Assembly (NCBI RefSeq): GCF_965363235.1 | Contig: NC_134841.1 | Span: forward strand, 60,781,078 to 60,845,077 | Direction: 5' to 3' | Source: Mytilus galloprovincialis | Taxonomy: Eukaryota > Mollusca > Bivalvia > Mytilida > Mytilidae | Length of the DNA: 64,000 nt | Part shown: positions 1 through 64,000 of the stretch, piece by piece | Position numbering within the stretch: position 1 is the stretch's first letter | Layout: each line of letters starts with the position of its first letter | Position numbers and translations under genes: made by a program | Notes under the pieces: model-generated | Seen by the model: only the letters and a program-made list of their open reading frames with translations | What the model was told of the DNA's origin: nothing | The model's database searches: none

Positions 1-79
1 TTTTTCAATGTCTTGATGGCAGTGCAATGCATTGGAATGGTACCACAATGATACTATTATATTTGTTAACTTTTTTTTA

Positions 80-358
80 TGCACCACCTTCAATAGTAGA
101 GGGCATTATGTTTCCTTGTCTGTGCACCCGTTTTCGTTTGTCCATCCGTTCATCTATCTATTTGTCCCGCTTCAGGTTAAAGTTTTTGGTCAAGGTAGTT
201 TTTGATGAAGTTGAAGTCCAATCAACTGGAAACTAAGTACACATGTTCCCTTTGATATTATATTTAATGCAAAATTAAAAGTTTTGACCCCAATTTCACG
301 GTCCACTGAACATGGAAACTGATAGTACAAATTCATGTACTTTGGACACATTCTTGTT
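80..358. repeat. Dispersed bivalve repeat fragment
   Basis: Contains the GAGGGCATTATGTTTC head, the TCCGTTCATC-type low-complexity stretch and CCCGCTTCAGGTTAAAG, which I recognise as a common mussel repeat (from memory). The short frame at 27-236 lies in it and is not a gene. Confidence 0.5.
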
Positions 359-2640
359 TTTGTCAAGCCTATAACTTTTGTTGCAGAAAACTGAACATAG
401 GGATAGTGAGCGATCCGGCGTCGGCATTAGCTAACTTCATGTTACGAAGTTTCTGTCAGTCACATGTCCGATGTCCTTGACCTAATGTTTATGATTCAGT
501 GACTACTGTAATAAAAAGTTAAGATTTTTGCCTAATGTTAAATTATCTCTTATTATTAGCTCACCTTGCCCAAAGGGCCAAGTGAGCTTTTCCCATCACT
601 TTGCGTCTGGCGTCCGTCATTGTTACCTTTACAAAAATCTTCTCCTCTGAAACTACTAGGCCAAATTAAACCAAACTTGGCCACAATCATCATTGGGGTA
701 TCTAGTTTAAAAATGTGTCCGGTGACCCAGCCAACCAACCAAGATGGCTGCCATGGCTAAAATTTAGAACATAGGGGGTAAAATGAAGTTTTTGGCTTAT
801 AACTCAAAAACCAAAGCATTTAGAGCAAATCTGACGGGGTAAAATTGTTTATCAGGTCAAGATCTATCTGCCCTCAAATTTTCAGATGAATCGGGCATTC
901 GGTTGTTGGGTTGCTGGTAATTTTAAGGAAATTTTTCTGTTTTTTGTTATTATCTTGAATATTATTATAGATAGAGATAAACTGTAAACAGCAATAATGT
1001 TCAGCAAAGTAAGATTTACAAATAAGTCAACATGACCGAAATGGTCAGTTGACCCCTTTAGGAGTTATTGCCCTTTATAGTCAATTTTTAACCATTTTTC
1101 GTAAATCTTAGTAATCTTTTACAAAAATCTTCTTCTCTGAAACTACTGGGCCAAATTAATCCAAACTTGGCCACAATCATCATTGGGGTATGTAGTTTAA
1201 AAAATGTGTGGCGTGACCCAGCCATCCAACCAAGATGGATGCCACAGCTAAAAATAGAACATAGGGGTAAAATGCAGTTTTTAGCTTATAACTCAAAATC
1301 CAAAGCATTTAGAGCAAATCTGACATGGGGTAAAATTGTTTATCAGGTCAAGATCTATCTGCTCTAAAATTTTCAGATAAATTAGACAATACGTTGATGG
1401 GTTGCTTCCCCTGAATTGGTAATTTTAAGGAAATTTTACTGTTTTTTGTTATTATCTTGAATATTATTATAGATAGAGATAAACTGTAAACAGCAATAAT
1501 GTTCAGCAAAGTTAAGATTTACAAATAAGACACTTTAACGAAATGGTCAATTGACCCCCTAGGGAGTTATTGTCCTTTATATAGTCAATTTTTAACAATT
1601 TTTTATAAAATTTGTAAATTTTTACTAACATTTTCCACTGAAACTACTGGGCCTAGTTCATTATAGATAGAGATAATTGTAAGCAGCAAGAATGTTCAGT
1701 AAAGTAAGATGTACAAACACATCACCATCACCAAAACACAATTTTGTCATGAATCCATCTGCTTCCTTTGTTTAATATTCACATAGACCAAGGTGAGCGA
1801 CTCTTAGTAATAGGATAACTATTTTTGGTACATTGTATGTGAGTACCTTGCAAGGTCCTCATGCCTGTCAGACAGTTTTCACTTGACCTTGACCTCATTT
1901 CATGGATCAGTGAACAAGGTGAAGTTTTGATGGTCAAGTCCACATCTCAGATACTATAAGCAATAGGTGTTGTACATTCAATGTATGAAAGGACTAAGGT
2001 GAACATGTCCAACTCAGGCCTGCAGGTAACATCTGACCTTGACATCATTTTCATAGTTCAGTTTCTTATACTGTTTGCAATGCAATTATAGGTCTACTAC
2101 ATTTGGTGTATGGAATAATTGTAAGGTGTACATGTCTGGCTGGCAGGTGTCATGACCTTGACCTCATTTTCGTGGTTCAGTGGTCAAAGTTAAGTTTTTG
2201 AGTTTTGGTCTTTTTTTTTTCTAATACTATATGCAATTGGTAAACTATATTTGGTGTATGGAAATATTTTATGATCTATATGTCAGTTGCACATTTTTTA
2301 TTTGACCTTGACCTCATGTTCACAGTTCATTGCTCATTGTTAAGTTTTTGGGTTTTGATCTGTTTTTCTTATAAGCAATAGGTCAATTATATTTGTTGTA
2401 TGGAAGAATTGTTAGCTGTACATGGCTGCCTGGCATGGTTCATCTGACCTTGACCTCTTTTTCATGGCTTATTGCTCATTGTTAAGATTTTATGTTTCTG
2501 TCTGTTTTTCATGAACTTCATGTATAAGCAATAGATCAATTAACTATATTTGTTGTATGGAAGAATTGTCAGCTGTACATGTCTGTCTGGCATGGTTCAT
2601 CTGACCTTGACCAAGTTATCTTTCCTCCAAACTTTAATTT
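355..2640. repeat. Dispersed repeat with internal CTTGACCTCATTTTCATGG subunits, interrupted by another element
   Basis: The head at about 355-430 (GATAGTGAGCGATCCGGCG) is followed by diverged subunits of roughly 120-130 bp carrying the ACCTTGACCTCATTTTC motif. Other copies are at 4378-4795 and 30147-31590. It is interrupted at 558-1804 by a different repeat. No protein is encoded. Confidence 0.75.
558..1804. mobile_element. AGCTCACC...GGTGAGCG dispersed element, nested in the preceding repeat
   Basis: It opens with a hairpin (AGCTCACCTTGCCC / GGGCCAAGTGAGCT) and closes with AAGGTGAGCG. Inside are two diverged units of about 550 bp, each with AAACTACTGGGCCAAATT and AACCAAGATGG. The ORFs at 566-760 and 1167-1367 fall within these units. 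A related, end-truncated copy lies at 5653-6775. Non-autonomous; family not assigned. Confidence 0.75.
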
Positions 2641-3564
2641 TTATTTTTTAGTATCATTGCAAAGTTATAAAGCATGGAAATTGATAAGAAAGTGTTTGTG
2701 GTAATTGAAATAGCACTTCAATCCAACGGAACAATGTACTAATAAAATCTTTTGAAAATAATTTGTATGATTGTCAATGAGACAAACTTTCACCAGAGAC
2801 CAGATATGTTGAGGTATGTAACCAATACAGTTCACACACAATATAGCCTTCAACATAGCAGTATATCCCATATACATAAAGATCTGATTGCTATTAAATT
2901 TTTCTTCCCCCTCCCCCCTTTGGGTGACTGGGGACTAGAAATACCAGGTCACCATAGGGCTTTCTCAAACTGAAAGTAAAACCCATGCCAGAGTGGGGCA
3001 TTAATATCACTGCATGCGGTAAAAAATATGAATGTTAGATATGATGCATTGTGTAAAGAGTTCAGAACTCTGTGGATTAAAAACCCTTGCTTAAACATTA
3101 TCTCTTTGAGAGGTTAGTAGGTGGCATAAAATATTTTTCAGATTTTAATTTTTTAATATTTCAAAAATAATGTTGGTTGCTAGTAAAAATTCTTTAGCTT
3201 GCCAAGTAATGAAATTTTGAAGAAAAAAAACCCAACAAACTTTCGCTCTCTTACTACCCCTTTTTTTTATAATTGTAAGAAGAACTAGAAATTAATTTGT
3301 TGTGGCCTTCAGCATATCATGTTTTCTAAAAGTTTGTTACCTGAGTGATATTAAGGTCATCTTTCATTGTAATACCACTTCCTGAAAATTGTGAATTATG
3401 GGCTGTGCATGAATGTCAAAACTTTTATTTTAGATCATTTGAATTCTCGTTGTACTGTTTACTCATCTTTATTAATGTCTTTTAGCTGCATGCAGGGTCT
3501 GAACACTTTTCATTGGCTTGTGATGATCAGAAGGTTTTTTGAAATACCACATCCTCCAGACATA

Positions 3565-4060
3565 TTGTCATCACGCAGGCTGTCTTATAGTTGTTAATTT
3601 CTGTGTCATTTGGTCTCTTGTGGAGAGTTGTCTCATCATACCCCATCTTTTTACTTTTATACGCCCATTTAAGGGACATATTATGGTATACCTTGTCCAA
3701 CAATAACTCCAAAATACTAAAACCAATTGGCATTAAAACTAATTAATTATTTTTAAAATGTTTTGAGGTAAGCTCCCTTTCAATCTTTATAAATTTTAAA
3801 TTTTGTGTTTTATAAGTCATGAGATTTTATTCATAAAAAATTGGGGATTTTCCCGTTTTTCAGACAACTCAAGTGCTTTGAGCAGTTTTCATGAAAATTT
3901 GGTGACGGGTTTCTACCTATTAAATTAAACCTCCTTTAATTATTTTTTTTTTATAAATTTATAACATTGAGGACTTATGGAACTTTATACTTCAAAAGCG
4001 TCCAGCGTATCATGCGCTTGGAAATCTTTTCTCTAATTTAGTGGAAATCTTTTCTCTAAT
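3565..4060. repeat. Two dispersed repeat fragments
   Basis: 3565-3655 is a minus-orientation fragment of the abundant GATTGCCAATGAGACAAC family (it reads AGTTGTTAATTTCTGTGTCA). From 3658 a second family starts (TATACGCCCATTTAAGGG). Near 4026-4065 a 20-bp phrase is repeated back to back. Confidence 0.5.
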
Positions 4061-4198
4061 TTAGTCTAACAGAACGAAAGAAAAACTTCTGATTGTCAAT
4101 TTGGATATCTTCATATTACTTTGATTTAAGTATATTTTTTATTTCAATTAATAACTGTTTTCTCATACATATAAGAATAATTTTATTTTGTATTACAG

Positions 4199-4276
4199 AT
4201 GGATGAGCCCAGATGAAAGTTCAGTCCTGACACCTACAGGCAGACGATTTCATTTTAGTTGCCAGATAATGATGAT
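4199..4276 (+). other. Exon-like segment, copy 1
   Basis: A 78-nt segment between TGTATTACAG and GTAAGT. A 77-nt copy with the same splice sites lies at 14446-14522. All three frames are poor, and an indel between the copies shifts the frame, so it is more likely non-coding or UTR. Confidence 0.45.
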
Positions 4277-4377
4277 GTAAGTATTTGCTGATTACAATTG
4301 TATTTGAAACTATGTTAAAATTTGTCAGATAATAAAAAATAGTTTTCAAATTAGTTGGAGAAACAGCTTGAAAATTA

Positions 4378-4795
4378 GTTTTGACCTTGACCTCATTTTC
4401 ACAGTTCATTACTCAGTGTTCAGTTTTTGTGTTTTGGTCTGTATTTCTTAAACAATAAGTAATAGGTCAACTATATTTGTTGTATGGAAGAATTGTTAGC
4501 TGTACATTCCTGCCTGGCATGGTTCATCTGACCTTGACCTCATTTTCATGGTTCCTTGGTCAATGTTTAGTTTTCTTGGTTAAGTTTATGTGACAGTTGT
4601 AATAAAGCTTTATATTTAGGACTATCATCAATGATTAGTAAAGAAGGCGAGACATTTCAGCGTGTGCACTCTTGTCCTGGATAAAGTTAAGTTTATGTGA
4701 CAGTTGTACTAAAGCTTTATACTTAGGAATGTCAACATAATATCAATGATTAGTAAAGATGGCGAGACATTTTAGGGTGTGCACTCTTGTTGAAA
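4378..4795. repeat. Dispersed CTTGACCTCATTTTCATGG repeat, 3' part, with duplicated end
   Basis: The end of this family (AGGCGAGACATTTCAGCGTG, GTGCACTCTTG) occurs twice, at about 4577-4675 and 4685-4792. The same end closes the copy at 31590. Confidence 0.7.
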
Positions 4796-4975
4796 TTTTA
4801 AAAACTTTTTAAAACTATCCTAGATTTCTACCAAACTTTGACAGAAGCTTGTTTGTGATCATGATAGTATCCAGAAGTAAATTTTGTTAAAAAAAAATCC
4901 TGTTTTTCCCCATTTACCTATAAATTGTCTTAAGTTTTGCTGCCAGGAAACATTACATTCACTCTGTGGTAAAAG
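4787..4975. repeat. Single subunit of the palindromic element found at 35302-36587
   Basis: It shares AAACTATCCTAGATTTCTAC, GATAGTATCCAGAAG and TTCACTCTGTGG with the roughly 190-bp subunits of the element at 35.3 kb. Confidence 0.65.
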
Positions 4976-5652
4976 TTTTTATATGACTGCAAAAATTTTT
5001 GTGGTCGTATATTGGTATCATGTTGTCGTCTTCAGTGGCGTCCAAAGATGGATGGTTTCCGGATAATAACTTTAGTATAAGTAAATGGAAATCAATAAAA
5101 TGTTAACACAATATTTATAACCACAAAAGGAAGGTTGGGATTGATTTTGGAGGCCCAAAACATACATTTATCTTGTTTCAGGACAATAAGTTGTGTATAA
5201 GTATTTCAATTACTCTGAAATTGTACCATAATGTTCATTCTATTTAGTAGAAGGTTGGGATTTCTTGTAAGGGTTATGGGGCAAACAGTCAAGGAATTAA
5301 GGGCCTAAAAGGGGCCAAAACAAGCATTTTTGAAGTTTCGGGACAATAACTTAAGTTTAATTGTATGGATCTCTCTGACATTGTACCACAAGGTTCCATA
5401 AAATGAAGGGAATGTTTGGTGTCAGTCTGGGGTTAATATCCCTAAACATTTAGGAATAAGAGGCCAAAAAAGGGCCAAAAAGAAGCATTTTTCTAGTTAA
5501 TAGACATTAAGTTGTGTTTAAGTGTATGAATCTCTCTGAAATTATACTACAAGGTTTCTAACTAAAAAGGAAAGGCTGGAATTGAGTTTTTGGGTTCTTG
5601 CTCGAAGGGTTTTAATAAGGTAGGGGCCAAAAAGGGGCCCAAATAAGCATTT
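4976..5652. repeat. Dispersed GGTCGTATATTGGTATCA repeat with tandem subunits
   Basis: It starts with ATATGACTGCAAAAATTTTT. It contains four diverged units of about 150-170 bp with GGGGCCAAAA and GGAAGGTTGGGATT. A shorter copy lies at 56578-56840. Confidence 0.65.
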
Positions 5653-6775
5653 TTAGCTCACCTGGCCCAAAGGTCAAGTGAGCTTTTCTCATCACTTGGC
5701 GTCCAGCGTCGTCCAGCGTCGTTAGCTTTCACTCTTTCTTTTTTTCTTCTCCTCTTAAACTACTGGGCCAAATTTAACCAAACTTGGCCACAATCATCAT
5801 TAGGGTATCTAGTTTAAAAAAAATGTCTGGTGACCCAGCCAACCAACCAAGATGGCTGCCATGGCTAAGAATAGAACATAGGGGTAAAATGTAGATTTTG
5901 GCTTATAACTCTGAAACCAAAAAATTTAGTGCAATCTGACATGGATTAAAATTGTTTACCAGGTCAAGATCTATCTGCCCTGAAATTTTCAGTTTAAATG
6001 GACAATGGCTTGTTGGGTAACTGCTCCTGAATTGGTAATTTTACGGAAATTTTGCCGTCTTTGATTATTATCTTGAATATTATTATAGATAGAGATAAAC
6101 TACAAACAACAATAATGTTCAGAAAAGTAAGATCTACAAATAAGTCAACATGACTAAAATGGTCAGTTGACCACTTCAGGAGTTATTGCCCTTTATAGTT
6201 ATTTTTTACCAATTTTTCATAAATTTTTGTAATCTTTCGTAAGAATTCCTCTGAAACTACTGGGCCAAATTTAACCAATCTTAGCCACAATCATAATTAG
6301 GGTATCTAGTTTAAAAAGTGTGTGCGGTGACCTGGCCAACTAACCAAGATGGCTGCCATGGCTAAAAATAGAACATAGGGGTAAAATGTAGATTTTGGCT
6401 TATAACTCTGAAACCAAAGCATTTAGAGCAAATCTGACAGGGATTTAAATTGTTAAAAAATATCTATGTTTAATAATAATATATAATATAATAGTGTTCA
6501 GCAAAGTAAGATGTAGAAATAAGTCAACATGACCAATAGTCAGATGACCCCTTAAGGAGTTATTGCCCTTTATAGTCAATTTTCAACAATTTTCATTAAT
6601 TTTGTTAATTTTTACAAAATATTTTCCTCTGTTACTAAAGGGCAAATTTTATTATAGATAAAGAAAATTGTAAGTGGCAAGAATTTTCAGTAAAGTAAGA
6701 TCTACAAACACATCACCATCACCAAAACACAATTTTGTCATGAATCCATATGTGTCCTTTGTTTGATATGCTAAC
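5653..6775. mobile_element. Second copy of the AGCTCACC element, end-truncated
   Basis: Same hairpin head, the same two-unit structure and the same HATCACCATCACC-type tail as 558-1804, but it stops before the AAGGTGAGCG end. It abuts the preceding repeat. Confidence 0.7.
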
Positions 6776-7279
6776 CCACTGTTAAAATATTTCTTTGCAA
6801 TTTTTTAAAACTTCCTCAGAAAAATGCTCGAGCCACTTGACTTTCATAGCTCATAATTAACGTTTTTACACAGTATTTAAATAAAGTAGCTAAAGTTTAT
6901 TCACTTCTCAAAGTGTAAGAAGCAATAAAAATCGTATGCTTGCACCATCTTACCCAAATACAGATTTAATTAAGTTCTAAACATTTCAACATTTCTTTGT
7001 TTATTTTTATGAAAAACTGGTTTTAAACAAATCACAAGTATGTGTTAAGATCCGACTAAATACCTATATCCCAATATCGTCAGGTAAATTTGCTAGTGTA
7101 TGGGAGGTAATCCAATTAAAATTTTAAGAATACTATTAAAATTATCCTTACTTGTGGAAAGACCTGCAATTGTTCTCTGAACAATTGGATTTTAAGTTTC
7201 TTTATATTTTTAATAGCCTATAGAAAATATATAGCATAGGTAACTGCAAAGAATCGAAAGTGATGTATGTTTATCTATA

Positions 7280-8044
7280 CTGAGCTAAAAAAGTTTAGCA
7301 ACAAAAATATGAAATTTTATTACAAAATGATAATAAAAAAATGAAATTATGACATGTCAGAAGCAACATGAATGTTTAACACTCATATTCATTAGGATAT
7401 TTTTTGTATGGAGCACGGGAGGGTCAAAATGCGGAAATGAGTATAGTGTTATTCAAAATCAATTCCTCTGCCATGTTCTAAGTTCTAAGGATTGGCAGGA
7501 ACACCAGCAGCTACCCTTAGTCAATGCACTACTCTTGTGGCCAGAAAAAACTTACCACATGTTGACGATTGTTGTTTTTGGTCTACAGTGTATCGACCTA
7601 TCCTGTGTTGTTGCAATTTGTTAATTTCTGTTTGCTAGTCCCTAAACTTTTGACTTATGCACTTAAAATCGAGCCACGACGTCAGCAACACTCATGCCGG
7701 CATCAACCATTCCAAGAGCCATCTGACCGTCATTTTCCGAGAGGCATGGTTGACGCTTCATGCAATTTTTTCAAACTTTTATGTGTTTTTCTTACCAATG
7801 GTGTGTTTCTGAACGTGTGTGCAAAAAAAAATAAAATTTTGTTTTAAAAGTACAGGTACAGAAAGTGAAACATCAATTACATGTGCAAGGCTGAAATGGC
7901 ACGAAATCAATCACCTGGCAAAAAGTACGACTGTTTAAAATTTCAGGTAAAACTAAGGATTATATCAATGATGTTTAATAAAAAAAAAAACAGAAACAAC
8001 AAATAACAATGAAAAAAAAGTGTTGCTAAACTTTTTTGGCTCAG
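7280..8044 (-). mobile_element. Non-autonomous Tc1/mariner-type element with degenerate transposase relic
   Basis: Terminal inverted repeats of about 25 bp (CTGAGCTAAAAAAGTTTAGC against GCTAAACTTTTTTGGCTCAG), flanked by TA on both sides (7278-7279, 8045-8046), the target duplication of the Tc1/mariner superfamily. On the minus strand at about 7731-7667 a frame reads MALGMVDAGMSVADVVARF and is then stopped. This is the N-terminal helix-turn-helix of a Tc1-type transposase. The catalytic DDE part is missing. The plus-strand frames at 7349-7624 and 7569-7847 lie over this relic and are not genes. Confidence 0.8.
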
Positions 8045-8072
8045 TATATTTCATTTTTATGTTTTCATATGT

Positions 8073-8104
8073 ATGGTGTTTTTTTCTTTCTGTTTTCTAT
8101 AGGT
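8073..8104 (+). repeat. Direct repeat flanking the minisatellite, left copy
   Basis: ATGGTGTTTTTTTCTTTC then TTTTCTATAGG. The same 32 bp recur at 14301-14332 with one difference, just past the other end of the array. Confidence 0.6.
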
Positions 8105-8221
8105 ATATTTCTTTTTTTTTTTTCTTTTTTTTTTTTATCTATTTCCATTTTCTATAGGTCACTTTAAAGAATTACAAGTGAGGTATGGTTATCTATTTCA
8201 TTTTATGTTTTCGGTGGCGTC

Positions 8222-11200
8222 CAGGATCAGACAGCAGGTAATTTTTGATAGGATTGTGTGCATGTTTGTATGCCTTTTTGTCCAAGTTTCCTCTAGGTGC
8301 CGTGAAAGGATCCAACAGAAAGGTATGTTAAGATAAGATTGTGTGCATGTTTGTATGCCTTTTTGTCCAAGTTTCCTCTAGGTGCTGTCAAAGGATCCTA
8401 CGGAAAGGTATGTTAAGATGAGATTGTGTGTTTGTATGCATTTTTGTCCAAATTTCCTCTAGGTGGCGTCAAAGGATCCAACGGAAAGGTATGTTAAGAT
8501 AAGATTGTGTGTTTGTATGCATTTTTGTCCAAATTTCCTCTAGGTGGCGTCAAAGGATCCAAGGGAAAGGTATGTTAAGATAAGATTGTGTGTTTGTATG
8601 CATTTTTGTCCAAATTTCCTCTAGGTGGTGTCAAAGGATCCAAGGGAAAGGTATGTTAAGATAAGATTGTGTGTTTGTATGCATTTTTGTCCAAATTTCC
8701 TCTAGGTGCCGTCAAAGGATCCAAGGGAAAGGTATGTTAAGATAAGATTGTGTGTTTGTATGCATTTTTGTCCAAATTTCCTCTAGGTGGCGTCAAAGGA
8801 TCCAACGGAAAGGTATGTTAAGATAAGATTGTGTGTTTGTATGCATTTTTGTCCAAATTTCCTCTAGGTGCCGTCAAAGGATCCAACGGAAAGGTATGTT
8901 AAGATAAGATTGTGTGTTTGTATGCATTTTTGTCCAAATTTCCTCTAGGTGCCGTCAAAGGATCTAACGGAAAGGTATGTTAAGATAAGATTGTGTGTTT
9001 GTATGCATTTTCTTCCAAATTTCCTCTAGGTGGTGTCAAAGGATCCAAGGGAAAGGTATGTTAAGATAAGATTGTGTGTTTGTATGCATTTTTGTCCAAA
9101 TTTCCTCTAGGTGGCGTCAAAGGATCCAACGGAAAGGTATGTTAAGATAAGATTGTGTGTTTGTATGCATTTTTGTCCAAATTTCCTCTAGGTGGCGTCA
9201 AAGGATCCAACGGAAAGGTATGTTAAGATAAGATTGTGTGTTTGTATGCATTTTTGTCCAAATTTCCTCTAGGTGCCGTCAAAGGATCAAAGGGAAAGGT
9301 ATGTTAAGATAAGATTGTGTGTTTGTATGCATTTTTGTCCAAATTTCCTCTAGGTGGCGTCAAAGGATCCAACGGAAAGGTATGTTAAGATAAGATTTTG
9401 TGTTTGTATGCATTTTTGTCCAAGTTTCCCCTAGGTGGCGTCAAAGGATCCAAGGGAAAGGTATGTTAAGATAAGATTGTGTGTTTGTATTCATTTTTGT
9501 CCAAATTTCCTCTAGGTGGCGTCAAAGGATCCAAGGGAAAGGTATGTTAAGATAAGATTGTGTGTTTGTATGCATTTTTGTCCAAATTTCCTCTAGGTGG
9601 CGTCAAAGGATTCAACGGAAAGGTATGTTAAGATAAGATTGTGTGTTTGTATGCATTTTTGTCCAAATTTCGTCTAGGTGGCGTCAAAGGATCCAAGGGA
9701 AAGGTATGTTAAGATAAGATTGTGTGTTTGTATGCATTTTTGTCCAAGTTTCTTTTAGGTGCCGTCAAAGGATCCAACGGAAAGGTATGTTAAGATAAGA
9801 TTGTGTGTTTGTATGCATTTTCGTCCAAATTTCCTCTAGGTGGTGTCAAAGGATCCAAGGGAAAGGTATGTTAAGATAAGATTGTGTGTTGTATGCAATT
9901 TTGTCCAAATTTCCTCTAGGTGCCGTCAAAGGATCCAACGGAAAGGTATGTTAAGATAAGATTGTGTGTTTGTATGCATTTTTGTCCAAATTTCCTCTAG
10001 GTGGCGTCAAAGGATCCAACGGAAAGGTATGTTAAGATAAGATTGTGTGTTTGTATGCATTTTTGTCCAAATTTCCTCTAGGTGGCGTCAAAGGATCCAA
10101 GGGAAAGGTATGTTAAGATAAGATTGTGTGTTTGTATGCATTTTTGTCCAAATTTCCTCTAGGTGGCGTCAAAGGATCCAAGGGAAAGGTATGTTAAGAT
10201 AAGATTGTGTGTTTGTATGCATTTTCTTCCAAATTTCCTCTAGGTGGCGTCAAAGGATCCAACGGAAAGGTATGTTAAGATAAGATTGTGTGTTTGTATG
10301 CATTTTTGTCCAAATTTCCTCTAGGTGGCATCAAAGGATCCAAGGGAAAGGTATGTTAAGATAAGATTGTGTGTTTGTATGCATTTTTGTCCAAGTTTCC
10401 TCTAGGTGCTGTCAAAGGATCCAACGGAAAGGTATGTTAAGATAAGATTGTGTGTTTGTATGCATTTTTGTCCAAATTTCCTCTAGGTGCTGTCAAAGGA
10501 TCCAAGGGAAAGGTATGTTAAGATAAGATTGTGTGTTTGTATGCATTTTTGTCCAAATTTCCTCTAGGTGGCGTCAAAGGATCCAAGGGAAAGGTATGTT
10601 AAGATAAGATTGTGTGTTTGTATGCATTTTTGTCCAAATTTCCTCTAGGTGGCGCCAAAGGATTCAACGGAAAGGTATGTTAAGATAAGATCGTGTGTTT
10701 GTATGCATTTTTGTCCAAATTTCCTCTAGGTGGCGTCAAAGGATCCAAGGGAAAGGTATGTTAAGATAAGATTGTGTGTTTGTATGCATTTTTGTCCAAG
10801 TTTCCTTTAGGTGCCGTCAACGGATCCAACGGAAAGGTATGTTAAGATAAGATTGTGTGTTTGTATGCATTTTCTTCCAAATTTCCTCTAGGTGGTGTCA
10901 AAGGATCCAAGGGAAAGGTATGTTAAGATAAGATTGTGTGTTGTATGCATTTTTGTCCAAATTTCCTCTAGGTGCCGTCAAAGGATCCAACGGAAAGGTA
11001 TGTTAAGATAAGATTGTGTGTTTGTATGCATTTTTGTCCAAATTTCCTCTAGGTGGCGTCAAAGGATCCAACGGAAAGGTATGTTAAGATAAGATTGTGT
11101 GTTTGTATGCATTTTTGTCCAAATTTCCTCTAGGTGGCGTCAAAGGATCCAACGGAAAGGTATGTTAAGATAAGATTGTGTGTTTGTATGCATTTTTGTC

Positions 11201-14200
11201 CAAATTTCCTCTAGGTGGCGTCAAAGGATCCAAGGGAAAGGTATGTTAAGATAAGATTGTGTGTTTGTATGCATTTTTGTCCAAATTTGCTCTAGGTGCC
11301 GTCAAAGGATCCAAGGGAAAGGTATGTTAAGATAAGATTGTGTGTTTGTATGCATTTTTGTCCAAATTTCCTCTAGGTGGCGTCAAAGGATCCAACGGAA
11401 AGGTATGTTAAGATAAGATTGTGTGTTTGTATGCATTTTTGTCCAAATTTCCTCTAGGTGGCGTCAAAGGATCCAAGGGAAAGGTATGTTAAGATAAGAT
11501 TGTGTGTTTGTATGCATTTTTGTCCAAATTTCCTCTCGGTGGCGTCAAAGGATCCAAGGGAAAGGTATGTTAAGATAAGATTGTGTGTTTGTATGCATTT
11601 TTGTCCAAATTTCCTCTAGGTGGCGTCAAAGTATTCAACGGAAAGGTATGTTAAGATAAGATTGTGTGTTTGTATGCATTTTTGTCCAAATTTCCTCTAG
11701 GTGGCGTCAAAGGATCCAAGGGAAAGGTATGTTAAGATAAGATTGTGTGTTTGTATGCATTTTTGTCCAAGTTTCTTTTAGGTGCCGTCAAAGGATCCAA
11801 CGGAAAGGTATGTTAAGATAAGATTGTGTGTTTGTATGCATTTTCGTCCAAATTTCCTCTAGGTGGTGTCAAAGGATCCAAGGGAAAGGTATGTTAAGAT
11901 AAGATTGTGTGTTGTATGCATTTTTGTCCAAATTTCCTCTAGGTGCCGTCAAAGGATCCAACTGAAAGGTATGTTAAGATAAGATTGTGTGTTTGTATGC
12001 ATTTTTGTCCAAATTTCCTCTAGGTGGCGTCAAAGGATCCAACGGAAAGGTATGTTAAGATAAGATTGTGTGTTTGTATGCATTTTTGTCCAAATTTCCT
12101 CTAGGTGGTGTCAAAGGATCCAAGGGAAAGGTATGTTAAGATAAGATTGTGTGTTTGTATGCATTTTTGTCCAAATTTCCTCTAGGTGGCGTCAAAGGAT
12201 CCAAGGGAAAGGTATGTTAAGATAAGATTGTGTGTTTGTATGCATTTTCTTCCAAATTTCCTCTAGGTGGCGTCAAAGGATCCAACGGAAAGGTATGTTA
12301 AGATAAGATTGTGTGTTTGTATGCATTTTTGTCCAAATTTCCTCTAGGTGGCATCAAAGGATCCAAGGGAAAGGTATGTTAAGATAAGATTGTGTATTTG
12401 TATGCATTTTTGTCCAAGTTTCCTCTAGGTGCTGTCAAAGGATCCAACGGAAAGGTATGTTAAGATAAGATTGTGTGTTTGTATGCATTTTTGTCCAAAT
12501 TTCCTCTAGGTGGCGTCAAAGGATCCAAGGGAAAGGTATGTTAAGATAAGATTGTGTGTTTGTATGAATTTTTGTCCAAATTTCCTCTAGGTGGCGTCAA
12601 AGGATCCAAGGGAAAGGTATGTTAAGATAAGATTGTGTGTTTGTATGCATTTTTGTCCAAATTTCCTCTAGGTGGCGTCAAAGGATTCAAACGAAAGGTA
12701 TGTTAAGATAAGATTGTGTGTTTGTATGCATTTTTGTCCAAATTTCCTCTAGGTGGCGTCAAAGGATCCAAGGGAAAGGTATGTTAAGATAAGATTGTGT
12801 GTTTGTATGCATTTTTGTCCAAGTTTCCTTTAGGTGCCGTCAAAGGATCCAACGGAAAGGTATGTTAAGATAAGATTGTGTGTTTGTATGCATTTTCTTC
12901 CAAATTTCCTCTAGGTGGTGTCAAAGGATCCAAGGGAAAGGTATGTTAAGATAAGATTGTGTGTTGTATGCATTTTTGTCCAAATATCCTCTAGGTGCCG
13001 TCAAAGGATCCAACGGAAAGGTATGTTAAGATAAGATTGTGTGTTTGTATGCATTTTTGTCCAAATTTCCTCTAGGTGGCGTCAAAGGATCCAACGGAAA
13101 GGTATGTTAAGATAAGATTGTGTGTTTGTATGCATTTTTGTCCAAATTTCCTCTAGGTGGCGTCAAAGGATCCAACGGAAAGGTATGTTAAGATAAGATT
13201 GTGTGTTTGTATGCATTTTTGTCCAAATTTCCTCTAGGTGGTGTCAAAGGATCCAAGGGAAAGGTATGTTAAGATAAGATTGTGTGTTTGTATGCATTTT
13301 TGTCCAAATTTCCTCTAGGTGGCGTCAAAGGATCCAAGGGAAAGGTATGTTAAGATAAGATTGTGTGTTGTATGCATTTTTGTCCAAATTTCCTCTAGGT
13401 GCCGTCAAAGGATCCAACGGAAAGGTATGTTAAGATAAGATTGTGTGTTTGTATGCATTTTTGTCCAAATTTCCTCTAGGTGGCGTCAAAGGATCCAACG
13501 GAAAGGTATGTTAAGATAAGATTGTGTGTTTGTATGCATTTTTGTCCAAATTTCCTCTAGGTGGCGTCAAAGGATCCAACGGAAAGGTATGTTAAGATAA
13601 GATTGTGTGTTTGTATGCATTTTTGTCCAAATTTCCTCTAGGTGGTGTCAAAGGATCCAAGGGAAAGGTATGTTAAGATAAGATTGTGTGTTTGTATGCA
13701 TTTTTGTCCAAATTTCCTCTAGGTGGCGTCAAAGGATCCAAGGGAAAGGTATGTTAAGATAAGATTGTGTGTTTGTATGCATTTTCTTCCAAATTTCCTC
13801 TAGGTGGCGTCAAAGGATCCAACGGAAAGGTATGTTAAGATAAGATTGTGTGTTTGTATGCATTTTTGTCCAAATTTCCTCTAGGTGGCATCAAAGGATC
13901 CAAGGGAAAGGTATGCTAAGATAAGATTGTGTGTTTGTATGCATTTTTGTCCAAGTTATCTCTAGGTGCTGTCAAAGGATCCAACGGAAAGGTATGTTAA
14001 GATAAGATTGTGTGTTTGTATGCATTTTTGTCCAAATTTCCTCTAGGTGGCGTCAAAGGATCCAACGGAAAGGTATGTTAAGATAAGATTGTGTGTTTGT
14101 ATGCATTTTTGTCCAAATTTCCTCTAGGTGGTGTCAAAAGATCGGACGGACAGGTATGTTAAGATAAGATTGTGTGTTTGTATGCATTTTTGTCCAAATT

Positions 14201-14300
14201 TCCTCTAGGTGGCGTCAAAGGATCAGACAGCAGGTATGTTAAGATAAGATTGTGTGTTTGTATGCTTTTTTCTCCAAATTTCCTCTAGGTGGCGTCCAGG
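8222..14300 (+). repeat. 81-bp minisatellite, about 74 units, each with splice-site-like signals
   Basis: The unit runs from GTATGTTAAG to the next GTATGTTAAG and is 81 bp: a 55-nt intron-like part (GTATGTTAAG ... TTTCCTCTAG) and a 26-nt exon-like part (GTGGCGTCAAAGGATCC...). The first full-register donor is at 8323 and the last at 14233; the second unit is 85 bp. Units with one T missing (80 bp) recur near 9886, 10938, 11909, 12961 and 13365. This reveals a higher-order period of 12-13 units (971 or 1052 bp). Both edge units carry GATCAGACAGCAG in place of GATCCAACGGAAAG. No long frame crosses the array. Every unit has a BamHI-like GGATCC or a near variant. Confidence 0.97.
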
Positions 14301-14332
14301 ATGGTGTTTTTTTCTTTCTTTTTTCTATAGGT
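14301..14332 (+). repeat. Direct repeat flanking the minisatellite, right copy
   Basis: ATGGTGTTTTTTTCTTTC then TTTTTCTATAGG. It pairs with 8073-8104. Confidence 0.6.
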
Positions 14333-14445
14333 GAATGGTGTTTTTTCCCGGTTGACAGGTTGTCCACAAGGTTAAGTATATATTTTTTTTCAATTGACTA
14401 ACAGTTGACTCATAAATATTAAGATGATTTAAGTTTGTATTACAG

Positions 14446-14522
14446 ATGGATGAGCACAGATGAAAGTTCAGTTCTACACCTGGAGGAAGATGGTTTCATT
14501 TTAGTTACCAGATAATGATGAT
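14446..14522 (+). other. Exon-like segment, copy 2
   Basis: Shares TGTATTACAG acceptor, ATGGATGAGC start, CCAGATAATGATGATG end and GTAAGT donor with 4199-4276. About 80 bp of upstream sequence also match, so a block including intron was duplicated. Confidence 0.45.
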
Positions 14523-14989
14523 GTAAGTATTTGGTCATAACAATTGTATTTAAACTATTTAAAAAAAAATTTAGGTAATAGAAATCAGTTTTCCTTTGAA
14601 AGTCTACTTGAAATTTTATTACAAAATTGTCGTTAATTTCTTGTTCAAATTTATTCTCTAATGAAATATAATTCTAAAAGAATTATTGTATTTGTAAATA
14701 GGCTGATCCCCCCAATTTAGGATTTGAAATAAAACCGGCATCACATTAATTTCTAATTTAATTATTACAAAAAATAGACTTAATATTGACAATTTGGATA
14801 TTTATTTACATATTTATTTACATTTTAATTGGGGAAAATATGACTTTGTTTAGGTTGTTTGTTCAAAATGTATACATCAGATTGTTTTGGTTAGCCACCA
14901 CATTCTGATAATTTATCTACATACATTAATTTCAGAATTAATGATGTGATCATAATAAACAGTCTTCATAATACTGATTAAAAGATAAA

Positions 14990-15340
14990 ATGAAAATGGT
15001 TAATGAATTACAGGCAAAAAGAGCAAAGACACAGAAAATTGTGCCATTGACACAGATCTGGATAAGAAGCTTAAAGGAAGGTCCCAAGTTTCAGTCGAGA
15101 TGGCAGATGAGTAGCAACTCCATGGAAGATGTTTACTTAGATCTTCAACCAAGTCCGAGGCTTTGCCATGTAAGCAATCAAGCAGCAAGGATAGCAGCTG
15201 GAATGAAGATTAATTATTACATTGATCTTCAAACAAGTCTGAGGCTTTGTCATGAAAGAAATAATGCAAGTATATTCAAGCCAATTAGTTCTGTACATTA
15301 TCAGGAAAAATGTGATAAAATCTATAAGGATTACCTATAA
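14990..15340 (+). other. Repeated open frame, copy 1 (116 codons), function unknown
   Basis: Contains FQSRWQMSSNSMEDVY and an internal 28-codon duplication (DLQPSPRLCHV and DLQTSLRLCHE). The stop follows YKDYL. The frame recurs in copies 2 and 3 and is broken near its end in copy 4. A GTAAGC donor in the middle (after LCH) suggests that it may be spliced rather than read through. No family recognised. May be non-coding. Confidence 0.3.
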
Positions 15341-15635
15341 GGCAACACACATTTTTGTTATTTTGCACATTTACAACAAACAAAAATAGATGTTTATTAG
15401 TTTGATAAATGTTTTTCCGGTAGAAGTATAAAATTTTATATCATTAAAAGTAAATCCTGATAGAACTTTTCACTTCAAGGGAGACTAGTACAATAAACAG
15501 CAAGAATGTTTCTTTCGGTGGGAGATAACTCACTATTAAGCAATCAGAATACAGAATAGATTAATGAAAATTTAGGCTGGCAATTTAACAAATTTGTAAA
15601 ATATATAATTTGTGTCAATTTTAATTCCTTTTTAG

Positions 15636-15704
15636 GTTATAAAACAGTGCCAATGTTTTCATGAAGGGGAGTAAGACTTGTGGTATAAGATATCTTAAAT
15701 ACAA
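15636..15704 (+). other. 69-nt exon-like segment, copy 1 of 4
   Basis: Bounded by CCTTTTTAG and GTAAGTATAT, both close to consensus. The segment starts GTTATAAAACAGTGCC. Its copies lie near 16635, 17636 and 18633 with the same sites. All three frames contain stops. Confidence 0.5.
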
Positions 15705-15972
15705 GTAAGTATATAATTCCTCTATTTAAACAAATTTTATCATCATAAAACAAGTTTACAGGATAAAAACGTGCACTAGGCTTAAAGTTGAAAGAGGTCA
15801 AATGGTTTTTTGTTGTTGACTAAAGGTTCTAAAATTTTGAATTGATCACACTGAATTCATTGTAAAGATTTGTATGCAGGCTTTGGCTAAACCACAAAAT
15901 GAAGTACCAACAAAATTACAATTGTTCACCAAATAAGACGCTGAAAATGGCCCCGTTGATGCAGGTCAGGAT

Positions 15973-16335
15973 ATGAAGCTTGAAGGAATATATGTCTATT
16001 TCATTTATATTAACCAACAGAAGTCTTATCAATATAATTTATTGATAATTTTAGTTTTTGTTCAAGAAGCTGGCCAGTCCAAGTTTCAGTCCAGATGGCA
16101 GATGAGTAGCAACTCCAATGAAGATGATTACTTAAATCTTCAACCAAGTCCGAGGCTTTGCCATGTAAGCAATCAAGCAGCAAGGATAGCAGCTGGAATG
16201 AAGATTAATAATTACATTGATCTTCAAACAAGTCTGAGGCTTTGTCATGAAAGAAATAATGCAAGTATATTTAAGCCAATTAATTCTGTACATTATCAGG
16301 AAAAATGTGATAAAGTCTATAAGGAATATCTGTAA
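15973..16335 (+). other. Repeated open frame, copy 2 (120 codons), function unknown
   Basis: Ends SVHYQEKCDKVYKEYL. From FQSRWQMSSNS on it is nearly identical to copy 1. The first 35 or so codons lie in the intron-like insertion and are probably not real protein. Confidence 0.25.
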
Positions 16336-16634
16336 GGCAACACATATTTTTGTTATTTTGCACATTTACAACACACAAAAATAGATATTTATCAGTTTGA
16401 TAAATGTTTTTCTGGTACACGAATAAAATTTTATACCATGAAAAGTAAATCCTAATAGAATTTTTACTTCAAGGGAGACTAGTACAATAAACAGCAAGAA
16501 TGTTTCTTTCATGGGGAGATAACTCACCTCACTATTACACAATCAGAATACAGAATAGATTAATGAAAATTTAGGCTGGCAATTTAACAAATTTGTAAAA
16601 TATATAATTTGTGTCAATTTTTATTCCTTTTTAG

Positions 16635-16703
16635 GTTATAAAACAGTGCCAATGTTTTCATGAAGGGGAGTAAGACTTGTGGTATAAGATATCTTAAATA
16701 CAA
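16635..16703 (+). other. 69-nt exon-like segment, copy 2 of 4
   Basis: Same splice-like borders as 15636-15704. Position good to a base or two. Confidence 0.45.
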
Positions 16704-17041
16704 GTAAGTATATAATTCCTCTATTAAAACAAATTTTATCGTCATAAAACAAGTTTACAGGATAAAAACGTGCACCAGGCTTAAAGTTGAAAGAGGTCAT
16801 ATGGTTTTTTGTTGTTGACTAAAGGTTCTAAAATTTTAAATTGATCACACTGATGTTATTGTAAAGACTTGTATGCAGGCTTTAACTAAACCATGGAATG
16901 AAGTACCAACAAAATTACAATTGTTCACCAAATAAGACGCTGAAAATGGCCCCGTTGATGTAGGTCAGGATATGAAGCTTGAAGGAATATATGTCTATTT
17001 CATTTATATTAACCAACAGAAGTCTTATAAATATAATTTAA

Positions 17042-17335
17042 TTGATAATTTTAGTTTTTGTTCAAGAAGCCGGCCAGTCCAAGTTTCAGTCCAGATGGCA
17101 GATGAGTAGCAACTCCATGGAAGATGTTTACTTAAATCTTCAACCAAGTCTGAGGCTTTGCCATGTAAGCAATCAAGCAGCAAGGATAGCAGCTGGAATG
17201 AAGATTAATAATTACATTGATCTTCAAACAAGTCTGAGGCTTTGTCATGAAAGAAATAATGCAAGTATATTTAAGCCAATTAATTCTGTACATTATCAGG
17301 AAAAATGTGATAAAGCCTATAAGGAATATCTGTAA
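17042..17335 (+). other. Repeated open frame, copy 3 (97 codons), function unknown
   Basis: Differs from copy 2 by a handful of codons (for example PSLRLCH for PSPRLCH, CDKAYKEYL for CDKVYKEYL). The changes are mostly amino-acid changing, which does not favour coding constraint. Confidence 0.25.
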
Positions 17336-17635
17336 GGCAACACACATTTTTTGTTATTTTGCACATTTACAACACACAAAAATAGATATTTATCAGTTTG
17401 ATAAATGTTTTTCTGGTACACGAATAAAATTTTATACCATGAAAAGTAAATCCTAATAGAATTTTTACTTCAAGGGAGACTAGTACAATAAACAGCAAGA
17501 ATGTTTCTTTCATGGGGAGATAACTCACCTCACTATTACACAATCAGAATACAGAATAGATTAATGAAAATTTAGGCTGGCAATTTAACAAATTTGTAAA
17601 ATATATAATTTGTGTCAATTTTAATTCCTTTTTAG

Positions 17636-17704
17636 GTAATAAAACAGTGCCAATGTTTTCATGAAGGGGAGTAAGACTTGTGGTATAAGATATCTTAAAT
17701 ACAA
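17636..17704 (+). other. 69-nt exon-like segment, copy 3 of 4
   Basis: Same borders; it starts GTAATAAAAC in place of GTTATAAAAC. Position good to a base or two. Confidence 0.45.
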
Positions 17705-18044
17705 GTAAGTATATAATTCCTCTATTTAAACAAATTTTATCATCATAAAACAAGTTTACAGGATGAAAACGTGCGCACTAGGCTTAAAGTTGAAAGAGGT
17801 CAAATGGTTTTTTGTTGTTGACTAAAGGTTCTAAAATTTTGAATTGATCACACTGAATTCATTGTAAAGATTTGTATGCAGGCTTTGGCTAAACCATGGA
17901 ATGAAGTACCAACAAAATTACAATTGTTCACCAAATAAGACGCTGAAAATGGCCCCGCTGATGTAGGTCAGGATATGAAGCTTGAAGGAATATATGTCTA
18001 TTTCATTTATATTAACCAACAGAAGTCTTATAAATATAATTTAA

Positions 18045-18401
18045 TTGATAATTTTAGTTTTTGTTCAAGAAGCCGGCCAGTCCAAGTTTCAGTCCAGATG
18101 GCAGATGAGTAGCAACTCCATGGAAGATGTTTACTTAAATCTTCAACCAAGTCCAAGGCTTTGCCATGTAAGCAATCAAGCAGCAAGGATAGCAGCTGGA
18201 ATGAAGATTAATAATTACATTGATCTTCAAACAAGTCTGAGGCTTTGTCATGAAAGAAATAATGCAAGTATATTTAAGCCAATTAATTCTGTACATTATC
18301 AGGAAAAATGTGATAAGTCTATAAGGAATATCTGTAAGGCAACACACATTTTTGTTATTTTGCACATTTACAACACACAAAATAGATATGTATCAGTTTG
18401 A
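18045..18401 (+). other. Repeated open frame, copy 4, frame-shifted end
   Basis: Same as copies 2-3 up to YQEKCDK. A one-base loss then changes the frame and the frame ends in unrelated sequence at 18401. The loss is tolerated, which again speaks against a coding role. Confidence 0.25.
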
Positions 18402-18632
18402 TAAATGTTTGTCTGGTACACAAATAAAATTTTTTACCATGAAAAGTAAATCCAAATAGAATTTTTACTTCAAGGGAGACTAGTACAATAAACAGCAAGA
18501 ATGTTTCTTTCATCAGGAGATAACTCATTATTACGCAGTCAGAATACAGAATAGATTAATAAAAATTTAGGCTGGCAATTTAACAAATTTGTCAAATATA
18601 TATAATTTGTGTCAATTTTAATTCCATTTTAG

Positions 18633-18701
18633 GTTATAAAACAGTGCCAATGTTTTCATGAAGGGAAGTAAGACTTGTGGTATAAGATATCTTAAATACA
18701 A
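18633..18701 (+). other. 69-nt exon-like segment, copy 4 of 4
   Basis: Same borders, with a CCATTTTAG acceptor. Position good to a base or two. Confidence 0.45.
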
Positions 18702-18894
18702 GTAAGTATATAATTCCTCTATTTAAACAAATTTTATCATACTGTCAATAAAAAGAAACAGTCAGCTATCACTGGGCTTGAAAACTTTTGGTCAGTAGTT
18801 TTAATGTTTAATTTATTAGTACCGGTAATTGCAAATCATTTTTGCTATGTCAACTCCAACTAGATAAGAGATCTTTGTCTGGTTTTAATGGTAT

Positions 18895-19015
18895 TTTCAT
18901 AGGCGGATCCAAAGGGAATCACTGAAGCTTGACTGGAACGCCCCCCCCCCCCCCCTTAGGTCAGTCAGTTGGCCCCCCTCCCCCTTTATGAAAAGTTCTG
19001 GATCCGCCACTGGTT
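18895..19015. repeat. Short GGCGGATCC...GGATCCGCC element
   Basis: Starts AGGCGGATCCAAAGGG and ends TGGATCCGCCACTGG with a C-run inside. The same family as 51384-51546 and part of 33095-33205. Confidence 0.6.
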
Positions 19016-19195
19016 TTGTAGATAAGTTAGTGTACAGGTCATATATGTCAAAATGTCATTCACGCAAAATCTCCCCCTAAGGTGTCAAGGCTGACAGGGA
19101 TTCTCACTCTTTGAGGTTTCAGATGTTGGAAAGTATGTAGTATTTGTTAGTGTTGTTGGGATGTTGTCACATTGTGTTCTCTGCATCTTCTTTTA

Positions 19196-19590
19196 CCTTA
19201 AGGAAGCTTGCTTGTCATGTTTTTGAATTTTGGTCAGATTTTCAGAATCCTCTAGTTTTATCCATTTGAATGCATTAACAAATTAAGCCTGGTGACCCCA
19301 TTTTTCTTTTTATAATTCATTTACATGTATGATGATAAGCTGTCTGTTAAAATCTTACAAAATTTTAATTACTTTTAAATAGTTTTTGAGGACTTTAACT
19401 TGTAAATGATAAAAAGTCAAGAGAGAACATTTTCCCGCCAAAATTTCAATGGCTTAGATATCTCGAAAACAAGTAAGATGACCTATATATTTTTTTGCTT
19501 TTGATTCCTTTATTAATCCCCTATCAATATATATGCTAGTGTTTTGAAAAGTTAATTATTTTGAAACTGAGAAGCCAACTCCCTTAAAAT
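19196..19590. repeat. Dispersed repeat of about 380 bp, copy A
   Basis: CTTAAGGAAGCTTGCTTGTC ... GAAACTGAGAAGCCAACTCC. A second diverged copy lies at 24549-24920 with the same start and end. The ends form only a very short inverted pair (TTAAGGAAG / CTCCCTTAA). Confidence 0.7.
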
Positions 19591-19689
19591 GTTGTATATC
19601 TATTTTTATATATAATGTACATATAAATTAGTATACCAACAGTGATTCCTTTTTTACTATTTTCAATGACTAAGCATTTTATTTTTCAG

Positions 19690-19754
19690 GTTAGCATTCC
19701 AGCTTGTACTTACAGATTGATGTTGGAAATGGCTATTAGAGTTGACTTTTAAAA
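19690..19754 (+). other. 65-nt exon-like segment downstream of the tandem units
   Basis: TTTATTTTTCAG acceptor and AAAA/GTAAGA donor. One frame is open for 20 codons and stops just before the donor. Probably a further exon of the same locus. Confidence 0.45.
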
Positions 19755-19998
19755 GTAAGAAAGAACTATTTTATAGATTTATAAAATTTTCTATTTAAGA
19801 TCATGTAAATTCCCATGTGATTTGTACAATCTTTTTACAATTTAATATTTTCTGGAATGACCTGTCAAGTTTTAGGAAGGGAAAAATTATTATGAAAAAG
19901 TCTCTCTGCTTTAATTGTTATTTCCCAGTTTGCTATTTTTTGCCTATTTCAGTTTCTTAAAATATGACAGAAAATTGAAAAGTGTATTTCTTTTTCAG

Positions 19999-20300
19999 AT
20001 AACAATTACTGTGGCTGAAGGATATAATAGTGTGATTAATTCTCCATACTCCTTAGAGATGTTGTGAAGGTTCTTAACATGTTGACAGTTGGGGACTCTC
20101 TCTTCACAAGACATCGGATTTAACATCCCCATTCTGACACTGGACATGGCTTCCAATTTGTACTACCAAACAGATGCCTTACTTTTGCAAGGATTTTACT
20201 GCCAGTCTGAAGAAGACCAAGAGTGACCAGGGTCTTTCTAACTCTACTGAACAGTTTCCAATATGAACGATTCATAATAAATCTTGCATAAACAAGAGAA
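19999..20300 (+). other. Candidate terminal exon with poly(A) signal
   Basis: A TTCTTTTTCAG acceptor is followed by about 280 nt with more mixed base composition than its surroundings, then AATAAA at about 20275. It has stops in all frames (the longest 5' frame has 22 codons). Fits the 3' end of a spliced non-coding RNA. Needs transcript evidence. Confidence 0.4.
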
Positions 20301-21035
20301 AGAATGTAGTTGATAAATTCTAAAATAATTAATGTAAAGATTCTCCATTTTCAACAAGAGTGGAAGTTTTAATTAAGGTTAATGTATTGTTTCAATTTTC
20401 ACTCAACTTTCTTTTTCTTTCTACCATTAAATGCTATCAATTTTTATTATTGTGGCTCAACAGATAAAATGTTTCTAAAGTTTAAATATTTACATTGGTT
20501 AAGAATGGAGAATCTAAAAATAACAAAAATATTGTAAATAATTTAAGTATGGCAATGGTTTTGTATGGAAATCAAAAATATTATTGTCAAAATTGGTGTA
20601 ATGATATATTCAAAAGATTACATGTAGCAATATGTAAGTTATCCTTATTTACTACCAGTCAGACATTTCTTGACTAAATATCAAGCCTATTGCTACAGGT
20701 ACTCGACTCCATTGTAATTGATCATAAGTTTAACATTTTCAAGGGGAGGTAATGCACCTGTTTAATGCCTCATACTAGAAGTTTCTTTAGTGCACAGTTT
20801 ACCAATATAACTAAGACATTCTCTTCTGTGATTTGAGCAGTACCAGAGTACTGGAACTGTTTTACAAAGCATCGGCCATTAAAATTTTCATGCATTGAGT
20901 TATGCTAGGCATCTTTGGCCGAATTTTTGACAAATCCAAAAAAACAGGAGAATATTGATGAAACACCTTACTTTCAGGGAATGGAAAATAATATAGTTTC
21001 TGTAAAACAATAATTTGTGTACTATATGTACTTAA
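20301..21035. other. No gene or element recognised
   Basis: AT-rich unique-looking sequence. The 60-codon frame at 20495-20677 has no recognisable motif. Confidence 0.5.
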
Positions 21036-21663
21036 AGCTAGGTTCACACTGCCGATCAGATCAACTCGATCAAGCCCGATCAAGACAAATTACGTGATCG
21101 GGAGACTGGTCTGACTCCATCGACAAGGATGTTTGGGATAGTCTACCCTACTCATCATCGATCTGACCATCTACCAGAGAGTTTTTGACATGTCAAAAAC
21201 AATTGAGTAAGGACCGAGAAGCAAGTCACTCGAGAAGAGATCCAGAATTCGTCGAGTAGCGGTCGAATTGATAGGGAAAGGATTGTGTAGAGATCGAGAT
21301 TGGTCGGAATACAACAAAATTTCCGATTAGTACTCGATCATTTCGACCTTTGCTTGACTAATCGAGTACTGATCAGAAATCTTGTTGTATTCCGACCAAT
21401 CTCGATCTCTACAAAATCCTTTCCCTATCAATTCGACCGCTACTCAACGAATTCTGGATCTCTTCTTGAGTGACTTGCTTCTCGGTCCTTACTCAATTGT
21501 TTTTGACATGTCAAAAACTCTCTGGTAGATGGTCAGATCGATGATGAGTAGGGTAGACTATCCCAAACATCCTTGTCGATGGAGTCGGACCAGTCTCCTG
21601 ATCATGTTATTTGTCTTGATCGGACTTGATTGAGTTGATCTGGTAGGCAGTGTGTACCTAGCT
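21036..21663. mobile_element. 628-bp near-perfect hairpin (foldback) element
   Basis: Two arms of about 300 bp in inverted order around a centre near 21350 match with only scattered mismatches. The ends are AGCTAGGTTCACACTGCC and GGCAGTGTGTACCTAGCT. It has many CGATC/TCGAG words, so base use differs from the flanks. No coding frame. Type of the mobilising enzyme unknown; TAA-like flanks are not clean enough to assign PIF/Harbinger. Confidence 0.85.
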
Positions 21664-23213
21664 AAATGTAATGTAAAATTTTGAATATTATTGAATTACA
21701 AACCACCTTAACTTATTATTGTCCATATTTTGAGTTAGAGCCGATAGACTTTTCTATAATTTTGATATAAATTGTCCCATAAGTAGTGCACTACACCTTA
21801 AAAAATATCAAAACAAGTGTTATTTTTTTTTTATTTGTGTTTATTGTCTTAAAGAAATGCACTTCGAAATAACTGTTGGGCCTAAGAGAAGAGTTCAGTA
21901 AATGTAGATTCTGCAATTTCCATGATTAAGAGCTATGTACATAAAAGTTGAATTAGTTGAGTTCAAATTTTAATTCGGTTGAAGAAAATCACAATTTTTT
22001 TTATAAGCAACCCACCCCCCATCCCCAATTTTCATAAGTAATTTAGTTGCTGTTTTCCAGATTCCCTACAACATTATATATTTCACTTTCTATTCTTTGA
22101 CTAATATTATATCATAACACATTTTTGTCATATTCTCTGACTCTCCTCCCTTTCTTGAAGACAAAACTGAACAGATTATTTGATTGCTATATTGTTGACC
22201 ATCAGAACTTCTCTTTTTATTATCCTTGCAAAAATACGATGCTCTTCAATTAAAGATGACGTAAATTTGCACTTTTATTGACAATTATCCAGTGACTGGA
22301 ATTCCCGTGAACTAATTTTAGCAAATGCAAACACAGATTTATGATTTTTTGCATCTTGTTTACATGTTTGTACTAGAATTATAGTATGCAGCTTAGATAT
22401 ATCTGTAAACTTTTTAATTGAGAACAATTTTCACAAAACAAAAGCGAATTGTTTTACACCATGTACACTTAGACTTTTTATTTGCTCATTGTTAAAGGCT
22501 GAACATTGACCTATAGTTGTTAATTTCTGTGTCATTTGGTCTCTTGTGGAGTGATGTCTCAAAATCATAGATCATCATAGCACATTGTCTTTTTATATAT
22601 ATTTTAAGTGAAAATACTTCTGGATCTTGAAGGTGCCTAAGCATAAATTCCACTAAAAAATATTCACAAAAAGAAAAGATTGATCTTTTAAAAGCATAAT
22701 TCTGCCATGTGAATAAATTTATCCGTTTTCAAGAGTAAATTTGACACAATGTCATCCTTATATGTTAAAAGCAAGTAATTTAAAATGATTGGTGCCACAT
22801 ATTTTTAAATCCAAGATAATAAGTAGAAGTAAATTTATTTTCTGCTGCCCTGTAAATTAGAAATAGCGAGAACACTGGAGCAAACCCTCGATGATGAGCA
22901 AAATTATTCTGTGTTCCATATGTGTTTGCAGTTTTATTTACACCCATAAGTGTTAAAAATTAAGAATTTGACAGATATTTCAAGAAATCTTTTATAGTAA
23001 AAACGCAGAACCCAAAAAGGCTATCATTGTCGCCTATGTAAATAATAACTTTGTTTAAACATAAAGCGAAATAACAATTTCTGGCACATCACTATATTTT
23101 TTGAGATATATTAGAATTAGGATAGGTAAATTAATAAGCTACTAGGTAGTAAACTGTATCAGAAGAAAATTGCTGATCATCATGAACAAATACCGGTAGT
23201 CTATATCTATATC
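21664..23213. other. No gene; one dispersed repeat fragment
   Basis: 22478-22605 is a minus-orientation fragment of the GATTGCCAATGAGACAAC family (CTATAGTTGTTAATTTCTGT and onward). The rest is AT-rich with no feature I can support. Confidence 0.5.
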
Positions 23214-23606
23214 TAAACTGGATTAAGAATGTTAAATAAAATATGTTTTTGCAAATTTGGACGACAATTAATTGCAATTATGTACCATTTCAACAATAGA
23301 AGTAGTATAGACTTGCAAATCCGTACCATTACAACACTGGAAGTAGTATGGTTGTCTGAGCGAAGCCAATTGGAAGCATGTACCTCTTAGTGAAGCTAAT
23401 TGGGAGCACACCCTCTGTCTTGTTGCGAAGCTAGTTGGAAGCAGTACATATATACCTCTGTCTGCAAAAGCTAATTAGAAGTAGTACCCCTGGCAGAGAT
23501 GTCCCAATTAGAGGCATGTAACTCTGAGGGAAGCCAATTGGAAGCAGTACCTCTGCAAAATTTGATTAAAAATTATTCAACCAATTTTATTTAACATTCT
23601 TTTTAA
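23214..23606. mobile_element. 393-bp repeat with short inverted ends, copy 1
   Basis: Starts TAAACTGGATTAAGAATG and ends TTAACATTCTTTTTAA. The ends pair over about 20 bp. Inside are 35-45 bp phrases around GAAGCCAATTGGAAGCA and GTACCTCT. Nearly identical to 25426-25818. Confidence 0.8.
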
Positions 23607-24548
23607 AGTTTTTAAAGTTTATTTGAACCTTTTGTGACTGAGTCACTGTCTTCTTGTATATATTAACTTTTTGTTTTACTTGATATTCCCGATTTAGTAT
23701 ACACATTTATGATATAATTGGTTTACGGCTTTTAAAAAAGTATTTCTTGACGATCCCTGCCAAGTGTTTGAATTTTATTACAAAAATACCGAGCACGCAA
23801 AATAAAAGTTTAAAAAACACGATGCATGTAAAATTAAATAAGCAAAACATGTTGAACGAGGCACCCGTCTTGCACAACTGAACGTCAAATAAAAAAGTAA
23901 AAACATGTTGAACGTGAAATAAAAAACGGCGATCACGTTGCACGAAAATAACCCTTTACCACCCTCATTAAAGTACCCTGTCTGCAAAAGTTCAATGCAA
24001 GAGTCTTATTGCACTTAAACTTTTTGTATCATGTCAATTAAGCTTAGAAATAACCAAAAGAAACAAATTTCTCTTTCCTATAGCTTCTATATGCAATTCT
24101 ATATGTAAATATGTGTTACAGCCTAAATTGACCTCAACTTATTTTTAGTCATGCATCGCCTTTGACCATTTCCTTACTGTGTGGTATGCTATTGCAACTT
24201 TTCCATCCTGAAAGAATTATTTAAGGCAAAATTGCTTTACAAATTTTAATTTGATGGACAAAATTACAATTTTTTAGAAGCACCCACACCCCCAACCCCA
24301 CCCCCGAATATCATCTTAATTACATTTTATGTAATGCATAAAATAACAAGCCCCTATTAATATAAGGTGAAGTGGGATAATATCAATTTGGTTATCAGAA
24401 TTTGTGATTATCTCCCCTTATTACTTGTTAAAAAGAACTTGTGCCAGTGTAGGAATTTTACTGGAAATATTTCGTTGTAAAGGAGGGATTTCAATACAAT
24501 TTGAATTAGTAAGCTGAAATCTGAGAGCATATTTTTTTATGTATGAAA
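23607..24548. other. No gene; possible repeat debris
   Basis: AT-rich. 23840-23960 has a CATGTTGAACG phrase repeated. The overlapping minus-strand frames at 23707-23987 are rich in Phe and have no motif. Confidence 0.4.
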
Positions 24549-24920
24549 TTAAGGAAGTTCGCTTGTCATGTTTTGGGATATTTGTCAGATTTTCAGAATT
24601 CTCTGGTTTGATTCATTTGAATGTCTACAAAAAAAATTGACCCCCATTTTTTATTTATAAATCTTTAACATGTATAATGATAAGCCATCTGTAAAAGTCT
24701 CATTAAAACTTAAACTTGTCAATGTCAAAGCTATGATAAGTCTAGAGAGAATATTTTACCCGCAAAAATTGCAATGGTTTATATTTCGGAAACGAGCACA
24801 TTGATGTTTAAATTATTTTTGCTCTTTTGATTCCTTTATTAATCATCTATCAACATAAACTAGTGTTTTGAAAAGTTCATTATTTTGAAACTGAGAAGCA
24901 AACTGCTTTCCCTTAAAAAA
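24549..24920. repeat. Dispersed repeat of about 380 bp, copy B
   Basis: Diverged copy of 19196-19590 (TTAAGGAAGTTCGCTTGTC, CATTTGAATG, GAAACTGAGAAGCAAAC). Confidence 0.7.
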
Positions 24921-25344
24921 AAAAAAGAACCACCACATAACAGCTATGATAAAATTTTTAGATTTCAGCCTTTTCATATTTCATATAATTTTGTTTTGCT
25001 CATACATTGGTGACAAACATATATGATAAATGAGAGTTATCAAATAATCAGCTTCAAGTTTTTCAAAAGGCCTAAATCAAACTTGATTCATCAAACACCT
25101 TGTTTTAAACTTAGCAGAATAGTTAATATGCTGGTCAATACCCCATGTCCTCTGCAAATGGGATAACTGTAAAGAACGTCCTTATAAAATGATGAACAAT
25201 TGTTTCTTTTATCGAAAAAATTAAATAAGAAATAGGGGTATACAGTAATCAACTAATGCAAAGGTTGTCTTATTTAATAAGATAGACAAGTTTTGGTTCC
25301 TACCGCACCCTCATCAGGATTAAAACGTAACAGAAGAGTACAAA

Positions 25345-25905
25345 ATTCCCAAGTGATAATGTCTTCTTCACAATTTGTCACCATAAGAAGAAATTACAAA
25401 TAGAGAGTGAAAGTAGGTATGACAGTAAACTGGATTAAGAATGTTAAATAAAATATGTTTTTGCAAATTTGGACGACAATTAATTGCAATTATGTACCAT
25501 TTCAACAATAGAAGTAGTATAGACTTGCAAATCCGTACCATTACAACACTGGAAGTAGTATGGTTGTCTGAGCGAAGCCAATTGGAAGCATGTACCTCTT
25601 AGTGAAGCTAATTGGGAGCACACCCTCTGTCTTGTTGCGAAGCTAGTTGGAAGCAGTACATATATACCTCTGTCTGCAAAAGCTAATTAGAAGTAGTACC
25701 CCTGGCAGAGATGTCCCAATTAGAGGCATGTAACTCTGAGGGAAGCCAATTGGAAGCAGTACCTCTGCAAAATTTGATTAAAAAATATTCAACCAATTTT
25801 ATTTAACATTCTTTTTAATGTTTACTTTCATACCAACTCTCATTTTCTATTTATAATTACTCCCCTTGTTGACATTGTGATGTGCAAATTATCACTCCAC
25901 CATTT
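25345..25905. mobile_element. TIR element of about 560 bp containing copy 2 of the 393-bp repeat
   Basis: The core 25426-25818 matches 23214-23606 almost base for base. The inverted pairing continues outward for another 75-85 bp (left ATAGAGAGTGAAAGTAGGTA, right ACTTTCATACCAACTCTCAT), which copy 1 lacks. Confidence 0.7.
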
Positions 25906-27940
25906 AGTAGATCATTCTAATAAATTACTACAACACACGCTAAGTATTGTTATAAGAGTAAAATAATTTTAGTTTATGCTCCTTTAAACAATAACTTTAC
26001 TTACTTTAACTTTTTGATAGCTAAGGTTCCTCAAGATCTATAGAGGCTGATATAAGTTTGCTATCAAGGGCATATGATACAGTAACAGGGGAGGTAATGA
26101 TGTCGCTAATGTCAAATGTTACTTTTAGCCATGTCAAATAGTTACATATCAGGAAAAGACCCATTTTTTTACTGATTTACATGATGCATTATAATTAAAT
26201 TTTGCTTGTGTTTCATAGACATATGGTTGGAAATAGTTTGAAAACCTTCACTTTCTACCCAGAGTGTTGAGTTTCTTTTTATATACTCTAACTTAAATAT
26301 TTACATGTGATTTTGATTTTGTTTTGAATAGTTCTCCTTTTTTATACTGTCCAAAGTATACCTCCGGAGATAGTTCTTCCAAGCAAATAGTTTCAAAAAA
26401 GGTTTCCAACATTTTCCCACTACATTGATTTTATCTCGTTTCAAACAGTTAACAATTATTTCATTAATTATCATTATCATTATAATGATTTTCTTTATGT
26501 GTATATTTTAATGCTTATGAGTTGTATTCATGTAATATTGTATGTATAATAATTTCAAAGGCATAAAAGTATAACAGGAATTGCGCATGTGTAATACATG
26601 TATACGTATATATATATAGGCGTAGGAATTTTAGCACCAAAATATTTGGGTTGTTAAGTGACATCTTTATGTATTTTAGTTCTAGTTTGAACTTTGAACA
26701 TTGTATTTTTAGGGATGTTTAAAGAACAAAGATTTGCATGATTTTGTATTTTGATATTAGATTAATTTTATGTAGGCGGAATGGCTATTATATATACAAA
26801 CATAATCATAATTTGACATTTTTGTACCAAATATTTTATAGCTGTAGTCCTAATGACAAGATTTCTCTTTTACTTACATATTTAGAAACAAAAATTTTTT
26901 TCTTTTTCTCATTTACCTAGTGAGGTCAAACATTTGCAAAAGGACACAGGTTCCCTAAAATAAGGTTTCCTGGTCAGCCACAGAACATACTGGAATATGT
27001 ATAATTTCTCACGTTTTGTAGTAAAGGGAGAAATTATTGTATAAAGGGTACTAGCGTAGTATTTTTTTAAGTTCACGTCAGTAGGTATAAGACACGTGAC
27101 TAACATTATAATGGGAAATTTTTTCCCTGAGATTATCACTTTCTAGCCTGCTGCAGACAGGGCAACATTCAAGTTCCATTCATATTATGAATATACTTTG
27201 ATACATGCATTTACATATTTTTCAAAACAATACACGTCCGAGTATGTCTCGTGAGACGACTTGTCGCATTGGGTCGGAGCATATATGACTGTTTCCAGAC
27301 CCTGGGTCGGACCCAGGTTTCCAGTTTCCCATTATTGGGTTTGTTTGGTTGTTCCTGGCCGGCGAGGTCGTTCATGATCGAGTTATTCATTTGTTCAGTT
27401 ATTCAGTTTACATTCATGTCAACCATATTATATCTCTTGTTCGTACAAGGTTTACTTTTTCTAGCTAAGTTGTACCTAATAGTATATTTCAAGGTTTTTG
27501 TAACTAGGAGTAATTGTGGTTATTGCTTTTTTCATATGTTTATATAAATATATATATTAAGACACATGTATGTAATTATTTAATAAATTCTGTTGTCCAC
27601 TATGCTTGCTGGGCTATTGGCAACACTATATATTGTATTCATTCATGCCTTATAATAGATATGAGCATATAGGGTATACATATAGTTATTCAAATGCAAA
27701 AGGTTGACATGAGATTATTTCTCTAGTACTGGTACAAGTTATTGAATTCATATTGTATAATGTATGTTTATATTGATAATTTGTCTTATTAAATAGGCAG
27801 CTCACAATATGCTGTGCTCGAGCTAGTCAAGAAACATAAGTTTGTGTTGTGTTTTTCTTTAAGGAGTTAAAGATTAAATGTATTTTGTGGAAAGAAGACT
27901 AATTTAAGATCCCATGTCCTTCAAGCTGTCTGAGTTATTG
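25906..27940. other. No gene recognised
   Basis: Very AT-rich. The 98-codon plus-strand frame at 27251-27547 covers a short, more GC-rich patch (27235-27375). It has a hydrophobic second half but no motif, no splice context and no relative that I know. Confidence 0.4.
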
Positions 27941-27945
27941 ATAAA

Positions 27946-28110
27946 AATAAGATGTGGTATGATTGCCATTTAGGCTCAACTCTCCAAGAGAGACCAAATA
28001 ACACTAAAATAAACAACCATAGGTCACAGTACGGCCTACAACAATGAGCAAAACCCATACTGAATAGTCAGCTACAAAGGGCATGAAATGAAAAATTTAA
28101 AACAATTCAA
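27946..28110. repeat. Dispersed GATTGCCAATGAGACAAC-family fragment
   Basis: Reads GATGTGGTATGATTGCC, ACTCTCCAAGAGAGACC, AGGTCACAGTACGG, a common mussel repeat. Confidence 0.65.
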
Positions 28111-28872
28111 ACATTTGTTTTGTTATGCCTATATATTTGAGGGAAAGAAGTTTAGGTAATATTATATATATTTTATATACAAGTATATCTGAACCAGTGA
28201 CGACTCTACAATAGATTTTATCCATCAGATCACCAGCAGTGATGGTGATACAAGGCTATTGCAAATGGCAGTCAGCAGGGTTTAAGAACATGCATTGTTC
28301 AACCTGCTCAAGTCAAATGCGTTTTGTTAAAATATTCTTTTTCACTTTTTTGGTCTTTTGGAAAATGCTGTTTGTGCTGTCGACCCCTCTACCAAGAAAT
28401 TTGTTTTGAATGCATATATATAAAAAATTGCAGTTCTTTTCCAATGCAATCATGTTTGAACATTTGTATGCCATAACCATTTAATGTAAATGTGTTTGTG
28501 CGAATAAAATATTGTCTATTGTCTATTGTTTTCAATTTAGACTTACAGTATTTATATTTTTTGCGTGTGAATAGACTCGTATATAAAATTGATTTGACAT
28601 AACCTATGTTAATACCCCTGCTGTAAAGAGTGGTATACTTATAGTGATGTACATGTCCATCCATCCCTATGTACTTCTGTTAGAACTATAATTTCCACCC
28701 TAGGTTTCAAGTACAGCTTGAACAAATCTTGGAATATCATGGTAATGTCATGGACCATAAAATGGAAGAAAAGTTAGATTTTATAGTTTTGACATTAAAG
28801 TTGAACAAGAAATGGCCTAGTTACTGCTAAAATTTGGGTTTCCATGATAATACTGCTTGACCAAATCAATTG

Positions 28873-29285
28873 AAATGAAATGAGTGGTATGATTGCCAAT
28901 GAGACAACTATAGGTCACTGTACGGCTTTCAATAATGAGTAAACTAAAAGCCCATACCACACAGACAGCTATAAAAGGCCCTGAATGACAAATGAAAAAC
29001 GATTCAAACAAGAAAACTTGCGGCCTAATTTATTTACAAGAAAATGAATGGAGAACAAATATGTAACACATCAACAAACAACAACCACTGAATACCATGC
29101 TCCTGACTTGGGACAGGTACATACATACTGAATGTGGCGGGTTATATAAACATGTTAGCAGGATCACTCTCCCTAACCTTGGACAGTGGTGTAACAGTAC
29201 AACATAAGAACAAACTATAAAAATTAGTTGAAAAAGGCTTAACTCATCAGATTGATACAAATAGAAATACATCTAACAAAAACAG
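28873..29285. repeat. Dispersed GATTGCCAATGAGACAAC-family, longest copy
   Basis: Contains the 5' phrase GGTATGATTGCCAATGAGAC, ACAACCACTGAATACCATG, GACAGTGGTGTAACAGTAC and the 3' phrase AGAAATACATCTAAC. The minus-strand frames at 28817-29272 fall in it. Confidence 0.7.
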
Positions 29286-29475
29286 AGTGGATTTGATGTT
29301 TTTCACATTTACCATTTACTAGTTATGCCCAATGGTATTTTGTATAATATTAAGGTATATATTTCTTTTGAAGTTCAGTAATAGTATTATTATTACATAC
29401 ATATTTGTTTTTCAACCATTTTTTTATACAAAGAAGGCCGTTAGTTTTCTAGTTACATTGTCATATCGAGGTCTT

Positions 29476-29612
29476 TTATAGCTGACTATGCTGTATGGGC
29501 TTTGCTCATTGTTGAAGGCAGTATGGTGACCTAGAGTTGTTAATGTCTGTGTCATTTTGGTATCTTGTGGACAGTTGTCTCATTGGCAATCATACCACAT
29601 CTTCTTTTTTAT
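29476..29612. repeat. GATTGCCAATGAGACAAC-family fragment, opposite orientation
   Basis: Reads GTTGTTAATGTCTGTGTCAT and ends CATTGGCAATCATACCACAT. It is inverted with respect to the copy 200 bp upstream. Confidence 0.65.
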
Positions 29613-30146
29613 ATATAAACAATAGCGAAGATGTGTTTTAGAGGTCAGTTTGTATATCATGTTGTTTCAAAGGCTAATTGGAAAGTTTAGGTTGTGTCAT
29701 GCATTTTCTGCTGAAAATTAGCTTTTGTTGTCACTCGAGTAAACTTTTTAAAAAATCTTGTGGAACTACGAGAACAAAGAAGTAAGTTCACGAAGGGTTA
29801 AAATTAGCCTTTAGAATTCTATGTTTTGTTTAAATCAGGCCAAAATACTACAAATTTCACATAGGAATAGTTAGAATAAAACTATTAATACAAAATAACT
29901 TGACCCCTTAAATATGAATTATTTGAGTTGTAATGCCAGTTTTGGTCAAATTTTCAATAACTTGGTCTCCATCTTATCGTTGAAAGATCTTTTGCTTTTG
30001 TTTTGATTATTGATTTTTGTCTTGCCGCAGTATTACTGTTTCACAAGATGTCACTTAGATTTTTGGTATATGATATTGAACAGTTTATACGCTTTTAAAC
30101 CTAACCCTGTTTAACCAAACTCCTTTTCTTATGAGAGTTATCTCCA

Positions 30147-31590
30147 CGAACACACTTTGTATATGGATGCCTCATGTAACGAAGTTTCCTTCAGTCCCAT
30201 GTCCAAATGTCCTTGACCTCATTTTCATGGTTCAGTGACTACTTGAAAAAAAAGTTAAGATTTTTTGTAATGTTAAACTCTCTTATTATAAGTAATAGGA
30301 TAACTATATTTGGTATGTGTGTACCTTGCAAGGTCCTCATACCCATCAGACAGTTGCTTGACATTGATCTCATTTCATGGATCAGTGAACAAGGTTAAGT
30401 TTTGTGGTCAAGTCCATATTTCAGATACTATAAGCAATAGGTCTCATATCTTCGGTGAATGGAAGGACTGTAAGGTGAACATGTCCAACTGGCAGGTGTC
30501 ATCTGACCTTGACCTCATTTTCATGGTTTAGTGGTTATAGTTAAGTTTTTGTGTTTTGATCTGATTTTCTTATACTGTATGCAATAGGTCTACTATATTT
30601 TTTGTATGGAATGATTCAAAGGTGTACATGTTTAGCTGGCAGGTGCCATCTGACCTTGACATCATTTTTATGGTTCAATGGTCTAAGTTAAATTTTTGAG
30701 TTTTGGTCTTTTTTTCTAATACTAATTGCAATTGGTCAACTATATTTGGTGTATGGAAATATTTTATGATCTATATGTCAGTTGCACAGGTTTTATTTGA
30801 CTGTGACCATATTTTCATAGTTCATTGCTCTGTGTTAAGTTTTTGTGTTTTGGTGTGTTTTTCTTTAAACTATACGCAATAGGTCAACTATATTTGTTGT
30901 ATAGAAGAATTGTTAGCTGTACATGTCTTCCTGGTATGGTTCATCTGACCTTGACCTCATTTTCATGGTTCATTGGTCGATGTTTATTTTTCTTGGTTAA
31001 GTTTATGTGACAGTTGTAATAAAGCTTTATATTTAGGACTATCAACATAATATCAATGATTAGTAAAGAAGGCGAGACATATATTTGTTGTATGGAATGA
31101 TTCAAAGGTGTACATGTCTAGCTGGCAGGTGCCATCTGACCTTGACATCATTTTCATAGTTCAATGGTCTAAGTTAAGTTTTTGAGTTTTGGTCTTTTTT
31201 TTCTAATACTAATTGCAATAGGTCAACTATATTTGGTGTATGGAAATATTTTATGATCTATATGTCAGTTGCACAGGTTTTATTTGACCGTGACCATATT
31301 TTCATAGTTCATTGCTCTGTGTTAAGTTTTTGTGTTTTGGTGTGTTTTTCTTTAAACTATACGCAATAGGTCAACTATATTTGTTGTATAGAAGAATTGT
31401 TAGCTGTACATGTCTTCCTGGTATGGTTCATCTGACCTTGACCTCATTTTCATGGTTCATTGGTCAATGTTTATTTTTCTTGGTTAAGTTTATGTGACAG
31501 TTGTAATAAAGCTTTATATTTAGGACTATCAACATAATATCAATGATTAGTAAAGAAGGCGAGACATTTCAGCGTGTGCACTCTTGTTTT
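30147..31590. repeat. Dispersed CTTGACCTCATTTTCATGG repeat with an internal 487-bp tandem duplication
   Basis: The undisrupted counterpart of 355-2640. Segment 30594-31079 is repeated at 31080-31566; identical 61-codon frames at 30825 and 31312 mark the 487-bp period. It ends AGCGTGTGCACTCTTGT. Frames inside are not genes. Confidence 0.8.
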
Positions 31591-31849
31591 TTTAAATATA
31601 GGATTTTACTATTTTTTTCTATAAATGAACTTTATCACATACTTAATAGAAAAATGAGATTAAAAAATGGGGTCACTGTTCACTTAAGCTCACAATCTTT
31701 CTTCGAAAGAAGCATGCATTTTTGTTAAGGTACTTTTTTTTCTGTTGAATTACAAATGTAATAGGAGAAATTAAAGAACTAAATTACAGAAATCGCCTAA
31801 ATTTTACAATTGTTTAGTTTTAGTTTTAGTGCAGCTAATTGAAAACAAG

Positions 31850-32460
31850 AGGTTGTCAGAGCAACAGTAAACCAGATTTATTACCATTTATTTGTGTCCT
31901 GGCATTTTTTTATATCACAATTACCATTACTGATGAACGATGAATGTGAAAATTGTCAATATCAAGTTTGACTTCCATTTTGTCATCAATGACAACATAT
32001 TAAAATTTGAAAAGCTTTGGTTGAATGGTTCATGAGTAAATGCAACAACATGACTGGAAACACAATTTTTCCATTTTTCAAGAACCATTACTCCTGAACA
32101 GAAAAAAAGAAAATCCCCATTATTGAACTTGACCTCAATTTTGTCATCAGTAACAACATATTAAAATTTGAAAAACTTTGGTTGAACAGTTTATGAGAAA
32201 ATGAATGGACACGACTGGAAACACAATTTTTCCATCATTCAAGAACCATAACTCCTAAACGGTAAAAGTCAAAATCATCATTATTGAACTTGACCTTTCA
32301 TTTTGTTGTTAGCAACTACATTTTAAAGTTTTATAAGGTTTGGTTGAACGATTTATGAGTGTAAATCCACAGACAACCTTTGGCTGCCGCCCGGCCACAC
32401 ACCTTCCCACCGTACATCCCCAAATCAATTACTGACATTATTGTCACAAAAATATGGTTA
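31850..32460. repeat. Tandem-unit dispersed repeat
   Basis: Three diverged units of about 125-150 bp with GGAAACACAATTTTTCC and CTTTGGTTGAA. Confidence 0.6.
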
Positions 32461-33019
32461 ATAATAATAAAAAAATAGGTCATCAATGAGTTAAAAAAGA
32501 TATTTCAATTTTAATGCAAAAAAATAGCAATTTTGCATCAAAGGGAGATAATTTGGAACTTTTTCAATGATATGAACATTTTAAAAGTCATCTGGGGCCA
32601 AAACTAATCTATTTTTTTGGTTGATTTTTGTACCATAGTAACAATTAATAGTTTAATAAATAAAATTTATAAAGAAAAAAAATGTTTAAAAATTTTCTGA
32701 AATTTTTGTTCCCTCAAGCCTCCTTAAAGAAAACAGTTACATAAACATAAACTATAGAAAAATGTGGATTTGTAGAATTAATTCTAATGAAAAGCAAGCA
32801 CAGTATTTTTTTTTTCTGTCTGAGAATTAGGAGGAGTCTGTATTCATTTAGTCAAACCTTCATCAGGACCTTAATTTTCATGTCTTGAGTTGGATAACAC
32901 TTGTTGGACACTTAAATTTGTGGATAAAGCCATCCCTGAAAACCACGAACATAAGTACCCTGCAAATAAATATACAATATATGGTCAATGTCAGAAAAAT
33001 ATCAATTTTTTCGTATGAG

Positions 33020-33072
33020 GCTGAGAAACTGGGGAAGGGCGAGGTTTTACTAAGCCCTTCCCCAGTTTTGTG
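33020..33072. other. Short perfect hairpin
   Basis: AAACTGGGGAAGGGC and GCCCTTCCCCAGTTT pair perfectly over 15 bp with a loop of about 13 nt. It follows AT-rich DNA. Possibly part of a small inverted-repeat element; function unknown. Confidence 0.6.
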
Positions 33073-33094
33073 CCGAATATTTTTATGACATCAG

Positions 33095-33205
33095 TGGCTA
33101 AGTCAGGGGGATAACGATCAATGCAATTGAAAGGGAACATATAGTTGGACATACACCCCCCCTTCCCAAACTCCTTTATCCTGGGTTAGGAACCCTCCCT
33201 TTTAA
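33095..33205. repeat. GGCGGATCC-family element fragment
   Basis: Has AACATATAGTTGGAC, CACCCCCCC and ATCCTGGGTTAGGAACCC, as in 51384-51546. Confidence 0.5.
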
Positions 33206-33379
33206 AAACAGTCAAGAAACTAAAACTGCTAGTTATTGTCAAGGTAGCCATGGTTGTTAATAGACAACAACAAAAGTGTAATCTAGACATGTAAAATACT
33301 AGTTCATTCAGGCCAATTTGGTTGAAATTGGTCCAGTAGTTACATAGCGTGCTGTTAACATTTTTTTTTAAAGTTTTTA

Positions 33380-33650
33380 ATGAAAAACAAGGGGACAAAA
33401 TGTAAAATCACAAAAATACTCAACTCAGACAAAAATTCAAAACGGAAAGTCTCTAATCAAATGGCAAAATCAAAAGCTCAAACACATCAAATGAATGGAT
33501 GACAACTGTCATATTCTTGACTTCAATGGTATAGGCATTTTTTTATGTAGAAACTGGTGGATTGAACCTGATTTTATAGCTAGCTAAACCTCTAACTTGT
33601 ATGACAGTCCCATCAAATTTGTGACAACTGACACTGAATGAAAACAGCAG
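33380..33650. repeat. Dispersed repeat, inverted relative to 44360-44600
   Basis: AATCAAATGGCAAAATCAAA, AACACATCAAATGAATGGAT and GAAACTGGTGGATTGAACC occur here and, on the other strand, at 44360-44600. Confidence 0.7.
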
Positions 33651-33776
33651 CTAACATGGCACACAAGACCAGGTGGTAGGTGAGTTAACAAAAGTAGAAT
33701 ATTATCCAATATGGAATCATAATTAAAAGGAAGATCAAATAAAATGAAGAATAATAAAACAGATGATTTATTTTTG

Positions 33777-33845
33777 TCATGACTCTTGAGGGCTGTCTCT
33801 GTGAAGCTGTGGTCTTAGTGATGATAATGTAATTAAAATGGCTTC
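33777..33845 (-). CDS. SPOUT1: SPOUT1 terminal coding exon 11
   Basis: Encodes EAILITLSSLRPQLHRDSPQ, then ES and a TGA stop. It matches the human ending EAILISLAALQP. The acceptor is TTTTTTAG. An AATAAA sits about 10 nt past the stop on the minus strand, with further AT-rich sequence beyond, so the 3' UTR may be very short. Confidence 0.92.
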   Translation of the reverse strand, partial: EAILITLSSLRPQLHRDSPQES

Positions 33846-36800
33846 CTAAAAAAGAAAAATAACTTTCAGTATAAAACATAATTTTTGCATAGGTATGCAT
33901 GCATTTTTTTTTAAAAGAGAAATTACACATGTCATCAAAATATTGTTTATGTCTAGAATAAGTATGTATTTTTTTTCAATGAAAATAATAAACAGAGATA
34001 TGTCTCCCTTTTTGTAATTTTGAATATGCAAATGCTGAAATCAAAATAGCAATACTTTAACATCTAACATAAGTTATACAAATATTCAAAGTCAATGAAC
34101 CATGACTGAAGGGGCAGGCCCAAATATTCTACATGGGAATAAGATGTGCTAATGCTTATACAACTGAATACCAAATATCATTCACCTATCACTACTACCC
34201 AAATTTGTACTTGATCTGAGTTTTGAGGTCATAACAATTGTGTGTAAGTTTTATACATTTGGTTGAGGCAAACTTTTAGAGTTAGAGAATGGAAAATTTA
34301 GCAATTTTTACATTTGTAAAGGGGCATTAGTCTAGAACAATAAGGGTGACACCCCAAATAACTGATCTGTATTTTGAAGTAATAAGCCTTGTTTATAAGT
34401 TTCATAATATTTGGTTGAGGCAAACTTAAGTTGGAGCATGGAAACAAAAAAAAATTCCATTGTAATCAGGCATAACTCTAGAAAGGTAAAGTAACACCCC
34501 CAAAATCCAATCTTGAACTATTTGTGGTAGTAAGCAATGTGTATAAGTTTCATAGTATTTGGTTGAGGAAAACTAAAGTTAGAGAAAAAAAAAACACGAA
34601 AAGATCAGCAATTTTTCCATTTGTAAATGGGCAGAACTCTACAATAGTTGAAGTGACGCCACCAAAATTTAAATTTGATCTGTATGTTGTTGTAATAAGC
34701 ATTGTGTTTATTTTCATAACATTTGGTTGAGGCAACAGTAAGAGAACAGAAACCAACTTTGGGGGGTACATACGTTCAAGGGTAAAGGGCATAAAAATCC
34801 ATAAAAAATCTTTCAGTGTAAAATTCTATCCTAAAGTAAAAACCTACTTAACTATGAGTAAACTCTCTTCAAGATTATTAATATTTGAATATTTTCAAAC
34901 TTTTAAATGTTTGAATGATGACCTTTTAAAGCCTTCTATTTTTAATTTAAAAATATATTAAAATTTGAACTGCATTCAGTAAACAGAAGAATATTTGTTT
35001 CTTTATAACTCACTTCAGTTCTAATTGTACGACTCCCTTGACTTGGACAGGTGTTGAGGTAATGTTGGAACAACAAGCTTGGATCGTCTACATTCAGGGC
35101 TTCATCTGCATCTAAACTGGCTTCTAAACCTTTAACACCACCAAATACTACCAGTGCATGTCTGAAAACAGATGTTATAAATTGACAAAAAGGTATTTAA
35201 AAAGTAAAAGTGACATGTCAGAAATCTTAGATTCTATGTTCCTTTTCAGAATGCTTATGGCACTGTTTCAAGATCTGTTTAGGACCTGGTTGCATTGTTT
35301 TGGTTTTTGTCGAGCCTTCGACTTAAGTTAAAAAAGCGAGACTAAGCGATCCTACATTCCGTCGTCGGCGTCATCGTCGTCGACGGCGTCCACAAATATT
35401 CACTCTGTGGTTAAAGTTTTTAAAATTTTAATAACTTTCTTAAAACTATCCTAGATTTCTACCAAACTTGGACAAAAGCTTGTTATTGATCATAAGATAG
35501 TATCCAGAAGTAAATTTTGTAAAAATAAAATTCCATTTTTTTCGTATTTTACTTTTAAATGGACTTAGTTTTTCTGCCAGGAAATATTACATTCACTCTG
35601 TGGTTAAAGTTTTTAAAATTTTAATAAGTTTCTTCAAACTATCCTGGGTTAGTACCAAACTTAGACAGAAGCTTGTTTATGATCATAAGATAGTATCCAG
35701 AAGTAAAATTTGTAAAAATAAAATTCCATTTTTTCCGTATTTTACTTTTAAATGGACTTAAGATTTTCTGCCAGGAAACAACACATTCACTCTGTGGTTA
35801 AACTTTTTAAAATTAAATAACTTTCTTATAAATCTTATTTTGGATTTGTACCAAACTTGGACAGAAGCTTGTTAATGATCAAAAGCTAGTATCTAGAAGG
35901 AAATTTTGTAAAAATAAAATTCCATTTTTTTCGTATTTTACTTTTAAATGGACTTAGATTTTCTGCCAGGAAACAACACATTCACTCTGTAGTTAAACTT
36001 TTTAAAATTTTACTTTCTTATACTATTTTGTATTTGTATCAAACTTGGACCGAAGCTTGTTTATGATCAAAAGCTAGTATCTAGAAGGAAATTTAGTTTT
36101 CTTCCAGTTGACATTACATTTAGTCTGCAGTTAAAAGTTTTTAAACAGTATTAGATTCATAAACTATCCTGGATTTTTATCAAACTTAATCGCAGACTCA
36201 ACAAAAATGAGGAAAAAAATCAATAAAATTATTCCTCTTGATACTATCTTTTGATTGTAAGAAGCTTTGGTCCAAGTTTGTTAAGAACCCAGGATAGTTT
36301 ATGAATCTAATAAATATTTTAAAAACTTGAACTGCAGACTGTATGTAATGTTAACTGGAAGAAGAACTTAGTCCATTTAACAAAATTTACTTCTGGATAC
36401 TATCTTATAATCATAAATAAGCTTCTGTCAAAGTTTGGTACAAACCCAGGACAGTTTAAGAATGTTATTAAAATTTTAAAAACTTTTAACCACAGGGTGA
36501 ATGTAATGTTTGGTCACTGCCGCCAACGGAATGTAGGATTGCTATGTTTTGCTTTTTTCGACTGAAGTCGAAGGCTCGACAAAAACCTGTATAACTGAAC
36601 AATCTGCTTTATGTTCCTCTTAAAATTGTCAAAAATAAAATGTAATCTGATAAGATGAGCTGCATGGAATGACAAAATTATGAATGGAAATATGAGAGTT
36701 ATATTATCCAATAAATAATCTGAAGTATAATAATTTCATTTACAGATATTTCCCTTCTATAATACTAAAATTACGAGGTCCAATTTGTCAGACGTCATCA

Positions 36801-39800
36801 CGTAAAAACGACGAATCACAGAATTTAACTTTATATATAACTAATATAGTACAAAGGTGTAGATTAAAAATTACTCCACTCCAGGCCCTTTTGTTTTCCA
36901 CGTAATTAATATTGCCAATAATTAAGAAGTTCCGGGTCGAGTCCGCTACCGATACCAATAGTGTATTCACCTATTACCTATTACCTTATCTGTACGTTCC
37001 GCATCTGACAGGCGCACCACCAAACGTTGTATTCAGGATTAATATGCTATATACACGGGTCATAACCACAGGGTTGACACTACTAAATTGTCAAATTGTT
37101 ACCTATTGTAGTATTTTAATTAGTAACACTTTCTAAGATAACAATACGAATACTAAAAATTTGGACTAAAAATAAGGCGCCGGTATAGGTACAGTTTTCA
37201 ATTTGTTAGTGCGCATGACGTAAAACAGCGAAACGAGAATTCAACTTTATTTATAACTTATATAGGACAATGCTGTTGATTAAAGAATACTCCATTCCAG
37301 GACCTTTTGTTTTCCAAATAATTAATATTATTGTTTTTCAGTTCGACGGGTTCAAACAGAAAGACTTGAAAGCAGAGAAAAACTGTGTATCTTATAAATC
37401 GGCATGACTTTATCAGATGACAATAATAATACTAAAATAAGGCTTGCGCATAGTTATATATACTTTAATTCAGTCACGGACCCGTGATATCACGGGTGTG
37501 TTCTAGTAGTATTTAATGTTATAACCAGTAGCACACATACAATTTGATTTTTACCTTTTTGTCTAGGTCATAGAATAGAATGACTTTTTAGAAACACAGC
37601 AAGGAAGAAAATAGCAGATACAAAGGTACCATAGTTTGTAGTGAAGAATTAGAAATTTTACTTGTACTTAAAGATAAATCTTACAATACAGTTTAGTAGA
37701 TATTCCTAAGACTTACTGGTAACCATCCAATGTTGTAAATGTATCTATACTTGATCCTTTTTCTGATGTACCAACGGTCAGATCATAACCAGATTTATAT
37801 GGACACTCAGTAAACACAGCACCTAAACTACTGGCTAATCTGACATTGTATCCCCAGTACAAACCAGCTTCTTTCTGTGGTGTAGAGGGCGAGACAACTA
37901 TGCCTTTCCATTTCTTTTTATCTATAAATTAATCAATGCTTAATGTTATCATAGATTGCAATTATTCAAGGGAAATAATTATTCATTTTAACAACAAATT
38001 ATCAAATTTTAAACTGAAATGTCAAATCTGCAAACTGTCTGGATATTACATTTTATGTACTGTAAATTCAGAAATTATTGCATGCATTTATTATTGCGAT
38101 TTTTCGAGAATGGTAAAAAAATTTGAGTTTAATTATTGGGATTTCGAAAAAAACTGCGTTCAGATCTATGTTTCAGTTATCAGAATGCGAGATCTTATTG
38201 CGATACCCATCCAGTCGCATAATTCGCAATAATTAAAACCTCGCAATAATTTCTGAATTTACAGTAACTGCTAACAATATTTCTTATCCTCAATTTAGAA
38301 GAAGAAACCCCATTTTGTGGACTTAATTGGGATGAACTTTGCAAATAATGATAAAAACACAACCAACACAGGTTGTTAATAATGATTGTACATAATAGCA
38401 GTTTCTATTTTTTAATTAATAAGGAAATTGAACAACTAAAGTATGGAATAAATTTTACCTGGGTCTTGGTCAGATAATTTCACTGTAACTCTTATTCCTG
38501 GTTGTAAATGTTTATCTATCTGTACTTCTTTCTGCAAACATATATATACACAGTTTGTATGATCAACCTTTCTTGTCTGTTGTGTGATTCTTACAATTCT
38601 ATGCTTTTTGGTCAAGCTGAACCTTACATTAGTATTATCTTAGAAACAAATTATTTAAACCTATTCTTGCTTTAGTTGTAGCAACTGTACAACAAATATA
38701 GCAATTTTGTTAAATATGTCATTTTTACATTTGATAACACTAAACACTCAAAACTTGAAAATGATAGTTGAGACTTTACAGGGGTGTGGAAATACTTGTT
38801 GTGAGCACTTGTCCCTGGGCAAGTAAAACTAAAAATTTTACTTGTGCGGAAAAAAATTTACTTGCCCTGATGATCCCAATAAATATTGAAGTATTTTTTG
38901 TTAGCTAATATATGATTCTTACTTAGCACTATTGTGCATCACAAACGAATGAAATCCATTTGTTTATATGTGTAAAAAAATTAGTAAAGTAGGAAATGAG
39001 TTAACATCAATGGGACAGAAACCTAACAGCAAACCAACCAATGAAATGACATGTAAAGGACAATTTTGCAGCAGTTTTGGAATAAAAGTTTAAGCCAGTA
39101 GGTACATAATATACTAAATTTTAGGACAGTGATTCTCGCTTCCGTTTCCTTTTTTTTTGATTCTCTGTGTCCTCCGTTTGCATTTAAGGTTTTCTACTCG
39201 ACTCATGATTCTTTTTGTCTTGCTTGCCCAGCTTTTTATTAAGTATTTGTCAATCTGAATCTCGATATACAATTCAAAGAAATGACACAACCGGAAAATG
39301 ATGGATAAAACTTAATCGACAAACCAGGGTCAATGGACAAAGCCAATGCAATGTTACGCGACTCTGGTTCGCATACTTATTTTTATCTATTTTGGTAATC
39401 GATCTATATTTTCCGGTATCATGTAATATTTATTGTCATGAACATTGATGTTTTTACGTGCTGAAGATTGGTTTCTTTTACATAAATTAAACATCTTTAT
39501 ACATTCTGAAATTAATTTTATGTTTTTGTTGGATTTGAACTTTGTCTTGTACAAATGCTGTATATTTTTTTACTTGTCCACGGGCAACCAAGACAAAAAT
39601 AATTACTTGTCTGGTTGTTCAAGTGTACGAGTTGGGGCGAGTCGGGCATAGCATTTCCACACCCCTGCTTTATATTCATATTAACATTGGTTTCATGGAT
39701 GAATACAAGAAGGTTTTAGAATTTGTGCATTGTATCAAAGTATTTTTATGTCCAGAATTCTGGGATTAACAAAAAAGTGAAATAAATATATCAAATTCTA

Positions 39801-42800
39801 AAATACAGTTGACTCAAGTTATGTTAAAACAGCAAAAGAGTTTTAATATTTCAAGTCAACTGACATCTGAATCAAGAAAAGCTTATGCAAAAAGCAATCA
39901 AGGGGAGAAAACTCAAAGGAGTAGGGGCATTAAGGCCTGGTTTTGGCCCAAGAAAATAAAATGTTTGATAACTTTCTCAAATTGGCACAAAATGTTTAGA
40001 AATGCATAGGGTCAAGAAATATCAATGAAAAAACATCAAAATTGTTATGTGATGACGTCACAATTACGTCATAATATGTACTGTTTTCACAAAAATGATG
40101 AAAAATACAGAATTTATGCAGTTTTCTATCTTTAATTCTGTTGTGGAAACATTGTGCGCAGCCAAGAAACAACAAAATAATTTAACAGAAGCTTTATTAT
40201 AACTATTGACAAAATCTCACTAAATATAAAGTTGTTTCTTGGGTGCGCACATACTTTTTCAATCTAAAATATACTTAAAAATTTGATGAAAAACAAAGAA
40301 AATCTCGAAATTTTACAAAATATGCAAATTAAGTCATAATTTGTTGCCATGGTAACTTGTTCAATGTCCAAAATTGTTTTGTTTTTCTGAATACCTTGTA
40401 CCATAGATAATGTACAATAATTAAAAAATATGTATGATAACTTTTAAATTTGCTGTAATTTTTGGGCCAAATAAGGGCCTGATTGCCCCTACTCCTTTGC
40501 AAAAGATAATACCAGAATTGTGTATCCTGTTGATCTAGTCATACTTCATTACTTTGTACTAGTGAACATCAATTTGATAACTGTTTTTCATTTGAGGCAG
40601 TGGTTTGGTTTTCTGTAGTTTTTAAATACTGTAAACCAACTTATTTTCGCGGATACTTTATTTCCTGTTTTACCAATTCTAGTCCATTTCGCGCCTTTTA
40701 AAATTCGCAATTTTCTTATTTACTTGATGTAGATTAATAACGATTTATATTCGCGTTATTTTTCTCCTCGCGAAAGTCGCAAAAATAAATCGCTCACGAA
40801 AATAAGTTGGTTTACATTACTGTATTGTTTTAATAATGCTGCTGCTGCTTTAAAACAAAAACAATATGATGTTTGTTTGAATAGGTCTCTTTCTTTCTGA
40901 CCCATTCTTTACAATACTGTTCAAATACTTTATTAATATATGTAAAAGTTTTACCTTTAGAAGACCAACATTAGCAAAAGATCCCTTGCCAGTCTTCACA
41001 GGTTTGTCCAACACTACACCCTCTCTGTACTGGCAATTGTTGTCTGCTCTCATGTGATGGGGACTATCAAGGGGGTTCAAAATGCCTGAGATAAAATAAA
41101 AATTTGTCATGACAAACTTAACATTAATTGCTTTGGTTTTGATAACACACTCAAAGAGATATTTTAATCTACATCAAATGTGAATGAACAAGTGAAACTG
41201 CGAGCTACTGCTCACTGATGATACCCCCGCCGCAAGTGGATAATATTAATAGTGTAAAAATATGCAAGTGTTCGGTAAACAGGAAGTTGTCGAGTGATGA
41301 ATCTGAAAACGCATCACACGGTATAGCTGACTTATAAAAATCCTGAAACCAAATTTCAGAAATCCTTGTATTGTAGTTCCTGAGAAAAATGTGACGAAAA
41401 TTTTTAACTTGGTTATCATGTGTAAAATCATACAAGTGTTCAGTAAACAGGAAGTAGTCCAGTGATGAATCTGAAAACGCATCACACGGTATAGCTGACT
41501 TATATAAATCCTGAAACCAAATTTCAGAAATCCTTGTATTGTAGTTCCTGAGAAAAATGTGACGAAAATTTTCAACTTGGCTATCATGTGTAAAATCATA
41601 CAAGTGTTCGGTAAACAGGAAGTTGTCGATTGATGAATCTGAAAACGCATCACACGGTATAGCTGACTTATATAAATCCTGAAACCAAATTTCAGAAATC
41701 CTTGTATTGTAGTTCCTGAGAAAAATGTGACGAAAATTTTCAACTTGGCTATCATGTGTAAAATCAGACAAGTGTTCGGTAAACAGGAAGTTGTCAAGTG
41801 ATGAATCTGAAAACGCATCACACGGTATGGCTGACATATATAAATGTTGATACCAAATTACAGAAAGGGTGGATGTGTAGTTCCTGAGAAAAATGTGACG
41901 AAAGTTTCATGGGACGGACTGACTGACTGACTGACGGACGGACTGATGGACGGACGGACGGTACGACAGACAGAGGTAAAACAGTATACCCCCCCTTTTG
42001 ACAGACAGAGGTAAAACAGTATACCCCCCCTTTTTTAAAGCGGGGGTATAAATATTACTTTGTAAGTACATGTGTACCAGCATATAAAATTGGTTCATGT
42101 TGGTTCCTTGTCACCTTGCAGCGTTGAGCAACAAGAGAAAAGAATGGTGTTAGCATCTGAATTGGCAAGTAATACCCTAGTATTTGCTGCCGGAAGTTCA
42201 GCTCCATCAAATTCACCATGACCTACATTTCTTAGGATAAATGACTTGTTTAAACAGTAGTTATCTGTTGTCATGTGCACTTATACTCACCACGCTACAT
42301 CTTGTATATGTGTAAATACATGAAAGAATCATTATAAAAATACAATAGAAATAAAAAACAGAACTTTGATCCATAAAATACAAAATGTACCTGCATACTG
42401 TAAATCTTTGTGTTGTGGGAAGAATGATTTTCTGAGATACTGTGGACATTCCAAGTACTGTAAAATTCTGGCCATTTGAACATTAGCATGACCTTTCTTT
42501 CCAACTCCTTGATAATCTCCTTCCACACTCCTGTGAATAAAAGAAATAAAATCTAAAACTATCAATCGTTAAACTGTTTGAGGAATAATTATTGTCTTTT
42601 TATAACTACTGAAGGCTACCCGGTAATCTGAAACTGGTTTCCAGACTCCACCGTCGCTATATCAGACGTTTAACACACCCTTGAATTGGTATCATTGTGT
42701 TTATACTGCCTGAGACAATATGCATTGTAAGGCTGATAGAAATCCCATTAGATAAAATAATTTATGGCCTGATCTTTGTGTATAGTCAGAACTATACAAA

Positions 42801-45800
42801 TTTCATACCATGTTATAAAGTTGAATAAATATATATCCATAGTGTATATATGACTTGACATCAGGGTTTAATATTCACTGTTCTTATGCACTGAGTCTTA
42901 TGAGATCAAGAACAAAAGTTTGAGACCTGCAAGGTTTTTTTAGATATGTTTTGTCAAATAAATTAAATTGATAAAGACCTGAATTTCTTTACCAGTAATT
43001 AATCACATCTGCTGGGTTTTATAGAAAATTTGGACACAGTCCTTATGTTTCGAAAGCAAACCTATTGCATGAAGTTGATGTTATCTTCTGCATAGTGGGC
43101 CATGACCAACCTCCCTTTCCAGATTTTTAAATACATTACAAAGAAATTGTTGATGGTAAAAGGTATAGTAATCCACTATTGCCTAACTAGATGACCCAGA
43201 CTGCTAAATACCTGCTTTGGACTTCCCAGGGACATGGAATCAATGCCTAAATCAGCCTAAAAAATCCACTATATACAGGCATACCACAGGACCTTATTCT
43301 TATATAGGAAACAAGAAAGTGCTCCTATATTAAATCAATAAATTACCTGTCCAAAGATCCTGTTTCATCAAATATGATGATCTCATTTACATTAAATATC
43401 ACTGCAGCTCTGGCTATCTGTAATACAATATAAATACAATATGACTATAATGGATTATCTCCCTTTCTTTGCCCTGCTATGCTTTTTACAAAATTATATA
43501 TCATGTCTTTGCAAAATTTATGTAGTTTCCCAAGCTTACAAACTCTGATCCTAGATTATCATAATGTATTATTTAACAAAGCACTTCTAATTTTGCCTTA
43601 GACTTATCTTTTAATAATTAACACCTAGTTAGGTTATGACTAAAGAAAAACTATTGTTTTGATCATGAAAATCACATAGGATCAGATAAATTAATCAGAA
43701 GATTTTTCTTATCAAAATATCAGCTTAATGTCACAATATGAAGATTTCTTTGCATTCATGACTCATCTATAAAAAAAAATTATGTGACTCCAAGCTGATA
43801 TTTTACAATATTAATACTCATAAACTGTGTTACATTTTGTATTTCATAGATCTCATTTCTGCTTTGGCCATCTGTAATTCTATGATATGTTAATTACATA
43901 AATAACTACTTGTATGTAGTTGGTATAAAAATGAAATAGATCAGCTTAAATTAGAATGCGTATCAAAATGAAAGAGCTAATTTTTCTAAATTATTTTGAG
44001 ATTTTCTTATCCCACATATCTGTTAAAACAGCTCCTACACCGTCTGTTGAGAACTTAGATAAAAGGTAATGATCCTATACCAATGCATGTTAGCAATTAT
44101 GATATGTCATTACTATTTATGATAATGTGTGGAGCTAAAAAAAATCTGCATTTAATAGGTCAAAAGTGAATTCTAGAGGAAATAAATATCAAAACTAACT
44201 TAAAGGAACATAGAGGACAATAAAGACAACAACACCCATCAATTACCGCATGGTAAGAAATTAATGTGGTGGACATGTTTCACCAACAAGGGCGATGTCT
44301 GCAGGACAATATTATTTTTTACATTTTTACTCTTTGAGTATGTTTGTTTTGTTCATGCATCGTTGACAATGTAATGGAATTTGATGCAACTGTCATACAA
44401 GTGAAAGGTTTAGCTAGCTATAAAACCAGGTTCAATCCACCATTTTCTACATTAGAAAATGCCTGTACCAAGTCAGGAATATGACAGTTGTTATCCATTC
44501 GTTTGATGTGTTTGGACTTTTGATTTTGCCTTTTGATTTAGGATTTTCCTTTTTGAATTTTCCTCGGAGTTCAGTATTTTTGTGTTTTTACTTTTTACAT
44601 ATGATATCAAATAAACATAATGCAGATCCAAAGATAATCTTCCTGTTGATAAAAATGTTAACATGTTTGTAAATGTATACCTGTCCTGCTAGGTAAGTCC
44701 TGAGTTCTGGTGACTGGGCATTGTCCAGTATTGACCCTGGTAGTGCTATCGATAAGGTCTGTTGCACTGCAAAAGAAAATTATTAAATAAGTTCTAAGGA
44801 CATAACTGACAGGTTATTATGTTTGTTGCTACATCTGATTTTTTCAAAAAGTTTTTACCGGTATTCATCTTTATTGGTTTTACAGTATACAGAGGTTTTT
44901 GCAATATAAGTAAACAAATTCTTCATACTTAAAGGAAACTTAATAACGTGTCAAAACAAATCTATCTGTCACATTGCTTGATTTTCACAGGTGTTTGTGT
45001 TTAGTTATAAAATTTGGTCTATTGCTTTTACCCCAAAAAAGGTTGACTTTCATTTCACGCAAAAGTGACAAAGTCCTCAAAATCCTTAACTTAAACCCTG
45101 CCAATGTACCTTTACTTGTTTCTTGCTGAACTTTCTTGCTGTTTTCCTCTTCTTCCTGTTTTTGAGCTTGAACTTTCTCTAGTTTTTGTATTAGCCTCTG
45201 TTCTTTCCATTTTCTGGTTTCTGCTTTTTCTTTGAAGAAAATAAATATAAATGTTCATTTCCCTGTCGTTTGTGCTTTATTTAAACACACAACAAAGTAC
45301 ACATATACATGATGTAGGAAGATTTTATGTCCATTAATATAGATCTAAGGCATACAATAAAAATAACAAAGAATTTCGGTTCTAAAATACAAGAAAACAT
45401 TGTTTGATGGTTTGTCAGAAAGGTATTTTTCTCATACTGAGGGTCTTTTATAGCTTATTTTATGAACAGATATTCTCACTTTTGGAATATTTAAAGAGAC
45501 ACCACTCTTTTGTTGTAGACAGTATGCTGGCTTCTACAAGTCTTTTAATAAGTTATCTAATCCTGTGTTTACTGTTTTATTGATGTATATACCCTGTATC
45601 TTTATTAATTGCATATAACTAAACAACTTTTGTTATTAGCAATCTTTTCTGTATCTAGTTTATGAAGAAAAAAAACTTACTCTCCTTCTTCCACTTCTTC
45701 CATTCTTTGGGCTACAAAATAAATATATATTTTTTTTATAAAATTAATGACCTTGCTAAACTATTGTATCAGTCAATGAAACAGTTTTATTGTAACACTT

Positions 45801-47598
45801 TTTTTTTTGAAACTCACACATTCGCACCCTAGGTCCGTTCACGTCCTACATGTTCTTTAACCAAATTTTTCTTCAAACTCCATTTGAATTATAAGTAAAT
45901 TTTTATATGTATGTACATTGTACACAAAAAAAATATATTTTCCTGCATAAAAAAAGGGGAATTATTGTACATGAATTCATTTATAAAACATTGAAATTTT
46001 TAAATGAACAACACAAAAGATAATTGTCCCTTTGATCTCACTTCATTTTGAAATATTTAAAAAAAAATATTTATAGAAATACACTAACCAAAACAATAAT
46101 TTAAAGATTTATTCAGCCCCCGATGCGAGATTTTTTTTTTAAAGCATATGTATACTAACCAAAACATGATAAAGATTTATTTAACCTATAATATGTTTTC
46201 AGAATCTCATTTTTGAAACAATGAGGAAGAAAAATATTTATAGCAAATACACTTACAAAAACTTGATTAAAACATTAATATTAAACACAAAACCAATAAA
46301 ATGGGTGTGAAAGTGTACGGTGCGAACAGACTTCAAATGGGAATGTGTAGGGTGCAAAATTGAAAGGGGGGCGAACATGAATGGACGTCAACGTGTTTTG
46401 GGCCGAAAAGACCCCGATTCCTTATGGACACATTTTTTTCCACCAATTTGTGCTGTGGAATATTCATTTTCATCTTGTCTTGGACGAAGTTTATATAATT
46501 TTTAAGCGCTTATCACTACCATGACCATGATGACTACCGGGCCCAGGTATCAGGTCGGTTCGCGCCCAATATACTTTCGCATCCTACATATTCGCACCCA
46601 AGGTCCGTTCGCACTCTACACGTTCGCGCCCAATTTTAATTCAAATTCCAGTTGAATAATTGGAAAATCATCATTGTTGTTTTTAATTGCTTTCGTGTAA
46701 ATACTGAATGTATTTATAGCTTGGTATGAGTAAAATATTGAAGATTATAAATGAAAAACACAAAAGATAATTGTTTTTAACAGCTTGGTCCCTTAGATCT
46801 GAAACAATGAAACAATAAAATATAGCAATACACTATTATAACCAAAACATGATAAAATTTATTCAAGACTCAAAAAAAAAAAAACGTAGTCAGAATCTCA
46901 CTTCATTTTGAAACAAGTCAATGAAACAAAGTTATAGTAATACACTAACCAAAACATGATAAAGAGTTATTCAACACAAAATAAAACGTTGACAGAATCC
47001 CACTTTATTTAGAAAGGAATATTTTTTTTTTTAACAATACACTATCCAAAACATGATTAAGATTTATTCAACACAAAAAAATGCTGTATCACTTTATTTT
47101 GAGACAATGAAAACAATAATACTTTTAAGAATACTACTTGATTACAAAGTTGAAATTGGGCGCGAACATGTAGGGTGCGAACGGACTTTGGGTGCGAACA
47201 TGTAGGGTGCGAAAGTGAAAGGGGGCGAACATGAGTGGGTGCGAACATGAATGGGCGCGAACGGACCCGGACGACCGGGCCAGGATCTTAATATTATTAA
47301 CATCCTACCACCAACCCAACCCATTAAAAAATCAAATCGTCGTCCCTAACATGTCCCAACTTGAAAGAGAATTTGCTTTGAATTTGGGTAGGTATACGTG
47401 TACATTGTAGGTGGTTCCAACCAGTTGAAATCATACATAATCCAAATTTAAAAACAACATGTTCTGACCAGCTGAATCTAAAAACAGGAGAAACTTGAAT
47501 CCTTTTAACTTATATAAATAATGCAATACAAGCTCATTTACATTTTGTGGCATATCAGCCTTGTCATAATTTCTCTTCTCTCCCCGATCCTGTTGCAT
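33777..47598 (-). CDS. SPOUT1: SPOUT1 (CENP-32 / C9orf114) SPOUT-domain RNA methyltransferase, 11 coding exons
   Basis: Putative SAM-dependent RNA methyltransferase of the SPOUT (alpha/beta knot) class; the human protein is linked to spindle and kinetochore function. Coding exons in gene order: 47542-47598, 45681-45711, 45110-45223, 44681-44766, 43347-43417, 42391-42530, 40955-41085, 38459-38531, 37717-37921, 35014-35161, 33777-33845. Every join has GT/AG ends and keeps phase. The total is 1125 nt, 374 residues plus stop; the human protein is 376. Seen in order: a basic coiled-coil N-terminus (KEWKKWKKE), LPGSILDNAQSPELRTYLAG, ARILQYLECPQYLRK, LNPLDSPHHMR, an OB-fold-like insert (QPGIRVTVKL), then the knot region with HALVVFGGVKGLE and NTCPSQGSRTIRTE. 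The family is recognised from memory of the human sequence. The gene looks intact. The least certain parts are the first exon and the acceptor of exon 3. Confidence 0.93.
34080..34800. repeat. Tandem-unit dispersed repeat in the last SPOUT1 intron
   Basis: About five diverged units of 120-130 bp marked by ATTTGGTTGAGGCAAAC and ACACCCCCAAA. Frames at 34524-34792 lie inside and are not genes. Confidence 0.7.
35014..35161 (-). CDS. SPOUT1: SPOUT1 coding exon 10 (SAM-binding knot)
   Basis: Encodes HALVVFGGVKGLEASLDADE and HYLNTCPSQGSRTIRTE. These are the loops that form the trefoil knot and cofactor pocket in SPOUT proteins. The exon ends at GAA/GTGAGT. Confidence 0.97.
35302..36587. mobile_element. 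1.29-kb palindromic TIR element in SPOUT1 intron 9
   Basis: The ends GGTTTTTGTCGAGCCTTCGA and TCGAAGGCTCGACAAAAACC are perfect inverted repeats and go on with similarity to GCGATCCTACATTCCG / CGGAATGTAGGATTGC. The left part has about four direct subunits of 190 bp (TTCACTCTGTGGTTAAA). The last third carries the same subunits inverted, with the turn near 36200. No coding frame. Confidence 0.85.
36756..37507 (+). mobile_element. Non-autonomous Helitron-like element
   Basis: It starts TCTATAATACTAAAATTACG and ends with the hairpin ACCCGTGATATCACGGGT followed by GTGTTCTAGT, so the 3' end has the CTRRT form of Helitrons. Two diverged internal units share CCTTTTGTTTTCCA and ATTAATATT. No Rep/helicase. 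Host base next to the 5' end is T rather than the usual A, so the exact border is uncertain. Lies in SPOUT1 intron 9, next to the palindromic element. Confidence 0.65.
37717..37921 (-). CDS. SPOUT1: SPOUT1 coding exon 9
   Basis: Encodes KKKWKGIVVSPSTPQKEAGL, YWGYNVRLASSLGAVFTECP and YKSGYDLTVGTSEKGSS. It returns from the insert to the knot; the GYDLTVGTSE motif is shared with the human protein. TTTATAG acceptor, CCA/GTAAGT donor. Confidence 0.96.
38058..38266. mobile_element. 209-bp TA-flanked MITE
   Basis: Perfect terminal inverted repeats TACTGTAAATTCAGAAATTA / TAATTTCTGAATTTACAGTA, with the terminal TA as likely target duplication. Interior has further GCAATAATT phrases. Tc1/mariner-type by the TA (inference). 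The plus-strand frame at 37936-38232 is a by-product. Confidence 0.8.
38459..38531 (-). CDS. SPOUT1: SPOUT1 coding exon 8 (start of the OB-fold-like insert)
   Basis: Encodes KEVQIDKHLQPGIRVTVKL and SDQDP. The human counterpart is KEVKIDKNLEPGLRVTVRL. TTTGCAG acceptor, GTAAAA donor. Confidence 0.95.
38779..39667. mobile_element. 889-bp TIR element, hAT-like ends
   Basis: Ends CAGGGGTGTGGAAAT and ATTTCCACACCCCTG; CTTTA flanks both sides (38774-38778, 39668-39672). CAGGGG-type ends recall hAT, but hAT makes 8-bp duplications, so the class is open. Interior has CTTGTCC...GGGCAAG phrases and no transposase. Confidence 0.7.
39914..40499. mobile_element. 586-bp TIR element
   Basis: Ends CAAAGGAGTAGGGGC ... 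and GCCCCTACTCCTTTG; imperfect pairing continues for about 42 bp (GGCCTGGTTTTGGCCCAA / TTGGGCCAAATAAGGGCC). An inner inverted pair GTGCGCAGCCAAGAAACAAC / GTTGTTTCTTGGGTGCGCAC lies at 40156-40251. Confidence 0.75.
40630..40816. mobile_element. 187-bp MITE
   Basis: Ends TGTAAACCAACTTATTTTCG and CGAAAATAAGTTGGTTTACA, perfect over 20 bp. Confidence 0.8.
40955..41085 (-). CDS. SPOUT1: SPOUT1 coding exon 7
   Basis: Encodes LNPLDSPHHMRADNNCQYRE and GVVLDKPVKTGKGSFANVGL. It matches the human LNPLDSPHHMRQDEESEFRE region. ATCTCAG acceptor, GTAAAA donor. Confidence 0.97.
41218..42050. mobile_element. TACCCCCGC...GCGGGGGTA element with 168-bp tandem units
   Basis: Ends ATACCCCCGCCGC and AAAGCGGGGGTATAA. 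Inside are 3.6 tandem units with a period of exactly 168 bp (marker GCATCACACG at 41311, 41479, 41647, 41815), then GACTGACTGACTGACGGACG low-complexity sequence. Because 168 is a multiple of 3, the unit gives two overlapping long minus-strand frames (210 and 191 codons); these are artefacts of the period. Lies in SPOUT1 intron 6. Confidence 0.85.
42391..42530 (-). CDS. SPOUT1: SPOUT1 coding exon 6
   Basis: Encodes GVGKKGHANVQMARILQYLE followed by CPQYLRKSFFPQHKDLQYAG. This is the best conserved part of the family. TTCACAG acceptor, GTACAT donor. Confidence 0.97.
42531..43346. other. SPOUT1 intron, no feature seen
   Basis: AT-rich intron between coding exons 5 and 6. No inverted-repeat ends or open frame of note. 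Confidence 0.5.
43347..43417 (-). CDS. SPOUT1: SPOUT1 coding exon 5
   Basis: Encodes IARAAVIFNVNEIIIFDE and TGSLD, matching the human IARACAIFCVDEIVVFDEE strand-helix region. ATTACAG acceptor, GTAATT donor. Confidence 0.95.
44360..44600. repeat. Dispersed repeat, inverted relative to 33380-33650
   Basis: TTCAATCCACCATTTTCTAC, GTTATCCATTCGTTTGATG and GATTTTGCCTTTTGATT. The plus-strand frame at 44481-44672 lies here. Confidence 0.7.
44681..44766 (-). CDS. SPOUT1: SPOUT1 coding exon 4
   Basis: Encodes TLSIALPGSILDNAQSPELR and then TYLAGQ, nearly identical to the human start of the SPOUT fold. TTTTGCAG acceptor, GTATAC donor. Confidence 0.95.
45110..45223 (-). CDS. SPOUT1: SPOUT1 coding exon 3 (coiled coil)
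   Basis: Encodes a charged Gln/Glu/Lys-rich coiled coil including KWKEQRLIQKLEKVQAQKQ. The donor is AAAG/GTACAT. Two acceptors 3 nt apart (AAG then CAG) both keep the frame, so isoforms with or without one codon (373 or 374 residues) are possible. Confidence 0.8.
45681..45711 (-). CDS. SPOUT1: SPOUT1 coding exon 2 (31 nt)
   Basis: Micro-exon encoding PKEWKKWKKE. It has a TTGTAG acceptor and a GTAAGT donor. It aligns with the human WRKWKQQKKEEKKKWK stretch and carries the basic N-terminal helix. Confidence 0.8.
45815..46425. mobile_element. TCCGTTCGCGCCC-family TIR element, copy 1 (SPOUT1 intron 1)
   Basis: Left end CATTCGCACCCTAGGTCCGT, right end with GGTGCGAACAGACTTC and GGGGGGCGAACATGAATGG. 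The interior has repeated ACACTAACCAAAACATGAT phrases. Confidence 0.7.
46537..47283. mobile_element. TCCGTTCGCGCCC-family TIR element, copy 2 (SPOUT1 intron 1)
   Basis: Left CCGGGCCCAGGTATC, GGTTCGCGCCCA; right TGGGCGCGAACGGACCC, GACCGGGCC. The inverted ends span about 100 bp and are themselves built of TTCGCACCC / GGGTGCGAA words. The interior has five or so phrases with AAAACATGATTAAGATTTATT. Confidence 0.8.
47542..47598 (-). CDS. SPOUT1: SPOUT1 coding exon 1 (start codon)
   Basis: ATG at 47598-47596. It encodes 19 residues beginning MQQDRGEKRNYDK and ends in phase 0 at a GTAAAT donor. I chose this start because the reading frame joins exon 2 (PKEWKKWKKE) in phase and gives a total close to the family length. 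The N-terminus is poorly conserved, so another first exon is possible. Confidence 0.6.
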
Positions 47599-47829
47599 TT
47601 TGTCAAAAGAGGGAGGTCAAAATAAAAATTTACAAGTAGCTCATTTAGGAAAGGGAGACAATTCTGAAAATGCATAATACCTGGAACTTTAAAAGTTCTT
47701 ATCACTATTCTTTCAAGTTTATTATTTAGTTTTAATTATTTGTAGCATTCATATTTTCATTAGCATTAAATTAGTATTAATTCATTTTGTTTAAATTGTT
47801 ACATTTCATATATTTAATCTCTTAAATTT

Positions 47830-47940
47830 CAAGATTAACCGAATACATTTTTCTGGGTTATAGAACGTCCATTTCGTACCAGCTGTTCATTTGGAAAACG
47901 ACGCATTTGCTTTGATCATTATAATTCAGTTAATCTAAAG
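47830..47940 (+). promoter_or_regulatory. Possible 5' non-coding exon of NT5C2 and shared divergent promoter with SPOUT1
   Basis: A CpG-containing stretch (47870-47920) in AT-rich surroundings ends at a perfect donor, CTAAAG/GTAAGTAT, at 47941 on the plus strand. NT5C2 needs an upstream 5' exon. The SPOUT1 start codon lies 240-340 bp away on the other strand. No TATA box or other core element could be assigned. The left limit is arbitrary. Confidence 0.3.
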
Positions 47941-48091
47941 GTAAGTATGCATTATTTGCATGATTTTCAGTGATTTTGCATGAGTGTCAATCAAAAGAAA
48001 AAGGTGTTACCTTTATTTTATTTATGTATTGCTTGTTAATCATAAATCACAGTCAAGTGCATATCAATATTAGAAATTCACCAGCCGACCA

Positions 48092-48290
48092 GGTGATAGG
48101 TCTTGGCGTGGTCTTGGCCTTCTTTTACTTTAGGGGTCCCAACCCATATAGAGCTATACTTAACTATCACCACCCCAAACCTAACCCTTACCTAGAACAT
48201 CCCCTAATCTAACCATAACCATGACTGAACCCTAACTCTAAAGTACATTGTACAATGTTGTATAGGAACCCCTAAAGTAGAAGGGTATCA
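48092..48290. repeat. Small inverted-repeat element with CCTAACCC phrases
   Basis: CCTTCTTTTACTTTAGGGGT and ACCCCTAAAGTAGAAGG pair imperfectly over about 20 bp. Between them are CCTAACCC and CCCTAACTCTAA, which look telomere-like by chance. Confidence 0.5.
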
Positions 48291-48291
48291 G

Positions 48292-48842
48292 CCCAATACA
48301 CTTTCGCACTCTACATCCTCGCACGTTTCGCACCAAAGGTCCGTTCGCACCCAATTTAAAATCAAGTTTCAGTTGAATAATTAGAAAATCATGATCGTTG
48401 TTTTAAATTGCCTTGATGTAAATACTGCATGTATTTATAGCTTTGTATGAGTAAAACATTGAAAATTTTAAATGAAAAACACAAAAGATAATTGTTTTAA
48501 ACAGATTGGCCCCTTTAATCTGAAACAATTAAATAAAAAATTATAGCAATACACTAACCAAAATTGATTAATATTTAAGATTTATTCCACCTAAAAATCC
48601 CGGTCGTCAGAATCTCGCTTTATTTAGAAACAATGATTAAAATTTTTTTAACAATACACTATCCAAAACATGAATAAGATTTATTCAACACAAAAAACAT
48701 GTTGTCTCACTTTATTTTGAGACAATGTCAGACAACAAATATACTAATAGGAATATACTTGCCAAAACTTGGTTATAAAGCTATCAAATACAAAACCAAT
48801 AAAAATTGGGCGCGAACGTGAATGGGCGCAAACGAACCCGGA
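48292..48842. mobile_element. TCCGTTCGCGCCC-family TIR element, copy 3
   Basis: Left AATACACTTTCGCAC, GGTCCGTTCGCACCC; right TTGGGCGCGAACGTGAATGG, AACGAACCCGG. Same interior phrases as copies 1 and 2. Lies upstream of SPOUT1. Confidence 0.75.
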
Positions 48843-51380
48843 TTCAAGTAAAAGAATGCCTAGGTCTTGGATAAAACAATAACATATATTATGACTATTC
48901 CAAGATATGGTTAGATATATTGTAAAATTGGTTTACACCTTATAACTTTTTGTCCTCCATTACTGGACATCTCAAAGGTTCCCGTAAAAATTTTGATGTT
49001 ACAATAGAAAATACATGTATATATCTGACGCCACAAATAGTACAATACAACTTAATAGCTATTTGTACGCCATACTACTGGACTTCACACAAGGTCTAGT
49101 AAAATTTTGATGTCATAATAGAATACAAATGTATATATCTGATGCCACAATAGAATAGTGATTGTTGTATGATGTCAAAAGTTCAAACAGGACAGATGAT
49201 CAGGTCAACCAGGAATAGCGATAAAGTATATGTCAATTCCTGTCAATGTTGAAGGATGTCAAAGGTTCAAGGGATGCAAATTCTTGGGTCTAGTGGCTCA
49301 GCTTTCCAAATAGTGATAAGGTGTACTTTTCTACACATCAAATTATTTTACTTCTAACTGGACAACACATTAAAAGAACACTCAAGATTCACTTTGTCTA
49401 AAGAACTTGAGAAAAAAAATAGTATCTAATGTCTGATATGACATGTATAGGGTACTTAGACAGTGATATTTTTGGAAAATAGTCCTTATTTGATGCAAGA
49501 CGTTTAAGCCATGCTTCCATGACTACTGCTCTGGATATCCAGTCATAGCAGTTGGAGACACATTTTGTTTCAGCCATACAATGTACAACCAGTTTAACCA
49601 TAGATTTTAATTCTATACTAAAATACTTTAATTTTTTTAATAATTTGCCAAAATTTACATTTTTTTTTTAAATAATTAACAAAAGGTATGGATCTCCAGG
49701 CTTTTTTCTCCAGTGCTACAGAATGTGCAAAATTGGCAGATTTTTTATAGATTATGCATGGTAAACCCAATTTTGTTTGACATAAAGAGAACTTTATGCT
49801 TTCTGGCAGTCATGGCAGTGAAGAAAATTTGGGGTCATATATTTTTATTTTTTTTTTTTGCTACCTCAGATAAATACATGAATATATAAGTAAATTCATA
49901 ACATATTACTTTGTTAAAATCATTTTATCTGAGTTATCTCCCCTTAAATGGCAAAATAGTGGAAAAAATGAATTAAACAAAAATAAATTTGTAAAATGCA
50001 GTCATAAATTTTGATAAAACACTAACATGACTAATCATGATTTACACAGTCTGCAAAAAAAATCTGAAATGTCTAACTAATGAATTACTTTCTACAAATC
50101 TGTACTTAAGTCACTACTTCTAGAAATTAGCACATTTCATTATAAAAGATCTAGACTGATTATGTTCTGCTATTTTACAACCCTAGATTGAGGGAGACAT
50201 CAAGCTACCTTAAGGGAGAGGAATACTGGGAAAATACTATTTGCTACAATTTGTACATGTATACATATATGGTCTTCAACACAGAACAGATTACATAATG
50301 TACATGCATGTTAAGTTAAATATACATTTTGTAGGAGCCTGGTATGACGTTTTAAATGTGAACCTAGGGTTAATAAAAAGAGTGCATTGCAATGAAAATC
50401 TGGTAATGCTTATAAATCTCAATATATAGCAAACACATATATCATGTATATCTGTTAGAAAGAAATCATCACAGCAGATGTCTCTAATGTTGGAAGCAGG
50501 AGCTTGAGTCATTCTGTACATGTATGTTTTTTATGTAATTTTTCAAATGTGTCAACTTTATTCATCCACAATTTAAATGACATATTTTAATATGTCTGCA
50601 AAGTTGAAGTGGTTAAACCAAAATAGCTGATGAAACTGATACATGCAAAAGTTTGAAAAAGATCATGTTTAGTACCTACATGCAATGACATGTAAATATG
50701 TACATGTACATGGACCTGGATGAGGTTTACAGAATAGAGAATAATGGCCAAAAAGTGTGTTCTCAACATGGCTAAAGGACAAACAAAATCAAGAATGGAG
50801 AAAAATAGGCCAATGAAATAAAGAAATGGGATTAATGGGGTACCAAACCATAGAGAAAAGAGAATAATGGACTATGAAATAAAGAATAACCAAAAGTGGT
50901 TTTAAAAATAAAGAAAAGAACAAAAGACACCCCTCTTCCTATCAAGATTCACATTTTTCAAGCAACTATAAGCATGATAAAAATCCTGTTGTAATTTGTT
51001 TAGTTAATTTACAATAAATTTTGATTTTATATTTACAAGCACTAAATAGTCTTGATGTTTAACAATAATCGATCAACCAAATTAAAATAAAGTTTTAAAG
51101 TACCTTTTCTTATTATTGAGAAAAAAAATGGTAGAACAAGTTTAAATGAAATTGGTATTTTAAATTTGGGTTAGATTTAAAGTTGCATGCCTTTAATGTG
51201 TAAAATTTACAAACATTTTTTAATACTTGGAAGTTGAATCATGAGTATTTATAACTTTTATCATGTTTAACTGGGTAAGTGACTTTATTACTGATATCTT
51301 TAACTTATATAATTACTGGGAGAATATCTAGAGTACAAATGTACTTATAATATCTGTTTGTTTAAACAGAGCCTTTTGTT
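48843..51380. other. No gene recognised
   Basis: AT-rich. Two diverged units of about 115 bp at 48955-49160 (both with GTATATATCTGA and a CCATNCTACTGGAC-like phrase). Otherwise nothing I can support. If the 5' exon at 47.9 kb is right, this is NT5C2 intron 1. Confidence 0.4.
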
Positions 51381-51383
51381 ACA

Positions 51384-51546
51384 CAGTGGCAGATCCAGGG
51401 GGAGGGTTCAGGGGGATGGAACCCCACCCTTTTTTTGGACAATCAATGCATTTGAATGGGGATATATAGTTGGACCCCCCGTTTGCCCCCACCCTTTGTC
51501 CTGGGTTGGGAACCCCCTTTTTAAAATGGCTGGATCCTCCCCTGTT
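51384..51546. mobile_element. GGCGGATCC-family short TIR element
   Basis: CAGTGGCAGATCCAGGGG at the left and GGCTGGATCCTCCCCTG at the right, with CCTGGGTTGGGAACCCCC inside. Also seen at 18895 and 33095. Confidence 0.7.
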
Positions 51547-52132
51547 ACATGTAGATGTAGATGTATATTTTTATTTTAAAATATTTATGTTATCATTTCC
51601 ATGTACAATGTATATGCAACTAAACACCTAATATTGAGAAATTCCTGTCAGACTTTGATAACAAATTTCAATATTGATCGATAGTATGAAATAAAAGATG
51701 AGTTGCAAGAATTTAATTTTGATAGATACATTTTATGTATTGCTGTAGTTAAAAACTTTGATGATAAAAATTGGGCTAAAAATAACTAAATATATACATG
51801 TATCAACATGTATGGTCCTACATCCTGTTGACAATTGTATTTTGCATTCTTATATGTTTCATATTAAAAAAAATGTGTCAAATTGAACTTTTTAAATTAT
51901 TTGACTACCTATTTTGTCAGTTTCATAAGTTTTTATGTATGTTTTGATCTGCATGTAAACATTGATCTTTTCTTATAGAAGAGTTAGAATTACAAACAAT
52001 GTAAATGGGTAAAGATTACTATCTTTTTGAATATTTTCAGTATAGATCATGATACAATGTAGATGTCACCATTGTTCATGTAGAATGTACTTGTGTTGAA
52101 AAACTGTGTCACTTAAACAATGAAGTTTTATT

Positions 52133-53155
52133 AGGGCCCCGCCAAAGGCGTGTCGCCCTATTGTGATCAGTCTGTCCGTCCGTCCGTCCGTAACACTTTA
52201 AATTTGTGTCTGCTCCATATCTAGAGAACCATTATGATTTCATACTTTATACTTTACATGTTTATTAACCACCACCAGAGGGCGTGTCATGATGTATGTA
52301 CAACTTCCTAGGTCAAAGGTCAAGGTAAAAAAACTTTGGTTTCAGTTGACAACCCTGTGTCCTGTGGTGAAGATCGTGTCCGCTCTATATCTTGAGAACC
52401 GTTATGATTTCAAAGTTTATACTTGACGGAGAACCGTTATGATTTCAAAGTTTATACTTGACATGTATATGAACCAACACCAGAGGGTGTGTCATAATTT
52501 ATGAACGACTGCCTAGAGCAAAGTTCAAGGTCAAAAACTTTGGTTTCAGTTGACAACCCCATGTCCTATGGTAAAGATTGTGTCCGCTCTATATCTTGAG
52601 AACCGTTATCATTTTAAAGTTTATACCTGAAATGTATATAAACCAATATCAGAGGGTATGTCATAATTTATGTACAACTTCCTAGGTCAAAGGTCAAGGT
52701 CAAAAACTTTGGTTTCAGTTGACAACCCCATGTCCTATGGTAAAGATCATGTCCGCTCTATATCTTGAGAACCGTTATCATTTCAAAGTTTATACTTGAC
52801 ATGTATATAAACCAACACCAAAGGGTGTGTCATAATTTATGTGCAACTTCCTAGGTCAAAGGTCAAGGTCAAAAACTTTGGTTTCAGTTGACAACCCCAT
52901 GTCCTATGGTAAAGATCGTGTCCGCTCTATATCTTGAGAACCGTTATCATTTCAAAGTTTACACTTGACATGTTTATAAACCAACACCAAAGGGTGTGTC
53001 ATAATTTATTTACAACTTCCTATTTCAAAGGTCAAGGTCAAAAACTTTTATTTCAGTTGACAAACCCATGTCCTATGGTAAAGATACAATTTTTTAATGC
53101 ACATTATTCACAGCGGGGCCCACAGAGATGGCTTCCATCTCAATGATATCTAGTT
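52133..53155. mobile_element. GGGCCCCGC...GCGGGGCCC dispersed element with tandem units
   Basis: Starts AGGGCCCCGCCAAAGGCG, followed by a GTCCGTCCGTCCGTCCG run, and ends CAGCGGGGCCCACAGAGATG. Between are five units of about 165-200 bp with TATATCTTGAGAACCGTTAT and TTTGGTTTCAGTTGACAACC. Non-coding. Confidence 0.8.
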
Positions 53156-54985
53156 TTTTTTAAATTACTGGAGTGATTGTGAAAAGATCACATGCAAAAT
53201 TCATGTGTGCATATCGATCAAATTGTAGCTTTTTTTATAAGACTTCATTTTCTTACTTTTTAGTCTGACACAAAATCTTTATACTACCAGTTCTTTTCTT
53301 AAATGTGTCACATATGCCTCTTGTCATTACCACGTTACCTGTCCTGTTTTCCTTGATTTTACCATTTCCAAATGTGATTGATGACTGAATTTTCACTTCA
53401 ATGAATAATGAGTGAGGTGTCATTTGTAGTTGGGAACTCCCTACCCTTTCAGAGCACAAAAAAACCAACTGTATTTTGGTGGGGTCAATGTTGCTCAATT
53501 TATAGCTTTCATGACTGTCACAGTGTTTTGTCTTTGTTTAGAGTTTTTTATACTGTGGAAATCACCAGATTTTGTCTCTTTTTTTTTCATCTTGGAACGC
53601 AGCTATCACATACACTTACAAAACTAATTATATAAATATTCTTTTAAAGTTCTCACCTAAATAGAAAAAGTTTATTAACCACCAATGATTATGTTTACAA
53701 TGTAAAATTCTGTTGTGAGCTAATCTGCAAATTCATTTGCAAAATGTTTGATAAAAGAGGGACGAAAGATACCAAAGGGACAGTCAAACTGATAAGTCAT
53801 TTTAAGTTATACACACAAAAAATATGTAAAAGATTTTGCCCCTGATGTAAGAATTAATGTAACCTTTAACCTTTTTCGCTTTATTTCATATATTTTTATA
53901 TAAAATATTACGTTAATGTTAATAAACATGATCTGTATGAAGATTTTACTTGAGGCTTATTTTTCTGTAGCCTTTGTAAACATGAAGGATGTTTATTTTT
54001 TTAATCTTCTTACAATTGCAATCTTAAACTCACGACTGAGGATTTGTTTGTTTTTTTACATTTGTATCTTATCAATTACGTAGTTGAACTTGATATTAAT
54101 GCTAGAGATACAGAATGGAAGGTCAGAATAGGAATTAAAACTATCATTGAATTAATTTGGAAGTTTATCATGTTTATACCATGTATTATGAGGATTTCAT
54201 TTTTTTGTACACCAAATAACCTAGCAAATAACTTACAAATGTACTCTATTTTTATAAAGCAAAGATGTAACAGTAAAATCTAGAGTATTTGAAGAATTTA
54301 TCTTATGTTGTTCTTTTTTAATCTGTTGTATTAATGTCATGGACAATAGAAACATACAAAAGATATAGATCATGTAGATATAGTTGTGTTAGATAAGAAG
54401 GTCACTAGTCAGTAGTGAAAGGCATGTGTAAGGCCATAAGTGATGTTTATGATGCTAAATTGCATTTTTTGTTGTTGTATATAACAGTTCATGAGTTGTC
54501 AGAAAAAATGCTTCAGGATGATTAACATTTTCACTTATGAACAATTCAATAGTATTTACATTTGATAGTGGAAAATACATGGAATTATGCTAGTGCTAAG
54601 TATACTATTTGTAAGTTAGAATCACATTGAAATGTGTTAGTACTTTGGATCAATTAAATTGATGTTTTTGTTATTGAAAAGATTGTGACATCTAACAAAA
54701 GTCTCAAAAGTAAAATATCTCATTTTAAAATTTGTTAGCATAATATTTACATGCATGTAGCATCTACAGAAATCACAACAATTTAACTAATATTTTTGTC
54801 CATTCTTCAAAAATTACAAAATATTAATGCATGCAAAAAACTCCAAATATGCATGATTATAATGTCTATATGTCAAGCTATGTAATCTTGATATTGGAAT
54901 TCTATGATTATGTTATAAGTGAACAGATTTTCCTATGAATATGTGACGTCAAAATAAATCTAATAACTTCGAAGTATTTTACTGT
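53156..54985. other. No gene or element recognised
   Basis: AT-rich. Short overlapping frames at 53253-53635 and 54044-54283 show no motif. Confidence 0.4.
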
Positions 54986-54990
54986 AAATT

Positions 54991-55224
54991 TGTGAGGCCC
55001 CTCATGGGGGGTCCTAGTAATCACATAATCACCATTTTTTTGCCAATATAATCACATAATCATTAAATATTTGCTTATCTTTAGTAATCAAATAATCATA
55101 AACTAAAAATACAGTCCTAGGTAATCAAATAATCATGAAATATTTGGCTTAATAATCAAATAATCATTAAAAAAACGGCCAAGTAATCACATAATCAAAA
55201 ACCCCATGAGGGCCCTCATTTGTG
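54991..55224. mobile_element. 234-bp MITE with TAATCACATAATCA phrases
   Basis: Ends GAGGCCCCTCATGGGGG and CCCCATGAGGGCCCTC. The interior is a chain of TAATCAAATAATCAT variants. Confidence 0.75.
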
Positions 55225-56577
55225 GCATTCAGTTTGAGAAAGTAAATTTTTAAGGACATCTTGTTCTTGGTTAAATACATTTAATATATTGATTTTAAGA
55301 TTTTACTGACTTTGTTTTATGGTACATTGTAATTATATTATTTCAACAATGATGCTGTTTGTTAAACCTTTCTTGAGCTTGAGCTAAGGGGTTATGGATT
55401 TAAATTCATGTAAAACCAAGGACTTTGAAATTGTAGCATTTTCGAGTAAGCTGAGCAAGCACACTTAAAATCAGGCCTTTCTTTACAGAACCATGGTTTC
55501 TTTGCTTGTCAGTTACATGTCATCCTAAATATGTATTTAATACTTGCCACTGGACTCATTAATCAATAAGTGGATTTTAATGTACATTGTACCACAATAA
55601 TAAATTGTTACACATCAAAAAATTATACTGTTTTTAGACTCAATTAAATTATGAGATGAAATAAAGAAATCAGAAGTAAGGCAGTGTGCCCTACATTTCA
55701 TACTTTATGAATTGTGATTATATTGATTTTTGGCATCATTCCTTATTGAAAAGTTCAATTAAACAGCCCTGTGGTTTGTCTATATAATATAGGACTAAAG
55801 CTATATAGCCTGCCATCTTATAGTCATCTGACTTATATAGCACACTGCATTGACTAACATTTTATACATGCATGTAGCTTGAGTAAGTGACCTGCAAACG
55901 TTTATGTATCTTGGTATGAATTTCTTGCTTCACTGACTTTGAGTTAAATCTTCATTTAGGTTACTGTTGTTACTTATTTTAATTAATGATTAGTTTTGGT
56001 TAAGAAAGTTAACTTGATTAACATATATATATATATGAAACAGTTTTTAATTTAAATACATTTCAAACTCATTAGATTTACAGAATATTTTTTCAAAACA
56101 TTGAATTGATAAAATTATTTTGTACATATGCTCCATCTGTTACATTTGAATTATAACACATTAGTCTTTAATGTACATTTATGCTGCATATTTGAAAAGC
56201 CTTGGTAATGAGAATGTTTTGCCAACATTCTTTTTTTCTTTTTTTAACCTTTGTTGAGTCAGAATATACTAGTAATATTTAGTGCATTCAACTAAAATGT
56301 TATGCATACCACTGTTGATAAACAAACACGGATGAACGTGATGAATACTTGTGCATTTTGTTATTGTGCAGTAATTGCATCAGAATTTATTATTTATTGT
56401 ATTAATCATTTAATGAGGAATTTATAATTTTGGATGAATATGATGAAAGGCATTGTTTTTATATAGAAAGGATGAATACTTTTTGTTAAAATCTTATAAA
56501 AATCTGATGAAAATTTGGCTAGACATTTCTAACCTCCCCCTTTTTCAAGATGGAACCACCTTGAGTCCTGTCTGATT
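55225..56577. other. No gene or element recognised
   Basis: AT-rich unique-looking DNA with a short (AT)n at about 56022. Confidence 0.4.
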
Positions 56578-56840
56578 TTTATACAACCGCAAAAATTTAA
56601 AATTATTTTGGTCGTATATTGGTATCACGTTGGCGTCGTCGTCGTCGTCATCGTTGTCCGAATACTTTTAGTTTTCGCACTCTAACTTTAGTAAAAGTGA
56701 ATAGAAATCTATGAAATTTTAACACAAGGTTTATGACCACAAAAGGAAGGTTGGGATTGATTTTGGGAGTTTTGGTCCCAACATTTTAGGAATTAGGGGC
56801 CAAAAAGGGCCCAAATAAGCATTTTCTTGTGTTATATTTT
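56578..56840. repeat. Dispersed GGTCGTATATTGGTATCA repeat, short copy
   Basis: ATACAACCGCAAAAATT, GTCGTCGTCGTCATCG and GGAAGGTTGGGATTGATTTT. Same family as 4976-5652. Confidence 0.7.
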
Positions 56841-57351
56841 TTTTTATTTATACTCTTTTTCAACAGTCATATATTGTTCTTAAGTAAATAAATGGAACAA
56901 GGATATAGAGTCAATTGGAATTGTATGTCTACTTCAAATATGGATTACGAAACTCACATGCAATATACAAATGTACATTGTTACCTGAATTTTATTATAT
57001 ACAACATATTACCGGTATATATAAATCAATTTCTTGTGTAATGTTTAGCAAATAACAAATGATTGTGAATTTAATTGTTATGCTTAAAGCCATAGAGTTA
57101 AGCCAATTAGCCTGATTACTGTCGAAATAGTGTTGAGAGGCAAAAACAATTTAATGGAATGAATTTTTGATGGATAGTCGGACTAAATCAATGAAGAAAG
57201 TAATTATTGGATGTATATCATGTAGATATAGATATATACCAATATTGATAAAGTCATTGACACACATATAAATAGAATTAAATTTAACCTGAATCAATAG
57301 TTGAGGGAGTCACAGATAAGTAAAAAGAAATTAATTTATTACAGATAAACG

Positions 57352-63363
<6,012 letters not shown>

Positions 63364-63761
63364 GTATGATATAATTTAACTTAAAATTTTTCATGTTTTT
63401 TTTTTTAAATTATAATGGGTTACTGACAATTACTTTCATGGTAAGTTTGAATCTGTGTTACATTAATATATATGTTATTTCTATTCATAACTTGTCACAC
63501 CTGCAGGGATGTTTTTCACTGGATCTTAAAAATATGTGATGAGGCTCTGTTACAGCCGAAACCAGTAAGTGTGTTTACTATCAATTTCAAAAATAAAGCT
63601 TTTGGATTTCTGCATACCTGCCAACCTTTTGGTGGTACAATTTAGGAGATCTCAAATAAGGGGGAGGGGGGTGTTAATTGTGTATCAGATCAACAGATAT
63701 AACATTGAATGTTTGATGGTGCTTGATATATAGCTACAAATATAACATATAAAAATTAGAA

Positions 63762-64000
63762 GATGTGGTAGTATTGCCAATGAGACAATTCTCCACAAGA
63801 GACCAAATGACATTGAAATTAACAGATATAGGTCAAAATATGGCTTTCAACAATGCCCAAAGCTCATACTGCATAGTCAGCATTAAAAGGCCCTGAAATG
63901 AAAAATGTAAAACAAATAAATGAGAAAACTAATGGCCTAATTTATTTATAAAACGATAAAGGAAAAACAAATATGCATACTCATGTCATATCAAATGAAG
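63762..64000. repeat. GATTGCCAATGAGACAAC-family repeat, cut by the window edge
   Basis: AGATGTGGTAGTATTGCC, TCTCCACAAGAGACCAAATG, CAACAATGCCCAAAGC, and on to the end. Confidence 0.7.

Follow-up and report, generated by a model that had tools for sequence, protein, structure and literature searches.

An array of 81-bp splice-bordered cassettes

The window analysed here is a 64,000-bp stretch of contig C4 (C4:60781078-60845077) in the 1.385-Gb Mytilus galloprovincialis genome, which comprises 331 contigs. Tandem Repeats Finder detected in it an 81-bp period with 74.5 copies and 95% matches (Table 1), and cutting at the exon-like 26-mer yielded 74 cassettes spanning positions 8297-14233, the last of them starting at 14209, with 73 spacings of 81 (67), 80 (five) or 85 bp (one). 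The original prediction of a 74-unit, 81-bp array was thus confirmed by both approaches, and its division of the unit into a 55-nt intron-like and a 26-nt exon-like part describes the prevailing form in the window, but not the 25-nt cassettes that also occur or those of 27 nt in other loci. Under strict annotation, all 74 intron-like parts start with GT and 73 end in AG, the single loss being a CTCTCG that ends at 11538, in line with the prediction that splice-like sites persist in nearly all units and that one near 11536 lacks the AG. Donors were scored by pairing with the 5′ end of U1 RNA and acceptors by a simple pyrimidine score; 2.3% of 3237 background GT sites equalled or bettered the cassette donor, and 2.6% of 2974 AG sites the cassette acceptor. 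By these home-made scores, a donor and acceptor this strong and 45-65 nt apart were present in only 5/4000 (plus strand) and 3/4000 (minus strand) random 81-mers drawn from the window outside the array and joined head to tail, so the array borders are unlikely to be there by chance.

By its short unit repeated head to tail, and by a copy number and composition that change through turnover within it, the array qualifies as a minisatellite. Spacings of 80 bp recur in the window, ending at 9920, 10972, 11943 and 12995, with gaps of 1052, 971 and 1052 bp between them, and we infer that this higher-order period of 12-13 units is a trace of unequal exchange within arrays.

Table 1. Features of the window in and around the cassette array.
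Feature	Position	Strand	Remarks
Segment duplicated along C4, with repeats interrupting	2104-28700	+	Extent of the matches seen
Exon-like block C, upstream copy	4199-4276	+	
Insertion with inverted ends	7280-8044	.	Within collinear pieces common to the window and the loci at 58.33, 62.81 and 40.08 Mb
25-nt micro-exon-like block	8158-8182	+	Borders CTATAG...GTGAG then GTATGG
24-nt relative of the array cassette	8214-8237	+	At the array 5′ edge
Tandem array of 81-bp units: 74 cassettes with 26-nt exon-like and 55-nt intron-like parts	8263-14296	+	Tandem Repeats Finder, cutting at the 26-mer, strict annotation
Exon-like block C, downstream copy	14446-14522	+	Borders TTACAG...GAT then GTAAGT
Exon-like block D, 116-codon ORF	14990-15340	+	Some relatives carry stops or frameshifts
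~1-kb tandem repeat, 4 copies	15084-18740	+	Holds blocks D and E
Exon-like block F	19690-19754	+	

Exon-like blocks around the array

The exon-like segments that had been predicted on the same strand on both sides of the array, at 4199, 14446, 15636 and 19690, do exist. Those at 4199 and 14446 are copies of one block (86% alike over ~190 bp), and that at 15636 is one of four in the ~1-kb repeat, where block E starts, by eye, at 15636, 16635, 17636 and 18633. A further acceptor lies 3′ of block F, after which an exon would begin at 19999; within this last exon-like region, positions 20055-20240 match a dispersed repeat on many other contigs with 72-77% identity. The insertion upstream of the array is one that, by eye, we take to resemble a mariner-type element.

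A 93-residue open frame of block D (window 14990-18401) had 79 matches, all on C4. Many block D copies are stop-free and others have stops or frameshifts, and differences at codon positions 1, 2 and 3 numbered 89, 109 and 141, respectively, when 31 distinct copies were compared with one reference. With stops or frameshifts in several copies, the case for block D as a conserved coding exon is weak at best. Two block D copies, the block C peptide and the peptide of an apparent first exon at 57.4 kb (see below) gave no Pfam match at E up to 1, and no Rfam family matched window positions 1-24000 at gathering score. The observed/expected CpG ratio at 14296-20500 was 0.23, the lowest of eight window stretches, which would fit, if indirectly, germline methylation of a transcribed body.

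Related segments along one contig

Searches with the block downstream of the array and with the 3′ blocks found the same 19 related places on C4, at 6.63, 12.36, 38.19, 40.08, 49.41, 50.32, 50.94, 51.43, 52.16, 58.33, 59.09, 60.27, 60.79 (the window), 61.30, 62.81, 67.50, 69.84, 74.53 and 80.63 Mb, nine in forward and ten in reverse orientation. Array units were seen at 18 of these loci, that at 59.09 Mb having none among the matches listed. The 81-mer had 1237 matches in the genome and an 86-bp relative 1172, all on C4 among the matches listed; likewise, the exact 22-mer GGTATGTTAAGATAAGATTGTG occurred 1016 times (500 forward, 516 reverse), with none on earlier contigs and all on C4 among the matches listed. 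Outside C4 we found a single block C copy at C9:68.56 Mb, where the 1.5 kb 3′ of it showed no array, and at C7:80.21 Mb a divergent version of part of the 3′ half, with matches of 64-81% identity and no array intron-like stretch within the 7.2 kb read.

In the loci at 58.33, 62.81 and 40.08 Mb (18-20 kb read of each), the main pieces collinear with the window are 90-97% identical and run from ~2.1 kb (58.33 Mb) to 20.5 kb of the window, with many further matches of 72-89% between repeats; pieces at window 24.0-24.5 and 28.1-28.7 kb match most other C4 places in step, amid dispersed repeats. The 1.5 kb downstream of the array has more than 90% identity in 13 of 16 other loci, and 85-89% in those at 50.94, 12.36 and 50.32 Mb. 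Non-tandem blocks that exceed 1 kb and 90% identity are by definition segmental duplications, and the C4 segments qualify as such. Four loci whose arrays were read completely have 74, 72, 77 and 72 units; coordinates give an estimated 36-94 units in 15 loci, and the shortest array, at 50.32 Mb, has 32 intron-like parts.

A transposon carrying tandem repeats could also account for arrays in dispersed segments whose flanks are shared, and for the one block C copy on C9. In the Pacific oyster, Helentrons are reported to carry satellite-like repeats throughout the genome (PMC7492417); there too, short tandem arrays sit in scattered segments of a bivalve genome, but a mobile element has spread them genome-wide. 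Here, all 19 segments are on a single one of at least 14 large contigs, the shared segment exceeds 20 kb, and three open frames compared with Pfam matched no family above cut-off. We therefore consider a transposon highly improbable as the source of the arrays.

Coding potential of the cassettes

Each frame of the 81-bp unit contains a stop on either strand, which excludes coding by read-through. Of 17 loci, 14 have 26 nt as their commonest cassette length, two have 25 and one has 27, so that each cassette mostly shifts the reading frame. When cassettes were joined, all frames were stopped in five of seven loci (three of the seven arrays being read in part), with one to four stops per frame at 58.33, 62.81 and 40.08 Mb, one or two in the part of 6.63 Mb read, and four to six in 15 cassettes at 50.32 Mb. 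The joined window cassettes, by contrast, can be read through without a stop in two of the three frames, over 631-632 codons, and at 60.27 Mb all three are open over the 16 cassettes read. Such open frames would be expected if the cassettes were micro-exons that together encode a repetitive protein, diversified by exon skipping, but the frame-shifting cassette length and the stops in the other five loci speak against it, as does the joined translation, which gave only Pfam matches below cut-offs; we regard this reading as scarcely credible. Schistosome micro-exon genes, which encode secreted proteins, have many very short exons that keep the frame, with lengths in multiples of three. The C4 cassettes resemble them in having very short exon-like parts in a row, but are mostly not multiples of three in length and do not keep one frame.

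Elsewhere in the window, a 168-bp tandem repeat at 41205-41837 is open on its minus strand for 210 codons; this ORF too had only Pfam matches below cut-offs.

Comparison of the cassettes with working introns

From 17 loci we sampled 522 exon-like and 540 intron-like parts, after dropping three overlapping stretches from an initial 581 units. GT was intact in 535 of the 540 intron-like parts and AG likewise in 535 (summed by hand), as expected of functional introns, although with the filter used (at most 3/15 donor and 5/13 acceptor mismatches) badly broken units may be missed. These dinucleotides were nevertheless not kept better than other pairs of positions in the intron-like part (variant-state sum 12, permutation p 0.22). 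Moreover, a branch-point-like YTNAY motif 15-50 nt from the 3′ end was found in only 25 of the 540 and was absent from the remaining 515, compared to 64% of 5000 random 55-mers from the window; four of five flanking acceptors, checked in the same way, have one. Since animal branch points are degenerate, this shortage weakens the case for working introns without ending it. A length of 55 nt is also very short for an animal intron.

Thus, the original prediction that 74 intron and micro-exon cassettes might be spliced in many ways, or trap spliceosomes, finds little support in the sequence, given the ordinary conservation of GT and AG, the scarcity of YTNAY and the loss of frame in five of seven loci. 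The evidence instead favours the fallback it offered, a minisatellite that captured an exon border. Nor do the cassettes correspond to introners, near-identical introns inserted into unrelated genes: here the exon-like part is repeated as well and the loci share their flanks.

The 5′ edge of the array and sister arrays

At the 5′ edge of the array, the loci at 58.33 and 40.08 Mb both have TTTTAG, a 24-nt relative of the cassette and a CAG|GTAAGT donor, whose U1 pairing is equalled or beaten by 0.03% of the 3237 background GT sites. In the window the AG of this edge block is lost (TTTTCG), and the locus at 62.81 Mb is without the block. Because the edge block has this perfect donor in two copies, a true exon border probably seeded the arrays.

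A separate array at C4:74043057-74055380, read in part (74044001-74045900), consists of ~130-bp units with a 25-nt splice-bordered cassette closely related to the micro-exon-like block at 8158-8182 of the window. The complete list of matches to this micro-exon pattern in the whole 1.385-Gb genome, at up to two mismatches, has 55 entries, all on C4. Further along, C4:71597004-71613595 holds more than 16 kb of ~92-bp repeats with an 80-85% match to the ~130-bp unit; no place in them fits the splice-bordered pattern at up to two mismatches, so that any cassette there is putative. Since the 25-nt cassette was amplified on its own at 74.04 Mb, units made up of an exon and the start of its intron appear to have been amplified at least twice in these C4 repeats.

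At 57345-57655 of the window, there is an apparent first coding exon in which a tandem repeat of 128 bp (2.1 copies) takes in the 3′ part and the start of the intron; this may be a recent case of exon-border duplication like that proposed for the arrays.

Variation of exon-like and intron-like parts

In all 20 array stretches compared, which come from 17 loci, variability is lower in the intron-like than in the exon-like part (ratios of 1.1 to 5.6), and this holds for 19 of 20 once CpG sites are excluded. The exon-like part also has more variant states (p 0.0025; p 0.030 without CpG sites), and among the 81 26-nt blocks into which the unit can be rotated it ranks first in variability by two measures, tying with five others by a third. 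Within base classes, the excess loses significance (p 0.084, 0.19 and 0.15), and much of the contrast is therefore base composition.

Using the flanks, base by base, as the yardstick for the 17 locus consensuses, in which a majority rule hides rare changes, we found summed between-locus diversity over the 81 bp to agree with expectation (5.01 versus 4.91). The exon-like consensus is also in line with it, at 8 variable sites against 10.1 expected, and the intron-like one has 6 against 15.2 (p 0.0026), its summed diversity not being low (p 0.15). The first 31 nt of the intron-like part have 1 variable site versus 8.0 expected (p 0.001, the 31-nt cut being post hoc), a constancy that exchange between arrays would yield equally well. 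TTAAGATAAGATTGTG is identical in all 17 consensuses, and at 50.32 Mb divergence is strong in the exon-like part and almost nil in the intron-like part. Among the flanking blocks, block C varies at 7.0% versus 5.3% in the following intron, and block F at 6.6% versus 6.5% (28.3% in the preceding intron, where alignment is poor and the value probably inflated); blocks D and E vary at 4.7% and 8.8%, the stretch between them at 11.2% and the intron after E at 12.1%. Constraint on a flanking transcript thus appears weak and patchy, not absent, because blocks C and F vary like the introns that follow them and D and E less than their neighbours.

This pattern is what a working non-coding gene family would show if its many short introns were under selection, for cassette splicing or for binding of splicing factors, with the exon-like part left to drift. 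The consistently lower variability of the intron-like part, its almost fixed first 31 nt, the one-sided divergence at 50.32 Mb, the strong donor and acceptor and the restraint on blocks D and E all point that way. The YTNAY motif is nevertheless out of place in most intron-like parts, the splice dinucleotides are not specially kept, the contrast is not significant within base classes and the introns would be very short, so that we judge selection on the introns unlikely, if worth entertaining.

The conserved part might instead be a DNA or RNA binding motif, with splice-like ends that are incidental, and the loci might serve to mark or organise C4. It holds AGATAAGA, which we take to be GATA-like, and both the invariance of TTAAGATAAGATTGTG and the confinement of all 55 micro-exon pattern matches to C4 are in keeping with such a role. 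Intrachromosomal segmental duplication also gives confinement to C4, however, and an origin from an exon is favoured by the splice-like ends and by the perfect donor that marks the edge of the array; such a putative binding role is accordingly quite improbable. In a broader version of these ideas, about 19 C4 transcription units and the sister arrays, with ~1,200 intron-like cassettes in which selection keeps the 5′ part and the exon-like part drifts, would jointly mark or regulate C4 through binding of splicing factors or other RNA or DNA binding, which we consider very improbable.

A probable exon-containing minisatellite in chromosome-specific duplications

We find it probable, from the sequence comparisons above, that the array is a minisatellite which contains an exon, travels with a segmental duplication specific to one chromosome and, if transcribed, is spliced over as one long intron. 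One short exon and the start of its intron would have been tandemly duplicated and have grown into an internal minisatellite within a coding or non-coding transcription unit, which today is probably either decayed or non-coding. Duplication of the entire segment (more than 20 kb, array included) would then have placed about 19 copies along one chromosome, in both orientations, after which the arrays would have turned over by unequal exchange and changed in length. Were the locus transcribed, the array would most likely sit within one long intron, or be used occasionally through skipped, scattered sites. The splice-like borders would persist because each duplicated unit holds both, not because each is used. 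Several observations count against this minisatellite origin: short arrays are missing from the fully read loci, where the minimum is 32 units, the first 31 nt of the intron-like part are nearly constant, block D is stop-free in many copies and it and block E vary less than their neighbours, and the exon-like part has more variant states than the intron-like part.

Parallels are found in several known systems. The NBPF/Olduvai genes and human core duplicons have tandem exon-intron cassettes in duplications that stay on one chromosome; the C4 loci are alike in their tandem exon-intron-like cassettes in one-chromosome duplications, but the NBPF cassettes are coding and far longer. A similar event, on a smaller scale, is reported for human segmental duplications in which minisatellites overlap and change exon borders, with ~30-bp units and four copies on average, 70.4% of the duplications concerned being on the same chromosome (PMC2812944). 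Both involve minisatellite expansion at exon borders in recently duplicated genes, whereas here the unit is of 81 bp, the copies number ~32-94 and a whole micro-exon-like block with both its borders is repeated. The long non-coding RNA FIRRE (PMC4820808) has local repeats in exons and introns, with RNA and DNA functions; it is similar as a locus of many repeated units, some of them exonic (exon-like here), but it is a single locus on the X chromosome, its repeats are larger and spaced, and its transcripts are proven. Among open-access papers, we found no account of an array like the present one in titles and abstract openings.

Exon-bearing minisatellites in segmental duplications are thus known already, and what is extreme here is that dozens of whole splice-bordered cassettes occur at about 19 places on one chromosome, with none seen elsewhere among the matches listed. 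The array offers a natural test of a spliceosome faced with 74 equivalent sites in a row, and bears on how tandem exon amplification begins and spreads, and on the reasons for which segmental duplications may remain confined to a single chromosome. Should the constancy seen at the 5′ end of the intron-like segments prove real, it would suggest that introns, and not exons, are under selection.
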